Source of the DNA: an uncultured Prevotellaceae bacterium
GTDB taxonomy: Bacteria > Bacteroidota > Bacteroidia > Bacteroidales > Bacteroidaceae
NCBI GenBank assembly: GCA_945865175.1
Contig: CAMBDA010000011.1
Span: 1 to 64,000, forward strand
DNA: 64,000 nucleotides
Reading direction: 5' to 3'
Position numbers and translations under genes: made by a program. The notes beneath the pieces are model-generated. The model was given only the letters and a program-made list of their open reading frames with translations, was not told where the DNA came from and searched no databases. The number at the start of each line of letters is the position of its first letter. Within the stretch, counting starts at the first letter, position 1. Below, piece by piece: positions 1-64,000 of this stretch.

Positions 1-62
1 TGAAGTAAAGTAGTAAACAAACAAATATTCTGTGAAGTAAATTCAGTCATAGTCAAGAAATA

Positions 63-140
63 CCACTCCTTTTCCAAAGAAGATATACTTCATCGGCACC
101 AGGAGTATATCTCCTATCGGCCATGAAGTATATCTTCTTC
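63..140. repeat. Dispersed hairpin repeat, copy 1
   Basis: A perfect 17-bp inverted repeat, AAGAAGATATACTTCAT at 77-93 and its complement at 123-139, flanks a smaller AGGAG/CTCCT hairpin (101-115). The left arm and the ACTCCTTTT stretch before it match a second copy at 37411-37490. It carries no coding sequence. It may be a REP- or MITE-like intergenic element; that class is inferred only from the structure and the two copies. Confidence 0.6.
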
Positions 141-154
141 TGGGAACAGGGGGG

Positions 155-261
155 CTACTTCATTATCTTTCGTCCGTTCACCACATAGATGCCCTTGGGC
201 AGTTTGTCTATCTGCTCGCGGCTGGCATCCTTCAATATTCTGAGACCGGACATGTCATCGC
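155..261 (-). pseudogene. C-terminal remnant of a secreted protein
   Basis: The minus frame from 261 to the TAG at 155-157 encodes about 35 residues ending LPKGIYVVNGRKIMK. This resembles the last strand of sorting or surface proteins in Bacteroidetes, as does the end of the 1879-residue protein in this window (KGIYIINGKKVAVGK). There is a stop directly upstream in frame and no start codon, so only the tail of a former gene is left. It abuts the remnant at 263-415. Confidence 0.6.
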
Positions 262-262
262 G

Positions 263-415
263 GATTCAACCAGCAAGTTCACCTTTGAGGCGGGAGGCAG
301 AAACAAGAAGCGAAAACAGATAGCCAACATACTGGATGCATATAGAGTGGAGGATGACATCGAATATGGTTCCACCGGTGTCATTCCCCCATGGGCCTTC
401 GGTCTTATGCGTTAG
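263..415 (+). pseudogene. C-terminal remnant of an AAA/DUF4143 ATPase
   Basis: The plus frame encodes about 50 residues with KFTFEAGGRNKKRKQIAN and a terminal IPPWAFGLMR, followed by TAG at 413-415. These match, from memory, the conserved C-terminal end of the ATP-binding DUF4143 proteins common in Bacteroidales (FEVGGKNK...KQI, then IPLWxFGxLY). The Walker motifs and the rest of the protein are absent, so this is a decayed fragment. It meets the minus-strand remnant at about 262, which suggests a rearrangement junction. Confidence 0.6.
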
Positions 416-463
416 CGTCCCCATAAGAATCACACTTTGCCTTATTCTGCAGATTTGGGCAGG

Positions 464-3400
464 CTAGCGAGAGGAGGTCACCACCTTGACGCGGCATTGA
501 CGGGAGTCAGGCGCCGAAAGGGTGGCTATGTACGAGCCCGGGGAGAGGACAAGAAGGGACACAGAGGCGGAACCCTGCGAGAGGTCCAGGTTGGTAAGCA
601 TGACCTGCTGACCCTGGAGGTTGTAGACACAGAGTATGGCAGACCCATGGGTCTCGTCGGAAATATGGAGGGAATGACCGCGCAAGGCAAGGCCCAGGCC
701 GCCGTCATGGCTCTGGGAGTGCGGAGATGCGGCCAACTGGATGGCTGAGGGATCACCGCCAGGCAGAAGAGGAGCCACATGGATAGGCTCGGCATAATAG
801 CCAGCATGGTTGGGGGCACCGATGGTGGGACGGTAGAAAAGATACACACTGTCACTGCCGTCGGGATAACGGCCTACACTCTGCATGCCATCGTGTGCAC
901 AATAGGCAAGCGTGTCAGCCCAACTGTTGTCGGAGGCTGTGAGCATCACCAACTGGCCATCTGCATTGTCCAGCTTGAAGGAGGCATGGAGCTGAGTCTG
1001 TGCCTCCTGTTTGTCGCACCACACCACACGATAGCCATTGGCAGGAAGGATGGTGGAAAGGTCCTCAGTGGCTGAGGGAATGCGATACTTCTGGGGCATG
1101 GACACATCATCGCTCAGATACATGCCGGCAAGGTCTATGTCATGGTCGGTGGGGTTATAGAGCTCAACCCAGTCGTTCTTCTTGAAATACTCGTTCACGA
1201 AAACACTGTTGCCAGCCGACACCTCATTGATGAACACCTGAGGAAGGCCAGGCTTGTCTTCACGTTCAAAGCATGCCTGCAGACGGTAACCCGTTGCGCA
1301 GCGAGGAATGGACAAGGAAAGACTGGTGGAGACTACATCTCCCGCATTGGCATTGACTACAATGGTATTGTCAAGGGTAAGTTTGGCAGCATCCAACACC
1401 TTCCATCCCACAAAACGATAGCCACGGGGTGCACCAGCCGTAAGCTGGACGGGCGCATACAGTTGTCCTTCGAAATAGCACTGGGGCACCTTCTGTCCGT
1501 TCACCTCAATCACGGCACTGGGGATATTGGCACTGAGCGTGACTTCCTGACGGCTGGAAGACCAGATGGAAAGGCGGCTGTAGCGCTCAAGCGAACTGTA
1601 GAGCGCGGAGGGACGATGGCTGAGTTTGTTGATAAGCTCGTCTGCAGTGGAACGAGGAGACACATTACGCCCACTATATCCACTGGAAATCAACTGCATG
1701 TCCTCCACCCGGCGCACATACTCATCGATAAGCGCCTTGCAACGGTCAGGCAGGAACACGGAGCCTGCCACCAGGCAGAAAGTGTCCGTAAAACGCTTGC
1801 GGAAGTTCTCATTCTTGAGCAGCCCCAGGAATATGGGGACCAGTTCCACCTCGCGGGTATAGTGCTTTACGCCCGGCACATCGAACAGTTCGCAGAAAGT
1901 ATACCACTGACGTGATTCGAAGACGCTGAAAGGATCGGTGTGGTAAAAAGTAAGGTCGAGGTCGAAGAGGATGAAACGGAACTTGCCGTTCTCCGCTATC
2001 GGTCGCCACCCCTTGCAGTTGTTCTGCGGCCAGTCAGTGTTGCCCAGATACATCTCCACTGCCATATAGTTGCAACACTCATCGATGTCGAGCAGTTGCT
2101 CAATCTGGCTGTACACCTCAGGGTCGGCAGCCTGTGCGCTGAGTTTCCTGAGCTTTTGCCAGGCATCACCCGTACCACACATCTGCACATAGCACGAGTC
2201 GCAATCAATCTCAAAGAGGTCTATCTCGTCGTCGTCCAGCCCATGATTGGCATACACATTGTGCTTGTTATTGGGCTCACGCATATTGATGGTGCCCATG
2301 TAATTGCCATTGATGTAATGACAGATGGGCTGATAGTTCTGGAGATCCATGTCAATGCCGCTCTCCCGGACAATGCTCTGGAGGGCAGCATCCTGGATGC
2401 GGCACAGATAGTCGTTGCCGCCACATCGTATCTGCAATGCCTTGTGCTTGAGGTAGGGGCGGTCCGAGAAGAACTGGTAGTTGAGATAATTGCGCCCCTC
2501 ATACACCTTGGAAGCCTTCACCTTGAAACTCATGGGTGTGAATCCCTTACTGTGCCCGCCACACCGGCTCAGGTCGGCCTCGATATTGAGACATTCGGAA
2601 CCGCTGACAGGGTCAAACAGTTCCACATTGACCGGACGGTCCCAATCCATGTTCCAGTTGCAATATTCGCTGGTGCCCTTGCCCCGGCGACCGTTGCTTC
2701 CCTTTACAAACACGCCCGTGGTGCTTCCATAGAGATGGTCGGGGTCCGTCACCAATGAGAGGACAGGCAGAGTGAACTGCTTGTCGCGCTTGATATAGGA
2801 ACGAGTGACCACCGGGCTGGACAAACAGCCCTCGCGAAAGAGAGCAAAACGGAACACACGCGTACGTGCCACAGTAAACGAGTCCGACGTAGCCGTATAG
2901 CCATTGATCAAAGAGGGTGTAGACCCATCAGTGGTGTAACGCAGCGTACAGCCCTCAGGCACTTCCACACCAATTTTGAAGCTACGAGTGAAAATCTGGC
3001 TGGGATGACTCACTTCAGGCGCCGGCAGGCGCTGGCTGCAACCGATGACAGTATCGTTGGAGGCGCCTGGTGTGGGATTGGCTGCCAGCGTCCAGGATGT
3101 GCCTCCGTCGGGCTGGCACAGATAGCTGCTTCGCGGAGTGGCAGGAGGATAGGACACCGAATGGATGACGCGGCCTATGTATGTGCTCAAGCAGATGGTC
3201 CCTCCCTCAGCGTCCAGTTTCATATTGAGCTGATTGGGAGCGAACACCCCATCGTAATGATCGAACCAGAGGACAGCAAACCCCTTGGCCGGCACAGGTG
3301 TACTGTGAGCAATACGCAGTTTCTTGGGTTTCTGAGGGTCATCGCTCACCCACAGGTTCTGCAGATTGAGTTCCTTGATAGTGGGATTGTATATCTCTAT

Positions 3401-3574
3401 CCATCCGCCATAATTCCCACTCGGGTCATAGAAACGGTCTACATTGGCAGCCATCACCTCATTGATGCGGAGGGCAGATACCGTCTGCGCATGCAACGTG
3501 GATGATACAGCACACAGAAAAGGGCACAACAGGCAAACCACGCGCCTTGAAAGGGCAAAAACAAATCGGGTCAT
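464..3574 (-). CDS. Secreted LTD/CotH-domain protein with sorting domain
   Basis: The 1036-residue protein has a signal peptide (about 1-30, ending LHAQ). A lamin-tail (LTD) domain lies at about 35-170 (RINEVMAANVD), then a chitobiase-type beta domain at 185-262 (YTTDGSTPS), a CotH-like kinase domain at about 270-650 (CRIQDAA, ILFDLDLTFYH) and a second LTD near 780 (FINEVSAGNS). The C-terminus resembles a type IX sorting domain (VYNLQGQQVM ... SPGSYIATL). CotH homologues include protein kinases, but the function of secreted Bacteroidetes forms is not settled. It is the last of three minus-strand genes for exported proteins. A hairpin precedes it and no -7 box was found directly upstream. Confidence 0.8.
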   Translation of the reverse strand: MTRFVFALSRRVVCLLCPFLCAVSSTLHAQTVSALRINEVMAANVDRFYDPSGNYGGWIEIYNPTIKELNLQNLWVSDDPQKPKKLRIAHSTPVPAKGFAVLWFDHYDGVFAPNQLNMKLDAEGGTICLSTYIGRVIHSVSYPPATPRSSYLCQPDGGTSWTLAANPTPGASNDTVIGCSQRLPAPEVSHPSQIFTRSFKIGVEVPEGCTLRYTTDGSTPSLINGYTATSDSFTVARTRVFRFALFREGCLSSPVVTRSYIKRDKQFTLPVLSLVTDPDHLYGSTTGVFVKGSNGRRGKGTSEYCNWNMDWDRPVNVELFDPVSGSECLNIEADLSRCGGHSKGFTPMSFKVKASKVYEGRNYLNYQFFSDRPYLKHKALQIRCGGNDYLCRIQDAALQSIVRESGIDMDLQNYQPICHYINGNYMGTINMREPNNKHNVYANHGLDDDEIDLFEIDCDSCYVQMCGTGDAWQKLRKLSAQAADPEVYSQIEQLLDIDECCNYMAVEMYLGNTDWPQNNCKGWRPIAENGKFRFILFDLDLTFYHTDPFSVFESRQWYTFCELFDVPGVKHYTREVELVPIFLGLLKNENFRKRFTDTFCLVAGSVFLPDRCKALIDEYVRRVEDMQLISSGYSGRNVSPRSTADELINKLSHRPSALYSSLERYSRLSIWSSSRQEVTLSANIPSAVIEVNGQKVPQCYFEGQLYAPVQLTAGAPRGYRFVGWKVLDAAKLTLDNTIVVNANAGDVVSTSLSLSIPRCATGYRLQACFEREDKPGLPQVFINEVSAGNSVFVNEYFKKNDWVELYNPTDHDIDLAGMYLSDDVSMPQKYRIPSATEDLSTILPANGYRVVWCDKQEAQTQLHASFKLDNADGQLVMLTASDNSWADTLAYCAHDGMQSVGRYPDGSDSVYLFYRPTIGAPNHAGYYAEPIHVAPLLPGGDPSAIQLAASPHSQSHDGGLGLALRGHSLHISDETHGSAILCVYNLQGQQVMLTNLDLSQGSASVSLLVLSPGSYIATLSAPDSRQCRVKVVTSSR

Positions 3575-3609
3575 TTTATAGATGTTACTTCTTTTCCCTC
3601 TACAGGGCG

Positions 3610-3653
3610 CGTCCTGGCCTCGCGCCGCCCAGGGGTGACACGTTGCCAGGACG
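3610..3653 (-). terminator. Hairpin between two secreted-protein genes
   Basis: Nine-base arms (CGTCCTGGC at 3610-3618 and its complement at 3645-3653) form a GC-rich hairpin just after the stop of the upstream 883-residue gene. No clear U-tract follows, so it may be a partial terminator or an mRNA-stabilising structure. Confidence 0.45.
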
Positions 3654-3662
3654 GGTTATACA

Positions 3663-6314
3663 CTAACGGTTCAGGTCGAAATATTTCTTTATCAACAAGC
3701 CATCGGTGGGTGAATCAGATGTGATATAGTCGGCTCCCCGGCTCATGACATCCACCATACCAGCATAATCGCTCACTGTCCACACATTCACAGTGAGGCC
3801 CTCGTCATGGGCCTGCTGGTACCATTCCGGGTGGGCATTCATGACTGAATAGCTGTAATCAAGACCCGTATAGCCCATGCTCTTGAGTGCAGCAGGGCTG
3901 TAGTCACCATTCAGATAAGCGACCTTGGCCTCGGGGTCCAGAGAAATAATCTGCCTGCAGGCCACACCGCTGAACGAGATGTATTCCACCCTGTCCTTCA
4001 CGCCATATTCCTCCACCTTCCTCAGTACATACTTGGCCGCATTGCGGTTGCGCAGGTCGGTGGAATGCTTCTTTATCTCAATAATGAGTTTGGTGGGGCT
4101 GTCGCTGTCCTTGAGCAACTGTAGCAGGTCATCCAGGCGGGGCATCTTTTCACCATTGGAGAGGGTGAGATTTTTGCAGTCGGCATACTTGGAGTCCTGG
4201 ATGGTGACACCGCTGTAGCTGGCATCGTGGTTGACCATAATCTGGTTGTCAGTAGTAAGCCACACATCCGTTTCGGAGCCGTAGGCACCGATGGCCTGTG
4301 CTGCCTGTAAGGAGGCACGGGAGTTCTGACTGGCGCCCTGCGCCTTCCAATAGCCACGATGGGCAATAATCTGGGACGATGCTGGCAGTGCATCCACCAT
4401 CGTGAACGACACGGTTCCCAACCGCTGGACAACGCCACCGCGCAAGAGCGACATTGTGTAGCGGTCGGTTTCCAGCGCCTCGGGCAACAGCACAGTGGCT
4501 CCGTCATCGGCTAGTGCAAGCGGAACCTCAAACGTGCGACCAGAGGCATTGGCCGTAAACTGAACCACATCACCCTGGGCAAAACCTGAACCCATAATAG
4601 GGAATACAGCCCCCACCCTGGCAGGCACAGCCTGAGGGTAGGCCACATCGGTAACCAGTTTGTCCGACTTCACCACCTGCGGACGTGCATGCAGCCACAT
4701 CTGTTCCACCTGCTCAGCAGAGGATGGGGTGCTGTAGATACGGAACATCACCACATCGCCGGGAATCTGTTGGTTGCAGCCGCCATCACCCGAGGGGTCA
4801 CCAAAGATGGCAAAGAAATGGTTGCGGGTGTCGCTTCCGGGCTTGGTGAGTCCATTGGGAGCATCGGCCGTAGCCTTCAGTTCACCGTTCACGTACAGAT
4901 GCACCTTGGCCGCATCGCGGTCATATACGCCCACCATATGGTAGTACGCTCCCCCACTCCAACCGGCATATTTGGTCCAGCGATAGGCATTGCCCGTATG
5001 AGGAAGATAGGCCAACTGACCGTCTGTCGACACCATGAAGCCGCCAGGGCCGCCACCCTGATGGGAAGAAATCCACTTGGCTTCCGTACCGGCCACAATC
5101 TCCGGTGTCATCACCACAGCCTCCATCGTGTAGCCATCGGCCAGCTGCTGCCAGAAGTTGTCATCTCCTGCATAGTCCACCCGATAATGCCCCTTTCCGG
5201 AATCGTTCCACGAAGCGTCCGAGTGGGCCACGTAACGGCCATATTGCGGGAGCCAATAGGTATAGAGCGTACTGTTGGGGTAACAGTCTACCTTACGATG
5301 GGCAGGCGAGACGTCCGTGGCCGTACCATCGGCATGGAACACCACGTCGAGCAGGTCGGCCTCCTGCCCCTGCACAGGATGGGCTGCCTCGCTGAGCACA
5401 CGGGCCTCATAGGCATTGACAGCTGTGTCATAGATACGGAACGTGACCACTTCGCCCGGGAGCTGCTGCTGGCAACCCCCATTCTGCGGATCACCGAAGA
5501 TAGCAAAGAAATGGTTCTTGGAGTCGCTGGTAGGCTTGGTGAGCTCGCCAGGAGCCTCGGCTACGGAACGCAATTCGCCATCCACATACAGGTAAGCCTT
5601 GCCTGCATCGTGGTCATAAACCCCCACCACATGATAATAGACACCAGTTTCCCAGTCGGTCTTTGTCCAGCGATAGTCACCTGTATGGGGCAGGAAGGAC
5701 AGCTTACCGTCACCCGACACCATAATGGCACCCGGGCCTCCACCCTGATGGGAGCCTATCCACTTGGCCTCCGTGTTTTGTTTGTCGGTCGACATCACGA
5801 TGGCTTCCATCGTATAGCCGTCGGCCAGTTTCTGCCAAAAAGCATCATTGCCGGCATAGCTGATGCGATAGTGGCCCTTGTCCTTGTCGTTCCAAGCACA
5901 GGTGGACCGGGCCACATAGCGCCCATAGGTTGCGTTCCAGTAGGTGGAAAGCGTGGCATCGGGATAGTGCTCCACTTTCATCTGGCTGGCCGAAACATCG
6001 GCTGCCGTACCGTCGGCATGGAACACCACATCCAGGATTCCATCGGTGCGCATGGCCGGAGTGCGGAACGACAGGCTGTCCACATCCCCCATGGGCGACT
6101 CATAAAGTGTAGCACCCTCTTTGTCGAGGATGGTGAGGCGCGAATGGCCCTCGGCAACCTGCACATCATCCACTGCTGTCACCTCCTGGGCATATACAAT
6201 ACGTCCGCCCTTGTATACGTACATCATTTCACTATCAGCCGCAGCCGGCATTGCTCCACCTATTAATAATAAGGTATAGAGTGTCCAATTCCTGAAAGTA
6301 TGAAATCTTTTCAT
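3663..6314 (-). CDS. Secreted twin-LamG glycerophosphodiester phosphodiesterase
   Basis: The 883-residue protein has a signal peptide (about 1-26, ending PAAA). Two similar LamG/concanavalin-like modules sit at about 85-300 and 325-545; both carry DVVFHADGTA, MEA(I/V)VM and NHFFAIFGDP. A short TIG/Ig-like segment is near 565-645, and the C-terminal GDPD domain starts near 649. The GDPD signature is visible: AHRGYW, then SETDVWL and NHDAS, covering the expected acid and histidine positions. GDPDs hydrolyse glycerophosphodiesters to glycerol-3-phosphate and an alcohol; the LamG pair may tether it to glycan or surface. No C-terminal sorting domain was seen. It lies 7 bp after the 160-residue gene and is probably co-transcribed with it. 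Confidence 0.85.
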   Translation of the reverse strand: MKRFHTFRNWTLYTLLLIGGAMPAAADSEMMYVYKGGRIVYAQEVTAVDDVQVAEGHSRLTILDKEGATLYESPMGDVDSLSFRTPAMRTDGILDVVFHADGTAADVSASQMKVEHYPDATLSTYWNATYGRYVARSTCAWNDKDKGHYRISYAGNDAFWQKLADGYTMEAIVMSTDKQNTEAKWIGSHQGGGPGAIMVSGDGKLSFLPHTGDYRWTKTDWETGVYYHVVGVYDHDAGKAYLYVDGELRSVAEAPGELTKPTSDSKNHFFAIFGDPQNGGCQQQLPGEVVTFRIYDTAVNAYEARVLSEAAHPVQGQEADLLDVVFHADGTATDVSPAHRKVDCYPNSTLYTYWLPQYGRYVAHSDASWNDSGKGHYRVDYAGDDNFWQQLADGYTMEAVVMTPEIVAGTEAKWISSHQGGGPGGFMVSTDGQLAYLPHTGNAYRWTKYAGWSGGAYYHMVGVYDRDAAKVHLYVNGELKATADAPNGLTKPGSDTRNHFFAIFGDPSGDGGCNQQIPGDVVMFRIYSTPSSAEQVEQMWLHARPQVVKSDKLVTDVAYPQAVPARVGAVFPIMGSGFAQGDVVQFTANASGRTFEVPLALADDGATVLLPEALETDRYTMSLLRGGVVQRLGTVSFTMVDALPASSQIIAHRGYWKAQGASQNSRASLQAAQAIGAYGSETDVWLTTDNQIMVNHDASYSGVTIQDSKYADCKNLTLSNGEKMPRLDDLLQLLKDSDSPTKLIIEIKKHSTDLRNRNAAKYVLRKVEEYGVKDRVEYISFSGVACRQIISLDPEAKVAYLNGDYSPAALKSMGYTGLDYSYSVMNAHPEWYQQAHDEGLTVNVWTVSDYAGMVDVMSRGADYITSDSPTDGLLIKKYFDLNR

Positions 6315-6321
6315 CGTGCTG

Positions 6322-6804
6322 TCATTTTCTGGTTATCTTTTGTGTGAACACGCCATCGGCCGTGAACACCTTTACCACATACACGCCCTGAGGTATCTCC
6401 CGGAGGGGGCACACAGCCGTATTCCCGCTTACAGCATAGGAAACCACCTGCTGGCCACTCATCGAAACCAGGGTCACCCGCTGCATGGTGGCAGGGGCTG
6501 AAATCCGAAGCGCATCGCCCCTACTGGAGACCTGCAGGCCCGCAGAAGGCAGCAAAGCGGAGACACCCGTGCCCTCGGCCGCATAAAACCGGAAATGGGC
6601 CAGCTGGTCCCATGCCACAATCTCGCTGTTACCATCAGCCATTGACATACGTAGTCCACCCTCTTCCGGCACAATGGCCTTCACGTCCTTGAGTGTGCGG
6701 GTAGGCTTCAGTGCTACGGAAGAATAAACATAGATATCTGCCGCATTCGACAAACAGGGCAGAAGGGCCAGCGCCAGCGCCCAGATGAGTTGTCTTCTTT
6801 TCAT
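6322..6804 (-). CDS. Small secreted protein with type IX-like sorting domain
   Basis: The 160-residue protein has a signal peptide (about 1-21, ending LSNA). Its C-terminal half reads like a type A sorting domain: VSMSGQQVVSY, then IPQGVYVVKVFTADG and a basic end (ITRK). The N-terminal part, roughly 60 residues, has no recognised domain. It is the first gene of the minus-strand set ending at 464 and has a TAAATTTG box upstream. The cargo role is inferred from the C-terminus. Confidence 0.7.
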   Translation of the reverse strand: MKRRQLIWALALALLPCLSNAADIYVYSSVALKPTRTLKDVKAIVPEEGGLRMSMADGNSEIVAWDQLAHFRFYAAEGTGVSALLPSAGLQVSSRGDALRISAPATMQRVTLVSMSGQQVVSYAVSGNTAVCPLREIPQGVYVVKVFTADGVFTQKITRK

Positions 6805-6842
6805 TTGTGGTTATTTTTTTTGGTTTTTACACATGCTGCCTG

Positions 6843-6850
6843 CAAATTTA
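6843..6850 (-). promoter_or_regulatory. -7 box (TAAATTTG) for the secreted-protein set
   Basis: The minus-strand TAAATTTG fits the Bacteroidetes TAnnTTTG consensus. It lies 38 bp before the start at 6804 and is back to back with the promoter of the resB-like gene. Confidence 0.6.
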
Positions 6851-6914
6851 CGATTTTTTTTTGTGCTACAATCAAAATACCGGCTTTTTTTTAGGACAGT
6901 TCGCATGAAAACCC

Positions 6915-6922
6915 TAACTTTG
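6915..6922 (+). promoter_or_regulatory. -7 box (TAACTTTG) for resB-ccsA
   Basis: TAACTTTG ends 19 bp before the ATG at 6942. It matches the Bacteroidetes primary sigma-factor -7 consensus and should drive the two cytochrome c maturation genes. Confidence 0.65.
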
Positions 6923-6941
6923 CGACACATTTTGCAAATGC

Positions 6942-7814
6942 ATGACTAAAAAAATCCTCCCAGGAGCCATTCCGTGGCTCTTTCTGTTGCTTGCCGCTGG
7001 TCTACAATGGCTGACAGGCAACTTTCCTGCAGACTGCTTCAGCTTTCCTGCCAATGGTGTGCTGCTGGCATTATGGCTGGTGCTGGTGTGGCAAGGCTTC
7101 CATCGCCATCGCGCCCATCCCCTCGTCCGCTATTTCTGCTCGGCACAGGGCGCCACCCATTCACTCTGCATGATGGGGGCGCTCGTCGTCATCATGGGTT
7201 TTACCTCACAAGAGACTGCTCCCTCGGAGGAACGCTTCACGCTAGGCATCCATCATCTCCCCGACACCTGGATGTTTGCCTATGCCAGCCTGCATCTGCT
7301 CACGGTTCTGACCTTCGGGTTCCTCCAGGGATGGGCACACCGCAAGGACAATCGCTGGCGATTTGCATTGGTACACGGTGGATTGTGCCTCACGCTCTAT
7401 GCCATGTTTTGGGGGAGTGCCGACAACCGGACGCTCATGGCAATTGCCTACAAGGGCCACTCCTCGCACGAGGCGGTAACAGCCGGCAAAAAGACAGTGT
7501 ACCCCGACTATGAATTCCAGCTCAGCCAGATGAGGGTGACCACCTATCCCAACGGCACACCCCAGTCAATCGAAGCATCCCTGGTCATCGATGACCGGCC
7601 AGTGTCCCTGCGTGTAGGAAAGCCCTACCCCGTGAAATGGGACGAGGACGTGTATCTTCACAGTTACGACAGAGCCCGGGGCAACAACAGCACCTATGCC
7701 GTGCTGCAACTGGTGAGGCAACCCTGGAAGCAGCTGATGCTGCTGGGCATGACGGGGATGCTGGCAGGTGGACTGCTGCTGTTTGTCCAAGGTGCAGAAA
7801 GGAGGCGTTCATGA
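6942..7814 (+). CDS. ResB-like cytochrome c biogenesis protein
   Basis: The 290-residue membrane protein has hydrophobic segments at about 8-28, 37-53, 68-88, 110-127 and 145-160. A periplasmic stretch of roughly 100 residues follows (about 165-265), then a last membrane helix (MLLGMTGMLAGGLLLFVQG). The layout and the partner fit the ResB/Ccs1 half of the System II heme-handling complex, which holds apocytochrome and heme for ligation. Its stop overlaps the start of ccsA (ATGA at 7811-7814), so the pair is translationally coupled. The family call rests largely on topology and the neighbour. Confidence 0.75.
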   Translation: MTKKILPGAIPWLFLLLAAGLQWLTGNFPADCFSFPANGVLLALWLVLVWQGFHRHRAHPLVRYFCSAQGATHSLCMMGALVVIMGFTSQETAPSEERFTLGIHHLPDTWMFAYASLHLLTVLTFGFLQGWAHRKDNRWRFALVHGGLCLTLYAMFWGSADNRTLMAIAYKGHSSHEAVTAGKKTVYPDYEFQLSQMRVTTYPNGTPQSIEASLVIDDRPVSLRVGKPYPVKWDEDVYLHSYDRARGNNSTYAVLQLVRQPWKQLMLLGMTGMLAGGLLLFVQGAERRRS

Positions 7815-8599
7815 TTGGATGGGATGCCTTCATCTATTTTGCGGTTCCTGTGCTGGGTTGCTGGCTGGCCAGTGGAACAGCCGCACTGAAAGGATGCCGC
7901 AGGACGGCTATCTGGGCAGGAACGACGGGCTGCATAGTATTTGCAGCCTTCATCACAGGACTATGGATAACGCTGGGCCGGCCACCGATGCGCACCATGG
8001 GAGAAACGCGCCTCTGGTATTCGCTCTTCACGCTACTGTCCGGACTGGCCACCTATCGGCAAAGGGGCTACAACTGGATATTGCTCTTCTCCACCGTGGT
8101 GGCAGGCGTATTTGTCCTCATCAACCTCCTGCGCCCCGAGATTCACGACCAGACGCTGATGCCGGCCCTGCAAAGCATCTGGTTTATTCCCCATGTTTCG
8201 GTCTACATGTTCTCCTATTCAGTGATGGGATGTGCCTTTCTGCTGGCCCTGCGCGGAATGTGCAAGCCGCGCGAGGAATACCTTACTGCAGCAGACTCGA
8301 TGGTATATACGGGAATGGCCTTCCTCACCTTTGGGATGATTTCGGGTGCCATCTGGGCCAAACAGGCCTGGGGGCACTACTGGAACTGGGACCCTAAGGA
8401 AACATGGGCGGCCATCACCTATCTCCTTTATCTGCTCTACATCCACCTGCGGATTTATGACAAAAAAAGACGCTCCAAGCGTTTCTTCTACGGATTGCTG
8501 ATACTGGCATTTGCTGCACTGCAGATGTGCTGGTGGGGCGTTAACTACCTGCCCAGCGCCAAGGAAGGTTCGCTGCACACCTATACGATGCAGCAGTAA
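7811..8599 (+). CDS. ccsA: Cytochrome c biogenesis protein CcsA
   Basis: This gene encodes 262 residues from the ATG at 7811, chosen because it overlaps the preceding stop in the usual ATGA arrangement; a longer frame from 7637 would overlap resB by over 170 bp. The WWD-type heme-handling motif is clear near the C-terminus: GHYWNWDPKETWAAITYLLY. About eight hydrophobic segments are present, with histidines near them (IPHVSVYMFSY). With the ResB-like protein it would attach heme to CXXCH sites of exported cytochromes such as the peroxidase encoded next. Confidence 0.9.
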   Translation: MIGWDAFIYFAVPVLGCWLASGTAALKGCRRTAIWAGTTGCIVFAAFITGLWITLGRPPMRTMGETRLWYSLFTLLSGLATYRQRGYNWILLFSTVVAGVFVLINLLRPEIHDQTLMPALQSIWFIPHVSVYMFSYSVMGCAFLLALRGMCKPREEYLTAADSMVYTGMAFLTFGMISGAIWAKQAWGHYWNWDPKETWAAITYLLYLLYIHLRIYDKKRRSKRFFYGLLILAFAALQMCWWGVNYLPSAKEGSLHTYTMQQ

Positions 8600-8677
8600 A
8601 GACGAAACGCCCCACACAGAACATCTTTTCCTGCACAAAAATATTTGCAAAAATGACTTAATTTCAGATAAAAGTTG

Positions 8678-8685
8678 TAACTTTG
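8678..8685 (+). promoter_or_regulatory. -7 box (TAACTTTG) for the cytochrome c peroxidase
   Basis: TAACTTTG lies 41 bp before the ATG at 8727, so the peroxidase has its own promoter although it follows ccsA by only 127 bp. Confidence 0.65.
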
Positions 8686-8726
8686 CAGAGTGACAGCCGA
8701 TTTTATATATTTAACCTCATATTCAA

Positions 8727-10079
8727 ATGAAAAAAAACTTGCTTTTCGTGGTACTGGTGGCCGCTTGTGCAGCAGCCATTGGCTACAAAGTGGCAGACAA
8801 GGCGCCATCGGCCGACCTTGCTGCTGATGACCAGATGCTGGCCATCATCGAGAGTGCAGGCTGTATGGATTGCCATTCAGCATCGCCCAACCTTCCGTTC
8901 TATGCCTCGCTGCCTGTGGCAGGCGACCTGGTGAAGGCCGATGCGGAGAAAGGCTATCGTGCCTACAACATCGAGCCTACAGTAAAAGCCCTGAAGGAAG
9001 GGGGCCTCGTCAACGAGGTATCTGTGGCCATGATTGAACGTGTACTGCTGAAGGGAACCATGTCCCCTGCCAAGTATTATCTGGTGCACTGGGGTGCAGC
9101 CATCAACGACACTGAGCGTGACATGGCCATGGAATGGGCCAAGGCATACAGGGCCGAACACTATCCCAACCCTCTCGCCGCAGAAGAATGGGCCAACGAA
9201 ACCATCCGTCCGATTCCCGACTCTCTGGCTGTGGACAGCCGTAAGGTTGAGCTGGGCAAACTGCTCTTCCATGATGGCCGTCTGTCGCTCGACAACACCA
9301 TCTCCTGCGCTTCCTGCCACAATCTGGAGACAGGCGGTGTAGACAACAAGCAATATTCCGAAGGTGTAGGCGGTCAGTTCGGCGGAGTGAACGCACCCAC
9401 CGTATTCAATGCCTACTTCAACTTTGTACAATTCTGGGACGGACGTGCAGCCACCCTGGCCGACCAGGCAGCCGGCCCTCCACTCAATCCCGTGGAAATG
9501 GCCAGCGAGAGTTTCGACCAGATTTGTGCCAAGCTGCAGGCCGACGAGAACATGGTGAAGATGTTTGCCGAGATTTATCCCGACGGTATTACCGAAGCCA
9601 ACATCACCAACGCCATCCAGGAGTTTGAAATGACCCTGCTCACTCCCAACTCTCCCTTCGACCGCTATCTGAAAGGCGACAACGATGCGCTCTCAGCCGA
9701 GGAGATTGAGGGTTACGACCTGTTCAAGGAAAATGGTTGCGCCACCTGCCATGCTGGTGAGACACTGGGTGGGAAGACCTACGAGTACATGGGTCGTTTC
9801 GACAACTACTTCGAGAAGAGAGGCCTGGAAATGACCGAGGAGGACAACGGCCGCTTCAAGCAGACCAAAGACGAATATGACCGACACTGCTTCAAGGTTC
9901 CCGGCCTGCGCAATCTGGCCCTCACCGCTCCCTATTTCCACGATGGCACCATGAAAACCATCGAAGAGGCAGTTCAGGCCATGGCTCACTACGAATGCGG
10001 TGTGGACCTCACCGAGCAGGACAACCAGAAGATTTCTGCATTCATGCGTTCGCTCACAGGCGAGTACAAGGCAAAATAA
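8727..10079 (+). CDS. Triheme cytochrome c peroxidase (MauG/CcpA family)
   Basis: The 450-residue exported protein has an N-terminal hydrophobic segment (about 4-20). It has three CXXCH heme sites: CMDCH at 46-50 in an extra N-terminal heme-binding domain, CASCH at 194-198 and CATCH at 338-342, the last two matching the diheme peroxidase core. GKLLFHDGRLS and FWDGRAATLADQA are typical of bacterial CcpA. It would reduce periplasmic hydrogen peroxide with electrons from the quinol pool, the third heme acting as electron entry (known for related triheme forms). It sits directly behind the heme attachment genes and is followed by a large hairpin. Confidence 0.9.
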   Translation: MKKNLLFVVLVAACAAAIGYKVADKAPSADLAADDQMLAIIESAGCMDCHSASPNLPFYASLPVAGDLVKADAEKGYRAYNIEPTVKALKEGGLVNEVSVAMIERVLLKGTMSPAKYYLVHWGAAINDTERDMAMEWAKAYRAEHYPNPLAAEEWANETIRPIPDSLAVDSRKVELGKLLFHDGRLSLDNTISCASCHNLETGGVDNKQYSEGVGGQFGGVNAPTVFNAYFNFVQFWDGRAATLADQAAGPPLNPVEMASESFDQICAKLQADENMVKMFAEIYPDGITEANITNAIQEFEMTLLTPNSPFDRYLKGDNDALSAEEIEGYDLFKENGCATCHAGETLGGKTYEYMGRFDNYFEKRGLEMTEEDNGRFKQTKDEYDRHCFKVPGLRNLALTAPYFHDGTMKTIEEAVQAMAHYECGVDLTEQDNQKISAFMRSLTGEYKAK

Positions 10080-10097
10080 CTGCAACAGCACATTCCT

Positions 10098-10147
10098 ATA
10101 CGAGAACTGGCTGGAAGATGAATTCATCCTCCAGCCAGTTCTCGTAT
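10098..10147 (+). terminator. 50-nt hairpin after the peroxidase gene
   Basis: Arms of 18 bp (10098-10115 and 10130-10147) enclose a GATGAATTCATC palindrome, so almost the full 50 nt folds on itself with a single mismatch. It is placed 18 bp after the stop. It lacks a U-tract, so it may act as a terminator or protect the 3' end. Confidence 0.65.
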
Positions 10148-10268
10148 GAAGAGCGATGATATTTGGGTGGACAGGGAAACTGGGCTGTGGGTACGATTGG
10201 ACAAACAAAAAAAAACAGAAAAAAAGGGGAGATACGAAAAAGGATTTGGCCATTTAGAGAAAAGATTG

Positions 10269-10276
10269 TAACTTTG
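10269..10276 (+). promoter_or_regulatory. -7 box (TAACTTTG) five bases before a start codon
   Basis: TAACTTTG ends only 5 nt before the ATG at 10282, so the transcript is likely leaderless or nearly so. Confidence 0.65.
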
Positions 10277-10281
10277 CGGAC

Positions 10282-11439
10282 ATGAACAGACTTTTTAGAT
10301 TTATAATGATATGTATGGCGGCCATCAGCCTTGTGTCCTGCGACGAGGACGAGCCCGCCCCCGCTTTCGAGGCAGAACGCACTGTGGTTGTGTATATGAT
10401 GGCCGAAAACTCGCTGAGCAGCTATGTGCAGTCAGACATCAACGAAATGAGGGCGGTCAGCACCGAGGTGCCCGACAACATGAATTTCGTAATCTACCTT
10501 GATAGCAGGAATAAGCCCGCCATCTACACCCTCACAGCCAAAAAGGGGCTCACCACATGGAAAGAGTTTTCGGAGGACGTTATCAGCACAGACAGCCTGG
10601 TGATGCAGCACACGCTGACACAGATTGTCACGGCCTTCCCCGCAAAAGCCTACGATCTGGTGCTATGGTCGCACGGTAGCGGATGGATTCCACAGTCGCG
10701 TTCCATCGGTGTGGACAACGGTGAAAACACCTCCTCAAATGCAGGCATGCAAATGAACATCACCACCCTGCGCGGTGTGCTGGAACATCTGCCTCACTGG
10801 GAGATGATCATGTTTGACGCCTGTCTGATGCAAAGCATCGAGGTGGCGTATGAACTGAAGGATGTGACCGACTACATGGTGGGATGCCCTTCGGAGACCA
10901 ATGCCTATGGCGCTCCCTACGACATGATCATGAAACACATGCTGAAGGGCGATGCCGGCCAGGTGGCACGCACCTATTACGAATCGTATGAACATGGGTC
11001 CGGGGCTATCATCTCTGCCATAGACTGCAGGCAGCTGGACCAACTGGCCGAAGTGATGCAGACACTCGTGCCGAAGATATGGGGCGGACGCAAGGAAATC
11101 AGTACCGAAGGTATACAGTATTACAGTCCCTTTGGTCCATCCTCCAGCTATCGTCCTGAGCCCTACGACATAGAAGGCGTGATGTACCACACGCTGGAAG
11201 CACAAGACTTTGCCCTGTGGAAAGAGGCATGGGACAAGGTAAACGTGTACTGCGGGGCCACCGATGAATGGGCTTCCGTATACGGTCCAGGCATCCACAA
11301 CCACCTAATCGACCGCGATCACTACTCCGGCATGTCGATGTTCGTGCCCAACGAGAAATATGTCCCCTACCAATGGATGGACAAGTTCAGGGAATTCAGA
11401 TGGTACAAAGCAGCCCGATGGGACGAAACGGGCTGGTAG
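10282..11439 (+). CDS. Clostripain-family (C11) cysteine peptidase lipoprotein
   Basis: The 385-residue protein has a lipoprotein signal with cysteine 20 in SLVSC, so it is probably anchored in the outer membrane. The C11 core is evident: VVVYMMAENSLSSY (start of the caspase-like fold), the catalytic histidine 131 in LVLWSHGSGW and the catalytic cysteine 181 in MFDACLMQ. Clostripain-like enzymes cut after arginine or lysine; the specificity here cannot be read. It has its own promoter right at the start codon. Two further peptidase genes follow within 3 kb. Confidence 0.88.
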   Translation: MNRLFRFIMICMAAISLVSCDEDEPAPAFEAERTVVVYMMAENSLSSYVQSDINEMRAVSTEVPDNMNFVIYLDSRNKPAIYTLTAKKGLTTWKEFSEDVISTDSLVMQHTLTQIVTAFPAKAYDLVLWSHGSGWIPQSRSIGVDNGENTSSNAGMQMNITTLRGVLEHLPHWEMIMFDACLMQSIEVAYELKDVTDYMVGCPSETNAYGAPYDMIMKHMLKGDAGQVARTYYESYEHGSGAIISAIDCRQLDQLAEVMQTLVPKIWGGRKEISTEGIQYYSPFGPSSSYRPEPYDIEGVMYHTLEAQDFALWKEAWDKVNVYCGATDEWASVYGPGIHNHLIDRDHYSGMSMFVPNEKYVPYQWMDKFREFRWYKAARWDETGW

Positions 11440-11464
11440 CCGTCCTGACCTCCGGCACGCCCTT

Positions 11465-11713
11465 TCACTCCATTCCCTGTGCCTGCAACCGTTCGCGGAT
11501 GGTGAACAGTTGGCTGAAGTACCCGCTGAAGCACACATCAAGGTGCTGACGCCCGGCCAATTTGCAAAGCGCACGCACGGTTTTGGGAAGGTCGGACGAC
11601 GTACACGTATCGTCAATCACCAACTGCTGGGGCAGCCTGTCCATCCGCTCGTCAAACCAGGTCACCAGCTCGTTCAATTCCTCTCTTGTATAGTATTCTT
11701 TAAAGTATTTCAT
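11465..11713 (-). CDS. Small DUF6965-like protein
   Basis: The protein is 82 residues from the ATG at 11713. The frame is open to 11749, but a TATCTTTG promoter box lies at 11737-11744, inside that extension, so the internal methionine (MKYFKEYYTREEL) is the better start. The helical sequence with ELVTWFDERMDRLPQQL and a closing FTIRERL resembles the short DUF6965 family of Bacteroidetes, whose function is unknown. The match is from memory and moderate. The gene is convergent with the C11 peptidase gene, 25 bp apart. Confidence 0.6.
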   Translation of the reverse strand: MKYFKEYYTREELNELVTWFDERMDRLPQQLVIDDTCTSSDLPKTVRALCKLAGRQHLDVCFSGYFSQLFTIRERLQAQGME

Positions 11714-11736
11714 ACCGTCTGACTCGTTATTTTTGG

Positions 11737-11744
11737 CAAAGATA
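11737..11744 (-). promoter_or_regulatory. -7 box (TATCTTTG) for the DUF6965-like gene
   Basis: The minus-strand TATCTTTG lies 23 bp upstream of the chosen ATG (11713) and overlaps the first codons of the longer possible frame. This settles the start choice. Confidence 0.6.
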
Positions 11745-11767
11745 CTCATTTTTTGAAAAAAAAAACC

Positions 11768-11775
11768 TATATTTG
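11768..11775 (+). promoter_or_regulatory. -7 box (TATATTTG) for the aminopeptidase P gene
   Basis: TATATTTG ends 33 bp before the ATG at 11809, on the opposite strand from the nearby DUF6965-like promoter. Confidence 0.6.
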
Positions 11776-11808
11776 CAGCAGATTGTATAATTTTTAATCA
11801 TATATGGC

Positions 11809-13215
11809 ATGCTTTTTGACAAACAAACGTACATAGAACGCCGCCACATTCTGAAAGAAAGACTGGGAAGCGGCCTCGTCATTATTCCAGGCAACAACGA
11901 CACACCTGTCAACTATCCATCCAATGTGTACAAGTTTCGCCAGGACAGCACCTTCCTCTACTATTTCGGCCTGCACCGCGAGGGGCTGGTGGGCGTAATA
12001 GACATTGATGAAGGGCGCGAATACCTGATAGGCAACGACATAGATATTGAAGACATCGTATGGTTCGGACAGGTAGACAGCGTAGCCGACCTGGCTGCTC
12101 AGACAGGCATAGCACACTCGGCTCCCATGACACAGTTGGAAAAGCTGGTGGCCAAGGCAAAAGTTTCCAGCCAGCCCGTCCTGTTTCTGCCGCCCTATCG
12201 TCACGACTGGATGATACAGTTGGGCGACCTGCTGGGCCTGCACCCCTCCAAGCTACGTGAGGCCGCCTCGGTAGACCTGATAAAGGCCGTGGTGGACCAG
12301 CGTGCCGTAAAGACAGCCGGCGAGATTGCCGAAATAGAAAAGGCATGTGGCATAGGCTATGAGATGCACACCACTGCCATGAAGCTGTGCCGGGAAGGCG
12401 TCACCGAACAGTATATCGCAGGTGTGATAAGCGGCATTGCCAGCAGCCGGGGATGCATCGTGTCGTTTCCTCCCATCCTGAGCATGCACGGCGAAGTGAT
12501 GCACGGCTACCCCAGTCCCCGCAAACTGGAGGCCGGAAGGCTGATGCTGTGCGATGCAGGCGCAGAGACCAACGAAAACTATTGCAGCGACAACACCCGC
12601 ACTACCCCCATCAGCGGCAAGTTTACCAGCCGGCAACGTGACATCTACAACATTGTGGTAGCCTGCCACGACTATGCGCTGGAAGTGGCCAAGCCAGGTG
12701 TGAAATGGTGGGATGTGCACATGAACGTGTGCCGCATGATGACCGACATGCTCAAGGACGTAGGGCTGATGAAGGGTGACACCGACGAAGCCGTAGCTGC
12801 AGGTGCACATGCCATGTTCATGCCACACGGTCTGGGACACATGATGGGCCTCGATGTTCATGACATGGAGGGTCTGGGGCAAATCTACGTGGGTTTTGAT
12901 GAAGAAGTGCGCCCCAACCTCGACCAGTTCGGTACCAACTGCCTCCGCTGCGGCCGACGCCTGCAGGAAGGATGGGTGATGACCGACGAACCAGGCATCT
13001 ACTTCATCCCCGCCCTCATCGACGACTGGCGCAAGAAGGGCCTGCACAATGCCTTCATCAACTATGACCTGCTGGAAACCTACAAGGACTTTGGCGGCAT
13101 CCGCCTGGAGGACGACATTCTGATTACCAAGGACGGTTGCCGTTTCCTGGGCGACAAGCGCATCCCCTACCATGCCGATAAGCTGGAAGCCTTCCTGGCA
13201 GACAGAGACAAATAA
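11809..13215 (+). CDS. pepP: Xaa-Pro aminopeptidase (M24B)
   Basis: The 468-residue protein has the creatinase-like N-terminal domain (LGSGLVIIPGN, FRQDSTFLYYFGL) and a pita-bread catalytic domain. The dinuclear metal ligands are visible in order: Asp in LCDAGAE, Asp in CSDNTRTTP, His in HGLGHMMGLDVHD, Glu in TDEPGIYF and Glu in GIRLEDD. It releases the N-terminal residue before proline. There is no signal peptide, so it is likely cytoplasmic. A second peptidase gene starts 31 bp downstream and may share the transcript. Confidence 0.93.
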   Translation: MLFDKQTYIERRHILKERLGSGLVIIPGNNDTPVNYPSNVYKFRQDSTFLYYFGLHREGLVGVIDIDEGREYLIGNDIDIEDIVWFGQVDSVADLAAQTGIAHSAPMTQLEKLVAKAKVSSQPVLFLPPYRHDWMIQLGDLLGLHPSKLREAASVDLIKAVVDQRAVKTAGEIAEIEKACGIGYEMHTTAMKLCREGVTEQYIAGVISGIASSRGCIVSFPPILSMHGEVMHGYPSPRKLEAGRLMLCDAGAETNENYCSDNTRTTPISGKFTSRQRDIYNIVVACHDYALEVAKPGVKWWDVHMNVCRMMTDMLKDVGLMKGDTDEAVAAGAHAMFMPHGLGHMMGLDVHDMEGLGQIYVGFDEEVRPNLDQFGTNCLRCGRRLQEGWVMTDEPGIYFIPALIDDWRKKGLHNAFINYDLLETYKDFGGIRLEDDILITKDGCRFLGDKRIPYHADKLEAFLADRDK

Positions 13216-13246
13216 TCGCAAACACATCAAAACCTAATTTATCATA

Positions 13247-14455
13247 ATGAAGAAAACAATCGTATGGGCAGCCCTCGCACTGGCAGTGCTTCCACTGGGC
13301 GCCAAGAAAAAGCAAGAAGTGAAGAACGACTCACTCATCTTCACCACCATCATCGAGAACCCCGTAACCAGCATCAAGAACCAGAACAACTCGGGCACCT
13401 GCTGGAGCTATTCTTCGCTCGCCTTCCTGGAAAGCGAAGTGCTGAAAAAACATCCAGACATGAAGGACATCGACCTGTGTGAATCGTTCCTTGTGAGCAA
13501 AACCTACACCGATCGTGCCGACCGCCATGTGCGCACTCACGGAGATGCCAGCTTCTCGCAAGGAGGCAGTTTCTACGATGCCATCTACTGCATGCAGCAC
13601 TATGGCCTCATCCCTGAAGGCATCATGCCCTACCCCATGACCAATTACGGCGACTCACTGTTCAATTTCTCCTTCTTCTTCCCTCCCATGGAAGCCTATC
13701 TGAGCGCCATCGCCAAAGGCAGCCAAAAGAAAATCAACCCCATCTGGAAAAGCGACTTCCAGCACATGCTCGACAACTATTTCGGTGCCTGCCCCACAGA
13801 GTTTGACTACAAAGGCAAACGCTACACGCCCAAGAGTTTCGTGAAGGAATACCTCACTCTGGATCCTGCCGACTATGTGTCGCTGACCAGCTACACCCAC
13901 GAGCCCTTCTACAGCAAGTTCATCCTGGAGATTCAGGACAACTGGCGCTGGGCCAGCAGCTACAACCTGCCCCTGGAAGAACTGATGCGCGTGATGGAAG
14001 AGGCCGTGAAGAACGGATGGACCTTTGCATGGGGTGCCGACGTGAGTGAGGAAGGATTCAGCCGCCGTACGGGCAAGAACAAGTGTGTGGCCACCGTACC
14101 CGACACCAAGGCCACAGCAGGCGTAGGTAGCGACCAGAGCCGCTGGACGGGCGAAAAGGCAGGAGCCAAGATTTCAGAAGCCGACGGTGCCGGCGAGAAG
14201 GTCATCACCCAGGAGATGCGCCAGCTGGCCTACGACAACTGGGAGACTACCGATGACCATGGCATGCAAATCTACGGCATGGCCAAGGACCAGCACGGAA
14301 AAGAATACTTCATGATGAAAAACTCATGGGGCGAAAACGGTCCCTACAAGGGATTCTGGTATGTGTCCAAGCCCTATGCCGCCTACAAGACCATGAACAT
14401 CGTAATCAATAAGAACGCTGTTCCTGCCGACATCCGCGCCAAACTGGGCATCTGA
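13247..14455 (+). CDS. C1 family cysteine peptidase (bleomycin hydrolase-like)
   Basis: The 402-residue protein has a signal peptide (about 1-19). The papain-like triad can be placed: Cys52 in NNSGTCWSYSS, His338 in DDHGMQIYG and Asn359 in MMKNSWGENG. The length and the motif NSGTCWSYS fit the PepC/bleomycin hydrolase group, which acts as an aminopeptidase. The exported form is common in Bacteroidales. Between the Cys and His regions the protein carries a helical insert of about 200 residues. It follows pepP closely and ends in a strong terminator. Confidence 0.9.
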   Translation: MKKTIVWAALALAVLPLGAKKKQEVKNDSLIFTTIIENPVTSIKNQNNSGTCWSYSSLAFLESEVLKKHPDMKDIDLCESFLVSKTYTDRADRHVRTHGDASFSQGGSFYDAIYCMQHYGLIPEGIMPYPMTNYGDSLFNFSFFFPPMEAYLSAIAKGSQKKINPIWKSDFQHMLDNYFGACPTEFDYKGKRYTPKSFVKEYLTLDPADYVSLTSYTHEPFYSKFILEIQDNWRWASSYNLPLEELMRVMEEAVKNGWTFAWGADVSEEGFSRRTGKNKCVATVPDTKATAGVGSDQSRWTGEKAGAKISEADGAGEKVITQEMRQLAYDNWETTDDHGMQIYGMAKDQHGKEYFMMKNSWGENGPYKGFWYVSKPYAAYKTMNIVINKNAVPADIRAKLGI

Positions 14456-14474
14456 CCTTCTGAAAGGCAGAATG

Positions 14475-14525
14475 TTAAAAAAACGCAATTTCCAGGCCTT
14501 TTTACTTGGAATTGCGTTTTTTTTT
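14475..14525 (+). terminator. Intrinsic terminator after the C1 peptidase gene
   Basis: The arm AAAAAACGCAATTTCCA pairs with TTGGAATTGCGTTTTTTT (one bulged base). The hairpin is followed by a long T-run that leads straight into the recJ promoter. Confidence 0.85.
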
Positions 14526-14526
14526 G

Positions 14527-14534
14527 TAACTTTA
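14527..14534 (+). promoter_or_regulatory. -7 box (TAACTTTA) for the recJ operon
   Basis: TAACTTTA differs from consensus in the last base. It ends 5 nt before the recJ ATG, so the mRNA is probably leaderless or has a very short leader. Confidence 0.5.
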
Positions 14535-14539
14535 CAGTT

Positions 14540-16258
14540 ATGAATTATAAATGGAGCTATGAACAGGCAAGTCCAGAGCAGCTAGAGCGTGCCAAAGAAT
14601 TGGCCAACAATTTGGGAATCAGTCCGATACTTGGAAGATTCCTTATCCAACGCGGTATCCACACAGTACAGGAGGCCAAGCGCTTCTTCAGACCGCAACT
14701 GACCGATTTACACGACCCGTTTCTCTATACCGACATGGACATCGCGGTAACCCGCCTCAACGAAGCTTTGGGACGGAAGGAACGTATTCTCGTCTACGGA
14801 GACTATGACGTAGACGGGTGTACAGCCGTGGCACTGGTGTACAAGTTTCTCCAGCAATTCTATTCCAATGTAGACTATTACATACCTGACCGTTATGAGG
14901 AAGGGTATGGTGTGTCGCACAAAGGAGTGGACTTTGCCTACGAGACGGGAGTGAAACTCATTATCGTACTGGATTGTGGCATCAAAGCCATTGACGAGAT
15001 TGCATACGCCAAGGAAAAAGGTATCGATTTCATCATCTGTGACCACCACGTGCCCGACGACCAGTTGCCACCTGCCATCGCCATTCTGAATGCCAAGCGC
15101 ACTGAATCCACCTATCCCTACCCCCACCTGTCGGGCTGTGGAGTGGGTTTCAAGCTCATGCAGGCCTTTGCCATCAGCAATGGCATCCCCTTCTCCCGCC
15201 TTATCCCCCTGCTCGACCTTTGCGCCGTAAGCATTGCTTCAGACATCGTACCCATTATGGGCGAGAACCGCATTCTGGCCTATCACGGTCTGCGCCAGCT
15301 GAATTCCAACCCCAGCATTGGCCTGAAGGCAATCATCGACATTTGCGGGCTCACCGACCGAGAGATAACCATCAACGACATCATCTTCAAGATAGGTCCC
15401 CGTATCAACGCATCCGGCCGTATGCAAAACGGGAAGGAGGCCGTATCACTGCTTGTGGAGCGAAACTATAAGACAGCCTTCAACCAAGCGTCACAAATCA
15501 ATCAGTATAACGAACAACGGAAGGACCTGGACAAGGCCATGACCGAGCAGGCCAACCAGATTGTGGAGAAACTGACCGACCACCAGCAGCAGAAGGCCAT
15601 CGTCATCTACAACGAAGAATGGCACAAGGGAGTCATCGGCATTGTAGCCTCCCGCCTCACGGAAATCTATTACAGGCCTGCCGTAGTGCTCACCCGCAAC
15701 GAGGACATGGCCACAGGATCGGCCCGTTCGGTGGCAGGCTTTGACGTGTACAGTGCCATCGCCAGCTGCCGCGACCTGCTGGAGAATTTTGGCGGTCACA
15801 CCTATGCCGCTGGTCTGAGCATGAAGGCCGAACATGTGGAGGAGTTCAAGCGCAGGTTCCAAGCCTACGTAGAGGAGCACATACAGCCGGCACAGACCCA
15901 GCCCATCCTCAACATCGATGCTGTCATCGGTTTCCAGGACATCACCCACAAGCTGTTTACCGACCTCAAGAAGTTTCAGCCCTTCGGGCCCGACAACCAA
16001 AAGCCCGTGTTCTGCACCCACCATGTGTATGACTACGGCACCAGCAAGGTCGTGGGCCGCGACCAGGAGCACATCAAGCTTGAACTGGTAGACGACAACA
16101 GCAGCCATGTGATGAACGGCATAGCCTTCGGCCAGAGTTCACAAGCCCGATACATCAAGACCAAGCATTCATTCGACATTGCCTACACGCTGGAAGACAA
16201 TACGCACAAGCGAGGCGAGATACAACTACAAATCGAAGATATCCGACCCACGGAATGA
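14540..16258 (+). CDS. recJ: Single-stranded-DNA exonuclease RecJ
   Basis: The 572-residue protein has the DHH phosphoesterase motifs: VYGDYDVDGCTA near 90, the second aspartate in VLDCGIKA and the DHH motif itself at 168-170 (ICDHHVPD). The DHHA1 motif GGHTYAAGLSM comes later and an OB-like C-terminal region closes the protein. RecJ degrades single-stranded DNA 5' to 3' in recombination and mismatch repair. Length is normal for Bacteroidetes RecJ. It is the first gene of a tight run with recQ, which starts 9 bp after its stop. Confidence 0.95.
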   Translation: MNYKWSYEQASPEQLERAKELANNLGISPILGRFLIQRGIHTVQEAKRFFRPQLTDLHDPFLYTDMDIAVTRLNEALGRKERILVYGDYDVDGCTAVALVYKFLQQFYSNVDYYIPDRYEEGYGVSHKGVDFAYETGVKLIIVLDCGIKAIDEIAYAKEKGIDFIICDHHVPDDQLPPAIAILNAKRTESTYPYPHLSGCGVGFKLMQAFAISNGIPFSRLIPLLDLCAVSIASDIVPIMGENRILAYHGLRQLNSNPSIGLKAIIDICGLTDREITINDIIFKIGPRINASGRMQNGKEAVSLLVERNYKTAFNQASQINQYNEQRKDLDKAMTEQANQIVEKLTDHQQQKAIVIYNEEWHKGVIGIVASRLTEIYYRPAVVLTRNEDMATGSARSVAGFDVYSAIASCRDLLENFGGHTYAAGLSMKAEHVEEFKRRFQAYVEEHIQPAQTQPILNIDAVIGFQDITHKLFTDLKKFQPFGPDNQKPVFCTHHVYDYGTSKVVGRDQEHIKLELVDDNSSHVMNGIAFGQSSQARYIKTKHSFDIAYTLEDNTHKRGEIQLQIEDIRPTE

Positions 16259-16267
16259 AAGAAAGAT

Positions 16268-18127
16268 ATGGACGACCTGTATTCATCCATCCTTCAGCAA
16301 TATTGGGGCTACCCCTCCTTCCGGGGCATACAACGCGAAATCATTGAAAGCATCTGCCGTGGGCACGACACCCTCGGCCTTATGCCCACCGGCGGGGGAA
16401 AGAGCATCACGTTCCAGGTGCCGGCCCTGGCCATGGAAGGCGTGTGCATCGTAGTGACCCCGCTCATTGCCCTGATGAAAGATCAGGTAAGGAATCTCCG
16501 CAATCGTGGCATCCGTGCGGAAGCCATCCACTCCGGACTTTCGCGACAACAGATAAGCGCGATTCTGGACACGGCCGTCTTCAACGGGTACAAACTGCTC
16601 TATGTGTCACCCGAACGACTCTCGTCCGACCTCTTTCTCACGAAGCTGCGCCACATGAAAGTCAGCTTCATCACAGTTGACGAGGCGCACTGCATCTGCC
16701 AATGGGGCTACGACTTCCGACCTTCTTACCTGCGCATAGCAGACATCCGCCAGATGCTTCCCGACATTCCTGTCCTTGCCCTCACCGCCACAGCCACACC
16801 ACAAAACGTGGAGGACATCCAAGACAAACTGCAATTTCGCAGCCGGTGTGTTTTCAGGATGAGCTACCGCAGGGACAACCTCTCCTATATCGTACTGAAA
16901 TGCCCCGAGCGCATGATGGCGCTTACCGACCTGCTCACACACGAACAGGGCACCTGCATCATCTACACACGTAACCGGCAGAACTGCCGAAAACTGTACG
17001 AGACGCTGCTGGAAGCTGGCATGAAGGTAACCTTCTACCATGCGGGACTGCCCGCCCACGAACGGAGCGCAAACCAGGAGGCCTGGCTCAGCGGCACCTG
17101 CCGCATCATAGTAGCCACCAATGCCTTTGGCATGGGCATCGACAAACCCGATGTCCGTCTGGTGCTTCATCTGGACCTCCCGGACTCCATCGAAGAATAC
17201 TTTCAGGAAGCGGGACGGGCCGGACGCGACGGCAAACCTGCCCGCGCCGTCATCTTGAGCGACGGGCAAGAGCTGAAGACCCTACGCGCACGCCCCAGCC
17301 AGACCTACCCGCCAGAAGACTTCATCCGCACAGTGTACGAAAAGATTTGCTTCTACCTGCAAATGGCCGTGGGAGACGGTCTGAACGTGACACGAGAATT
17401 CAACCTGCAGGAGTTCACCCGGCTGTTCCATCTGAACCCCATCCAGACACTCAATGCCATTCTCCTGCTCGACAATGCAGGCTATATCTCCTACTCCGAC
17501 AAGGAGGATAATGCCAGCCGCCTGCGCATACTGGCCACACGGCACGAACTGTACAGCGCAATCGACAAAGAGCGGGAAACAGTGGTCAGCTGCCTGCTAC
17601 GCAACTATGGAGGCATCTTTGTGGACTACTGCTACATCGACGAGGATCTGATAGCACACCAGACCGGGCTGGACTTTGATAAGATATACAGTATACTGGT
17701 GGACCTGTCGAAAGCACACATCATCGACTACATCCCACGTAAAAAAATGCCGCGCATCACCTTTCTGCAGCGGCGTGTGGACACTGAGCAGGTGGTACTC
17801 CCGGTCTCTGTCTACGAGCGGCGCAAGGAATGCTATATCCACCGCATCCAGGCCATGGAAGCCTACTGTATCAGTATGGACTGTTGCCGTTCCCGCATGT
17901 TACTCCAGTACTTCGGAGAAGAATCGGCCGACTGCGGCCACTGCGACGTATGTGACGAAAAAAGGGCGGACATGCCCGACGAACAGTCCCTACAGCAGTT
18001 GCAGGACACCCTCACCGGCCAATTGGAGCGCGGCGAGGTAGCACCTCACGACCTGCACAACCTGTCCCTCCCGGCCCGTGTAATGAAGGCAGTAACGGGC
18101 CGTATGCGGGATGAGGGAATCCTATAA
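16268..18127 (+). CDS. recQ: ATP-dependent DNA helicase, RecQ family
   Basis: The 619-residue helicase has Walker A PTGGGKS at 40-46, the DEAH box at 138-141 (VDEAHCICQWGYDFR) and helicase motif VI (QEAGRAGRDG). A zinc-binding region has cysteines in CCRSRMLLQYFGE and CGHCDVC. A clear HRDC domain is not seen, as in the shorter RecQ paralogue of Bacteroidetes. It unwinds DNA 3' to 5' and probably works with RecJ, which is encoded just upstream. Confidence 0.93.
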   Translation: MDDLYSSILQQYWGYPSFRGIQREIIESICRGHDTLGLMPTGGGKSITFQVPALAMEGVCIVVTPLIALMKDQVRNLRNRGIRAEAIHSGLSRQQISAILDTAVFNGYKLLYVSPERLSSDLFLTKLRHMKVSFITVDEAHCICQWGYDFRPSYLRIADIRQMLPDIPVLALTATATPQNVEDIQDKLQFRSRCVFRMSYRRDNLSYIVLKCPERMMALTDLLTHEQGTCIIYTRNRQNCRKLYETLLEAGMKVTFYHAGLPAHERSANQEAWLSGTCRIIVATNAFGMGIDKPDVRLVLHLDLPDSIEEYFQEAGRAGRDGKPARAVILSDGQELKTLRARPSQTYPPEDFIRTVYEKICFYLQMAVGDGLNVTREFNLQEFTRLFHLNPIQTLNAILLLDNAGYISYSDKEDNASRLRILATRHELYSAIDKERETVVSCLLRNYGGIFVDYCYIDEDLIAHQTGLDFDKIYSILVDLSKAHIIDYIPRKKMPRITFLQRRVDTEQVVLPVSVYERRKECYIHRIQAMEAYCISMDCCRSRMLLQYFGEESADCGHCDVCDEKRADMPDEQSLQQLQDTLTGQLERGEVAPHDLHNLSLPARVMKAVTGRMRDEGIL

Positions 18128-18151
18128 ATCCAAAGAAAGAAAAGACAAGCG

Positions 18152-18523
18152 ATGGCTCTGCATAACGACTACGGAAATCTGGGCGAGGAAATTGCCGCCG
18201 AATACCTGAAGGCAAAAGGGTATGTCATCCACCAGATGCACTGGCGGACCGGCCACAAGGAACTGGACATCGTGGCAGAAACCGACGGCACACTGGTGGT
18301 GGTGGAAGTGAAAGCACGCAGGAACAGTATTTTCTGCAAGCCGGAAGACGTGCTGAGCGTGAACAAGATGCGACGCATCGTGTTGGCCGCCGATGCCTAC
18401 GTGCGCTACCACCGCATAGACCTGCCCGTACGCTTTGACCTCATCACTGTGGTAGGAGACCCCAGGAATCCCCGCATCACCCACTACGAAAAGGCCTTCA
18501 CCTCTCCCGTCTGGTACAAGTAA
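18152..18523 (+). CDS. YraN/UPF0102 endonuclease-like protein
   Basis: The 123-residue protein matches the UPF0102 family: an N-terminal GNLGEEIAAEYLKAKGY helix, then KELDIVAETDGTLVVVEVKAR, which is the restriction-endonuclease-like core with Asp, Glu and Lys. A role in DNA repair or processing of recombination intermediates is presumed for the family but not established. It lies in the recJ-recQ operon, 24 bp after recQ. Confidence 0.9.
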   Translation: MALHNDYGNLGEEIAAEYLKAKGYVIHQMHWRTGHKELDIVAETDGTLVVVEVKARRNSIFCKPEDVLSVNKMRRIVLAADAYVRYHRIDLPVRFDLITVVGDPRNPRITHYEKAFTSPVWYK

Positions 18524-18538
18524 CATCCCAAACAAATC

Positions 18539-19306
18539 ATGAACATAGAACATCATTTTTGCCTCGACGAATCACCACAGTTCCACATGATGGAACTGGG
18601 CCATGTAGATTCCACCAACCAGTTTGCCCGCCACTATCGGCCCGTAAGACCCGTACGCATCAGTCTTGTGACAGCCGAATACCAATCGGCAGGAAAAGGT
18701 GCAGGCACCAACAGCTGGGAATCGGCTGAAGGCGAGAACCTGCTCTTCAGCCTCATCGTTCGGCCCACCATGGTGCAGGCCAGCCACCTGTTCGTGCTGT
18801 CAGAAGCCATGGCCCTGTCAGTGTGCAAGGCACTCGACAACTTCGGCACCGGCTTCTCCATCAAGTGGCCCAACGACGTCTACCATCACGACAGTAAGAT
18901 TGCCGGCATGCTGATTGAGAACGATATCGTGGGTCACCACATCGACCGAAGCATCCTAGGGGTGGGAATCAACATCAACCAGACCACCTTCCTGAGCGAT
19001 GCGCCCAATCCCATCTCACTGGCCCAGATTCTTGGTGAGCCCATCGAACGGATATTCATCATGGAAGCTGTGATGGAGCAGTTCAGTTCCCTCTATACCA
19101 TGGTGGAGCAAGGGCGTGAAAAGGAGCTTCACCGGCAATACCTGGAGCGGCTCTATCGCAAAGACGCCCTTCATCGCTACCGTGATGACTCCGGCACCTT
19201 TGAAGCCCAGATTGTAGACGTGGAGCCCAATGGGCATCTGCTCCTGCAAGACCAGGAAGGCCGCACCCGCCGCTATGCCTTCAAGGAAGTGTCCTTCATC
19301 ATCTGA
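18539..19306 (+). CDS. birA: Biotin--[acetyl-CoA-carboxylase] ligase
   Basis: This 255-residue single-domain BirA lacks the N-terminal DNA-binding domain, so it is a ligase rather than a repressor. Motifs: VDSTNQFARHY; the biotin-binding loop as QSAGKGAGTNSWESAEGEN (the usual GRGRRG is relaxed here); KWPNDVYHHDSKIAGMLIE with the catalytic lysine; and GVGININQ. It activates biotin as biotinyl-AMP and transfers it to carrier proteins. It starts 15 bp after the yraN-like gene. Confidence 0.92.
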   Translation: MNIEHHFCLDESPQFHMMELGHVDSTNQFARHYRPVRPVRISLVTAEYQSAGKGAGTNSWESAEGENLLFSLIVRPTMVQASHLFVLSEAMALSVCKALDNFGTGFSIKWPNDVYHHDSKIAGMLIENDIVGHHIDRSILGVGININQTTFLSDAPNPISLAQILGEPIERIFIMEAVMEQFSSLYTMVEQGREKELHRQYLERLYRKDALHRYRDDSGTFEAQIVDVEPNGHLLLQDQEGRTRRYAFKEVSFII

Positions 19307-19379
19307 GAAGCCCGAAGGAGGTGGCATCATAATGACAAACATATATAATATAACATATTAATAATTAGAGACAAGCAAT

Positions 19380-20090
19380 ATGGCAAAATTCAACAGAATC
19401 CTGCTCAAACTGAGCGGAGAGAGCCTTATGGGTGAGAAGAAATACGGCATCGACGAGAAAAGGCTGGCCGAATACGCAGCGCAAATCAAGGAAGTGCACG
19501 ACATGGGTGTGCAGATTGGCATCGTAATCGGAGGCGGCAACATCTTTCGCGGGCTGAGTGGTGCAGGCAAGGGATTCGACCGTGTGAAAGGTGACCAGAT
19601 GGGCATGTGCGCCACCGTCATCAATTCGCTGGGACTGAGCAGCGCCCTGGAGGCCATTGGTGTAAAGACACGCGTGCTCACCGCCATCCGCATGGAACCC
19701 ATCGGTGAGTTCTACAACAAATGGAAAGCCATAGAGGCACTGAAGAACGGCGAAGTGGTAATCATGAGTGCCGGCACCGGCAACCCCTATTTCACCACCG
19801 ACACAGGCAGCAGTCTGCGCGGCATTGAGATAGAGGCCGATGTGATGCTGAAGGGCACACGTGTGGACGGCATCTATACAGCCGACCCCGAAAAGGACCC
19901 CACAGCCACCAAGTTCTCCGAAATATCCTACGATGAGATTTACACCCGTGGGCTCAAAGTGATGGACCTCACGGCCACGACCATGTGCAAGGAGAACGGG
20001 TTGCCCATCTATGTTTTCAACATGGACATCTGCGGCAATCTGAAGAAGGTGATGGATGGCGAGGACATCGGCACCCTGGTACATCTGTAA
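19380..20090 (+). CDS. pyrH: Uridylate kinase
   Basis: The 236-residue protein belongs to the amino-acid kinase fold: ILLKLSGESLMGEKKYGID at the N-terminus, IVIGGGNIFRG, the UMP-binding SAGTGNPYFTTDTG and the late VDGIYTADPEKDP. It phosphorylates UMP to UDP for RNA, DNA and sugar nucleotide synthesis. Size and motifs are standard. It ends the plus-strand run; the next genes lie on the other strand. Confidence 0.95.
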   Translation: MAKFNRILLKLSGESLMGEKKYGIDEKRLAEYAAQIKEVHDMGVQIGIVIGGGNIFRGLSGAGKGFDRVKGDQMGMCATVINSLGLSSALEAIGVKTRVLTAIRMEPIGEFYNKWKAIEALKNGEVVIMSAGTGNPYFTTDTGSSLRGIEIEADVMLKGTRVDGIYTADPEKDPTATKFSEISYDEIYTRGLKVMDLTATTMCKENGLPIYVFNMDICGNLKKVMDGEDIGTLVHL

Positions 20091-20197
20091 GCCAGGGTTT
20101 TCAAGACCGCCGTCTCAGGCAGAACCATTTTGGCAATCAATATTCTCCTGCCGCATCCTGCCGGGGCCACCCACGAAATGAGGAAAAGAATTCGCCC

Positions 20198-21145
20198 CTA
20201 ACGCGGAGGCAAGGATTCCAGAAAAGCCCTCACCTTTTCTGTGTATACATCGGGACAGTCCTGGTAGGCACGCGCATGCGTGATACCTGGGGCTGTCCAT
20301 TTTTCTTTGGGACACGGTTTGGCGGCATACAGCGAATCCATCATCCAATAGGGCACAAAGGTGTCGGCATCACCGTGGATAAAGAGCATGGGACGGTGGC
20401 ATCTGGCCACCTGACGGATGGGAGAAGCCTCGCCAAACCACCATCCATGTACCAGCCGGTTGAGCAGGCTCGTAGTATAGAGCAGCGGGAAGGCGGGCAA
20501 AGAGAACTGCTCCTTCAGCTGAAGGCGAAACTCATCCCACACACTGGTGTAGCCGCAATCGGCCACAAAGCCCTCCACATAGGCCGGCAGTTCCTCACCA
20601 GACAGGCACATCGTAGTGGCCGCGCCCATCGACACGCCATGCACCACCATACGGGAAGGTGCCAGGCTGTCGCGGAAAAGTTGTTCAGCCACCTCGGTCC
20701 AGCGCATCACATCCAGGCGGTCCTTCCACCCCATCTGGATGTCATTGCCCTCGCTCAGCCCATGCCCATGCAGGTCGGGCATCAGCAGGTTGTAGCCCAG
20801 GTCGCGATGGTACATACGTCCCAAATAGAGAAACTTCACACAACTGTCCTTGTAGCCATGCACCACCACCGCCGTACGTCCATGGGCGGAATCGGCCCGC
20901 AGGAACAGAGCATGGTGGCGTTCGCCCGTGGGCATCACCACAAAGGTATCCCTGAGCAGTCCCTCGGCCAGCAGGCTGTCCACCCACGGCTGCATGTCGG
21001 GGACACGCTGATACAGTTGTCCCCACGCATTGTCCACATCGGTATGTCTGGCATCGGCACGCAAAGAAAAGTTCATCATGAACACGCTGGCCCCCAGCAA
21101 TGCCACAGCCATCAGGGCCACTACAGCATACAACAGTTTCTTCAT
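20198..21145 (-). CDS. Alpha/beta hydrolase
   Basis: The 315-residue protein has an N-terminal membrane anchor or signal (about 1-24). It has the hydrolase fold: oxyanion region VVVHGYKDS, nucleophile serine in VVHGVSMGAATTM, and late acid and histidine candidates in FIHGDADTFVP and the C-terminal ARAYQDCPD region. The substrate is unknown; the shape fits the serine aminopeptidase S33/BAAT-like group. It begins 13 bp after the stop of the large fusion gene upstream on the same strand, so the two are likely co-transcribed. Confidence 0.85.
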   Translation of the reverse strand: MKKLLYAVVALMAVALLGASVFMMNFSLRADARHTDVDNAWGQLYQRVPDMQPWVDSLLAEGLLRDTFVVMPTGERHHALFLRADSAHGRTAVVVHGYKDSCVKFLYLGRMYHRDLGYNLLMPDLHGHGLSEGNDIQMGWKDRLDVMRWTEVAEQLFRDSLAPSRMVVHGVSMGAATTMCLSGEELPAYVEGFVADCGYTSVWDEFRLQLKEQFSLPAFPLLYTTSLLNRLVHGWWFGEASPIRQVARCHRPMLFIHGDADTFVPYWMMDSLYAAKPCPKEKWTAPGITHARAYQDCPDVYTEKVRAFLESLPPR

Positions 21146-21157
21146 CCTTAGGTCTGG

Positions 21158-24100
21158 CTACTTATAGGATTTCACAATCTCAGCACCGCGATAGTAGTGT
21201 TGCAGGATGGATCGGTAGCCAAAGCCCTGATCGGCCATGACCGCAGCACCTATCTGGCACAGCCCCACTCCATGTCCCCATCCGCGTCCATGCAGGCGGA
21301 AGCGGGCGGGTACCCCCTCCTCCACCTCCAGCCGCTCCACTGTAAAGCAACTGCTCTTCAGATGGGTATCGCTCAGGACACGGCGTATCTCCAGTTCCTT
21401 ACCGATGGTGAAACTGCGCTGTGTGCCCACAATCAGCAGGCGGCTCAGATGACCGCTGGGGCTCACCTCCACAGGGCGGAGGTCCACTATCTGGCCGAAA
21501 TCCATCTTCAGGCGGTCAGTTATCAGTCTGTTCAGTTCCTCCTGCGTATAATCCACCGTCCATTCATAGAAGTCCGTCGTTTCCAGGTCATAGTCGTTCA
21601 GAATATTCTGCAGCGTATGCGGGTCCTCTATATGGCAATAAGGGTCTTCCACGCTTTCCAGATAGGAATGGTGCACATTGTCCCAGCAATATTCAAACTC
21701 ATTGGTGCGTCCGCCGCAACACTTGCTGAAGCGCGCATCACAGATGGTTCCATCGCTGCAGAGGATTTCTCCACGTGTGGCCCTCACGGCCTCTTCTGCC
21801 CTGCTGCCCAGGGCACGCGTGATGCCCTGATAGCGCTGGCAATGGTCATCGGCACACACATCGAACAGCTGGTGTTCCTCCCGGTCATACCAGCGGATGG
21901 CCTCGGTATCGGTTCTCTTGAATGCGAAGAAGGCATGGTGCTGCTGTTTCTGCAGGCGGCGGTGTTCCAGCTGGGCAAACAGCCAGCTGCGGCTGATGAC
22001 GGCCGATGCCTTCAGGTACTCCAGGCTACAGGTCGACTTCATCTCGCTGCTGATAACACTGGCCAGATAGTCCTCCACAGGCAAGCGGTTGATGACGAGA
22101 ATCTTGTCTTCGTCCACCATCAGGTGGAGCACCCCACGGAAAGTCTGCGACTCGCGCCGCTCCCAGTGGAACTTCACTCCTATGGGAACATCCGACAACG
22201 TGAAGGTGGCCTCCTCGTTTTCGGGCCGGAACGTCAGTTCCCTGTACAGACTTCCCTGCCACAGGATGCTTCCGTCCTGACATTCCACCGTCTGCACGCC
22301 CTCCACCGTCACGCCCTTGGCCATATAGACTCCGTTGGTACGGAAGATGAGGCGCTGTTCCGACAGCAGGCCCACGCTCACCTCGGGCTCCTCTCCACAT
22401 GCCAGCAGGCTGTCCGTCCCCTGGTCCTTCGTCATCGCGGCAGAGGTTGCAGGCGTATCGGTAAGCTGTGCAATCACGGGCTGCAGTTGGTCATAGTCCA
22501 GTGTGACCTCCCGCAGGATGTCAGCGGCACGCTGGAATGTGATCCGTTCAAAATCCTCACGGCGGGGCGTAATGATGAGTCCGCCCATGTCCAAAGCACC
22601 CGGACTGATGAGCAACTGGTCCTCGCCCTCCTGGCTATAACAATCGGGGCGGTGCTTGGCACGCGGAAAAATCAGTGTCACAATCTCGTCGGGCCGGCCC
22701 AGTCCGCCCTCCTGATGCCAGGAGATAAGGTTCATCCTGGGTTCTTCCTCACCCTCCGCCACAGGAAGTGCCTTGTACACACGCTGGCAAAGGATGCTGT
22801 CCGGCTCGGTGGGCTGGCTGCGGATAACAAACACCGGGCACACATAGGTGCGTAGCAGATACAGTCCGCAGCCCGAACTGGTGTTGCCCGCTTCTTCCAT
22901 GTTGGCCGCCTCCGCGCCTGTGAGTGGATAAAGCTTCTCCAGATGTTTCTCGTACAGGCTCCAGTCGCGCTCTATGGGCACCACGCCCCTGCTGCCTGCC
23001 TGCAAGTGCATGTGGTCGGGACACGAGGCACCGCACAACGGGCCGTTGTAGAAGACAATATACTGGGGCATGTCCCAGGCTACCCGGCGCATGGTGCCGA
23101 AATGGCTGTAGATGCGCTGGGGCGTGTGCCTGCGGGTGGGGATAGTGAAATGACGGGGCAGAATGGGGAACGGATTCACCAGCAGCTGGTAGTGCCGCTC
23201 CATGGGCATGGCATGCTGCTGGGGCGGACGGTTGTGGTTGCACAGGAAACAGGGACGCTGACTGATGCTGGCAGCGTCAATCTTCGCGCCCGTACTCACG
23301 ATACGGGCCGGATTCCACTGCACGGCCAGCCGGCTGTCGCCTTCCGTCAGTTCCTGCACCTTTACCTGTTCCAGCGCCTCGTAGTTTTTTTCGGCCATGG
23401 GCCACTGTGCCAGTTCGTCGTGGAGGAAATCCTCCACCTCCTGCGGTTCGGGCTGATGCTGCCACAGCCGGTTGAGCGCACGTCGCGCCCTTATCTCGAG
23501 CGTCCGCAGGTGGTCCTTATAGGCATTGTTCTTGTTTATCTTGTCCTGGCTCAGCGCGGCATCGCTGTTGCCCTCCCATCGGCGGCACAGGTACAGTTCG
23601 TCATAGATGCGTCCGATGCGATACTGGCGGCTGATGCGGAGTCCCAGCGCATAGTCCTCTCCATAGCTGGTGTTGGGCACCTGTATCTGGCGGAGGATAG
23701 GGGTGAAGAAAGCGCGCGGTGCGCCCAGTCCGTTGATACGGATGGCATTGTTGCGTCCGTTCTGTGGTGTCCATTCGCGATGGTCAATCAGTCCTGGAGG
23801 CAGGGTGTTGAGTTGGAAATCACACATGCGGTAGGAGCCTATCACCATGGCAGCCCCCTGTTGGTAGAAGGCATCCACTATGCGTTGCAGGGTGAGCGGA
23901 CTGCTATACAGGTCGTCACTGTCGAGCTGCACCACAAAACGGCCCGCCTGGGGATGATGGACAGCCATGTTCCAGCAGCCGCCAATGCCCAGGTCGGTGC
24001 GTTCCGGAATGATGTGGATGACACGGCTGTCCGCCGCAAAGGTGCGGATGGCCTCCGTAGTGCCGTCGGTACTGCCATTGTCCACCACCATCAGGTTAAA

Positions 24101-24895
24101 GGGGAACTGTGTCTGCTGCGAGAGCACGCTCTCAATGGCATCCCGGATGGTACGCACACGGTCACGCACGGGAATCACCACGGTGGCCTCCACGGGAAAA
24201 TTCCCTTCCGTGAGGCGCACCTCGTCGTATTCGTTGCCATGCAGATAAGCGTTCACGGCCCGCAGGTGGCGGGTGACGGCGCGTTCCATCTCAGTCTGAA
24301 CCCCGCGGTTCTTGGGGTCCACATAGTCGAATTGCTTTTGTCCGCTCAGGCGGGTATCATTCTCTATCTCGGTATACAGATACTCGCTGATATGCTCCGG
24401 CATACCCCTGCGCATCACAAACAGACGCAGGTCGTAAAGGGCAGCATAGCGATAGCTGTGGAGATGGGGCTGGCTCAGGTAGTCCCTCAGCGTCTGTGTC
24501 TTCACCAGCAGTAGCGACCCCATCTGGAAATCGTCGCGCACCGACCCTTCCTGACAATCGATGAGCGGCATGGCCTTGCGCGTACCGTCGGGCAGCACCA
24601 CATAATGGTCGGCATACCACATCTCCGCCCCGCTGTCAGCGGCTATGGAGAGCAGGCGGTCCAGGGCATGATAGCCCAGCTGCAGGCGGTCGGGTTTGGT
24701 ATAGAGCAGGGCATATTCGGTCTCACACGCCTCTGCCACCTGACGCAAGGCACGCGTGTTGCCGGGAGGGAATGCCTGTACGACGGTAACGCCGGCCACA
24801 CAAGCCTCGGCCTCGAACTGCGCTGCATTGCCAGCCGTCTGTTCCTCGCTGCAGCCAAAGAGGAAACAGTGTATCATCTCTTCGTTTATTTTCAT
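21158..24895 (-). CDS. Glycosyltransferase-DUF4922-SpoIID fusion protein
   Basis: The 1245-residue protein has three parts. An N-terminal region (1-230) without clear motifs is followed by a family 2 glycosyltransferase (about 232-400; [27 protein letters not shown]). A DUF4922/HIT-like nucleotidyl or phosphorylase region (about 500-830) has [10 protein letters not shown] near 551 and [10 protein letters not shown] near 628, resembling the active site of GalT/HIT enzymes. A SpoIID/LytB domain (about 905-1240) has [22 protein letters not shown] and [15 protein letters not shown]. No signal peptide is seen, although SpoIID domains usually act outside the cytoplasm. Fused proteins of this kind are known as uncharacterised in Bacteroidales. 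It may join sugar transfer with glycan processing; this is inference. Confidence 0.8.
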
Positions 24896-24937
24896 CTTTT
24901 TCTCTCTAGGAAATCCATTAATTCATTAATTATAGGA

Positions 24938-24945
24938 CAAAAGTA
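24938..24945 (-). promoter_or_regulatory. -7 box (TACTTTTG) for the fusion gene
   Basis: The minus-strand TACTTTTG fits TAnnTTTG and lies 42 bp before the ATG at 24895. The hydrolase gene downstream would share this promoter. Confidence 0.55.
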
Positions 24946-25187
24946 GTGTTTTTCTACATTATGGCCAAATTTTTGGGCTCCTCATCCATTATTTGGCAGT
25001 CCTTTGCCATTCCACCACGTCTTTTACGTCACGGATTTTAGGAGGGGTTATATGCGTGATGGCACACCAAAGGCCAAACCCCGACGGGGCAGATTAGATT
25101 CATATCGGGGCGTAGAATACAGGAAAATCAGCAAAACCGACCTTTCAAAAAAAAGACGGAGAAATTGCCCTCCTCAACATTTTGTTG

Positions 25188-25195
25188 TAACTTTG
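25188..25195 (+). promoter_or_regulatory. -7 box (TAACTTTG) four bases before a start codon
   Basis: TAACTTTG ends 4 nt before the ATG at 25200. Either the mRNA is leaderless or a start further inside is used, but the first codons (MKVHIFNPENDLALA) look conserved. Confidence 0.6.
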
Positions 25196-25199
25196 CAGC

Positions 25200-26159
25200 A
25201 TGAAAGTGCATATTTTCAATCCGGAGAATGATTTGGCGCTGGCCGACGGACGACCAGGCTATACAGCCCCTGCCAGCGCACGTCAGATGCGCAAGGAGCT
25301 GCATTGGCTCCCCGAATGGTGGGCCGAGGAGGGCGACCTGGTGTGGGATGGCGAGAGCAGCCTGCAGCTGCAGGAAGGGGACGAAATCTGTCCCTGGGGA
25401 TGGAGCCCCGCCCTCATCCATCAGCTGAAGCAGGCAGGAGTGGCCGACAGCCTGCTGCCCACGCCGGAGCAGATGGACCACCTGCGATGGCTCTCCCACC
25501 GGCGAACGGCAGTGGAGGCCCTGGCGCAGATGCGTGCCGACAGACTGCTGGGCGAAACCCTTTGTGGCGCATCCCGGGAATGCAAGTGTACCGCTGAGGT
25601 AAGCGAAGCACTGGCCCAATGGCCACGGACGCTGTTCAAGGCACCCTGGAGCTGCAGCGGAAAAGGGCTGGTGGCCAGCGATGCGCCCGACTGTGACCGC
25701 CGGGTGGAGCACATCATGCAGCAACAGGGGAGTGTCATTGCCGAGCAGATGCTCCACAAGATTGCCGACTTTGCACTGGAGTTCATGCTCGACGGGAACG
25801 GAGGCGTGGAATATCAGGGCCTCTCGCTCTTCCACACCAATGAGGCTGGCGCATACACCGGCAACTGGCTGGCACCCGAGCCGCAAAAACTGGCCTGGCT
25901 GGCACAATATGCCGAGCCGCGCTGTCTGATGGACATCCGCCAGTGGTGGGAGCAATACCTCAGGCAGTTCAGCTACCGCGGTCCCGTGGGCATCGACATG
26001 ATGCTCTGCCACGAGGGCATCTGCCCCTGTGTGGAAATCAACTGGCGCATGACCATGGGGATGGTGGGTCTCTTCCTCACCCGTCAGGGGCGCAGCGGCA
26101 AGCTCCTTATATATTATATGTATGGCCACTATGTGGCAGAAGTGGAGGCATTCGGATGA
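25200..26159 (+). CDS. ATP-grasp-like conserved protein
   Basis: The 319-residue protein opens with MKVHIFNPENDLALADG, a Bacteroidales-conserved start. Its later part resembles an ATP-grasp fold: a lysine before LFKAPWSCSGKGLV (nucleotide-binding loop), EQMLHKIADFALEFM, GPVGIDMML and EINWRMTMGM, which would supply acidic metal ligands and the Asn. ATP-grasp enzymes join a carboxylate to an amine or thiol; the substrate here is unknown. The stop overlaps the ATG of the deacetylase gene (26156-26159), so the products are made together. The call is by motif pattern, with moderate certainty. Confidence 0.65.
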   Translation: MKVHIFNPENDLALADGRPGYTAPASARQMRKELHWLPEWWAEEGDLVWDGESSLQLQEGDEICPWGWSPALIHQLKQAGVADSLLPTPEQMDHLRWLSHRRTAVEALAQMRADRLLGETLCGASRECKCTAEVSEALAQWPRTLFKAPWSCSGKGLVASDAPDCDRRVEHIMQQQGSVIAEQMLHKIADFALEFMLDGNGGVEYQGLSLFHTNEAGAYTGNWLAPEPQKLAWLAQYAEPRCLMDIRQWWEQYLRQFSYRGPVGIDMMLCHEGICPCVEINWRMTMGMVGLFLTRQGRSGKLLIYYMYGHYVAEVEAFG

Positions 26160-26896
26160 AACGCCGGTCTGCACTCCTCCTGTTTTTCCTGGCCACGGCC
26201 ACCGCACTGTGGAGCCAGGATCATTGTGTATGGAGCAAGGGCGGCATCATTCGCAAGGACACCACACAGAAATGTATCACCCTCGTGTTTACGGCCGCCG
26301 ACCATGCCGACGGTGCCCACGACATCCTGCGCACCCTGCGCCGCGAACGGGTGAAGGCAGGCTTCTTTCTCACAGGCAAGTTCCTGGAGCTGTACCCCCA
26401 CGTGGTGAGTCGCCTGGTGAAGGCCGGCCATTATGTGGGCAGCCACAGCTACGGCCACCTGCTGTATTCGCCCTGGGACAATCCCGACTCCACCACCGTG
26501 AGCCACGCACAGTTTTGCGAGGACATCCGCCGCAGCTATGCCCTGCTGGCGCCCTATGGCATCACGCTCCAGAATGCGCCCGTCTTCCTGCCGCCCTATG
26601 AGCATTACAACAGCACCATCTCCCAATGGGCACACGAGATGGGCCTCCAGGTCATCTGTTTCACACCGGGCAGCACCAGCAATGCCGACTACACCACGCC
26701 CGACATGAAGAACTACCGCTCGTCGCAGACCATTCTTGAGAGTATCCTGAAGCTGGAGGAGCGCGAAGGCCTGAACGGGCACATCATGCTCTTCCATCTG
26801 GGCACCGTAGATGCCCGCAAGGACAAGTTCTACCACACCCACCTACGCACGCTCATCCGCACGCTCAAGAAGCGCGGCTACCGTTTCGAGTGGTAG
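26156..26896 (+). CDS. Polysaccharide deacetylase (CE4/NodB-like), exported
   Basis: The protein is 246 residues from the ATG at 26156, chosen for the ATGA overlap with the upstream stop and because a signal peptide (about 1-20, ending LWSQ) then starts the protein. NodB features: the metal-site motif as VFTAADHADGAHDIL in place of TFDDG, the VKAGFFLTGKFL strand and the two histidines of SHSYGHLLY. LPPYEHYN and MLFHLG are further family motifs. It should remove acetyl groups from an N-acetylated glycan in the periplasm or at the surface. The coupling to an ATP-grasp-like gene suggests a joint cell-envelope task. Confidence 0.8.
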   Translation: MKRRSALLLFFLATATALWSQDHCVWSKGGIIRKDTTQKCITLVFTAADHADGAHDILRTLRRERVKAGFFLTGKFLELYPHVVSRLVKAGHYVGSHSYGHLLYSPWDNPDSTTVSHAQFCEDIRRSYALLAPYGITLQNAPVFLPPYEHYNSTISQWAHEMGLQVICFTPGSTSNADYTTPDMKNYRSSQTILESILKLEEREGLNGHIMLFHLGTVDARKDKFYHTHLRTLIRTLKKRGYRFEW

Positions 26897-27070
26897 CAAA
26901 AAGCCCCCAAGCCCCGCAGGGGCAACATAACATAGGACGCTACCTTGGACTGATTTTTTTACCATGGCCTCCTTTCCCCTGGACAAGGGGGTCGAGGATG
27001 ATTTTTTGCTACTACGCGAGCCGTTTTCATATCCCCCAGAAAAACGTGCCTAACTGGAGAAATTTTTTTT

Positions 27071-27102
27071 CCCAACTGGGCAGCAAATTTTTCCCAGTTG
27101 GG
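27071..27102. repeat. Palindromic pair CCCAACTGGG/CCCAGTTGGG
   Basis: CCCAACTGGG (27071-27080) and its complement (27093-27102) flank a 12-nt loop. Each is followed by (C/T)AGCAAA, so the unit is also a direct repeat with a 22-bp period. It could be an operator with two half-sites or a hairpin; no regulator is known here. Confidence 0.5.
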
Positions 27103-27230
27103 TAGCAAAAACGGCCCAAAATGCTACTAGAAACCGCATAAAGGGGACACGGACTGCAAAATAACATACAAAAAAAGGAGGGAAACGCATTTTTTTCTCA
27201 AAATAATTCCCCATCTTGCAAAAAAAAATA

Positions 27231-27238
27231 TAATTTTG
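27231..27238 (+). promoter_or_regulatory. -7 box (TAATTTTG) for the giant surface protein
   Basis: TAATTTTG fits TAnnTTTG and lies 118 bp before the ATG at 27357, giving a leader of about 110 nt. No convincing -33 element at normal spacing was found. Confidence 0.45.
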
Positions 27239-27356
27239 TCCAGAATTAAGTAGTCTACCCCCCCCGGGGAATCTCAAAGGGGATTTAAATGGAGCAATCC
27301 TCCAGAGAGAGCACAAAGAAACCATCGCTCCTGTAATTAAACCAAAAAAACCTCAA

Positions 27357-30300
27357 ATGAGACACAAATCACTCCTATTAGTGGCATCGATGGCATTCTG
27401 CGCTACACAGGTGCAGGCCCAGATGCAAGCCGATGACGGGTATTACCTAATCGGTTCGGTAGAGGACTTGACGGCATTTGCCGACAGAGTCAACTCTGGC
27501 CAACAGACAATCAACGGCCGCCTCATTGCCGACATTGACCTGGCCGGTGTAGAAAACTTCACGCCCATCGGCCTCTTTGCCGATAACGGTTGGAACCTTC
27601 CGCAGCGTCCCTACAAAGGCACCTTCGACGGACAGGGCCATGTGGTGAAAAACCTGAAAGTGACAATGGACGACTATTATGAGACCGGGCTTTTCAGCCG
27701 TCTGGAAGGAGCTGTGCTGAAAAACCTGGGCGTGATAAATGCCAGCGTCACCAACACCAGAGCCATCCGTGCAGGCGTCATTGCCGGTGAACTGGTAACA
27801 AGCAAGGTGACCAACTGCTTCAGCGCGGGTGACATCACCGTCACCACCGACCATCCCAAAAACAACCGGGGCGGCTTGTCGGGCGAGGCCTACAACAGCG
27901 ACATCAAGCACTGCTATTCCACCTTTGAACTCTTGATTGGCGACCCGTTGTCCTCTGCCGTGGAAAACTGCTACGGAGGGGAGGAGGCCAATGCCATGGC
28001 TCCCACCGGACAGCTGTGCCATCAGCTGAACGCCGGCCAGGCTGCAACCGTCTTCTTCCAGACACTGGGCACCGATGCCTATCCCGTGCTCGACAGCACC
28101 CATGGCACAGTATATGCCATAGGCGAACTGGACTGTGCAGGACGCCCCGTGGGCGATATCGCCTACAGCAACAGCGGAGAAGCCGGCGAGCTGCCGCCAC
28201 ACACGTTTGACGAAGAGGGCTACTGTACCGTCTGCGGCAAGCAGGCAGGAGAAGTAGTCCCCGCCGAAGACGGATGGTACGAAATACGCACAGCCGACGA
28301 ACTGCGCTGGTTCAGCCGACAAGTGGATGCCGGCAATCGCAATATCAACGCGCGCCTGATGAACGACATCAACCTGGAGGAAATCAGCAAATTCCCACCC
28401 ATCGGCCATTTCAACGACAACGGCGTGCAGAACTCCTTCAATGGAACATTTGACGGACAAAACCACATGGTATACAACCTCAACGTGTATGTAGACGACG
28501 GCAGGGAAGCCGGATTGTTCAGCCGCGCCGCAGGCGCTACCATCAAGAACCTGGGCATTGTGAATGCCAGTATCACCAACGATGCAGGCATCCGTGCCGG
28601 TGTGCTGGCAGGTGAGCTGCACAACTGCACCGTCACCAACTGCTTCACCGCAGGCGACCTGAACGTGAACACCACCCATGCACAATGCAGCCATTTCGCT
28701 GGCGAGGCCGCAGGCACCACCCTGAACACCTGCTGGACCACAGGAGACAACTTCACCGTCGGCTACAATGCCGCCAACAACTGTCTGTGGGGCGAAAACT
28801 GCCGCGAAAAGGCCGCTTCGGGCGAACTCTGCTACAACCTCAACGGCGGAACTCTGGACAAGAGCAAGTGCATCTGGTTCCAGACCATCGGCGAGGACGA
28901 GTTCCCCATCTTCGACAGCACCCACGGCTTCGTGTACAAGGTGGAAGACGGCTTGTTTGCCAGTGCCGTCACCGAGGATGAGTTCCTGGAACTGGCTGCC
29001 ACCGTGGTCCAGGGCGAACTGGACAAGTGGGAAGAGGCCGTTGCCTCCCAGCGCCTGCGCGAGAGCTACATGGCCAAGCTGGAAGAGATGAAGGAGATGG
29101 ACTATGAAGCCTTCCTGAAGGCATACAATGCGGCTGCCGGCATCCGCGATGCCCTCATAAGCTCCTACAATGCCTACCAGGCCTATCAGACCAAGGCCGG
29201 AGAGGTGGGCGAATACATCGACGCACACGATGCAGAGTTTGCCGGTCCCGACCGCGACCTGCTGGAAGACTACCTGAACACGGAGATTGCCCCGGGCGAC
29301 GTGTACGCCCACGGTTCTTATCCCTATATTATAGAGAACCCCACCCTCACCACCATCGAGGTGCTCAAGGAGACAGCCGCCCTGGAGCAGATGCTCAACG
29401 ACGCCGTGAGCAAGGGCTACCTGATTGGTGCCAACGTGACGGGCATGCTGCAGAATGCCGACTTCACACAGGGCAACACCGGATGGGACATCAACGAGGG
29501 TTCCTATCCAAGCATCACCAAGGCGGAAGAGGGCCTGACTATGGGACTCATCCAGGCCCAGAAGGCCAACCTGTCCCAGACCCTCACCGGCCTGAAGGAC
29601 GGCATCTACCTGTTCCGCATGAACAGTTACCTGGAGGTACAGAAGTCCACCATGGAGTCACAATACAACTACATCGGCTACGTCTATGCCAACGGCATGA
29701 CCAATTATGTACACACCAAGTTCACCAGCCTGTTCCAACCCGAAGAGATTGAAACCGGATGGGCCGACCAGAAATGGTTTAGCGAAGAGAACGGTGCCTT
29801 CGACGAAAACGGCACCCAACTGTGGGGATGCTCCGACCTGAAGGGTGTGAGCATCGCCTTCGGCATGGGACACTATGACAACTGCATCCTGGCCAACGTG
29901 ACCGACGGAGAGCTGACCGTGGGCATCCAGAACAAGGGCGCATTCAGCCGCCAGTTCGACACCTTCCTGGGCAACGCACGCCTCTACTACTGCGGTACGA
30001 TGGACGAGGCCACCGAAGCACTCGACGAGGTGCTGGGCGACATGACCGCCACTGCCGCACACATCTGCAACGACTACATCCCCTCTGTCACCTACACCGA
30101 GGCCCCCTCGTTCCACAGCGAGTTGAAGGCCGAGTTGGCACAGGCCATAGCCGAGGCCGAGAGCGCAAGCGACAACGCCACCAAGTATGCCCTCATCGGC
30201 AAGATAAGCGACCTCTTCAACAAGATATTCGACTGCAAGGCCGCCTACCTGGAGATGATGCAGACCCTGGAGGAAGCCCAGGCCGCCCTCTACGACCAGT

Positions 30301-32996
30301 CGGACGACCCGGCATTGCTGGAACAGTTTGAAACCCTGTATGCCGAATATGAAGGCCACTATGCCAATGAGGACCTCACCCAGGCCCAGGCCGAAGAGCG
30401 CGTGGAGAATTTGAAGTCCACGGTATACTACAAGCTCGCCTACGGTGAAGAAGCCGAGGAGGTGGACGGCGTATACCAGCTGGGCACTCCCTACAACCTG
30501 ATCTGGTTCTCCAAGAAGGTGAACAGCGGACAGAACACCATCAAGGGCGCCCTCACCGCCGACATCGACATGGCCGAAATCAAGAATTTCACGCCCATCG
30601 GCACCTACAGCGATTTCGGGGGCCCGGGCATCCAGTTCAAGGGCACCTTCGACGGCCAGGGCCACATCGTGAAGAACCTCACCATCCACGTGACGGACAA
30701 GAGCGAGGCCGGATTCTTCAGCCGCACCTTCCAGGCTGTCATCAAGAACCTGGGTATCGTGAACGCCACCGTTACCAACTTCTCTGAAGACGGTACCCCC
30801 GTGCGTGCAGGCGTGATGGGCGGCGAATGCCATGCCAGCAGCGTATACAACTGCTTCACCGCAGGCGACCTCGTGGTGGAGACCGACCACGAACAGGCAG
30901 GCGGACTGTTTGGCGAAGCAGCCAGCACCAACCTGTACAACTGCTACACCACCGCCTCCACACTGGCATCATCCGGTGCCACCACCAACTGCTTTGTGAA
31001 CGCAGCCGCCGAGGCTCCCACCGGTGCCCTGGCCTTCCGCATCAACGAAACCCTGGAGGAGCCCGTCTACTTCCAGAACCTTCCCGGCGACGAATATCCC
31101 GTGCTTGACCCCACCCACGGTGTGGTATATGCAGGCGGACGCATCAACTGTGCCGGCGAGATGACCGAGGTCACCTTCAGCAACGATCCCAATGCCACCT
31201 ATGAGCGCGACAGCCACGAATTTGGCGACGACGACCTCTGCATCCACTGTGGCGAGACCATCGACGCATGCGAGGTGGACAAGGAAGGCTATTACCTGAT
31301 TGCCACCGGCAAGAACCTGGCATGGTTCTCCAACCACGTGAACAAGGGTAACGAAGGCGCCAAGGCACGCATGACCGCCGATGTGGACATGACCGGCATC
31401 GACTTCACCCCCATCGGTCTGTGGTGCAACACACCCGACGAGGAAAAGACGGGCAACGAGGCCCCCAACCGCCGCTTCTCCGGTGTGTTTGACGGACAAG
31501 GCCACGTCATCCGCAACCTCAACATCACCGTGCCCGCATACGGCGACGCCGGTCTGGTAAGTTTCCTGTTCGGAGGTTCTATCCTCAATGTAGGTATCGA
31601 GAACGCCAGCGTCACCAGCCCCAATGTGGCTTCTTCCAGCATCGGCGTGCTGTGCGGACACAGCATCAACACCACCGTAAGGAACTGCTACGTAATCGGC
31701 GACATCCAGCTCACCACCCGCACCGGAGACTTCGGCGCTGCCTTTAGCGGTGCGCTGATTGCCTGCCTGCAGACCGGCAACATGTACAACTGCTTCACCA
31801 CCTACCACGCCATGGGTTCAAGCAATGGCAGCAACTGCTACTCCAGCGTGAACGTGAATGATTGGGGTCCCACCGGCGAACTCTGCTACAAGCTCAACTC
31901 CGGCAACACCAAGAATCCCGTATGGTTCCAGAACATCGGCACCGATGCCTACCCCGTGCTGGACAACACGCACAGCATCGTGTACATGACCTCCGAGACT
32001 GAGTACACCAATGCCCAGCCCGACCTGATGAAGTATGCCGGCACCAAGGATGATCCCTTCATCATCAACACCGTGCAGGAACTGCAGGATGTGGCTTCCT
32101 ACCTGGTGGCCGACAGCCTGAACTACATCCGTCTGGCCGCCGACCTCGACATGAGCGAGGTGACCAAATGGACACCGCTCAACCTGTCTACCAAGTGGAT
32201 CGACTTTGACGGACAGGGCCACGTGATCAAGAACTTCAATGTGACCACCACCGACACCAAGTACATGAGCATCTTCGGTATCCTGGGCGGCGGTCTGCGC
32301 AATCTGGGCCTGGAGAATGCCAGCGTAGTCACCTCTGCCAGCGGCGACGGTCTTCTGGCCGGCTATGTAGGCCACACCGGCTATGGCAAGCCCACCTATA
32401 TCGAGCATGTATACGTGACCGGCCAGCTGGAAGTGACCAACAACTATGCAGGCGGTATGTTCGGCACCGTGGGTGACACCGTAGTGATGAAGAACTGCTA
32501 CGCCAATGTGGACATCAACAGCACCGACGCCTACACAGGCGGTATCATCGCCCGCGTTCATGGTGCGCTCACCATGGAGAACTGCTATGCAGCCGGCTCG
32601 TTCACCCGCGGTGGCGGTGTCATCGGCGGTGGCCAGGAAAGCGGCACTCCTTCCTCTACCTACAAGAACGTAGTGGTTTGGAACAACGACTATGAGAACT
32701 TTGGCAACCTGCGTCTGCAGGACGACCTGAGCGGCATCAGCTACTACTACGGCAACAACTTTGCCGAGCTGCAGAAGACCGTAGTGGCATGGGATTCCTC
32801 CGTTTGGTCGTGCGACATGCAGGACGGCAGCTATCCCATCCTCGTGGGCACCGCTGTGGGCATCAAGGACATCATGGCTGAAGGCGAAGGCCGCAAGGGC
32901 ATCTACGACCTCTCTGGCCGCCGTCTCAGCGACAGCTCCAAGCTGGCCAAGGGCATCTACATAATCAACGGCAAGAAAGTGGCAGTAGGCAAGTAA
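27357..32996 (+). CDS. Giant modular secreted protein with GLUG-like repeats
   Basis: The 1879-residue protein has a signal peptide (about 1-22). Five related modules of 200-270 residues start near 22, 306, 1038, 1310 and 1560. Each has a YxxxxxxxLxxFxxxV lead, DIDLxxIxxFTPIG, a GTFDGQGHVVKNL stretch, a GLFSRxxGAxIKNLGIxNASVT strand and short N-C-(Y/F) repeats. This matches GLUG-type beta-helix proteins. Two CxxCG knuckles close modules (CTVCGKQ, CIHCGET). A helical and jelly-roll-like section spans about 540-1035. The end (IYDLSGRRL ... KGIYIINGKKVAVGK) resembles a sorting domain. A surface adhesin or glycan-binding role is likely but unproven. Confidence 0.8.
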   Translation: MRHKSLLLVASMAFCATQVQAQMQADDGYYLIGSVEDLTAFADRVNSGQQTINGRLIADIDLAGVENFTPIGLFADNGWNLPQRPYKGTFDGQGHVVKNLKVTMDDYYETGLFSRLEGAVLKNLGVINASVTNTRAIRAGVIAGELVTSKVTNCFSAGDITVTTDHPKNNRGGLSGEAYNSDIKHCYSTFELLIGDPLSSAVENCYGGEEANAMAPTGQLCHQLNAGQAATVFFQTLGTDAYPVLDSTHGTVYAIGELDCAGRPVGDIAYSNSGEAGELPPHTFDEEGYCTVCGKQAGEVVPAEDGWYEIRTADELRWFSRQVDAGNRNINARLMNDINLEEISKFPPIGHFNDNGVQNSFNGTFDGQNHMVYNLNVYVDDGREAGLFSRAAGATIKNLGIVNASITNDAGIRAGVLAGELHNCTVTNCFTAGDLNVNTTHAQCSHFAGEAAGTTLNTCWTTGDNFTVGYNAANNCLWGENCREKAASGELCYNLNGGTLDKSKCIWFQTIGEDEFPIFDSTHGFVYKVEDGLFASAVTEDEFLELAATVVQGELDKWEEAVASQRLRESYMAKLEEMKEMDYEAFLKAYNAAAGIRDALISSYNAYQAYQTKAGEVGEYIDAHDAEFAGPDRDLLEDYLNTEIAPGDVYAHGSYPYIIENPTLTTIEVLKETAALEQMLNDAVSKGYLIGANVTGMLQNADFTQGNTGWDINEGSYPSITKAEEGLTMGLIQAQKANLSQTLTGLKDGIYLFRMNSYLEVQKSTMESQYNYIGYVYANGMTNYVHTKFTSLFQPEEIETGWADQKWFSEENGAFDENGTQLWGCSDLKGVSIAFGMGHYDNCILANVTDGELTVGIQNKGAFSRQFDTFLGNARLYYCGTMDEATEALDEVLGDMTATAAHICNDYIPSVTYTEAPSFHSELKAELAQAIAEAESASDNATKYALIGKISDLFNKIFDCKAAYLEMMQTLEEAQAALYDQSDDPALLEQFETLYAEYEGHYANEDLTQAQAEERVENLKSTVYYKLAYGEEAEEVDGVYQLGTPYNLIWFSKKVNSGQNTIKGALTADIDMAEIKNFTPIGTYSDFGGPGIQFKGTFDGQGHIVKNLTIHVTDKSEAGFFSRTFQAVIKNLGIVNATVTNFSEDGTPVRAGVMGGECHASSVYNCFTAGDLVVETDHEQAGGLFGEAASTNLYNCYTTASTLASSGATTNCFVNAAAEAPTGALAFRINETLEEPVYFQNLPGDEYPVLDPTHGVVYAGGRINCAGEMTEVTFSNDPNATYERDSHEFGDDDLCIHCGETIDACEVDKEGYYLIATGKNLAWFSNHVNKGNEGAKARMTADVDMTGIDFTPIGLWCNTPDEEKTGNEAPNRRFSGVFDGQGHVIRNLNITVPAYGDAGLVSFLFGGSILNVGIENASVTSPNVASSSIGVLCGHSINTTVRNCYVIGDIQLTTRTGDFGAAFSGALIACLQTGNMYNCFTTYHAMGSSNGSNCYSSVNVNDWGPTGELCYKLNSGNTKNPVWFQNIGTDAYPVLDNTHSIVYMTSETEYTNAQPDLMKYAGTKDDPFIINTVQELQDVASYLVADSLNYIRLAADLDMSEVTKWTPLNLSTKWIDFDGQGHVIKNFNVTTTDTKYMSIFGILGGGLRNLGLENASVVTSASGDGLLAGYVGHTGYGKPTYIEHVYVTGQLEVTNNYAGGMFGTVGDTVVMKNCYANVDINSTDAYTGGIIARVHGALTMENCYAAGSFTRGGGVIGGGQESGTPSSTYKNVVVWNNDYENFGNLRLQDDLSGISYYYGNNFAELQKTVVAWDSSVWSCDMQDGSYPILVGTAVGIKDIMAEGEGRKGIYDLSGRRLSDSSKLAKGIYIINGKKVAVGK

Positions 32997-33039
32997 GCAA
33001 TTGACTGCTTGCGCTCACCAAGCCATTCCCAATCAAAAG

Positions 33040-33079
33040 GTCCGGGGCCTTGCGCCCCCTGCGGCACAGGGTCCCGGAC
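33040..33079 (+). terminator. GC-rich hairpin after the giant surface-protein gene
   Basis: GTCCGGG (33040-33046) pairs with CCCGGAC (33073-33079), enclosing a second GGGGC/GCCCC fold. It lies 43 bp after the stop and before the start of the fasciclin gene. There is no long T-run, so it may be a partial terminator. Confidence 0.55.
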
Positions 33080-33117
33080 TTCTCACAAGCCCCCCATCAA
33101 TCATAAAGAAACCAGAC

Positions 33118-35241
33118 ATGTTATTCTCCAAACTATTCAAGCGAATTATGCCGGTGGCCATAGCAGCAGCCATGATGGCCGGATGCAAGGAACAGATCGA
33201 CACATCGGCACGCTACGTCTTCCTCGACGAGACCGTATACAGCTACCTGAGCAAACACGACCAATACAGCCAGTATGCAGACCTGCTGGGCAAGGTGAAG
33301 GTGAGCAAGATTTCCACCTCCACCCTGAAACAGTTGTTGGCCGCCCGAGGCAACTACACCGTGTTTGCACCCACCAACGAGGCCATCCAGCGCTATCTGG
33401 ACACACTGGCCATGAAGAAGGTCATCGAAGCGCCCAGCTGGGACGGATTCCGCGACTCCAGTTCGCTCGACTCCATACGAGAAATCATCGTATACAACAG
33501 TATCATCGATGCAGGTGACAACCTGGAACCCTACGAGACGGGAGAGTTTCCCATCCTTAACAAGGGAGAGTTCCCGCTTGTCAACATGTATTCGCGCAAG
33601 CTGTATGTAACTTATTCGGACAACCCGGACAGCATCTGGGTGAACGGTGCGGCACTGGACGTGAACAATCGCGACATCAAGACGGAGAACGGCGTCATCC
33701 ACTGCGTACACAACGTGGTGGCACCCACCAACAACACCCTGGGCTACCTGCTGGAGTCTATCTTCAACGAGAAGCAGAAGGGCTACTACGTGGCAGCACA
33801 GCTGGTGCGTGCAGCCGGCATGCTAGACACCCTCTACAAGTACCAGGACGACGAATACGAACGCCGCTACCAGGCCGGCCTCATCAAGGACATCGCGCAC
33901 ACATCGGGTATCGGCTACACAACGGGCAAAGTGCCCGAGCACCGCTTCTACGGCTACACCTTCTTTGCCGAGACCGATGAGTTCTGGGAAAAGGAACTGG
34001 GCAAGGACGCCCTGGACATCACCGTGAAGGACGTGAAGGACTATCTCATCCAGCACGGATATTACCCCGAGGGAACCACAGACGACAACTATACGGAGGA
34101 GAACAACATCGTGAATCTCTTCATCACCTACCATTTCATGCCCATGCGACTGGCGGCCGACCGTCTGGTGCTCCATTGGAACGAAATGGGCTACTCGAAA
34201 CACGTGAAGCAACCCACCGTGGTGCAATACGAATACTATACCACCATGGGCAAACGCCGCCTGCTGAAGTTCCTGGAAAGCGCGGAGAGCGACGGTGTGT
34301 GCATCAACCGCTTCCCCAATATCGACAACGGGCGCCATGGCACCTACCACGAACTGAGCTGCGACCCCGACAAGGTGGGCATCCCCGTGCAGGCCCCGGA
34401 AACGGGCGGAGAGTTCAACGTGCGCAACGGTATCATCTATCCGCTCGACCAGATACTGGCCTACACCTCCGATGTGCGGCACAACCTGCACAAGGAGCGC
34501 ATCCGCTGGGACATCACCGCCCAATTCCCCGAATTCATGAACAACGACATACGCCTGCAATACTACTATCTGGGCCAGCGGTGGGGCATTCCCATGAACA
34601 CGGTCTACCGCTATCTGGATGATTGCAGCATCGAAGACGACAGCTATTTCTTCTACTATAACGGCTACGACGAGACGATGAAGAACTATCAGGGCGACGA
34701 GCTGAACATCCGTGGCAATCTGGACGTGACCTTCCGCCTGCCTCCCGTGCCCGAAGACGGCATCTACGAACTGCGCTTCAACATCCAGAGCGACGGCTAC
34801 AACCGGGGCATGGTGCAGTTCTACTGGGGGTCGGACCTCAACAACCTGCCTCCCATGGGCATTCCCCTGGACATCCGCATGAGCGGACTGGAACGCAGAA
34901 CCACTGCCGGCACATTCCCGAGCAATGTGGGCTGGCTGCCCGATGTGGAGGACGACGATGCCTTCAATGCCGAAGTGGACAAGAAGATGCGCAACAACGG
35001 CTTCATGAAGGGTGCCAACATCTACTGCGACGGCGGACAGGGCCTGAACATCATGGCCCGGGCCGACCCGCTGATTATCCGACGTGTGATTGTGCGCGAG
35101 CCCATGAAAGCCGACGAGACCTATTACGTGAGGTTCAAGACCGTACTGGACGACGCATCGCGTGAGTTCTACGTAGACTTCCTGGAATTCTGTCCGAAGG
35201 AAGTGTATGACAATCCGGAAACACCGGAAGACATCTGGTAG
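33118..35241 (+). CDS. Fasciclin-domain lipoprotein, copy 1
   Basis: The protein is 707 residues from the ATG at 33118. The open frame extends to 33001, but that part runs through a terminator hairpin and lacks a signal, whereas MLFSKLFKRIM starts a lipoprotein signal with a lipobox-like MMAGC. A FAS1 domain lies at about 40-210 (LKQLLAARGNYTVFAPTNEAI, NGVIHCVHNVV). The remaining 500 residues are a Bacteroidales-specific region with GKRRLLKF and a beta-rich end. It is a clear paralogue of the minus-strand gene at 57875-59992, and both end NP(E/N)xPEDIW. FAS1 modules mediate adhesion in other organisms; the function here is unknown. Confidence 0.8.
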   Translation: MLFSKLFKRIMPVAIAAAMMAGCKEQIDTSARYVFLDETVYSYLSKHDQYSQYADLLGKVKVSKISTSTLKQLLAARGNYTVFAPTNEAIQRYLDTLAMKKVIEAPSWDGFRDSSSLDSIREIIVYNSIIDAGDNLEPYETGEFPILNKGEFPLVNMYSRKLYVTYSDNPDSIWVNGAALDVNNRDIKTENGVIHCVHNVVAPTNNTLGYLLESIFNEKQKGYYVAAQLVRAAGMLDTLYKYQDDEYERRYQAGLIKDIAHTSGIGYTTGKVPEHRFYGYTFFAETDEFWEKELGKDALDITVKDVKDYLIQHGYYPEGTTDDNYTEENNIVNLFITYHFMPMRLAADRLVLHWNEMGYSKHVKQPTVVQYEYYTTMGKRRLLKFLESAESDGVCINRFPNIDNGRHGTYHELSCDPDKVGIPVQAPETGGEFNVRNGIIYPLDQILAYTSDVRHNLHKERIRWDITAQFPEFMNNDIRLQYYYLGQRWGIPMNTVYRYLDDCSIEDDSYFFYYNGYDETMKNYQGDELNIRGNLDVTFRLPPVPEDGIYELRFNIQSDGYNRGMVQFYWGSDLNNLPPMGIPLDIRMSGLERRTTAGTFPSNVGWLPDVEDDDAFNAEVDKKMRNNGFMKGANIYCDGGQGLNIMARADPLIIRRVIVREPMKADETYYVRFKTVLDDASREFYVDFLEFCPKEVYDNPETPEDIW

Positions 35242-35244
35242 CAA

Positions 35245-35275
35245 GATGGGGCATGTCCGATGGGCATGCCCCGTC
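35245..35275 (+). terminator. Hairpin after fasciclin gene copy 1
   Basis: The arms GATGGGGCATG (35245-35255) and CATGCCCCGTC (35265-35275) pair over 11 bp with one G-U. The hairpin starts 4 bp after the stop codon. No T-run follows directly. Confidence 0.65.
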
Positions 35276-35391
35276 CTGCATATAGAAGATTGTTCTCTCG
35301 CCAGGGCTCTTCAATAAAGAATATCCTGTAAACGCCTCAGATTCCTAATAAAATATGCAAGCTACCCCCCTGATTTTTTTCAACAAAAGTC

Positions 35392-35422
35392 TTGTTTTTT
35401 CCGAAAAAAACACATAACTTTG
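35392..35422 (+). promoter_or_regulatory. Promoter of the CapD-type gene (TTG ... TAACTTTG)
   Basis: TTG (35392-35394) and TAACTTTG (35415-35422) are 20 nt apart, close to the Bacteroidetes -33/-7 layout. The box overlaps the TTG at 35420 that would open a longer frame, so translation must start further in, at 35468. Confidence 0.7.
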
Positions 35423-35467
35423 CAACCGTTGAAGAATTGCAATGAAAACAAATTAACATTTGAAGGT

Positions 35468-37393
35468 ATGAGAACACTTAAAGACATATTCTGTATCAAC
35501 AAGTTGACATCCTGGTATTTTTCCCGGGCCGCACTGCCATACTGGTGTGTCATCGCCATCGACTGTTTAACAATTGTCTTTTCCGGCCTCCTGTCCATCT
35601 ATGTGGTGTGGGGCGGGCACGCACTGGCCAGTTCATTTTGGCACTGCGTACTGCTCATGTGCTGCTCGTTGCCCATGTTCATCGTGGGCATGAGGGTCTT
35701 CAGCACCTACTCCGGCATCATCCGCTACTCCTCCTTCATCGACCTGATGCACGTGACGCTGGCCATGCTGCTGGGCTTTGCACTGAACAACCTGCTGTTG
35801 CTGATTCTGCCAGACAGCATGTCGGTGCTGATAACGCCCAGGGTGCAGATTGTCATGCTGTGTGTGTCGCTGATAGGGATGTATGCCATGCGCATCCTTG
35901 TGAAATACCTCTTTGACACCGCCAGCAAGGAAGGGCAGTCCACAGCTGTGTTCATCCTCGGCGTGAAAGAGGGAGGCATCGCGCTGGCCAAAAGCATGCG
36001 AAACCAACATCCCGCACAGTATACCATCAAAGGCTTTTTATCAACCGACGAGAACACCGTGGGCAGGTATCTGCTGGGGAACCATGTGTATGCCTACAAC
36101 GAAACGGCGATTGCCAGGATGGTGAAGACGGGCACGAAGATGCTGTTTGTGAGTCCCATCATGACGGATGCCTTCCTGGAAAACCAGACAATGATAGACA
36201 AACTCTCAGAAGCCGGCATCAAGATTATGATGATGCCCAAAGCGCAATCATGGGATGGAAAGTCACCGCTCAAGCACCAGCAGATGCGCGAGGTGGACAT
36301 TGAGGACCTCCTGCCCAGAGACAAGATTGAGGTGGACATGGAAGCCATCGGCGCGCTGCTGAGAGACAAGCGCATCCTCATCACAGGCGCAGCAGGCAGC
36401 ATAGGCAGCGAGATGGTACGCCAGGTTGCCATCTACAAGCCCGAATGCCTGATTCTGGTAGACCAGGCCGAAACTCCCATGCACGACGTGAGGCTGTTCA
36501 TGAAAAAGCACTATCCCTACATCGCCTGCGAAACCATCGTCACCAGCATCACCAATGCCACACGCATGGACCAGATTTTCCGCCTCCACAAACCCCACTA
36601 TGTGTTCCATGCCGCAGCCTACAAGCATGTGCCGATGATGGAGGACAATCCAGCCGAAGCTGTACAGAACAACATATATGGTACGCGCGTGATAGCGGAC
36701 ATGGCTGTAAAGTACGGCACCAAGAAGTTTGTGATGATTTCCACCGACAAAGCCGTCAACCCCACCAACGTGATGGGTTGCTCCAAGAGAATATGCGAAA
36801 TCTATTGCCAGTCGCTCAACAAGGCCATCATGGACGGCCGCATCAAGGGTGTCACACAATTTGTAACCACCCGTTTCGGCAATGTGCTGGGCTCCAACGG
36901 CTCTGTCATCCCCATTTTCAAGAAGCAGATTGCAATGGGCGGCCCCATCACCGTCACTCATCCCGACATCATCCGGTTCTTCATGCTCATCCCGGAAGCA
37001 TGTAAGCTGGTACTGGAAGCAGGAACAATGGGAAAGGGCGGAGAAATCTTTGTCTTCGACATGGGGCAGCCCGTAAGAATAGCCGACCTGGCCAAGCGCA
37101 TGATTGCGCTCTCCGGCGTGCAGGGTGTGGAAATCAAATACGTAGGTCTTCGGGATGGAGAAAAGCTTTTTGAGGAAGTGCTGAACGATGCCGAACAAAC
37201 CATTCCCACACAGCACCCGAAAATCAAGGTGGCCAAGGTGAGGGAATATCCCTACGAGCTGGCATTGAAGAACGAAGAGGAACTGTACGAGATTTCGCTC
37301 CATGCCGACGACATGACCATCGTGAAGAAGATGAAGGAGATTGTACCCGAATACAAGTCGCAGCAGTCGAAATACAAGTCACTGGATGCATAG
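35468..37393 (+). CDS. Membrane-bound NDP-sugar dehydratase/epimerase (CapD/FlaA1 type)
   Basis: The protein is 641 residues from the ATG at 35468. Four membrane helices occupy roughly the first 130 residues. A CoA-binding-like fold follows, then the SDR domain with the nucleotide loop ITGAAGSIGSEMVRQV near 305 and STDKAVNPTNVMGCSKR near 424-440. In this family the usual catalytic tyrosine is replaced by methionine (MxxxK), as seen here. Such enzymes convert UDP-GlcNAc to 4-keto-6-deoxy sugars for capsule, O-antigen or glycoprotein glycans. No other sugar gene is adjacent, so the product's use cannot be assigned. Confidence 0.9.
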   Translation: MRTLKDIFCINKLTSWYFSRAALPYWCVIAIDCLTIVFSGLLSIYVVWGGHALASSFWHCVLLMCCSLPMFIVGMRVFSTYSGIIRYSSFIDLMHVTLAMLLGFALNNLLLLILPDSMSVLITPRVQIVMLCVSLIGMYAMRILVKYLFDTASKEGQSTAVFILGVKEGGIALAKSMRNQHPAQYTIKGFLSTDENTVGRYLLGNHVYAYNETAIARMVKTGTKMLFVSPIMTDAFLENQTMIDKLSEAGIKIMMMPKAQSWDGKSPLKHQQMREVDIEDLLPRDKIEVDMEAIGALLRDKRILITGAAGSIGSEMVRQVAIYKPECLILVDQAETPMHDVRLFMKKHYPYIACETIVTSITNATRMDQIFRLHKPHYVFHAAAYKHVPMMEDNPAEAVQNNIYGTRVIADMAVKYGTKKFVMISTDKAVNPTNVMGCSKRICEIYCQSLNKAIMDGRIKGVTQFVTTRFGNVLGSNGSVIPIFKKQIAMGGPITVTHPDIIRFFMLIPEACKLVLEAGTMGKGGEIFVFDMGQPVRIADLAKRMIALSGVQGVEIKYVGLRDGEKLFEEVLNDAEQTIPTQHPKIKVAKVREYPYELALKNEEELYEISLHADDMTIVKKMKEIVPEYKSQQSKYKSLDA

Positions 37394-37410
37394 CAAGCCT
37401 GCAAGGCATA

Positions 37411-37490
37411 TATACTCCTTTTTCAGAGAAGATATACTTCATCACCCGATGCAGTATATCTTCTCTGCTTTATGCAATATATCTTCTCGG
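37411..37490. repeat. Dispersed hairpin repeat, copy 2
   Basis: Twenty-base arms (37424-37443 and 37448-37467) pair with one mismatch around a 4-nt loop. A third half-copy lies at about 37472-37490. The left side matches copy 1 at 63-93, including the ACTCCTTTT lead and AGAAGATATACTTCATC. It sits 17 bp after the CapD-type gene, so it may also end that transcript. Confidence 0.65.
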
Positions 37491-37578
37491 AAACATACCA
37501 ATCGTCTTTCAACTGTTAATTTATCCTAATCTGTAAGATATTTCAGGTACTTTGCATTGCATAGTACTGGATTAATTG

Positions 37579-37586
37579 TAACTTTG
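37579..37586 (+). promoter_or_regulatory. -7 box (TAACTTTG) for padR-pspC
   Basis: TAACTTTG lies 25 bp before the ATG at 37612. A TTG at 37557-37559 is 19 nt upstream, fitting a -33 element. Confidence 0.65.
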
Positions 37587-37611
37587 CGGCAGAAACATAA
37601 AAAAAAACGGA

Positions 37612-37932
37612 ATGAACATAGAGAACACGAAATCACAGATGAGAAAAGGGATGCTGGAATACTGCATCCTACTGCTTGCCCACAAGCAGCCCACATACGC
37701 AAATGACATCATCAAACAATTCCAGGACGCTGACATGATTGTGGTAGAAGGGACACTCTACCCCCTGCTCAACCGTATGAAGAGAGACGGACTGCTCCAG
37801 TACGAATGGAAAGAGAGCACACAAGGGCCACCACGCAAATACTACGCACTCACCGAAGACGGCGAAGAGGCACTGAAGCAGCTCAACAGTATATGGGACA
37901 GCCTGAACCGGACGGTCGGCATTCTGAAATGA
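37612..37932 (+). CDS. PadR family transcriptional regulator
   Basis: The 106-residue winged-helix protein reads as a compact PadR/YwzG type: KGMLEYCILLLAHKQPTYANDII (helix 1-2), then VVEGTLYPLLNRMKRDGLL (recognition helix and wing start) and GPPRKYYALTEDGEEAL (wing and dimer helix). It probably represses its own operon, which contains the PspC gene 36 bp downstream. The inducer is unknown. The padR-pspC pair is recurrent in Bacteroidetes. Confidence 0.9.
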   Translation: MNIENTKSQMRKGMLEYCILLLAHKQPTYANDIIKQFQDADMIVVEGTLYPLLNRMKRDGLLQYEWKESTQGPPRKYYALTEDGEEALKQLNSIWDSLNRTVGILK

Positions 37933-37968
37933 CACAAGAACAATCATTCATCACAAATAAAGGGAATC

Positions 37969-39051
37969 ATGAAAAAGAACTTTTCAATCAATCTCTACGG
38001 AGAACTGTACGACATCGATGAGGACGCGTACGAGACACTGGACAAATATCTGAAGAGCATGAACCGCTACTTCAAGAAGAGAAAAGGAGAAGAAGAAGTG
38101 GCAGACGACATAGAGCACCGTGTGGCCGAACTGCTGTGGGAACGCAAAGAGCAAGGCCACAAGACCGTGGACATCGATGCCATACGGCATATCATCCAGC
38201 AGATAGGCAACCCCGAAGAAATAGACGGAGAAAGGGACAACAGTGCAGAGAGCTCGCTCGGAGAAAACTTCATGGACGCAGCCAAGGAAGCCGCCCAGAA
38301 AGCCGGACCTGCCGTGAACGGAGTGTACAACAAGGCAAAGGAGCACCTGCGCGGACGCAGGTTCTACCGCAACGCAACAGACAAGATACTGGGTGGCGTG
38401 TGTGGCGGACTGGCCAGCTATTGCGGTCATAGCGACCCGATATGGTGGCGACTGGGCTTTGTGGCAGTGACCTGCCTGTCGCAAGGGTTCTTTGTCATCC
38501 TGTACCTGATACTATGGATTGTGGCACCCGAGGCCAGCACACCCGAAGACCGGCTGAGCATGCAGGGAAAGGACATCAATCCGCAAACGCTGGGCGAACA
38601 GATCATCAACGAGACACACGACAACGACGCACCCTTCGTGCCCCGGCCGAACCACACGGGAAGAGGGTGTCTGCGCATGCTTGTCGTGGGAATGCTGTGC
38701 ATACTGCTGTTCCCGCTCATCATCCTGCTCACGCTGAGTATCCTATGGATGGTTGGCATGAGCGCGCTCGCCCTGGGATTCAGCACCATCCTGACCAGCG
38801 ACCCCATGGTGAACAGCACCATCAATTTCCTCACGACCAACGGAGGTTCTACATGGGTTATCGCCATCTGCCTGCTGATTGTATGTATCATACCTATCTA
38901 CACGATATTCAGGATAATCAGGGATGACGGGACAATGGGGATGGGACTCACCTTCACACTGTTGCTGCTGTGGATAGCCGCACTCACATGCGGGATTGTG
39001 ACAGGATTCCTTACAGTCACAAACTTTGCTTCCTGGAACGGGTGGCTGTAG
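37969..39051 (+). CDS. PspC-domain membrane protein
   Basis: The 360-residue protein starts with a soluble region (1-100, SINLYGELYDIDEDAYETL, common to Bacteroidetes PspC proteins). A PspC domain follows near 122-186 (RNATDKILGGVCGGLASYCG, then two hydrophobic stretches ending WIVAPEA). Further membrane helices lie at about 235-260, 285-310 and 320-350. PspC proteins sense envelope stress or work with an anti-sigma or transcription factor; here the partner is likely the PadR protein encoded upstream. Its 3' end overlaps the convergent phosphopantetheinyl transferase gene by 35 bp. Confidence 0.88.
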   Translation: MKKNFSINLYGELYDIDEDAYETLDKYLKSMNRYFKKRKGEEEVADDIEHRVAELLWERKEQGHKTVDIDAIRHIIQQIGNPEEIDGERDNSAESSLGENFMDAAKEAAQKAGPAVNGVYNKAKEHLRGRRFYRNATDKILGGVCGGLASYCGHSDPIWWRLGFVAVTCLSQGFFVILYLILWIVAPEASTPEDRLSMQGKDINPQTLGEQIINETHDNDAPFVPRPNHTGRGCLRMLVVGMLCILLFPLIILLTLSILWMVGMSALALGFSTILTSDPMVNSTINFLTTNGGSTWVIAICLLIVCIIPIYTIFRIIRDDGTMGMGLTFTLLLLWIAALTCGIVTGFLTVTNFASWNGWL

Positions 39052-39613
39052 TCACCACTATACCGGAACGGGAATCCACCACCGTATAGAGCGAAATATG
39101 GGACAGGCTGGCCGGAGAAAGCGACTCCTTGAGTCCACCGGCAATGCCTGTCCCCTTTAGTTTGAGCACAGCCTCCTTCTGCGTCCACAGGCGGATGAAG
39201 GCAAGGTCGGGCTGGGAATCCGAAAATATCGCCTGTTGCTCCTCCTCGTTCATGGTGTGGCGCACCAATGAAGGCCGCAACGGCCTGACACACTCAATAT
39301 CCAGTCCGCAAGGCACATCGGCAAGCAGGCAGCCTACCGCCCGGGCACAATGGCTGATACTGAAGAAAATATGCGGAAAACCGGCCAAGGAAGGCTTTCC
39401 ATGAAGGTCGTACTCAAAATCCGGAGGGGACAGAATGCCATATTCCTCACGCAAGCCACGGCAAAGTTCCAGATAGGACAGCACACACTCACGCTGTCCC
39501 TGCAAATGCCTGTAGCGCATGGCCTGCTGGCGCCGCCATAAAGGCAATTGCGGCAGCAGCTCATGGAGCTGTGCCGCATTGCAATTATGAAGTTCAGTGT
39601 TCAGATAAAGCAT
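39017..39613 (-). CDS. 4'-phosphopantetheinyl transferase
   Basis: The protein is 198 residues from the ATG at 39613. An extension of the frame to 39817 overlaps the SQR-like gene and lacks homology, so it was left out. Sfp-type signatures: FFSISHCARAVGCLLA, CGLDIECVRPLR (Mg-binding Asp/Glu) and IRLWTQKEAVLKLKG (WxxKEA). It transfers the phosphopantetheine arm of CoA to a carrier protein; the client is not encoded nearby. It starts 14 bp after the SQR-like stop and overlaps the end of the pspC gene. Confidence 0.88.
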   Translation of the reverse strand: MLYLNTELHNCNAAQLHELLPQLPLWRRQQAMRYRHLQGQRECVLSYLELCRGLREEYGILSPPDFEYDLHGKPSLAGFPHIFFSISHCARAVGCLLADVPCGLDIECVRPLRPSLVRHTMNEEEQQAIFSDSQPDLAFIRLWTQKEAVLKLKGTGIAGGLKESLSPASLSHISLYTVVDSRSGIVVTTATRSRKQSL

Positions 39614-39626
39614 TCCATGCAACGGA

Positions 39627-41009
39627 TTACATGTAGCCCGTGAGCATTCCGTGGAAGAACATGGGCTTGAGGAAATACTTCTTGAGCCACCATGCAGCCC
39701 GTTGCTCCTTCGACATGTCGAGGAGCGAGAAGGGGAAGGTAATATCGGCGTCCTTGTTGTAATCAAACTCGCACAGCAGCACGTGGCCATAATCGGTGAC
39801 AATGGGACAACAAGCATAGCCGTTGTATTTCTCGGTAGGCTCCTTTCCCTGCATCACACACAGCAGATTCTCCACTGCAATAGGCAGTTGCTTGCGTATG
39901 GCGGCAGATGTCTTGCTGGTGGGGATACCAGCCACATCACCCAAGCTCACCACATTGGGGAACGTTTTGTGGATGAGGGTCTCCTGATCCACCATCACCC
40001 AGCCATCGCGAGCCAGTTTGCCCTCGGTCCAGGAAAGTCCCGACTGCTTGACAAAATCAGGTGCAGACTGCGGCGGCACAAAGCTCAGGAAATCGTAGTC
40101 CTCCACCAGCGGGGTGACCACATCCTTCTCGACCTCCTGCTCTACACCGGCCTCATCCGTCTCCTTCACCAGCTGCTTCTCATGCTTCTCGAGGTACACT
40201 TTCCTGGCAGCCGTGTCGATGCCCGTCACACGATGGTTCACCTCAAGGCCAATGCCGCGCTCCTCATATATCTGCAGCAGGCGGGGCGTATAAAGCGGCA
40301 CGTCGTACAAGGCCTTCTCGGAACAATAATAGTCGAGCTGTACGGCCTCTCTCCTACCCTCTCTGCGGGCCAAGTCCTCGGTAAGCATACAAATCTTCTT
40401 GGGGGCACCGCCACACTTGTGCTTGGTCCAGGTGTCGGTATACACGCCACGGCCACCCTTCTTTACCAGCTCCTGTATGGCCGGCCATGTACGCTGTGCA
40501 CCCACAAAGTCATAGATGCAGTGTGCATTGCCTACGCCCAGTGTGTCCTGGCTGATGCCCTCCACCATGTTCCAGTTGAGCTGCAGGCCCGGAGTGAGCA
40601 CAAGGAAATCATATTCCACGGTCTCCCCGCCAGCCGTGCGCACCTGCTGCTTCACAGGGTCGAGCGCCACCACACTGTCCTTTATCCATTTGATGCCGTC
40701 AGGCAAACATTTGTTCATGGGTTTCCACACCTGGTCGGCCTCAAATACACCCGAAGCGATAAAGGTGAATCCAGGCTGGTAGTACTGACGGTCGGCCGGA
40801 TCGATGAGTGTGATGTCCGGATTGGAGATACGACGCATCAAGCGTGCGGCAAAACTGCATCCGGCAGCACCACCGCCCACAATCAGAATGCGTCCCTTCA
40901 CATCTATCATGTTGAGGTAGTGGCACGCTGTGCCTGCGGCTCCAAGCAGTACCGCTCCACCAAGACCGGCCTTCAGGAAACTACGTCTGTTCATTTTCAT
41001 TGTTTTCAT
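39627..41009 (-). CDS. Sulfide:quinone oxidoreductase-like flavoprotein, type II
   Basis: The protein is 460 residues from the ATG at 41009; the frame continues to a TTG at 41039 that lies 5 bp after a promoter box. It has a Tat-like leader (NRRSFLKAGLGG, 7-18), an FAD-binding loop (ILIVGGGAAGCSFA), CGGAPKKI with Cys199 and YACCPIVTDYG with Cys401. These match the two redox cysteines of mitochondrial-type SQR, and FPFSLLDMSKEQ and FHGMLTGYM also resemble that group. It would oxidise sulfide and pass electrons to quinone. A charged insert of about 25 residues sits near 275-300. Other FAD disulfide reductases remain possible. Confidence 0.82.
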   Translation of the reverse strand: MKTMKMNRRSFLKAGLGGAVLLGAAGTACHYLNMIDVKGRILIVGGGAAGCSFAARLMRRISNPDITLIDPADRQYYQPGFTFIASGVFEADQVWKPMNKCLPDGIKWIKDSVVALDPVKQQVRTAGGETVEYDFLVLTPGLQLNWNMVEGISQDTLGVGNAHCIYDFVGAQRTWPAIQELVKKGGRGVYTDTWTKHKCGGAPKKICMLTEDLARREGRREAVQLDYYCSEKALYDVPLYTPRLLQIYEERGIGLEVNHRVTGIDTAARKVYLEKHEKQLVKETDEAGVEQEVEKDVVTPLVEDYDFLSFVPPQSAPDFVKQSGLSWTEGKLARDGWVMVDQETLIHKTFPNVVSLGDVAGIPTSKTSAAIRKQLPIAVENLLCVMQGKEPTEKYNGYACCPIVTDYGHVLLCEFDYNKDADITFPFSLLDMSKEQRAAWWLKKYFLKPMFFHGMLTGYM

Positions 41010-41043
41010 ACGTTTTGTCACTTGATTTCTTAAGTTCAACGTA

Positions 41044-41051
41044 CAAAATTA
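41044..41051 (-). promoter_or_regulatory. -7 box (TAATTTTG) for the SQR-like gene
   Basis: The minus-strand TAATTTTG lies 34 bp before the chosen ATG at 41009 and only 4 bp before the alternative TTG at 41039, which speaks against the longer start. Confidence 0.6.
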
Positions 41052-41123
41052 CAACAATAATCTGGGAACAAGAAAACTTTTGGCACATAATTGCGTATGT
41101 TTGAGCGATATTCTGCATATTTA

Positions 41124-41155
41124 TTTGGGTACGCGAGTTTTATTTTGTAATTTTG
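41124..41155 (+). promoter_or_regulatory. Promoter of the leucine operon (TTTG ... TAATTTTG)
   Basis: TTTG (41124-41127) and TAATTTTG (41148-41155) are 20 nt apart. The leader to the leuA ATG (41195) is about 35 nt, too short for a leader-peptide attenuator, so regulation is probably by a protein or at another level. Confidence 0.7.
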
Positions 41156-41194
41156 CAGCCTAAAAAACAGTAAAAAGATAATCCAAACAAGAAT

Positions 41195-42697
41195 ATGAGC
41201 GATAAATTGTACATCTTTGACACCACATTGCGCGACGGCGAGCAAGTGCCCGGCTGCCAGCTGAACACGGTGGAGAAGATTCAGGTGGCCCGCCAGCTGG
41301 AAGCACTGGGGGTAGACGTGATTGAGGCCGGTTTTCCCATCAGCAGCCCCGGCGACTTCAATTCGGTAGTGGAAATCAGCAAGGCCGTCACATGGCCCAC
41401 CATCTGTGCGCTGACACGTGCGGTAGAGAAGGATATTGATGTGGCTGCCGATGCCCTGCAATATGCCAAGCATAAGCGCATCCACACGGGTATAGGCACG
41501 AGCGAAAGCCACATCAGGTACAAGTTTAACAGCACGCCCGAAGAAATCATAGAAAGGGCTGTGGCCGCCGTGAAATATGCCAAGCGTTATGTGGAGGATG
41601 TAGAATTCTACGCCGAAGATGCAGGCCGCACCGACAACGAGTATCTGGCCCGCGTTGTGGATGCCGTGGTCAAGGCCGGAGCCACCGTTGTGAACATCCC
41701 AGACACCACAGGCTTCCGCATCCCGATGGAATACGGTGAGAAAATCAAATACCTGATGGAGCATGTCGACGGGCTGAGCGCAGGAAAAGCCATCCTGTCC
41801 ACCCATTGCCACAACGACCTGGGCATGGCCACCGCCAACACCCTGGCAGGTGTCATCAACGGTGCACGCCAGGTGGAAGTCACCATCAACGGCATTGGCG
41901 AACGTGCCGGCAACACCTCACTCGAGGAGGTGGTAATGGCCCTGAAGACACATCCCTACCTGGGCATCGATACAGGCATCAACACCACCAAGATTTATCC
42001 CACCAGCCGCATGGTGAGCAGCCTGATGAACATGCCCGTACAGCCCAACAAGGCCATTGTGGGCCGCAATGCCTTTGCCCATTCATCCGGCATCCATCAG
42101 GACGGCGTGCTCAAGAATGCCAGCACATACGAAATCATGGATCCCAAGGATGTGGGCATCGATGACAATGCCATCGTGCTGACAGCCCGCAGCGGACGCG
42201 CAGCCCTCAAGCACCGGCTGAGCGTGAACGGCATCAATGTGGACGGAGAAAAGCTCGACAAGATTTATGAAGCCTTCCTGCGCCTGGCCGACCGCAAGAA
42301 GGAGGTGACCGATGACGACATCCTGGTACTGGCAGGAGCCGACCGCTCGGCCAGCCACAGCATCAAGCTCGACTACCTGCAGGTGACCACCGGCATGGGC
42401 GTGAAAAGCGTGGCCTGCATAGGGCTGGACATTGCCGGAGAGAAGTTTGAGGCCAGCGCCAGCGGAAACGGTCCTGTGGACGCCGCCATCAAGGCACTGA
42501 AAAACATCATCCGCAGAGAGATGACCCTCAAGGAATTTACCATCCAGGCCATATCAAAGGGTTCGGACGACACTGGCAAAGTGCACATGCAAGTGGAGTA
42601 TGACGGAAGCATCTACTACGGATTCGGTGCCAACACCGACATCGTCACCGCCAGCGTGGAAGCCTATATCGACTGTATCAACAAGTTCAAGAAATAA
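41195..42697 (+). CDS. leuA: 2-isopropylmalate synthase
   Basis: The 500-residue protein is a complete LeuA: a TIM-barrel start [34 protein letters not shown] (metal-binding His pair), [10 protein letters not shown] and a C-terminal LeuA dimer/regulatory domain ([14 protein letters not shown] ... [10 protein letters not shown]). It condenses 2-oxoisovalerate with acetyl-CoA, the first committed step to leucine, and is normally feedback-inhibited by leucine through the C-terminal domain. It is the first gene of a six-gene run. Confidence 0.95.
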
Positions 42698-42763
42698 GCG
42701 CATCTACATTAATTAATATATATGTATTACATCCTTCACGGATATATAAGCTAAAGAAAAAAG

Positions 42764-44152
42764 ATGAATACACTTTTTGACAAAATATGGGACAAGCACG
42801 TGGTGTACAACGTACCCGACGGCCCCACACAATTGTACATCGACAGGCTCTACTGTCATGAGGTGACCACCCCGCAGGCTTTTGATGCCCTGCGCAGCAA
42901 AGGACTGAAAGTGTTCCGCCCGGCACAGGTATATGCCATGCCCGACCACAACACGCCCAGCGACCAGCAAGAGGTAATCAACGACCCCATTGGCCGCAAG
43001 CAGGTGGACACACTGGCCGCCAACTGCAAGGAATTCGGGATTACCCATTTTGCAATGGGGACAAAGGACAACGGCATCATCCATGTAGTGGGTCCCGAGA
43101 AAGGCCTGTCGCTGCCCGGGATGACCATCGTGTGCGGTGACTCCCACACATCCACCCACGGAGCCGTGGGTGCACTGGCCATGGGCATCGGCACCAGCGA
43201 GGTGGCCGAAGTGCTGGCCAGCCAGTGCATCCTGCAGGCCAAGCCCAAAAGCATGCGCATCAACATCGAAGGCACACTCCAGCCCGGCGTTACGGCCAAG
43301 GACATTGCCCTCTACATCATGGCCCAGATGACCACCAGCGGTGCCACAGGCTATGTGGTGGAATATGCAGGCAGCACCATCCGCAACCTTTCCATGGAAG
43401 GCCGCCTCACACTCTCCAACCTCAGCATCGAGATGGGCTCACGCGCTGGCATCATTGCACCCGACGAAACCACCTTTGCCTATCTGAAGGGGCGCGAGTA
43501 TGCACCTAAGGGTGAGGCATGGGACAAGGCAGTGGCCTACTGGAAAACCTTGCGTAGCGACGATAATGCCGTCTTTGACAAGGAGGTCACCTACCGTGCC
43601 GAAGACATTGCCCCCCGCATCACATACGGCACCAACCCAGGTGCAGGCATTGCCATCGATGAGTGTATCCCCACACTGGAAAGCCTGCCCGAAGAGGAGC
43701 GTCCCGGCTTTGAGGCCCAACTCCAGTACATGCAGTTCCAGCCCGGCCAGAAGCTGGAAGGCCATCCGGTAGACTACGTGTTCCTGGGAGCCTGCACCAA
43801 CGGCCGCATCGAAGACTTCCGCGCCTTTGCCAGTGTGGTGAAGGGACGCAAGAAAGCCGAAGGCATAGTGGCATGGCTGGTGCCCGGCAGTTGGCTGGTG
43901 CGCCAGCAGATTGTGGAGGAAGGCATCGACAAGATACTGGAAGAGGCCGGTTTTGAGCTGCGCCTGCCCAGCTGTTCGTCCTGTCTGGCCATGAACCCCG
44001 ACAAGGTGCCAGCCGGCAAACTTTCCATCTCCACCAGCAACCGCAACTTCGTGGGTCGCCAGGGTCCCGGTGCCCGTACTGTGCTGTGCTCTCCACTTGT
44101 AGCAGCCGCCAGTGCCGTCACAGGTGTCATCACCGACCCCAGAAAACTGTAG
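42764..44152 (+). CDS. leuC: 3-isopropylmalate dehydratase large subunit
   Basis: The 462-residue protein is an aconitase-type Leu[22 protein letters not shown] is intact apart from small changes, and the iron-sulfur cysteines are seen in [13 protein letters not shown] and [10 protein letters not shown]. It isomerises 2-isopropylmalate to 3-isopropylmalate together with LeuD, whose gene starts 25 bp downstream. The cluster is a [4Fe-4S] center. Confidence 0.95.
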
Positions 44153-44177
44153 TAAATAAGATTACATCCCCATAACA

Positions 44178-44801
44178 ATGAAACAGAAATTCGACATCAT
44201 AAAGTCTACGTGCATACCCATTGACATAGACAACTGCAACACCGACCTCATCATTCCGGCTCGCTATCTGGCCTCCACCACACGCGACCCGCAATTCTTT
44301 GGCGATGCCTTCATGCACGACCTGCGCTTTGCAGCCGACGGCACCAAGGTGGCCGACTTTGTCATGAACCAGCCAGCCTTCTGCGAGGCACCTCATCCTG
44401 GAGTGCACGAGATTATCATTGGCGGACAGAACTGGGGTTCAGGTTCCAGCCGCGAACATGCAGCATGGGCCATTGCCGGATACGGCGTGAGGGCAGTCAT
44501 CTCCTCCAGCTTTGCCGACATCCATCGCAACAACCTGCTCAACTGTTTTGTGCTGCCAGTGGTGGTGAGCCGCAGTTTCCAGCAGGAACTGTTTGCATCC
44601 ATCGCCTCCGACCCCACCACACAAGTGGAGATAGACCTTCCCAACCAGACTGTGACCAACCTGGCTACCGGCAACAAAGAGCATTTCGAAATCAACGGCT
44701 ACAAGAAATACTGCCTGATGAATGCACTCGACGACATCGACTTCCTGCTCGACAACCAGGCAAAAATTGAAGAATGGGAAGCCCAGGCCCGCGAACAGTA
44801 A
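44178..44801 (+). CDS. leuD: 3-isopropylmalate dehydratase small subunit
   Basis: The 207-residue protein has the swivel-domain motifs NTDLIIPARYL, GGQNWGSGSSREHAAWAI and NLLNCFVLPVVV, all standard for LeuD. It completes the LeuCD enzyme. The product of the next gene is a LeuA paralogue, which starts 17 bp after this stop. Confidence 0.95.
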   Translation: MKQKFDIIKSTCIPIDIDNCNTDLIIPARYLASTTRDPQFFGDAFMHDLRFAADGTKVADFVMNQPAFCEAPHPGVHEIIIGGQNWGSGSSREHAAWAIAGYGVRAVISSSFADIHRNNLLNCFVLPVVVSRSFQQELFASIASDPTTQVEIDLPNQTVTNLATGNKEHFEINGYKKYCLMNALDDIDFLLDNQAKIEEWEAQAREQ

Positions 44802-44818
44802 TCCCCCCCAAGACACCG

Positions 44819-46348
44819 ATGGAAAGAAGGACGATAGAGATAATGGACACCACGCTGCGCGACGGCGAGCAGACAAGCGGAGTCAGCTTCATGCCCCATG
44901 AAAAGCTGATGATTGCCCGTGCCTTGCTCCAGAACCTCAACGTGGACCGTATCGAAGTGGCCAGCGCGAGAGTATCGGAAGGCGAGATGGAGGCCGTAAA
45001 GAGCATCACCCGATGGGCACAGCAGACAGGCCGGATAGACCGTGTGGAGGTGCTCGGCTTTGTGGACGGCCACACATCGGTCGACTGGATTACCGCTGCC
45101 GGCTGCAAGCACCTGAACCTGCTCTGCAAAGGAAGTCTCAAGCATTGCGAAGGCCAGCTGCACAAGACCCTTCCCCAACACATCAGCGACATCCTTCAGG
45201 TAATCGACTATGCCAAGTCCAAGGAGGTAGGCGTGAATGTGTATCTCGAGGACTGGAGCAACGGCATGAAGGATTCACCCCAATACGTGTTCGACCTTGT
45301 AGACGGACTGAAGGATGCCGGCATCGACCGGTTCATGCTGCCCGACACCCTGGGTGTGCTGAATCCGCTCGACCTGATTCGTTTTGTACGGCAGATGGTG
45401 AAGCGATTCCCCGGCCTGCGTTTCGACTTCCATGCCCACAACGACTACGACCTTGCCATCAGCAATGTGCTGGCTGCCGTGCTGGCTGGCTGTCAGGGCA
45501 TCCACACCAGTGTGAACGGACTGGGAGAACGGGCCGGCAATGCACCGCTGGCCAGCGTGCAGGCCATCCTGAAGGACCAGTTCCAGGCACAAACCCGCAT
45601 CGACGAGAGCCGTCTGAACGAGGTGTCGCGACTGGTGGAAAGCTACAGCGGCATAGCCATTCCGCCCAACCAGCCCATCACGGGCGACAGCGTGTTCACA
45701 CAGGTGGCAGGCGTACATGCCGACGGCGACAACAAAGCCGGGCTCTACCAGAACGACCTGCTTCCCGAGCGTTTCGGGCGCAAGCGCGAGTATGCGCTGG
45801 GCAAGAACAGCGGCAAGGCCAACATCCTCAAGAATCTGGAAGAACTGGGACTGGAACTGACACCCGAACAGACCAAGCGTGTGACAGAACGCATCATAGA
45901 ATTGGGCGACAAAAAGGAACTGGTCACTCAGGAAGACCTTCCCTTTATCGTGAGCGATGTGCTGAAACACGGCACCCCCGACGAGAACGTAAGGCTCATC
46001 TCATATGTGGTGACCACCGCCTACGGTCTGAAACCGCTGGCCAGCCTAAGGCTGGAGATCAACGGACAGACCTATGAGGAGAGTGCGCAGGGCGATGGAC
46101 AATTTGACGCCTTCGTGCGTGCCATCCGACACATCTACAAGAACAAACTGGGACGCCGCTTCCCCTGGCTCACCAATTATGTAGTGAGCATTCCCCCTGG
46201 CGGACGCACCGACGCCTTTGTGCAGACCGTGATTACATGGAACTGGGACAACAGGACCCTCCGAACCCGTGGCCTGGATGCCGACCAGACAGAGGCAGCC
46301 ATCAAAGCCACCATCAAGATGCTGAACCTCATCGAACAGGACTACTAA
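44819..46348 (+). CDS. LeuA-family synthase, second copy (isopropylmalate or citramalate)
   Basis: The protein is 509 residues from the ATG at 44819; a frame from 44774 would overlap leu[22 protein letters not shown] opens the barrel, [15 protein letters not shown] carries the metal histidines, [10 protein letters not shown] follows, and the C-terminal LeuA dimer domain is present. Within leu operons of Bacteroidales the second LeuA-like gene is common. It could be a second isopropylmalate synthase or (R)-citramalate synthase, which feeds isoleucine; sequence inspection alone does not decide. Confidence 0.85.
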
Positions 46349-46379
46349 CTATCCGACAACAAAAAAAGACATAAAGATA

Positions 46380-47441
46380 ATGAAACTCAAGATTGCTGTA
46401 CTGGCCGGTGATGGCATCGGACCAGAAATCATGGAACAAGGTGTGGCCGTACTGAAGGCCACAGCAGAGAAATTCGGACACGAAACCACCTTCACCGAAG
46501 CATTGTGCGGCGCACATGCCATTGATGAAGTGGGCGACCCCTTCCCCGAAGAGACCTTCAAGATTTGTCAGGAAGCCGACGCCGTACTGTTTGCCAGCGT
46601 CGGAGACCCACGCTTCGACAACGACCCCACTGCCAAGGTGCGGCCTGAGCAGGGTCTGCTGGCTATGCGCAAGAAGCTGGGGCTGTTTGCCAACATCCGC
46701 CCCGTACAGACCTTCGACTGCCTGGTACACAAGTCACCCCTGAAGGACGAGCTGGTGAGCGGAGCCGATTTCATCTGTATCCGCGAGCTTACAGGCGGCA
46801 TGTACTTCGGCGAAAAGAAGGAAGGCACCGATGAAGCCTACGACACCAATTACTACACCCGTCCCGAAGTGGAACGCATCCTGCGCGTTGCCTACCAGTA
46901 TACCCAGCGTCGCCGCCGCCACCTGACCGTGGTGGACAAGGCCAACGTGCTGGCAAGCAGCCGTCTCTGGCGCAAGGTTGCCCAGGAGATGATGACAGAA
47001 TACCCCGACGTACAGACCGACTTCATGTACGTAGACAATGCAGCCATGCGCATGATTCAGGACCCCAAGTTCTTCGATGTGATGGTGACAGAGAACACCT
47101 TTGGTGACATTCTCACCGACGAAGGCTCCTGCATCACAGGCAGTATGGGTCTTCTGCCCAGTGCATCCACGGGCAGCAGCACACCCGTATTTGAACCCAT
47201 CCATGGAAGCTGGCCTCAGGGCAAAGGTCTGAACATTGCCAACCCGCTGGCTCAGATTCTGAGCGTAGCCATGCTGTTCGAGCATTTTGGGCTGGAGGCC
47301 GAAGGCGCGCTCATCCGGGAGGCCGTCAATGCCAGCCTGGACCAGAACATACGCACGCCGGAAATCCAGGTGGAAGGCGGTGCCCACTACGGCACACGCG
47401 AAGTAGGCACCTGGATTGTTGACTATATCCGTAACAAATGA
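46380..47441 (+). CDS. leuB: 3-isopropylmalate dehydrogenase
   Basis: The 353-residue NAD-dependent beta-decarboxylating dehydrogenase has [46 protein letters not shown], the metal-binding [11 protein letters not shown] and [16 protein letters not shown]. It oxidises 3-isopropylmalate to 2-oxoisocaproate, the last specific step before transamination. Its TGA overlaps the ATG of the porin gene (47438-47441). Confidence 0.95.
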
Positions 47442-48586
47442 CAAAACGTCTGGCGTGGCTGTGGATAGCCTGTTTGATCCCGCTGGCCCTGCAGGCGGAA
47501 GATGATGTGGAGGAGGGTTTCCTTACCTCCTATCTCAACCGCGGCCTGAAGAAGGCCATGCAGGCAAACGGGCCATCCACCAGCCGCGACACCCTGCAAT
47601 ACGGGAAGAAGGTTTCCTCCTACATGAGCACGCCGGTCTTTGGCGGCTACATCAATGCCAAATACGCCTACTCGAGCCAGTCGGGTGCCCATGGCGGAGA
47701 AGGATTCACCGCCCGGCTTGTGCGCATGTACGTGTCGGGCACGGTGCTTCGCGACTTCAAATACCGTATACAAATGGAACTCAAGGGCACCCCGGCCATG
47801 CGCGACTACACCATTGAGTGGGCGCGCTGGAAGGAGTTCTCCATCAAGGCAGGCCAGTTCAAGCGCACCTTCACATTCGAGAACCCCATGAGTCCGTGGG
47901 ATGTAGGCTTCGGAGGCTATTCCCAGCTGTCCATGAAGTTCTCCAGTTTTGGCGACTACTGTGGCGAGCCCTCCGTGAACGGCCGCGACCAAGGCATCCA
48001 GTTTCAGGGCGACCTGCTCCCCGTGGGCAAAGACAGACAGCGCCTGTTCCACTATCAGGCAGCGGTATTCAACGGCAACGGCATCAACCGGGCCGACAAT
48101 AACCACAAGAAAGACTGGATGGGCACCTTCCAGCTGCAACCCGTCGAGGGCCTCTACATCGGGCTCTTCGGATGGAAAGGCACCTACACGGCAGATGGGG
48201 TGACCGTTGGAAGAAACCGATGGGCACTGGGTGTCAAGTACGAGTCGGATCCACTGAGCGCACGTGCCGAATATGCCCATAACACAGGACACCGCATTGC
48301 GGACTATGACACAGAGGCCTGCACATGGTCGGGCACAGGAAGAGCCGACGCATGGTATGCCCAGGCTGGTGTGAGAATGACACCCTGGCTGAAGACCTTC
48401 GTGCGCTATGATGCCTATCGCAGCCAGGCCACCTGGGGAACCCTGAAGACCATCTATTCGGTGTGTCCCAACATACAGCTCCACAAGAACCTGCTGTTCC
48501 AGCTACAATACAATTACGTGCACGACAGGACGCTCAGCAGGAAAGACTACCACGAGTTCTGGGCCGAGTCCTTTATCCGGTTCTAG
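47438..48586 (+). CDS. OprO/OprP-type porin
   Basis: The 382-residue protein has a signal peptide (about 1-20, ending ALQA). It is beta-barrel-like, with alternating strands such as [22 protein letters not shown] and [18 protein letters not shown], and a C-terminal strand ending in phenylalanine (SFIRF). [18 protein letters not shown] and AGQF fit the phosphate-selective porin family. It would let small solutes, perhaps anions, cross the outer membrane. It is translationally coupled to leuB by an ATGA overlap. Confidence 0.8.
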
Positions 48587-49035
48587 TCTGTTCCGAAAAG
48601 GAGGTCAAGCCGGCGCAGGTCCTTGGCACGGCCAAAGAGTTGCAACAGCCGCCTGCATTCCTCCCTGCTGCAGTGACGGATGCCATCGGTGACCGTAACC
48701 TCCTGCACCTCCACAGGCAACCAGCGTCCCTGCCTGCACACCTCCAAGCCCGCACACACCTCCAGCTGCCGGCCATCCATGCTGAAACGCGACATGGAAG
48801 ACCTGAACAACGTGCTCGCCGGCACCTCACTGCATGTGCAGCAACCCGCAAACCGCCGGCGAAAGGCAGCAAGTCCGTCCTCCGTTGTCAGAATGTCCAC
48901 ATCGTGCACCTCCACATCGAATCCGCAAAGCGACAAGGCAGCTGAGCCGAACACCGCCCAATGAGGGTCACATGCATCCAGCACACTGGCCAAGGGGGCC
49001 AGAAAAGCGCGTAAAGCATCATTCACATCATTCAT
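48583..49035 (-). CDS. Nucleotidyltransferase-like protein
   Basis: The protein is 150 residues from the ATG at 49035; a longer frame to 49077 would leave 5 bp to the divergent TPR gene. It carries VFGSAALSLCGFDVEVHDVD, a GS...DxD pattern of the polymerase beta-like nucleotidyltransferase fold, and a helical C-terminus with two cysteine pairs. Enzyme activity and substrate are unknown. Its stop shares the bases CTAG with the stop of the convergent porin gene. Confidence 0.6.
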   Translation of the reverse strand: MNDVNDALRAFLAPLASVLDACDPHWAVFGSAALSLCGFDVEVHDVDILTTEDGLAAFRRRFAGCCTCSEVPASTLFRSSMSRFSMDGRQLEVCAGLEVCRQGRWLPVEVQEVTVTDGIRHCSREECRRLLQLFGRAKDLRRLDLLFGTD

Positions 49036-49082
49036 CTGTTCCACAAATCCTATTTCACACCTAACAATCCACACCATTCGTC

Positions 49083-49904
49083 ATGAGAACCCACCTTCTT
49101 CTTCTATCCTGGCTGGCCATCCTCCTGCCCATCTGCGCACAAGACTATCAGACAAATGTCAAACGCGCCATGGAACTGCTGGGCAACGACAGCATTGACA
49201 ATGCCGAGACATTGCTGCGCGAGGCACTCAAGCTACAGCCGGCCATCAAGTCGAACGCCATCATCTACCAATACCTGGGCCGGATAGAGGAGCGACGGGG
49301 CAACCAGCAGCAAGCGCTGAAGCACTATGAAACGGGGCTCAACATCTCGCCCTCCACACTAGGCATTCTGATGGACAGAGCCGCACTCTACATGCGGATG
49401 GGCAACGAGAAAAAAGCACTGGCCGACTACAACTCCGTGATTGAGTTCAATGCCGACCACACGGAAGCCCTGTTTGTGAGAGCCTTCCTCTACACCAAGC
49501 AGCACATGTACAAACCGGCGCGTGCCGACTATGAGCACCTTATCCAGCTGGAGCCTGCCAATCTGAATGCACACCTGGGACTGATACTGCTCAACGAAAA
49601 GACCGGGCGGCCACAGGAAGCCATGGAGGCCATCAACGCACTGGTGCAGCTGCATCCGCGCGAGAGCAGACTATATGCCGTGAGAGCAGGAATGGAAGAA
49701 GAGCGCAAGCAGTACGAGCCCGCCCAGCATGACTATGACCAGGCCATTGCCCTCGAGCCCGGCAATGCCGACTATCTGATGGCACGTGCCTCCTTCTACA
49801 TCCACATCCACAAACACAAACTAGCCAAGGCCGACCTCCACCGTGCCCTGGAGCTGGGCGCACCCCGCGAAGAAGTGGCACAGCTCCTGAGAGAGATCCG
49901 GTAA
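49083..49904 (+). CDS. Exported TPR-repeat protein
   Basis: The 273-residue protein has a signal peptide (about 1-19, ending PICA) and about six tetratricopeptide repeats filling the rest: for example AETLLREALKLQP, ALKHYETGLNISP, ALADYNSVIEFNAD, ARADYEHLIQLEP and AQHDYDQAIALEP. TPR arrays scaffold protein contacts, here probably in the periplasm. No enzymatic domain is seen. It is convergent with murF, 21 bp apart. Confidence 0.85.
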   Translation: MRTHLLLLSWLAILLPICAQDYQTNVKRAMELLGNDSIDNAETLLREALKLQPAIKSNAIIYQYLGRIEERRGNQQQALKHYETGLNISPSTLGILMDRAALYMRMGNEKKALADYNSVIEFNADHTEALFVRAFLYTKQHMYKPARADYEHLIQLEPANLNAHLGLILLNEKTGRPQEAMEAINALVQLHPRESRLYAVRAGMEEERKQYEPAQHDYDQAIALEPGNADYLMARASFYIHIHKHKLAKADLHRALELGAPREEVAQLLREIR

Positions 49905-49925
49905 GGCAGGGGTCCCAAGCAAGCC

Positions 49926-51221
49926 CTACAGCCAATCGGGCAGCTGGAAGAGGCGCGTGCCATTGCTGCCTTTGACTAGGATGGTGAATCCGTCCAGCGG
50001 GCGGGCCTTCAGTTCGGCCACCACCTCCTCCACATTGGCAAACGTGCGGAACGGAGCGCAGTCCAAGGCCGCAAACTCCTCACCCACCAGCCATACGTCA
50101 TCCAGTGCCATGCCGCGCAGCTTTTCCACGATACGCATGTGCTCCCTGCCACTCTCCTGCCCCAGTTCCTTCATGTCACCCAGAATGGCCATCTTGCGGG
50201 CCGCCTTGATGAAAGAGAAATTGGTGAGCGCAACATCCATGCTGGTGGGATTGGCATTGTAGGCATCCACTATCAGGTAGTTGTGCATGGTGGTGCGGAA
50301 CTCGCTTCTGCTGTTGGTGGGCTGATACATCGACAATGCGGCATCAATCTCACTGGGAAACACGCCGAAATGAAGGCCCACCGTGACAGCCGCACGCAGG
50401 TTGGTCACATTGTATGCCCCCACGAGGTGCGTCTTCACCTGCCGCCAGTCGTCATCAGGCTCTGCCCTCCATTGGATGGTGAGGAAAGGGTCACATTCCA
50501 CCACACGCGCCTCCACATAAGGGATGCAGCGGTCCGTCTCCAACGGACTGAAGCCTCTCTCCGCCGCCATCTGCAGAAGGTCATCATCAAAGGCATTGAG
50601 GAAGATGAAGCACCCGCGGCCTTGCAGGTCGTCATACAGTTCACCTTTTGTGCGCTTCACGCCTTCAAAGGAGCCGAAGCCCTCAAGATGAGCACGCCCC
50701 ACATTGGTGACAAGCCCACAATCCGCCTGCACCAGACTGCTCAGTTGCGCAATCTCTCCAGGATGGTTGGCGCCCGTCTCCACCACGGCCATTTCATGTT
50801 TTCCGCTGATGGAAAGCAATGTCAGAGGCACACCGATATGATTGTTGTGGTTTCCCCTCGTGTACTGTACCCTGAACTTGCGGGCAAGCACGCTTGCAAT
50901 CAGTTCCTTGGTGGTGGTCTTACCATTGGTGCCGGTTATCTGCAGGATTGTGCGTCCCCACTGCCTGCGATGGTAGGCTGCCAGCTGCTGCAAGGTGAGC
51001 AGCACATCGTCTACCAGCACGAAACGTTCGTCCGTGGCATAGCGGGCCTCATCCACCACGGCCAAGGCACAGCCCTTCCGCAATGCCTGTTCTGCATAGG
51101 CATTGCCATTGAAAGTGGTTCCCCGCAGGGCGAAGAAGATGCTTCCCTCAGGACAGTTGCGACTGTCGGTCGTCACGGACGGATGCTCCAGAAAAAGCTG
51201 GTATAAAGCTGAAATTTCCAT
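49926..51221 (-). CDS. murF: UDP-N-acetylmuramoyl-tripeptide--D-alanyl-D-alanine ligase
   Basis: The 431-residue Mur ligase has the P-loop ITGTNGKTTTKELIASVL, the central-domain ETGANHPGEI and GLVTNVGRAHLEGFGS, and the C-terminal DAYNANPTSM. The N-terminal DSRNCPEGSIFFALRG fits the MurF substrate-binding domain. It adds D-Ala-D-Ala to the peptidoglycan precursor. Size is normal. It stands alone on the minus strand with its own promoter, back to back with folP. Confidence 0.95.
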   Translation of the reverse strand: MEISALYQLFLEHPSVTTDSRNCPEGSIFFALRGTTFNGNAYAEQALRKGCALAVVDEARYATDERFVLVDDVLLTLQQLAAYHRRQWGRTILQITGTNGKTTTKELIASVLARKFRVQYTRGNHNNHIGVPLTLLSISGKHEMAVVETGANHPGEIAQLSSLVQADCGLVTNVGRAHLEGFGSFEGVKRTKGELYDDLQGRGCFIFLNAFDDDLLQMAAERGFSPLETDRCIPYVEARVVECDPFLTIQWRAEPDDDWRQVKTHLVGAYNVTNLRAAVTVGLHFGVFPSEIDAALSMYQPTNSRSEFRTTMHNYLIVDAYNANPTSMDVALTNFSFIKAARKMAILGDMKELGQESGREHMRIVEKLRGMALDDVWLVGEEFAALDCAPFRTFANVEEVVAELKARPLDGFTILVKGSNGTRLFQLPDWL

Positions 51222-51254
51222 ATAATCACAAAGATTTTGTTACCTTTTTCTCCA

Positions 51255-51262
51255 CAAAGATA
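51255..51262 (-). promoter_or_regulatory. -7 box (TATCTTTG) for murF
   Basis: The minus-strand TATCTTTG lies 33 bp before the murF ATG at 51221. Confidence 0.6.
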
Positions 51263-51291
51263 CATCCTTTTTTTGAAAAAAGAACCAAAAC

Positions 51292-51322
51292 TTGTCTGTT
51301 TTGCAAATAATGAGTAACTTTG
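51292..51322 (+). promoter_or_regulatory. Promoter of folP-cdaA (TTG ... TAACTTTG)
   Basis: TTG (51292-51294) and TAACTTTG (51315-51322) are 20 nt apart. The frame of folP is open through this promoter from the TTG itself, which shows that the true start lies downstream (51349, or 51334). Confidence 0.65.
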
Positions 51323-51348
51323 TGGGTGTTTTTATGACAAGCAAGCGC

Positions 51349-52221
51349 ATGAACCCTACAATTCCCTATTCAATCCGCGTTGGCGGAAAACTCATGGACC
51401 TGGGTACCCCCAAGGTGATGGGCATACTCAACGTCACTCCAGACTCGTTCTATGCCGAAAGCCGGAAGCAGAGCGATGCGGAAATAGGCCGGCGCGTGGA
51501 AGAAATCATCGCCGAAGGTGGAGACATCATTGATGTGGGTGCATACAGCAGTCGTTCCGGAGCAGCCGACGTGCCTGCCCAGGAAGAGATGGAACGGCTC
51601 TCACACGCCCTGCGCATCATCCATGAGGTGGCACCCGGAGCAGTGGTGAGCATCGACACCTTCAGAGCCAGTGTCGCACGCCGCTGTGTGGAGGATTACG
51701 GCGCTCACATCATCAACGACATCTCGGGAGGCGAAATGGATGGCGATATGTTCCCCACCGTGGCATCCCTTCAGGTCCCCTACATTCTCATGCACATGCA
51801 AGGAACACCCCAAACCATGCAATCACACCCCGACTATCAGGATGTGGTCATTGAGGTGATGCGTTCCCTGGGAGAACGTGTGAGCCTGCTCCACGAGATG
51901 GGCGTGTGCGACATCATCCTGGACCCCGGTTTCGGGTTCGGCAAGACACTGCAGCACAACTACCAGCTGCTTTCCCAGCTGAGCCTCCTGCATGAGCTGC
52001 ACCTGCCCCTGCTCGTGGGTGTAAGCAGAAAAAGCATGATTTACAACCTGCTGGGATGTACACCACAGGAGGCATTGGGCGGCACCACCGTGGTTCACAC
52101 CATTGCCCTGCTCCAAGGGGCACACATCCTCAGGGTCCACGATGTGAAAGCCGCAGTTGAAGCCGTCCGCATCGTGCAGCAGACCGTCCATTCCAATCGC
52201 ACAAACCCCACAACCAGATAA
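51349..52221 (+). CDS. folP: Dihydropteroate synthase
   Basis: The protein is 290 residues from the ATG at 51349; the ATG at 51334 is possible but would leave only 11 nt after the -7 box. DHPS motifs: VMGILNVTPDSFY, DIIDVGAYSSRSGA, VSIDTFRASVA, IINDISGG, YILMHMQGTPQTM, DIILDPGFGFGKT and PLLVGVSRKSMI. It joins p-aminobenzoate with the pterin diphosphate to make dihydropteroate for folate and is the sulfonamide target. It is followed 18 bp later by cdaA, a common pairing in Bacteroidetes. Confidence 0.95.
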   Translation: MNPTIPYSIRVGGKLMDLGTPKVMGILNVTPDSFYAESRKQSDAEIGRRVEEIIAEGGDIIDVGAYSSRSGAADVPAQEEMERLSHALRIIHEVAPGAVVSIDTFRASVARRCVEDYGAHIINDISGGEMDGDMFPTVASLQVPYILMHMQGTPQTMQSHPDYQDVVIEVMRSLGERVSLLHEMGVCDIILDPGFGFGKTLQHNYQLLSQLSLLHELHLPLLVGVSRKSMIYNLLGCTPQEALGGTTVVHTIALLQGAHILRVHDVKAAVEAVRIVQQTVHSNRTNPTTR

Positions 52222-52239
52222 CCCCCTCTCCCCTGCCCT

Positions 52240-53019
52240 ATGCTCAATTTCGACATCAAAGATTTCATCGACATCCTGCTTGTAGCCATCATTCTCTATT
52301 ATTGCTACAAGGTGATGAAAGAATCGCGCTCGGCAAACATTTTCTATGGCATACTGCTCTTTATCAGCTTCTGGATTGTCGTATGCAAGATTTTGGAGAT
52401 GAAACTATTGGGAAGCATTCTGGACCAGCTGGTCAACGTGGGGGCCATTGCCCTCATCATTCTCTTCCAGAACGAAATCAGGCATTTCCTCTACTCACTG
52501 GGCACCCACGAACGGGCACGCAGGCTGCTGCAGTTCATACGCTGGCGCGACAAGGAAGAAAATGCCGACTGCCGCCACAGCCGCGCCACCATCATGCCCA
52601 TCGTGATGGCCTGCGTGAACATGAGCAAGAAGAAAGTGGGCGCACTGATTGTCATGCAGAACGACCTTCCGCTCACCGACATCATGAACACCGGCGACAT
52701 CGTAAACGCCAACATCAACCAGCGCCTCATCGAAAACATCTTCTTCAAGAACAGTCCCCTACACGATGGTGCCATGATTATCAGCAACGACCGCATCGCT
52801 GCAGCCGCCTGCATCCTGCCGGTGAGCGACGACCTGGACATCCCCAAGGAGTTCGGCCTGCGCCACAGAGCGGCCAGAGGCATCAGCAAGGACACCGATG
52901 CACTGGCTATTGTAGTGAGCGAGGAGACCGGCCACATCACGGCTGCCTACAACAACAAGTTCCGCACACGGCTCTCGCCGGAAAACCTGGAAAAGATTCT
53001 CATGCGGGGACACCTTTGA
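52240..53019 (+). CDS. cdaA: Diadenylate cyclase CdaA (c-di-AMP synthase)
   Basis: The 259-residue protein has three N-terminal membrane helices (about 10-28, 33-52, 58-78). The DisA_N domain follows with the catalytic DGA near 175 (LHDGAMII) and RHR near 206 (GLRHRAARG). It condenses two ATP into c-di-AMP, a signal for osmotic and cell-wall control. No CdaR-like partner is adjacent; the neighbours are folP upstream and pta downstream. Confidence 0.93.
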   Translation: MLNFDIKDFIDILLVAIILYYCYKVMKESRSANIFYGILLFISFWIVVCKILEMKLLGSILDQLVNVGAIALIILFQNEIRHFLYSLGTHERARRLLQFIRWRDKEENADCRHSRATIMPIVMACVNMSKKKVGALIVMQNDLPLTDIMNTGDIVNANINQRLIENIFFKNSPLHDGAMIISNDRIAAAACILPVSDDLDIPKEFGLRHRAARGISKDTDALAIVVSEETGHITAAYNNKFRTRLSPENLEKILMRGHL

Positions 53020-53064
53020 CAAGACAACAAACATATCAACAAACCCTCATAACAATCAAACACT

Positions 53065-54075
53065 ATGAATCTGATAGAGAAGATTATCGCACGTGCGCAA
53101 TCAAACAAACAGCGCATCGTGCTACCCGAAAGCCTTGAAGAGCGCACGCTTACCGCTGCCGACAAGGCATTGGCCGACCAGCTGGCCGAAATCATCCTCA
53201 TCGGCAATCCAGACGAGATAAACGCGCTCGCCCAGAAACTCCAGCTCACCCACATCGGCAAGGCCACCATCATCGACCCTGCCACCAGCGAGAAGACCGA
53301 GGAGTACGCACAGTTGCTCTACGAACTGCGCAAGAAGAAGGGCATGACCATCGAGGAAGCCCGCAAGAAGGTGATGGACCCCCTCTACTTCGGATGCCTC
53401 ATCATCAAGAGCGGTGATGCAGACGGCCAGATTTCCGGTGCGCTCAGCACCACAGGCGACACACTCCGCCCGGCCCTGCAAATCATCAAGTGCTCTCCTG
53501 GCATCTCATGCGTCAGCGGTGCCATGCTGCTCATTACCCAGACACCACAGTATGGCGAAGAGGGCGTGCTGGTGGTGGGCGACGTAGCTGTCACTCCCAT
53601 GCCCGATGCGTCCCAGCTTGCCCAGATTGCCGTATGCACGGCACAGACAGCCAAGAGCGTAGCAGGCTTTGCAGAGCCCCGCGTGGCCATGCTGAGCTTC
53701 AGCACTAAGGGTAGCGCCAAGCACGAGGTAGTGGACAAGGTGGTGGAAGCCACCCGCATGGCCAAGGAACTGAATCCTGAACTCCTCATCGACGGCGAAC
53801 TGCAGGCCGATGCCGCCCTCGTCCCCTCGGTAGGCGAGAAGAAAGCTCCGGGCAGTGCCATTGCCGGACATGCCAACGTGTTGGTGTTCCCTTGCCTGGA
53901 GGTGGGCAACATCAGCTACAAGATGGTGCAGCGTCTGGGTGGTGCCGATGCCATAGGCCCCATTCTTCAGGGTATCGCGCGTCCGGTCAACGACCTCAGC
54001 CGCGGATGTTCCGTGGACGACATCTACAAGATGGTAGCCATTACAGCATGCCAGGCCATGGACGCCAAGGCATGA
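53065..54075 (+). CDS. pta: Phosphate acetyltransferase
   Basis: The 336-residue catalytic-domain form lacks the N-terminal regulatory parts of longer Pta proteins. Motifs include IVLPESLEERTLTAAD, GALSTTGDTLRPALQ, PMPDASQLAQIA, MLSFSTKGSAKHE, DGELQADAAL and LVFPCLEVGNISYKMVQRL. It converts acetyl-CoA and phosphate to acetyl phosphate. It pairs with ackA, which begins 40 bp downstream, to make ATP and acetate from acetyl-CoA in fermentation. Confidence 0.95.
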   Translation: MNLIEKIIARAQSNKQRIVLPESLEERTLTAADKALADQLAEIILIGNPDEINALAQKLQLTHIGKATIIDPATSEKTEEYAQLLYELRKKKGMTIEEARKKVMDPLYFGCLIIKSGDADGQISGALSTTGDTLRPALQIIKCSPGISCVSGAMLLITQTPQYGEEGVLVVGDVAVTPMPDASQLAQIAVCTAQTAKSVAGFAEPRVAMLSFSTKGSAKHEVVDKVVEATRMAKELNPELLIDGELQADAALVPSVGEKKAPGSAIAGHANVLVFPCLEVGNISYKMVQRLGGADAIGPILQGIARPVNDLSRGCSVDDIYKMVAITACQAMDAKA

Positions 54076-54115
54076 TACATACACGTCAACACACTAATCA
54101 CTCTTACAGGAAACA

Positions 54116-55312
54116 ATGAAAATACTTGTACTGAACTGCGGAAGTTCATCCATCAAATACGCGCTCTACGACATGGACGACAAGCGCGTGATTACCAGCG
54201 GCGGTATCGAAAAGATTGGTCTGCCCGATTCATTCCTCAAACTGAAGTACAACGGACAGAAGATCCAGATTGACCGTCCCATCGAGGAACACACTGCAGG
54301 CGTGCAGTTTATCTTCGAAGTGCTCACTACAGGCGAATACGCCGTGCTTGAGAGCCTCGACGAACTGGATGCCGTAGGCCACCGCATGGTACATGGCGGG
54401 GAGAAGTTCAACCAGAGCGTACTGCTTACTCCCGAAGTCATGACCGTATTTGAGGCCTGCAACGACCTGGCCCCCCTCCACAACCCGGCCAACATCAAGG
54501 GTGTGAACGCCGTAAAGGCATTGCTTCCCGACATTCCCCAGGTGGGCGTGTTCGACACCGCCTTCCACCAGACAATGCCCGACTATGCCTACATGTATGC
54601 CCTCCCCTACGACCTCTACCAGCAGTACGGCGTGCGACGCTACGGTTTCCACGGCACCAGCCACCGCTACGTGAGCCAGCGTGTATGTGAATACCTTGGC
54701 ATCAAGCCCGAAGGCACACGTATCATCACCTGCCACATTGGCAATGGAGCATCCATTGCCGCTGTCAAGGATGGCCGCTGTGTGGACACGAGCATGGGAC
54801 TCACTCCCCTCGAAGGTCTCATCATGGGTACCCGCTGTGGCGACATTGATGCAGGAGCCGTCACCTTCCTGATGGACAAGCTGGGCCTCGACACCAAGCA
54901 ACTCAGCGCCCTGCTCAACAAGCAGAGCGGTCTGGCCGGTATCAGCCAGCTGTCGAGCGACTTCCGCGACATTCTCGCAGGCATTGCGCAAGGCAACGAC
55001 AAGGCCCGTTTGGCCAAGGAGATGTACACCTACCGCATCAAGAAGTACATCGGCCAATATGCTGCCGCCATGGGCGGCGTGGACATAATCCTCTTCACCG
55101 GCGGCGCCGGGGAGAACCAGTGGGAAGTGCGCGAAGGTGCCACCACAGGACTGGAATTCATGGGCGTAAAGCTCGATGATGCCAAGAACCGCTCCTGCCG
55201 TGCCACAGAAGCCATCATCAGTGCCGATGACAGTTCCGTGAAGGTGTGCGTCATCCCCACCGACGAGGAGTTGATGATTGCCCTCGACACCGAGTCGCTC
55301 TGCACACGCTGA
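54116..55312 (+). CDS. ackA: Acetate kinase
   Basis: The 398-residue ASKHA-fold kinase starts MKILVLNCGSSSIKYALYDM. It has VFDTAFHQTMPDYAYMYALP, YGFHGTSHRYVS, ITCHIGNGASIAAVKDG, DTSMGLTPLEGLIMGTR and FTGGAGENQ, all diagnostic. It transfers the acetyl phosphate phosphoryl group to ADP, giving acetate and ATP. It is the second gene of the pta-ackA pair and ends before a strong bidirectional hairpin. Confidence 0.96.
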   Translation: MKILVLNCGSSSIKYALYDMDDKRVITSGGIEKIGLPDSFLKLKYNGQKIQIDRPIEEHTAGVQFIFEVLTTGEYAVLESLDELDAVGHRMVHGGEKFNQSVLLTPEVMTVFEACNDLAPLHNPANIKGVNAVKALLPDIPQVGVFDTAFHQTMPDYAYMYALPYDLYQQYGVRRYGFHGTSHRYVSQRVCEYLGIKPEGTRIITCHIGNGASIAAVKDGRCVDTSMGLTPLEGLIMGTRCGDIDAGAVTFLMDKLGLDTKQLSALLNKQSGLAGISQLSSDFRDILAGIAQGNDKARLAKEMYTYRIKKYIGQYAAAMGGVDIILFTGGAGENQWEVREGATTGLEFMGVKLDDAKNRSCRATEAIISADDSSVKVCVIPTDEELMIALDTESLCTR

Positions 55313-55332
55313 CAAACAAAAAGAGGCTCTAT

Positions 55333-55412
55333 CCAAAAAAAACACAGGAGGCTACCACCCATGGACAGTGATAGCCTCCTGTGTTCTCTCTCTCTATATA
55401 TTATTGTATAGG
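55333..55412 (-). ncRNA. Candidate small RNA behind ackA
   Basis: On the minus strand a -7 box (TAACTTTG) stands at 55419-55426 with a TTG about 21 nt upstream. About 27 nt after the expected start comes a perfect 14-bp hairpin (55341-55385) followed by a U-run (A8 on the plus strand at 55335-55342). No protein-coding gene lies between. Together they predict an RNA of about 80 nt, convergent with and not overlapping the ackA coding sequence. This is structural inference only. Confidence 0.45.
55341..55385. terminator. Bidirectional terminator hairpin after ackA
   Basis: AACACAGGAGGCTA (55341-55354) pairs perfectly with its complement (55372-55385) around a 17-nt loop. On the minus strand a U-run follows, which makes it a good intrinsic terminator in that direction. 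On the plus strand the 3' side is only moderately T-rich. Confidence 0.8.
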
Positions 55413-55418
55413 CGAATG

Positions 55419-55450
55419 CAAAGTTAAAGGATTTTTTTTTGGAATAACAA
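55419..55450 (-). promoter_or_regulatory. Orphan minus-strand promoter (TTG ... TAACTTTG)
   Basis: The -7 box TAACTTTG lies at 55419-55426 and TTG at 55448-55450, 21 nt apart, facing the ackA terminator. No gene follows on that strand, so it points to a short untranslated RNA. Confidence 0.45.
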
Positions 55451-55460
55451 CATCATTTTA

Positions 55461-55706
55461 CTGAATAATTGTAACAAGACTCCCAAAAAGGCCACCCAAG
55501 GCCTGCATTTTGATGTTTTCTGGCATGGATTCAACCTGTACGACTTTCTGAATCTGCCCGAAGGCCAATGGCTCTAGATTACCCGAAACCGAAGCCCAGA
55601 GGGCGACATTTCGCCACAGTTGGAGCTCTTCCAGCAAAAAGAGGGGGCCAATTTCGAGAATTACAAGACCAAAGCCTATTTACAGGCAGTTAACCAACAG
55701 AATTAA
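55461..55706 (+). pseudogene. Degenerate ORF with internal stop, unrecognised
   Basis: A plus frame reads through FDVFWHGFNLYDFLNLPEG, hits TAG at 55575-55577 and continues in the same frame (SPEGDISPQLELFQQKEG ... YLQAVNQQN) to TAA at 55704-55706. The residue composition and frame retention suggest a former gene now broken. No family was recognised. It lies between the candidate RNA and the repeat region of the accessory patch. Confidence 0.4.
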
Positions 55707-55753
55707 TCAAATCCCGATTTTATCGGACAGCAATCGTTCTCAACATACTCCAC

Positions 55754-55804
55754 AAAGTATCTAAACATACTTTGCCATTTATCTTTAGATACTTTGCCAT
55801 TTAT
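55754..55804. repeat. Overlapping direct and inverted repeats
   Basis: ATACTTTGCCATTTAT occurs at 55767-55782 and 55789-55804 (22-bp period). AAAGTATCTAAA (55754-55765) and TTTAGATACTTT (55784-55795) form an inverted repeat. A third ATACTTT lies just downstream at 55811. The block sits about 130 bp upstream of the Rpn gene promoter. Confidence 0.6.
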
Positions 55805-55936
55805 GTTGACATACTTTTTTTTGAGGATGTTATGTCCCCGCATGGAAGAACGGGTATGTGCTTGTTTGTTGGTACAATCCTTTGAAATTCCATGCTTAAT
55901 TCCTGCCAGAGATTTGGTGGTTTCAGATTTTCATTG

Positions 55937-55944
55937 TAACTTTG
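55937..55944 (+). promoter_or_regulatory. -7 box (TAACTTTG) for the Rpn-type gene
   Basis: TAACTTTG lies 30 bp before the ATG at 55975; the frame is also open from a GTG at 55972. Confidence 0.6.
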
Positions 55945-55974
55945 CCGCAGAAGAACAATTAAAGATGCAATGTG

Positions 55975-56880
55975 ATGGCAGCCACTGAAGAACGATACAT
56001 TAGTTTGCTCACCGACTTCGGTTTCAAACGCATATTCGGAACAGCACCCAACAAGGACCTGCTGATAAACTTCCTGAACAGCCTGTTCGACGGCAAGCAG
56101 GTGATTAAGAACATCATGCATCTGAACAGCGAGCATTTGGGGGACAGGTCTTCTGCACGCAAGGCAATCTTCGATGTCTATTGCGAGGCGGAAAACGGTG
56201 AGAAGTTCATCGTTGAGATGCAGAACGCCTTCCAGGAGTTCTTCAAGGACCGGGCACTCTATTATTCCACGTTCCCCATACGCGAACAGGCTAAGAAGGG
56301 CTCGGAATGGGACTTCAGCCTCACTCACATCTACACCATTGCATTGCTGAATTTCGACATGCACGATGAAGCCTTTGATGCCGACAAAATATGCCATACA
56401 GTCAAGTTGTGCGACATTGAGACCAACAGGGTGTTCTATCACAAGCTGGACTTTATATACGTGGAGATCTCCAAGTTCAACAAGACGGAAAACGAGCTGG
56501 ACACACTCTATGACAAGTGGCTCTATGTGCTCAAGAACCTTTCGAGGCTGGAGAAACGCCCCAAGGCATTGGTCGGCAAGGTGTTCGACCGTCTATTTGA
56601 GGAGGCCGAGATAGCGAAGTTCACCCCGGCGGAACTCAGGGAGTATGAGGACAGCCTCAAGGCCTATCGTGACATTAAGAATTCACTTGATACGGCTAAA
56701 AAAGAGGGACGTGCCGAAGGACGTGCCGAGGGGCGTGCTGAAGGACTTGCCGAAGGAAGAGTCGAAGGACGTACCGAAGGCATTATGTCAACTGCCAGGA
56801 ACCTAAAGCTGATGGGCCTTAGCGTTGCCGACATAATGAAGGCTACGGGGCTGTCGAAAGATGATGTCATGAAACTTTAG
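55975..56880 (+). CDS. Rpn family/PD-(D/E)XK nuclease (PDDEXK_2)
   Basis: The protein is 301 residues from the ATG at 55975. It has the typical start YISLLTDFGFKRIFGT, the nuclease core KAIFDVYCEAENGEKFIVEMQ (Asp, Glu-x-Gln), then YYSTFPIREQAKKG and a C-terminal coiled region of six GRAE-like repeats. It ends with a helix-turn-helix-like tail (LSVADIMKATGLSKDDVMKL). These proteins were long called transposases; E. coli RpnA acts as a recombination-promoting nuclease. It stands in an accessory patch, and an IS remnant starts at the base after its stop. Confidence 0.88.
   Translation: MAATEERYISLLTDFGFKRIFGTAPNKDLLINFLNSLFDGKQVIKNIMHLNSEHLGDRSSARKAIFDVYCEAENGEKFIVEMQNAFQEFFKDRALYYSTFPIREQAKKGSEWDFSLTHIYTIALLNFDMHDEAFDADKICHTVKLCDIETNRVFYHKLDFIYVEISKFNKTENELDTLYDKWLYVLKNLSRLEKRPKALVGKVFDRLFEEAEIAKFTPAELREYEDSLKAYRDIKNSLDTAKKEGRAEGRAEGRAEGLAEGRVEGRTEGIMSTARNLKLMGLSVADIMKATGLSKDDVMKL
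56704..56775 (+). repeat. 12-bp tandem repeat coding for EGRA units
   Basis: Six imperfect copies of GAAGGACGTGCC encode EGRA, EGRA, EGRA, EGLA, EGRV and EGRT. The repeat is in frame, so copy-number change would alter linker length without breaking the gene. Such repeats are usual in this family. Confidence 0.85.
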
Positions 56881-56946
56881 TCCTGACTTCGACAATGCGC
56901 CACCCTTTTCATATACGCGTGTACGCGAGACCTGATTTTCAATTGT

Positions 56947-57642
56947 TTAACCTTGGCTTAGGATACTCTGAATATCGAAAAGCGGCTTGATCTTGCAGTG
57001 ATCAGGAGTCAGCAGCAGTGTCTGTTGCATTACAGTTCCGTTGTTTGGAAAGTTTATCCGCACTGTGGCAATAGTCTTGGCAATCCTCAATACAGAGTCG
57101 ACGCTGAGGTCAACTTTAGCAATACATATTATGCGTTCAAGTTCTTTGTAAACCTTGTATGCCATGAAGCAGATGCAGATGTGAGCCTCAATACGCTTCT
57201 CCGTGAAGTGGAAGATTGGACGTGCCTCAAGATTTCCCTTGGTCACACAAAAGGCCCGTTCCACCACCCATAGACCGTGATACTGGGTAACGACTTCTTT
57301 CGGCTTTAAATCCGTATTGGTTATGTATCCTTTCAAGACATTCCACTTTGCATCTTCCGCTATTTTGTCATCGCTGATAACAACATCAACATCTTTGCTG
57401 ATCTCAAGGAACTTGTTGTATCCTCGTTTGTTGACAGACGCTTTGGTAATCTTTCCGCTTGCGTATGACTTACGAAGCCTTGCAACGCCTTTTTCACGGT
57501 TGTGGGCATCCTTCTTTGCGTCTGCCTCGGAGTCACTTTTGGCTACTCCGAAGTTCTTTACTTCACGCAGCTTGCCGCTGCTCTTGTCCATGACGATGAT
57601 GCTGACATGGCCACTACGGTGTTTCTTCCTGTGTACAAACAT
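56947..57642 (-). pseudogene. IS1634-type transposase, in-frame deletion
   Basis: The product is 231 residues from the ATG at 57642. The N-terminal part (MFVHRKKHRSGHVSIIVMDK ... GVAKSDSE) resembles the family start. From about residue 46 the sequence jumps to the C-terminal part (DAHNREKGVARLRKSY ... TNTDLKPKEVV ... GLWVVERAFCVTKGNLE). About 300 residues of the usual middle, including the two catalytic aspartates, are missing, but the frame is kept. The Glu of the DDE set remains in VVERAF. The protein cannot be an active transposase by itself. Confidence 0.8.
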
Positions 57643-57646
57643 GGTG

Positions 57647-57654
57647 CAAAGATA
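57647..57654 (-). promoter_or_regulatory. -7 box (TATCTTTG) of the IS transposase
   Basis: The minus-strand TATCTTTG lies 4 bp before the ATG at 57642, inside the element. The shortened gene may thus still be expressed, with almost no leader. Confidence 0.5.
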
Positions 57655-57811
57655 CTGAAAATATGCCGTGCGCCACCCATTTTTAGAAAATATTTTCTGG
57701 AAATACCTAAAAATCAGCAACTAACAGTTTTGGATAGAAACGAGTGTCAAAGTCAGGAGGATTTTAAATGAAAAACGGGCTTATTTTTATTCTGAGGCTT
57801 AATTTATGCAA

Positions 57812-57888
57812 AAGACATCTGGTAACATGCCATCCTCCCCACCCCCGTGTTCAGGGGGCGAGGAGGATGGCATGTTACCAGATGTCTT
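57812..57888 (-). terminator. 77-nt palindrome overlapping the end of fasciclin gene copy 2
   Basis: Perfect 27-base arms (57812-57838 and 57862-57888) enclose a CCCCC/GGGGG inner pair. The right arm contains the last codons and the stop of the minus-strand fasciclin gene, so the left arm is an inverted copy of that gene end. It should be a very stable 3' hairpin. No long U-run follows on the minus strand. Confidence 0.75.
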
Positions 57889-59992
57889 CGGGTTCGTTAG
57901 GATTGTCGTACACCTCCTTGGCGCACCATTCCATGTGGTCCATGTAGAACTCCTTGCGGTCGGAGTCGAGCACAGACTTCATACGCAGGTAGTAGGTCTT
58001 GTCGGGGTCCAGCGTCTGGCGAAGGAGCACGTGGCGGAGGATGTAGGAGTTTCCGCCCTGGCGGGCGGTGCCACCGCTGTTGGTGATGGCTTCCTCTCCC
58101 TTCATGCGCCAGTTGTTGCGCATGCGCTTGTCTATCTCGGCATTGTATTCCATGTCATCCCCGTCGGCCTCCCAGCCCGTGGAATGGTGGGTGCCGGAGA
58201 CAGTGAGGTCCACAGGAATGCCTGTGGGCTGGAGATGGTTCTTGTCGGAGCCGAAATAGAACTGCACCACACCACGGTCACCATTGGGGAGCACACGATA
58301 GCGGAGCTCATAAGTACCCCTGCGGGGCACGGGCGGCAACTTGAGCGTAATCTCATAGCGGCCCACGGCCTTCATCTCGTCGGCCTGATGGTTGCACCAG
58401 TCATACTTGTAGGAATTGAGGTATACAAAGTGGCAGTCGTCGTTCTGGTCCATGTTGTCGAAGTACTGGTAGACCGAGTTGCAGGGAATGTGGACATACT
58501 GGTAGCGGTAGTCCAAGTCCTCACGCTTGCGGATGTCGTTGGTCATGGCTTCGGGGAAAAGGCTCATGCCATCGAAGCGGATGCGCTGGCGACTGAGGTT
58601 CTCACGCACGGCATCGGTATAGGCCATGGGGGCATCTATGCCGTAGATGATGCCGTTGACCGCCTCGTTGACAAGCAAATCGTCTGAGGTGTTGTCGATG
58701 CGGCAGCCCACCTTGTCCTCCTCACAGTAATCCTCGTGATAGTTCTCCTTGCGTCCGTTTCTCAGCTTGGGGAAGCGGTTGATGTAGATGCCATTGCTTT
58801 CACGGCTCTCGAAAATCTTCACGAGCCTGCGCTTGCCCATGCTCGCATAAAACTCCATGACGGCGCAGCCGAGTGCCTTGGTCTGGGAGGAATAGCCCTT
58901 CTCGTTGACGTGGAACACCAGTTTGTTGGCAGGTATCTTCATGGGCAGTATGTGATAGGTAATCCACTGATTGAGCAGATTGTCGGCCGAAGAATAGGGT
59001 TTCTCGGTAGTGAAACGGTCGCTGGCCGAGTACTGGCGGTTGTCGAGCACCCACTGCTGCACATCATCGGGCGTGATGTCGCGCGGCTCCTTGCCGATGG
59101 CTTCCCTCCAGAAGTCGTCCTTCTCGGCAAAGAGCGTGAAGCCATACAGGCGGTGCTTGGGTGCAAAGGCCATCTGATAGCCTGTGGCGCCATGGAACAC
59201 CCATCCGTTCTTCGTGGCATCATAGTCGGGTATCTGACCGGTCTGGTAGAGGTATTCATAGCGTTCATCGCGCAACTTGCTCAGCGTATCCAGCAGTCCA
59301 CAGGCAGCCACCACCTTGGCGGCCACAAGAAAGCCTTCGCGTTCCTCGTCGATGATGCGTTTGATGAGGATAGACATATCGAAATCCTTGGGAGCAATCA
59401 CCTTCTCCATGCAATGGATGATGCCGTTGATGGCGGGGATATCTCTGTTCCTCATGCTCACGGGGCAGTCGAAATTGAGATAGATGGAGTCGGGGTCATC
59501 GCCATAGCGGCAGGTGAGCTTGCGGTCGTTGAGGTTGGTGAGCGGAAACTCGCCGTTGTTTTCCTGGGGGAAGTCCCAGGACGAGTAGGTGGTGACGTCT
59601 CCTCCATCGATGATGCTGCTATACACCACCACGCGGCGCACAGAATCGAGTTTGTCCTCGTTGGGGAAGGCATCCCATGAAGGCCTGTCGATGAGTCCCT
59701 GCTCCACCAGCGACTGCAGATAGTCAGCGATGGCATCGTTGGTGGGTGCAAAGCAGGTGTAGTGCCCACGTGCGGCCAGCAGCTGGCCCAGTGTGGACTG
59801 GCTCTGTCGGCTCACAGGTACCGTGTCGAGCAGTTTCACATACTCGCTATACTGTTCGTGTTTCTCCAGATAGCTCTTGATGGTTTCGTCGGCAAACACG
59901 TAGCGTGCCGAGGTGTCCACCTCTTCGTTGCATCCCATCAGAAGCATTGTGGCACCAAGGATAGCAAACTTGTAGAAATTTTTCATAAGCAT
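57875..59992 (-). CDS. Fasciclin-domain lipoprotein, copy 2
   Basis: The 705-residue protein starts MLMKNFYKFAILG; the second Met (59986) is an equal candidate. The lipoprotein signal has MLLMGC as the lipobox. The FAS1 domain lies at about 35-195 (LGQLLAARGHYTCFAPTNDAI, NGIIHCMEKVI). The later region shares MGKRRLVKIFES, FPEAMTNDIR and the C-terminus NPNEPEDIW with copy 1 at 33118-35241. Function is unknown; outer-membrane or surface display is likely from the signal. It follows porV by 67 bp on the same strand and may be read from the same transcript. Confidence 0.8.
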   Translation of the reverse strand: MLMKNFYKFAILGATMLLMGCNEEVDTSARYVFADETIKSYLEKHEQYSEYVKLLDTVPVSRQSQSTLGQLLAARGHYTCFAPTNDAIADYLQSLVEQGLIDRPSWDAFPNEDKLDSVRRVVVYSSIIDGGDVTTYSSWDFPQENNGEFPLTNLNDRKLTCRYGDDPDSIYLNFDCPVSMRNRDIPAINGIIHCMEKVIAPKDFDMSILIKRIIDEEREGFLVAAKVVAACGLLDTLSKLRDERYEYLYQTGQIPDYDATKNGWVFHGATGYQMAFAPKHRLYGFTLFAEKDDFWREAIGKEPRDITPDDVQQWVLDNRQYSASDRFTTEKPYSSADNLLNQWITYHILPMKIPANKLVFHVNEKGYSSQTKALGCAVMEFYASMGKRRLVKIFESRESNGIYINRFPKLRNGRKENYHEDYCEEDKVGCRIDNTSDDLLVNEAVNGIIYGIDAPMAYTDAVRENLSRQRIRFDGMSLFPEAMTNDIRKREDLDYRYQYVHIPCNSVYQYFDNMDQNDDCHFVYLNSYKYDWCNHQADEMKAVGRYEITLKLPPVPRRGTYELRYRVLPNGDRGVVQFYFGSDKNHLQPTGIPVDLTVSGTHHSTGWEADGDDMEYNAEIDKRMRNNWRMKGEEAITNSGGTARQGGNSYILRHVLLRQTLDPDKTYYLRMKSVLDSDRKEFYMDHMEWCAKEVYDNPNEPEDIW

Positions 59993-60059
59993 ATAAATAA
60001 TAAAGCATTAATCATTCCCATTATTGATTCGGCCTCTCACTAGCAGGTGCTGGTTTACC

Positions 60060-61241
60060 CTATCTGCGCCGACGGCCGAAAAGGTCCTTCATGCCATCAA
60101 GATCGAAGCCCAGCGTGAAGCGCATGGTCTGGTCGAGAGCATTGGTCTGGCTGGTGCTGAACACATAGGCTGCATCCACGGTGAACACGCTCATGTGGAA
60201 GCCCGCACCCACGGTAAAATACTTGCGGTTGCCCTTGTTGGCATTCTCGTGGTGATAGCCTGCACGCATCATGAAGCGGTCGTTGTAGGTATACTCGCAG
60301 CCCGCACTCCACTGGATTTCCTGCATTTCCTCCTTGAAACCGTTGGGTGCATCATGGAAGCTCTTGAAGATACCCGCAATGGGAGAGATGTCGTAATACT
60401 CGCGCTGCACGCGGTCCTCATAGTCATTGTCGGCCTCGTCCTCCTTGAGCTTGGGATAGGTGGGCACCAGCAGTTTGTTGATGTCGGTACTGATACTGAA
60501 CTTGTTGTATTCGTTGAAGGGGATGGTCATGTTCATACCCAGTCGGAGATTGGTGGGGATGAATTCCGAATTGTCGTCGCCACCGAAGGAAATCTTGCTA
60601 CCGATATTGCTGATATTGAGTCCCCATCCGAAACTGCATTCCCTGTTGCCAGCCATGAAATAGCCCAAGCGATAGAGCGCGATGTCGGCTGCGAAGGCCT
60701 TGCCGGCACTGCTCTCGGCCGTATAGTCATACTTGATATCGGAATAGATGAAGCGCAGGTTCACCGCCATGGAGAAACGCTCGCTGAGCATACGGCTGTA
60801 ACCCACATCCACAGCCATTTCGTAGGGATTGATGGTCATATCCTCCATGTCGGAAAGAAACACCTCGCCCAGACTGAAGAAACGCAGCGAGCCATGCACT
60901 GCCGAATAGTCACCAATGCGGTAGAAGCCCACAAGGTTGGCCAGATTGATGTCGTTGACTATCTTGCGGAGCCAAGGGGTATAGCTCACGGCCACGCCGG
61001 CACGGGCGATATTGAAAGGGTACTTGGCGGGATTCCAGAACTGGGAGTTGACATCGGCATCTGTGGCTGCACCCACGTCGCCCAGTCCACCACCCCTTGC
61101 ATCAGGAGCTATAGACAGGCTCGTGACGCTTGTCTGCACGGGATTGAACATGTTCTGCTTGTCGTTGTCGGCCCAAGCAGCCATTGTGGTCATCCACAGG
61201 CAAGCTAGCAGCACGGGACGGATTGGGTTGATGTATCGCAT
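60060..61241 (-). CDS. porV: Type IX secretion outer-membrane protein PorV
   Basis: The 393-residue protein has a signal peptide (about 1-24, ending AAWA). It has the FadL-like barrel pattern of PorV/LptO: ARGGGLGDVGAATDADVN, FWNPAKYPF, GVAVSYTPWLRKIVNDINL, SLRFFSLGEV, YEMAVDVGYSRML and repeated amphipathic strands. PorV shuttles exported cargo from the translocon to the PorU sortase in the outer membrane. It lies directly behind porU, with 57 bp between them. Confidence 0.92.
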   Translation of the reverse strand: MRYINPIRPVLLACLWMTTMAAWADNDKQNMFNPVQTSVTSLSIAPDARGGGLGDVGAATDADVNSQFWNPAKYPFNIARAGVAVSYTPWLRKIVNDINLANLVGFYRIGDYSAVHGSLRFFSLGEVFLSDMEDMTINPYEMAVDVGYSRMLSERFSMAVNLRFIYSDIKYDYTAESSAGKAFAADIALYRLGYFMAGNRECSFGWGLNISNIGSKISFGGDDNSEFIPTNLRLGMNMTIPFNEYNKFSISTDINKLLVPTYPKLKEDEADNDYEDRVQREYYDISPIAGIFKSFHDAPNGFKEEMQEIQWSAGCEYTYNDRFMMRAGYHHENANKGNRKYFTVGAGFHMSVFTVDAAYVFSTSQTNALDQTMRFTLGFDLDGMKDLFGRRRR

Positions 61242-61298
61242 ACAGCTGAAGATTCTTTTATTATTAATTATTGTATATATATAAACTGTGGAGCCACC

Positions 61299-64000
61299 CT
61301 ATTTATTGTTCAGGACAACGATTTTTTGTGTCTTCGACACCGCCTTGCTTTCATCACTCTGCAGTGTGCAGCGATAGAAATAGATGCCGCTCCCCAATCG
61401 TCCGCCCGCAGAAGTACACAGGTTCCAGGGAATGCTGTACAGGCCAGATGCACTGCTGCCGGTGGATTCGTGGCGCCAGAGCTGGCGGCCTGCAAAGTCG
61501 TAGACGGTGAGGGTGAAACGGCAAGTAGCTCCAGGGCGGTCGTACGACACCAGGAAGGAAGTCTGTTCCACCGCCGGGTTCTGGGAGGCATTCACCTGAA
61601 GCAGCGAGGGCTTGAGAGCACCGTCCACCACAAACTGGAACGTGCAGGACGAGGTGTTGTTGAGCACGTCCCATGCACGGAACGATAGGCTGTGAGGGCC
61701 GTTGTCCAGATGGGGCAGCGTGTAGGCCACTGTGCCAGAAGTGGCATCACCAAAATCGCCGGTGTAGTAATCGTTGAGGTTGAAAGTGAGGTCGGCCCTT
61801 CCGTCGACGCACAGTGTCAGGTCGTGGCCCAGACCTATGCCACTGGCATTAATGCCGCTGTCGTCCTTCAGGCGCGCCACGAAATAGGGCTGTGCATTCA
61901 CCGCATCCCCATCCGTGAAGCTCTCCTCATTGAGATAGGCAACAATCTCGGGGCCCAGTGTGTCGGCATCGAGCTGCATACCCGTGCCGTCGAGCGAAAA
62001 CGACTCGCAGTACCCGCTGGCCTCTTCCTTTTGCTCGGAGAGGGCATAGAACACCATGCGGGCCGTACCCGGCGAATAGCTGATATCCACAGGTACGGTA
62101 AACTGCATCCTGAAACGTCCGCCCTGCACGCTGTCGAGTGCGTGATAGACGGGATTGCCACGGTCGAGGAAGGTGAAGTTCTTGTCGGCCCCGGCATTGT
62201 TGAAGCATGTCACCTGGGTCTGGGTGTCGAAGACACGCATCGACACAGTGCCCTGGAAACTGTCGTCCGCGAGCCCCTCCTCGGTGGTGAGGTGGCCACA
62301 CACAGTCACTCTGGTGCCAGCTGCCAACTGCACAACGTCCTCGGCCAAGGGACACCCGTTGATGCTGTCCACCACCACCTGACGGGCAGGCACACCCATC
62401 ACCAGGGCCGGGTCGCCCAACAGGGCATATTGAAGTTTGTTCTCCTTGAGCGACCCCTCCTTGCCCTCGATGATGATGGCATTTTTGGCCAGGCGGATGG
62501 CATCGCCGATAGCATGGCGCCTACCATTGGCATCGCGGCCAAAGAGGTAACGCATGAAGAAGATATTCATTCTGAGATTCTCGATGGCATACACAGTACG
62601 TGTGGTACCATAGAAGGCCAGGGCTCCTCCCTGCGGGTTGAGTACAGCCGCTTCACCGATATTATCCACGCTGCCGTCGAACGGCATCACGTCGCAGGCC
62701 GCAGTCACCCACAGGGGGAGATTGTCGCTCTGGTTATTGGCAAAGTCTTCGAGCTCGAGCACATATTCATGAGAGAGCGAGCTGGCATTGGCATGTCCCA
62801 TATAGTTAATCACCAAGGCCCCCTTCTCCATCTGTTCCTTCATCAAAGCCTCCACATCGGGATAAGTGTTGCTCTTGTTGGAGCTGACGCGGGTGTAGGC
62901 ATCCCACATCACCTTCCTCACCTCCACCTGGGGTGTCTGCACCTCCACACGCCGGCACACAGAGTCGGCATATACCATGTGCTCGTTGTTGTCGCCGTCA
63001 TCGCCCAGCATGCAATAGATATTCTTCCATGCACCTGCATTCTGGCGGCTCATGAAGCGGATACACTTGTCCACCATCACACGGGCCTGTGCCACAGTGG
63101 TCACGGGAAAACGGCCTACACCCAGGTCCGGCTTGTCGCGGAGCAAATCGGCTCCTTCTCCGTCGTCCAGCAGTCCGAAATAGTCCTCCATCACATAGCT
63201 CTCCGTATCGCTCATGCTGTTGTCGCTTTCGTAGCAAAGCAGATAATCGTCGGGCGTGGCACTGCGCCATGCACTGCTGAGCATGCGGTTGTCCCACGCA
63301 CAGTCGCCCATCAGCAACAGATAGCGTGGAGCGCAGGCCTTGTCGGCCACTTTGTCGTAGAGCATCTTCATCAGCCGACGATAGGCAGTGGCATCGGGTG
63401 TGCCGCTCGAAAATTCATTGTATACCTGGTCGGCCCGCACCACAGCCGTACGCAGGCCGTCATACTGGGCATGTGCGTCGGCCAGTCGTTGGGCCTCGGC
63501 CGTAAGCTTTCCACTGGCCGGCACGATAATGACCATATCGAGGCTGTCCAGCGCATGCAGGTTCTGACACTCCACCTCCCCCACCAGCTGGGGCTGCGGG
63601 AACTGGGTATAGTCAGGGTCGAAGCAGACAAAATTCTGCATGGGCTCCTCAGTGGTGAAGGAAAGGGTCCAGTCCTCCTCATGGGTGAGAGGCATCAGGG
63701 TGGCCGGACGGCCAGGACTGCCTATACGCATGACCTTCGCCCTGTCGGGAGCCTTCAGCTGGAAGCGCGACAGTCCATCGCGCGTCAGATAGGAAAGATT
63801 GAATGCCAGGAAACCGTTCTCGGTGAGTTCCAGCCTACGGTCGTAATGAAGGGCCAGATAGTCCAGGCGGGCATCATTGCCGGCCGTGCTGGACAGCTTC
63901 ACCTGCCAATTCTCGTCCTCCCCGCCGTAGCCGATGACGGAAAGGGTGGAGGTGACACGTGTGGCATAGGTATATTTGCTGGTTGCTGCCAGCGTGAGGT
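61299..64000 (-). CDS. porU: Type IX secretion sortase PorU (C25 family), 5' end outside window
   Basis: At least 900 residues are visible. The frame runs through the window edge without a stop; a GTG at 63902 is internal, not the start. Gingipain-like features: VINYMGHANASSLSHEY with the catalytic histidine and LPLWVTAACDVM with the nucleophile cysteine, then GGALAFYGTTRTVY. The C-terminus has a sorting-like beta domain (FTLTVYDFAGRQLW ... GSGIYFYRCTL). PorU cleaves the C-terminal signal of cargo and links it to A-LPS. It is followed by porV, as in other T9SS loci. Confidence 0.9.
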   Translation of the reverse strand, partial: LTLAATSKYTYATRVTSTLSVIGYGGEDENWQVKLSSTAGNDARLDYLALHYDRRLELTENGFLAFNLSYLTRDGLSRFQLKAPDRAKVMRIGSPGRPATLMPLTHEEDWTLSFTTEEPMQNFVCFDPDYTQFPQPQLVGEVECQNLHALDSLDMVIIVPASGKLTAEAQRLADAHAQYDGLRTAVVRADQVYNEFSSGTPDATAYRRLMKMLYDKVADKACAPRYLLLMGDCAWDNRMLSSAWRSATPDDYLLCYESDNSMSDTESYVMEDYFGLLDDGEGADLLRDKPDLGVGRFPVTTVAQARVMVDKCIRFMSRQNAGAWKNIYCMLGDDGDNNEHMVYADSVCRRVEVQTPQVEVRKVMWDAYTRVSSNKSNTYPDVEALMKEQMEKGALVINYMGHANASSLSHEYVLELEDFANNQSDNLPLWVTAACDVMPFDGSVDNIGEAAVLNPQGGALAFYGTTRTVYAIENLRMNIFFMRYLFGRDANGRRHAIGDAIRLAKNAIIIEGKEGSLKENKLQYALLGDPALVMGVPARQVVVDSINGCPLAEDVVQLAAGTRVTVCGHLTTEEGLADDSFQGTVSMRVFDTQTQVTCFNNAGADKNFTFLDRGNPVYHALDSVQGGRFRMQFTVPVDISYSPGTARMVFYALSEQKEEASGYCESFSLDGTGMQLDADTLGPEIVAYLNEESFTDGDAVNAQPYFVARLKDDSGINASGIGLGHDLTLCVDGRADLTFNLNDYYTGDFGDATSGTVAYTLPHLDNGPHSLSFRAWDVLNNTSSCTFQFVVDGALKPSLLQVNASQNPAVEQTSFLVSYDRPGATCRFTLTVYDFAGRQLWRHESTGSSASGLYSIPWNLCTSAGGRLGSGIYFYRCTLQSDESKAVSKTQKIVVLNNK

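Follow-up and report, generated by a model that had tools for sequence, protein, structure and literature searches.

We asked whether the DNA behind the acetate kinase gene (ackA) of an uncultured Prevotellaceae bacterium encodes a small RNA on the opposite strand, where a promoter and a hairpin followed by a U run occur with no coding gene. The window (the whole stretch of DNA analysed, 64,000 nt) lies on contig 11 of a genome assembled to 2.99 Mb in 71 contigs. A sequence-only reading of the window had proposed a small RNA of about 80 nt at this position. We favour, with a probability of about 0.7, a lineage-specific orphan transcription unit that gives rise to a stable minus-strand RNA of ∼79 nt ending near ackA.

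Genomic setting

The ackA gene (54116–55312, plus strand; PF00871, E = 8.5e-154) is preceded by a folP-like gene, a gene for a CdaA-type diadenylate cyclase and pta, and is convergent to the predicted RNA. Judged by record titles, its closest relatives come from uncultured rumen and gut Bacteroidaceae/Prevotellaceae. Beyond the unit lie a coding remnant interrupted by one in-frame TAG (55482–55706, plus strand) and then a PDDEXK_2 transposase gene (55972–56880), assigned from Pfam.

Part of the remnant shares 73% identity with a stretch close to one end of contig 37 in this genome, which holds an open frame of 72 aa with no Pfam match over the 67 aa scanned. Imperfect inverted repeats of ∼30 nt, nested in one another and with TACTTTGCCATTTAT-like units, lie at 55740–55817, after the remnant and ahead of the PDDEXK_2 gene. 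On the minus strand, an open frame at 56947–57720 appears transposase-like by eye; it has no Pfam match at 1e-3 and is possibly degenerate.

A predicted minus-strand promoter and terminator behind ackA

The minus strand carries a −33 element, TTG (55448–55450), placed 21 nt upstream of a −7 box, TAACTTTG (55419–55426), which fits the consensus given for the primary sigma factor of Bacteroidales in an excerpt of PMC7366714. The 21-nt spacer includes a run of nine A, and spacer and box together resemble the promoter of a gene judged by eye to be ribosomal-protein-S12-like in two relatives (86% over 35 nt). Positioned from the box by the usual distance, the transcription start is predicted near 55413, giving an AU-rich leader (55387–55413) of ∼27 nt before the hairpin; the box itself is 33 nt from the perfect stem.

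The hairpin and minus-strand intrinsic terminator (55335–55391) are built around a perfect 14-bp core, AACACAGGAGGCTA/TAGCCTCCTGTGTT, with the loop at 55360–55366 and a terminal run of eight U (T8, 55335–55342). On the minus strand, G-U and further A-U pairs extend the stem to 25 contiguous pairs closed by a 7-nt loop, against 14+3 pairs on the plus strand, where the tail of the same DNA reads TTCTCTCTCTCTATA. At the foot of the stem a GAGAGAG tract pairs with the U run, and the last leader bases (55387–55391) can take part. The terminator score, for which we used a formula of the d'Aubenton-Carafa/Lesnik type, is +50.3 on the minus strand versus −12.2 on the plus strand. All the parts named by the sequence-only reading (TTG-N21-TAACTTTG, a leader of ∼27 nt, hairpin and U run on the strand opposite ackA) were thus found between 55450 and 55335; its perfect 14-bp hairpin is present within a longer minus-strand stem, and its view that the hairpin is optimised for the minus direction agrees with both the scores and the pair counts.

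The RNA predicted from promoter and terminator spans 79 nt (55335–55413, minus strand) and is calculated to fold at −41.4 kcal/mol into a 5-pair leader helix and the 25-pair stem. Its 3′ end would be separated from the ackA stop codon by 22 nt, and the perfect stem begins 28 nt behind that stop. The fold is non-random: a 101-nt stretch gives a folding z of −5.9, and none of 200 shuffles was equally stable. When the gap between ackA and the transposase gene was shuffled, a terminator score of at least 50 never arose (0/300), a score of at least 0 arose in 5/300, and the maximum was 26.1. The pattern TTG-N19-21-TAACTTTG appeared in 6 of 2000 shuffles of this gap and the looser TTG-N18-23-TANNTTTG in 211 of 2000.

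A genome-wide promoter census

TTG-N19-21-TAACTTTG occurs at 96 sites in the source genome, all of which were checked by script with their flanks, and the reversed pattern occurs at none. A scrambled box gives 2 genome sites and its own reversed control 3. Because of the contrast between 96 sites and 0, we consider a chance origin of the unit's promoter match unlikely. Spacing is 20 nt at 73 sites, 19 nt at 17 and 21 nt at 6; the last and rarest class includes the unit, and we estimate from the controls that its false share could approach one in ten.

An ATG frame opens within 100 nt downstream of 79 of the 96 sites, or 78 without the unit, whose only frame in that range runs antisense to ackA. 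A further 7 sites have a frame at 101–350 nt and 10 have none within 350 nt. This frame rule is crude, so that spurious frames may remain, and one site (L201) is counted in the first class though it holds a tRNA. Using Rfam on 18 census loci, together with ARAGORN, we could assign 7 of the 10 frameless sites to known RNA genes downstream of them: 6S, tmRNA and RNase P, and tRNAs at four sites. TTG-N20-TAACTTTG stands upstream of a 6S-type RNA (Bacteroidales-1, L131), tmRNA (L142) and RNase P RNA (L144), and the tRNAs are at L170, L185, L190, L208 and L201. The residual sites are L207 and two contig ends (L168 and L211). Cobalamin riboswitches were found at L133 and L191, and five sites with a frame only at 101–350 nt and no Rfam match (L171, L181, L203, L212 and L213) are also left over.

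By eye, the TTG-N20-TAACTTTG of L207 seems to lie antisense over the start of an opposite-strand gene. Five sites (L134, L147, L155, L167 and L171) share a near-identical promoter and leader, TTGCA-GGATGGAAA...CGTCGTAACTTTGCACCG..., which looks like a dispersed repeat family; at least one of the copies precedes what by eye is an HU-like DNA-binding protein.

At 4 of the 96 sites the 200 nt downstream contain a terminator scoring above 0, with the reservation that at L168, L190 and L211 fewer than 200 nt lie downstream and a terminator could be missed. Three of the four (L170, L185 and L201) are terminators behind tRNAs and the fourth is the unit, which far outscores the others (50.3 versus 20.2, 11.9 and 5.1). 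Across 178.5 kb there are 28 sites of the looser TTG-N18-23-TANNTTTG pattern, and such a terminator accompanies the unit alone; 5 of the 28 are orphans by a crude rule, so being an orphan is in itself nothing unusual for such a site. As the fellow sites with both promoter and terminator are those behind tRNAs, the unit would, by analogy, be an RNA gene. The promoter census and the strongest promoter-linked terminator together make a discrete minus-strand RNA of ∼79 nt likely.

Conservation among relatives

Our comparison of ackA flanks covered the 53 closest of 80 loci, the 27 more distant ones being omitted; 52 were usable, and one (L027) was too short. By eye, the DNA behind these 52 ackA genes varies from genome to genome. 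The minus-strand terminator score exceeds 0 in 11 flanks and the plus-strand score in 14. Only two of the 52 have a minus-strand TTG-N18-23-TANNTTTG within 300 nt. One of them, L025, carries a tRNA-Met gene (3832–3905, minus strand) behind ackA and heading towards it, with its own TTG-N20-TACCTTTG promoter. The other, L052, has TAAGTTTG at a spacing of 23 and, ahead of the ackA stop, a hairpin with a minus score of 7.8; it resembles the unit in weaker form, is unrelated to it in sequence, and may be a chance or a parallel case.

The hairpin was matched at E ≤ 0.01 in none of 138 other genomes of the genus, most of which are incomplete. This hairpin-only search scored all candidates in the listed genomes and left 112 genomes without a match; at E ≤ 0.1 it returned weak partial matches in six other genomes (best 0.025). 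Of the five that we inspected, L233 is a terminator whose GGAGGC stem is similar but which has no promoter; in the other four, neither such a hairpin nor such a promoter could be seen by eye. A 451-base query, for which at most four candidate places were scored per genome, was matched in 117 of 139 genus genomes (own included); outside the own genome its matches span the ackA end or short stretches of promoter or other sequence. Promoter plus leader matched 87 of the 139 genomes at E ≤ 0.1 (own included), mostly over the promoter, and the minority of matches inspected were promoters or undecided, with no copies of the unit among them.

No convincing homologue of hairpin or leader was seen elsewhere in the own genome, where the unit is single copy, or among 61 nearer and wider relatives (own included), and none was seen in viral contigs searched with the exact hairpin arms. 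Rfam gave no match at gathering score in the window, and the seven matches within 55250–55560 are all far below that score. The sequence-only reading had named conservation of promoter and hairpin in relatives as a check: behind ackA neither is conserved, so that the pattern it named as refuting, a conserved hairpin with a −7 box that is not, did not occur. Because hairpin and promoter are absent from the relatives searched and the ackA flanks differ, the unit is young or fast-changing.

Comparison with known RNAs

According to an excerpt of PMC7366714, 27 of the 49 high-confidence intergenic sRNAs of B. thetaiotaomicron are strain-specific, and by analogy with these the lineage-specific nature of the unit does not exclude an sRNA. 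The same excerpt reports that Northern blots detected 9 of 11 tested candidates. With the intergenic sRNAs of that species (e.g. GibS and MasB; excerpts of PMC7366714 and PMC10994844) the unit shares, as far as sequence predicts, an orphan promoter of the TAnnTTTG type, an intrinsic terminator, a length within 30–500 nt and an AU-rich 5′ part. The predicted RNA would thereby resemble the terminator-ended members of this group, in which a short, AU-rich and mostly single-stranded 5′ end is followed by a hairpin. It differs in being mostly terminator hairpin, and it is known here from sequence, compared through Rfam and related genomes. Its predicted length and fold lie within the limits for Bacteroidales intergenic sRNAs in the PMC7366714 excerpt (30–500 nt; energy per nt below −0.05), its 3′ end is predicted to be an intrinsic terminator (+50.3, T8 tail), and its TTG-N21-TAACTTTG sequence, a putative promoter of the sigma-ABfr type from which the start is predicted, has no coding gene found downstream on the minus strand.

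The 6S RNA Bacteroidales-1 (RF01693) has the same promoter type in the source genome, but its model spans 179 positions against 79 nt here, and the unit has no Rfam match. A bidirectional terminator between convergent genes would likewise place an inverted repeat close behind ackA, flanked on one side by an A run; the unit departs from this in having no opposite-strand gene that we could find, a weak U run in the ackA direction, and a promoter of its own.

Alternative explanations

The same DNA could be the remains of a lost minus-strand gene, for a protein or a tRNA, whose body was deleted while promoter, leader and terminator stayed behind, in which case the RNA is perhaps made and idle. We regard this as possible, though not probable. 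The leader resembles some mRNA leaders of the genus (TACTATAATATATAG abuts an ATG in L217, and TATACAATAATATA precedes a gene in L218), and in the relative L119 CATTCGC and AT-rich bases follow a TATCTTTG box. Among the 52 related flanks, L025 alone retains promoter, tRNA-Met and terminator facing ackA, L233 has its similar GGAGGC terminator elsewhere, and the unit is surrounded by debris (the coding remnant, the PDDEXK_2 transposase gene and the transposase-like frame). Yet no remnant of a gene body is visible between leader and hairpin, a clean deletion of the body alone would be a special event, and among the best few matches inspected no relative joins the leader to a whole gene. This explanation differs from the transcription unit that we favour mostly on function and origin, and overlaps with it in that the RNA is made; the confidences that we attach to the readings therefore do not sum to one. 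Leftovers of a lost gene and a promoter that landed beside a terminator would both give the same DNA.

It is unlikely that only an ackA terminator is real here and that the minus-strand promoter is a silent chance match. Relatives can indeed have a hairpin terminator behind the ackA stop, as the 14 flanks with positive plus-strand scores indicate, the distance of 28 nt from stop to perfect stem would suit one, and the looser promoter pattern arises in 211 of 2000 shuffles of the gap; the exact promoter pattern, by contrast, far outnumbers its reversed and scrambled controls, and the terminator scores point in the wrong direction for ackA. An invertible promoter or small mobile element is very improbable: a perfect 11-bp inverted repeat (55332–55342/55433–55443) encloses part of the unit, no such repeat arose when the 148-bp piece was shuffled 1000 times, and potential promoters are reported for 569 of 1,997 PhaseFinder inverted repeats of B. 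thetaiotaomicron (excerpt of PMC10994844), but inversion would disrupt the promoter, whose −33 TTG is not enclosed by the repeat, the repeat consists largely of an A run, such a repeat is present in 59 of 1000 whole-gap shuffles, and the sequence is single copy in the genome. Barely credible, finally, is a small protein read from a minus-strand ATG in the hairpin loop, where a frame of 110 codons begins that runs antisense to ackA (55362–55030) and has AGGAGG upstream; its first codons already contain the terminator, it has no Pfam match, and in the 280 nt leading up to the ackA stop the same antisense frame is interrupted by stops in 48 of 53 relatives.

Proposed mode of action and significance

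The sequence itself shows the elements, their non-random nature, their direction and their absence from the relatives searched, whereas transcription, the exact ends of the RNA and any function are inferred. On the favoured reading, a housekeeping-type promoter (TTG-N21-TAACTTTG) would start a minus-strand RNA near 55413, and polymerase would cover ∼27 nt before halting at a very strong intrinsic terminator, leaving a stable RNA of ∼79 nt. An ackA transcript reaching that far would carry the same inverted repeat at its 3′ end, which may help it to end there, and both transcripts would then converge on one shared hairpin. If the RNA acts, base pairing through the 5′ leader, its main unpaired part, would be the likeliest route. 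Since an ackA readthrough transcript would include sequence complementary to the entire RNA, the two might pair locally at the 3′ end of ackA.

A target scan of the leader against 249 start regions, covering part of the genome, gave a best value of −18.6, which 26 of 60 shuffled leaders reached. A 16-bp leader match around the start codon of a gene that by eye encodes a CobW-like GTPase (L216; −15.8 kcal/mol) is AU-rich and no better than chance. The ∼80-nt small RNA of the sequence-only reading is upheld, by the statistics and the census, as an orphan minus-strand unit with a terminator built for that direction; a regulatory role is no more than possible, as hairpin and promoter are not conserved behind ackA in relatives and no target stood out from the shuffles. 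That promoter and terminator, joined behind ackA, form a new regulatory RNA of this one lineage, a functional sRNA possibly linked to acetate, seems rather unlikely. The possible tie to acetate metabolism arises because the RNA would converge on the ackA 3′ end, and our literature search, whose single listed paper concerns Helicobacter, returned no report of an antisense RNA at a Bacteroides ackA.

As a candidate regulator the RNA would be ordinary in kind, and it is plausible as a further Bacteroidales sRNA. It would be very small, extending barely beyond promoter and terminator. In the source genome, false matches to TTG-N19-21-TAACTTTG are few, and the copies that lack a frame mostly mark RNA genes, so that a promoter census of this kind is a cheap route to RNA genes (6S, tmRNA, RNase P and tRNAs) in genomes without RNA data. 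If transcribed, the unit behind ackA would add one more species-specific sRNA candidate from the uncultured gut Bacteroidales.
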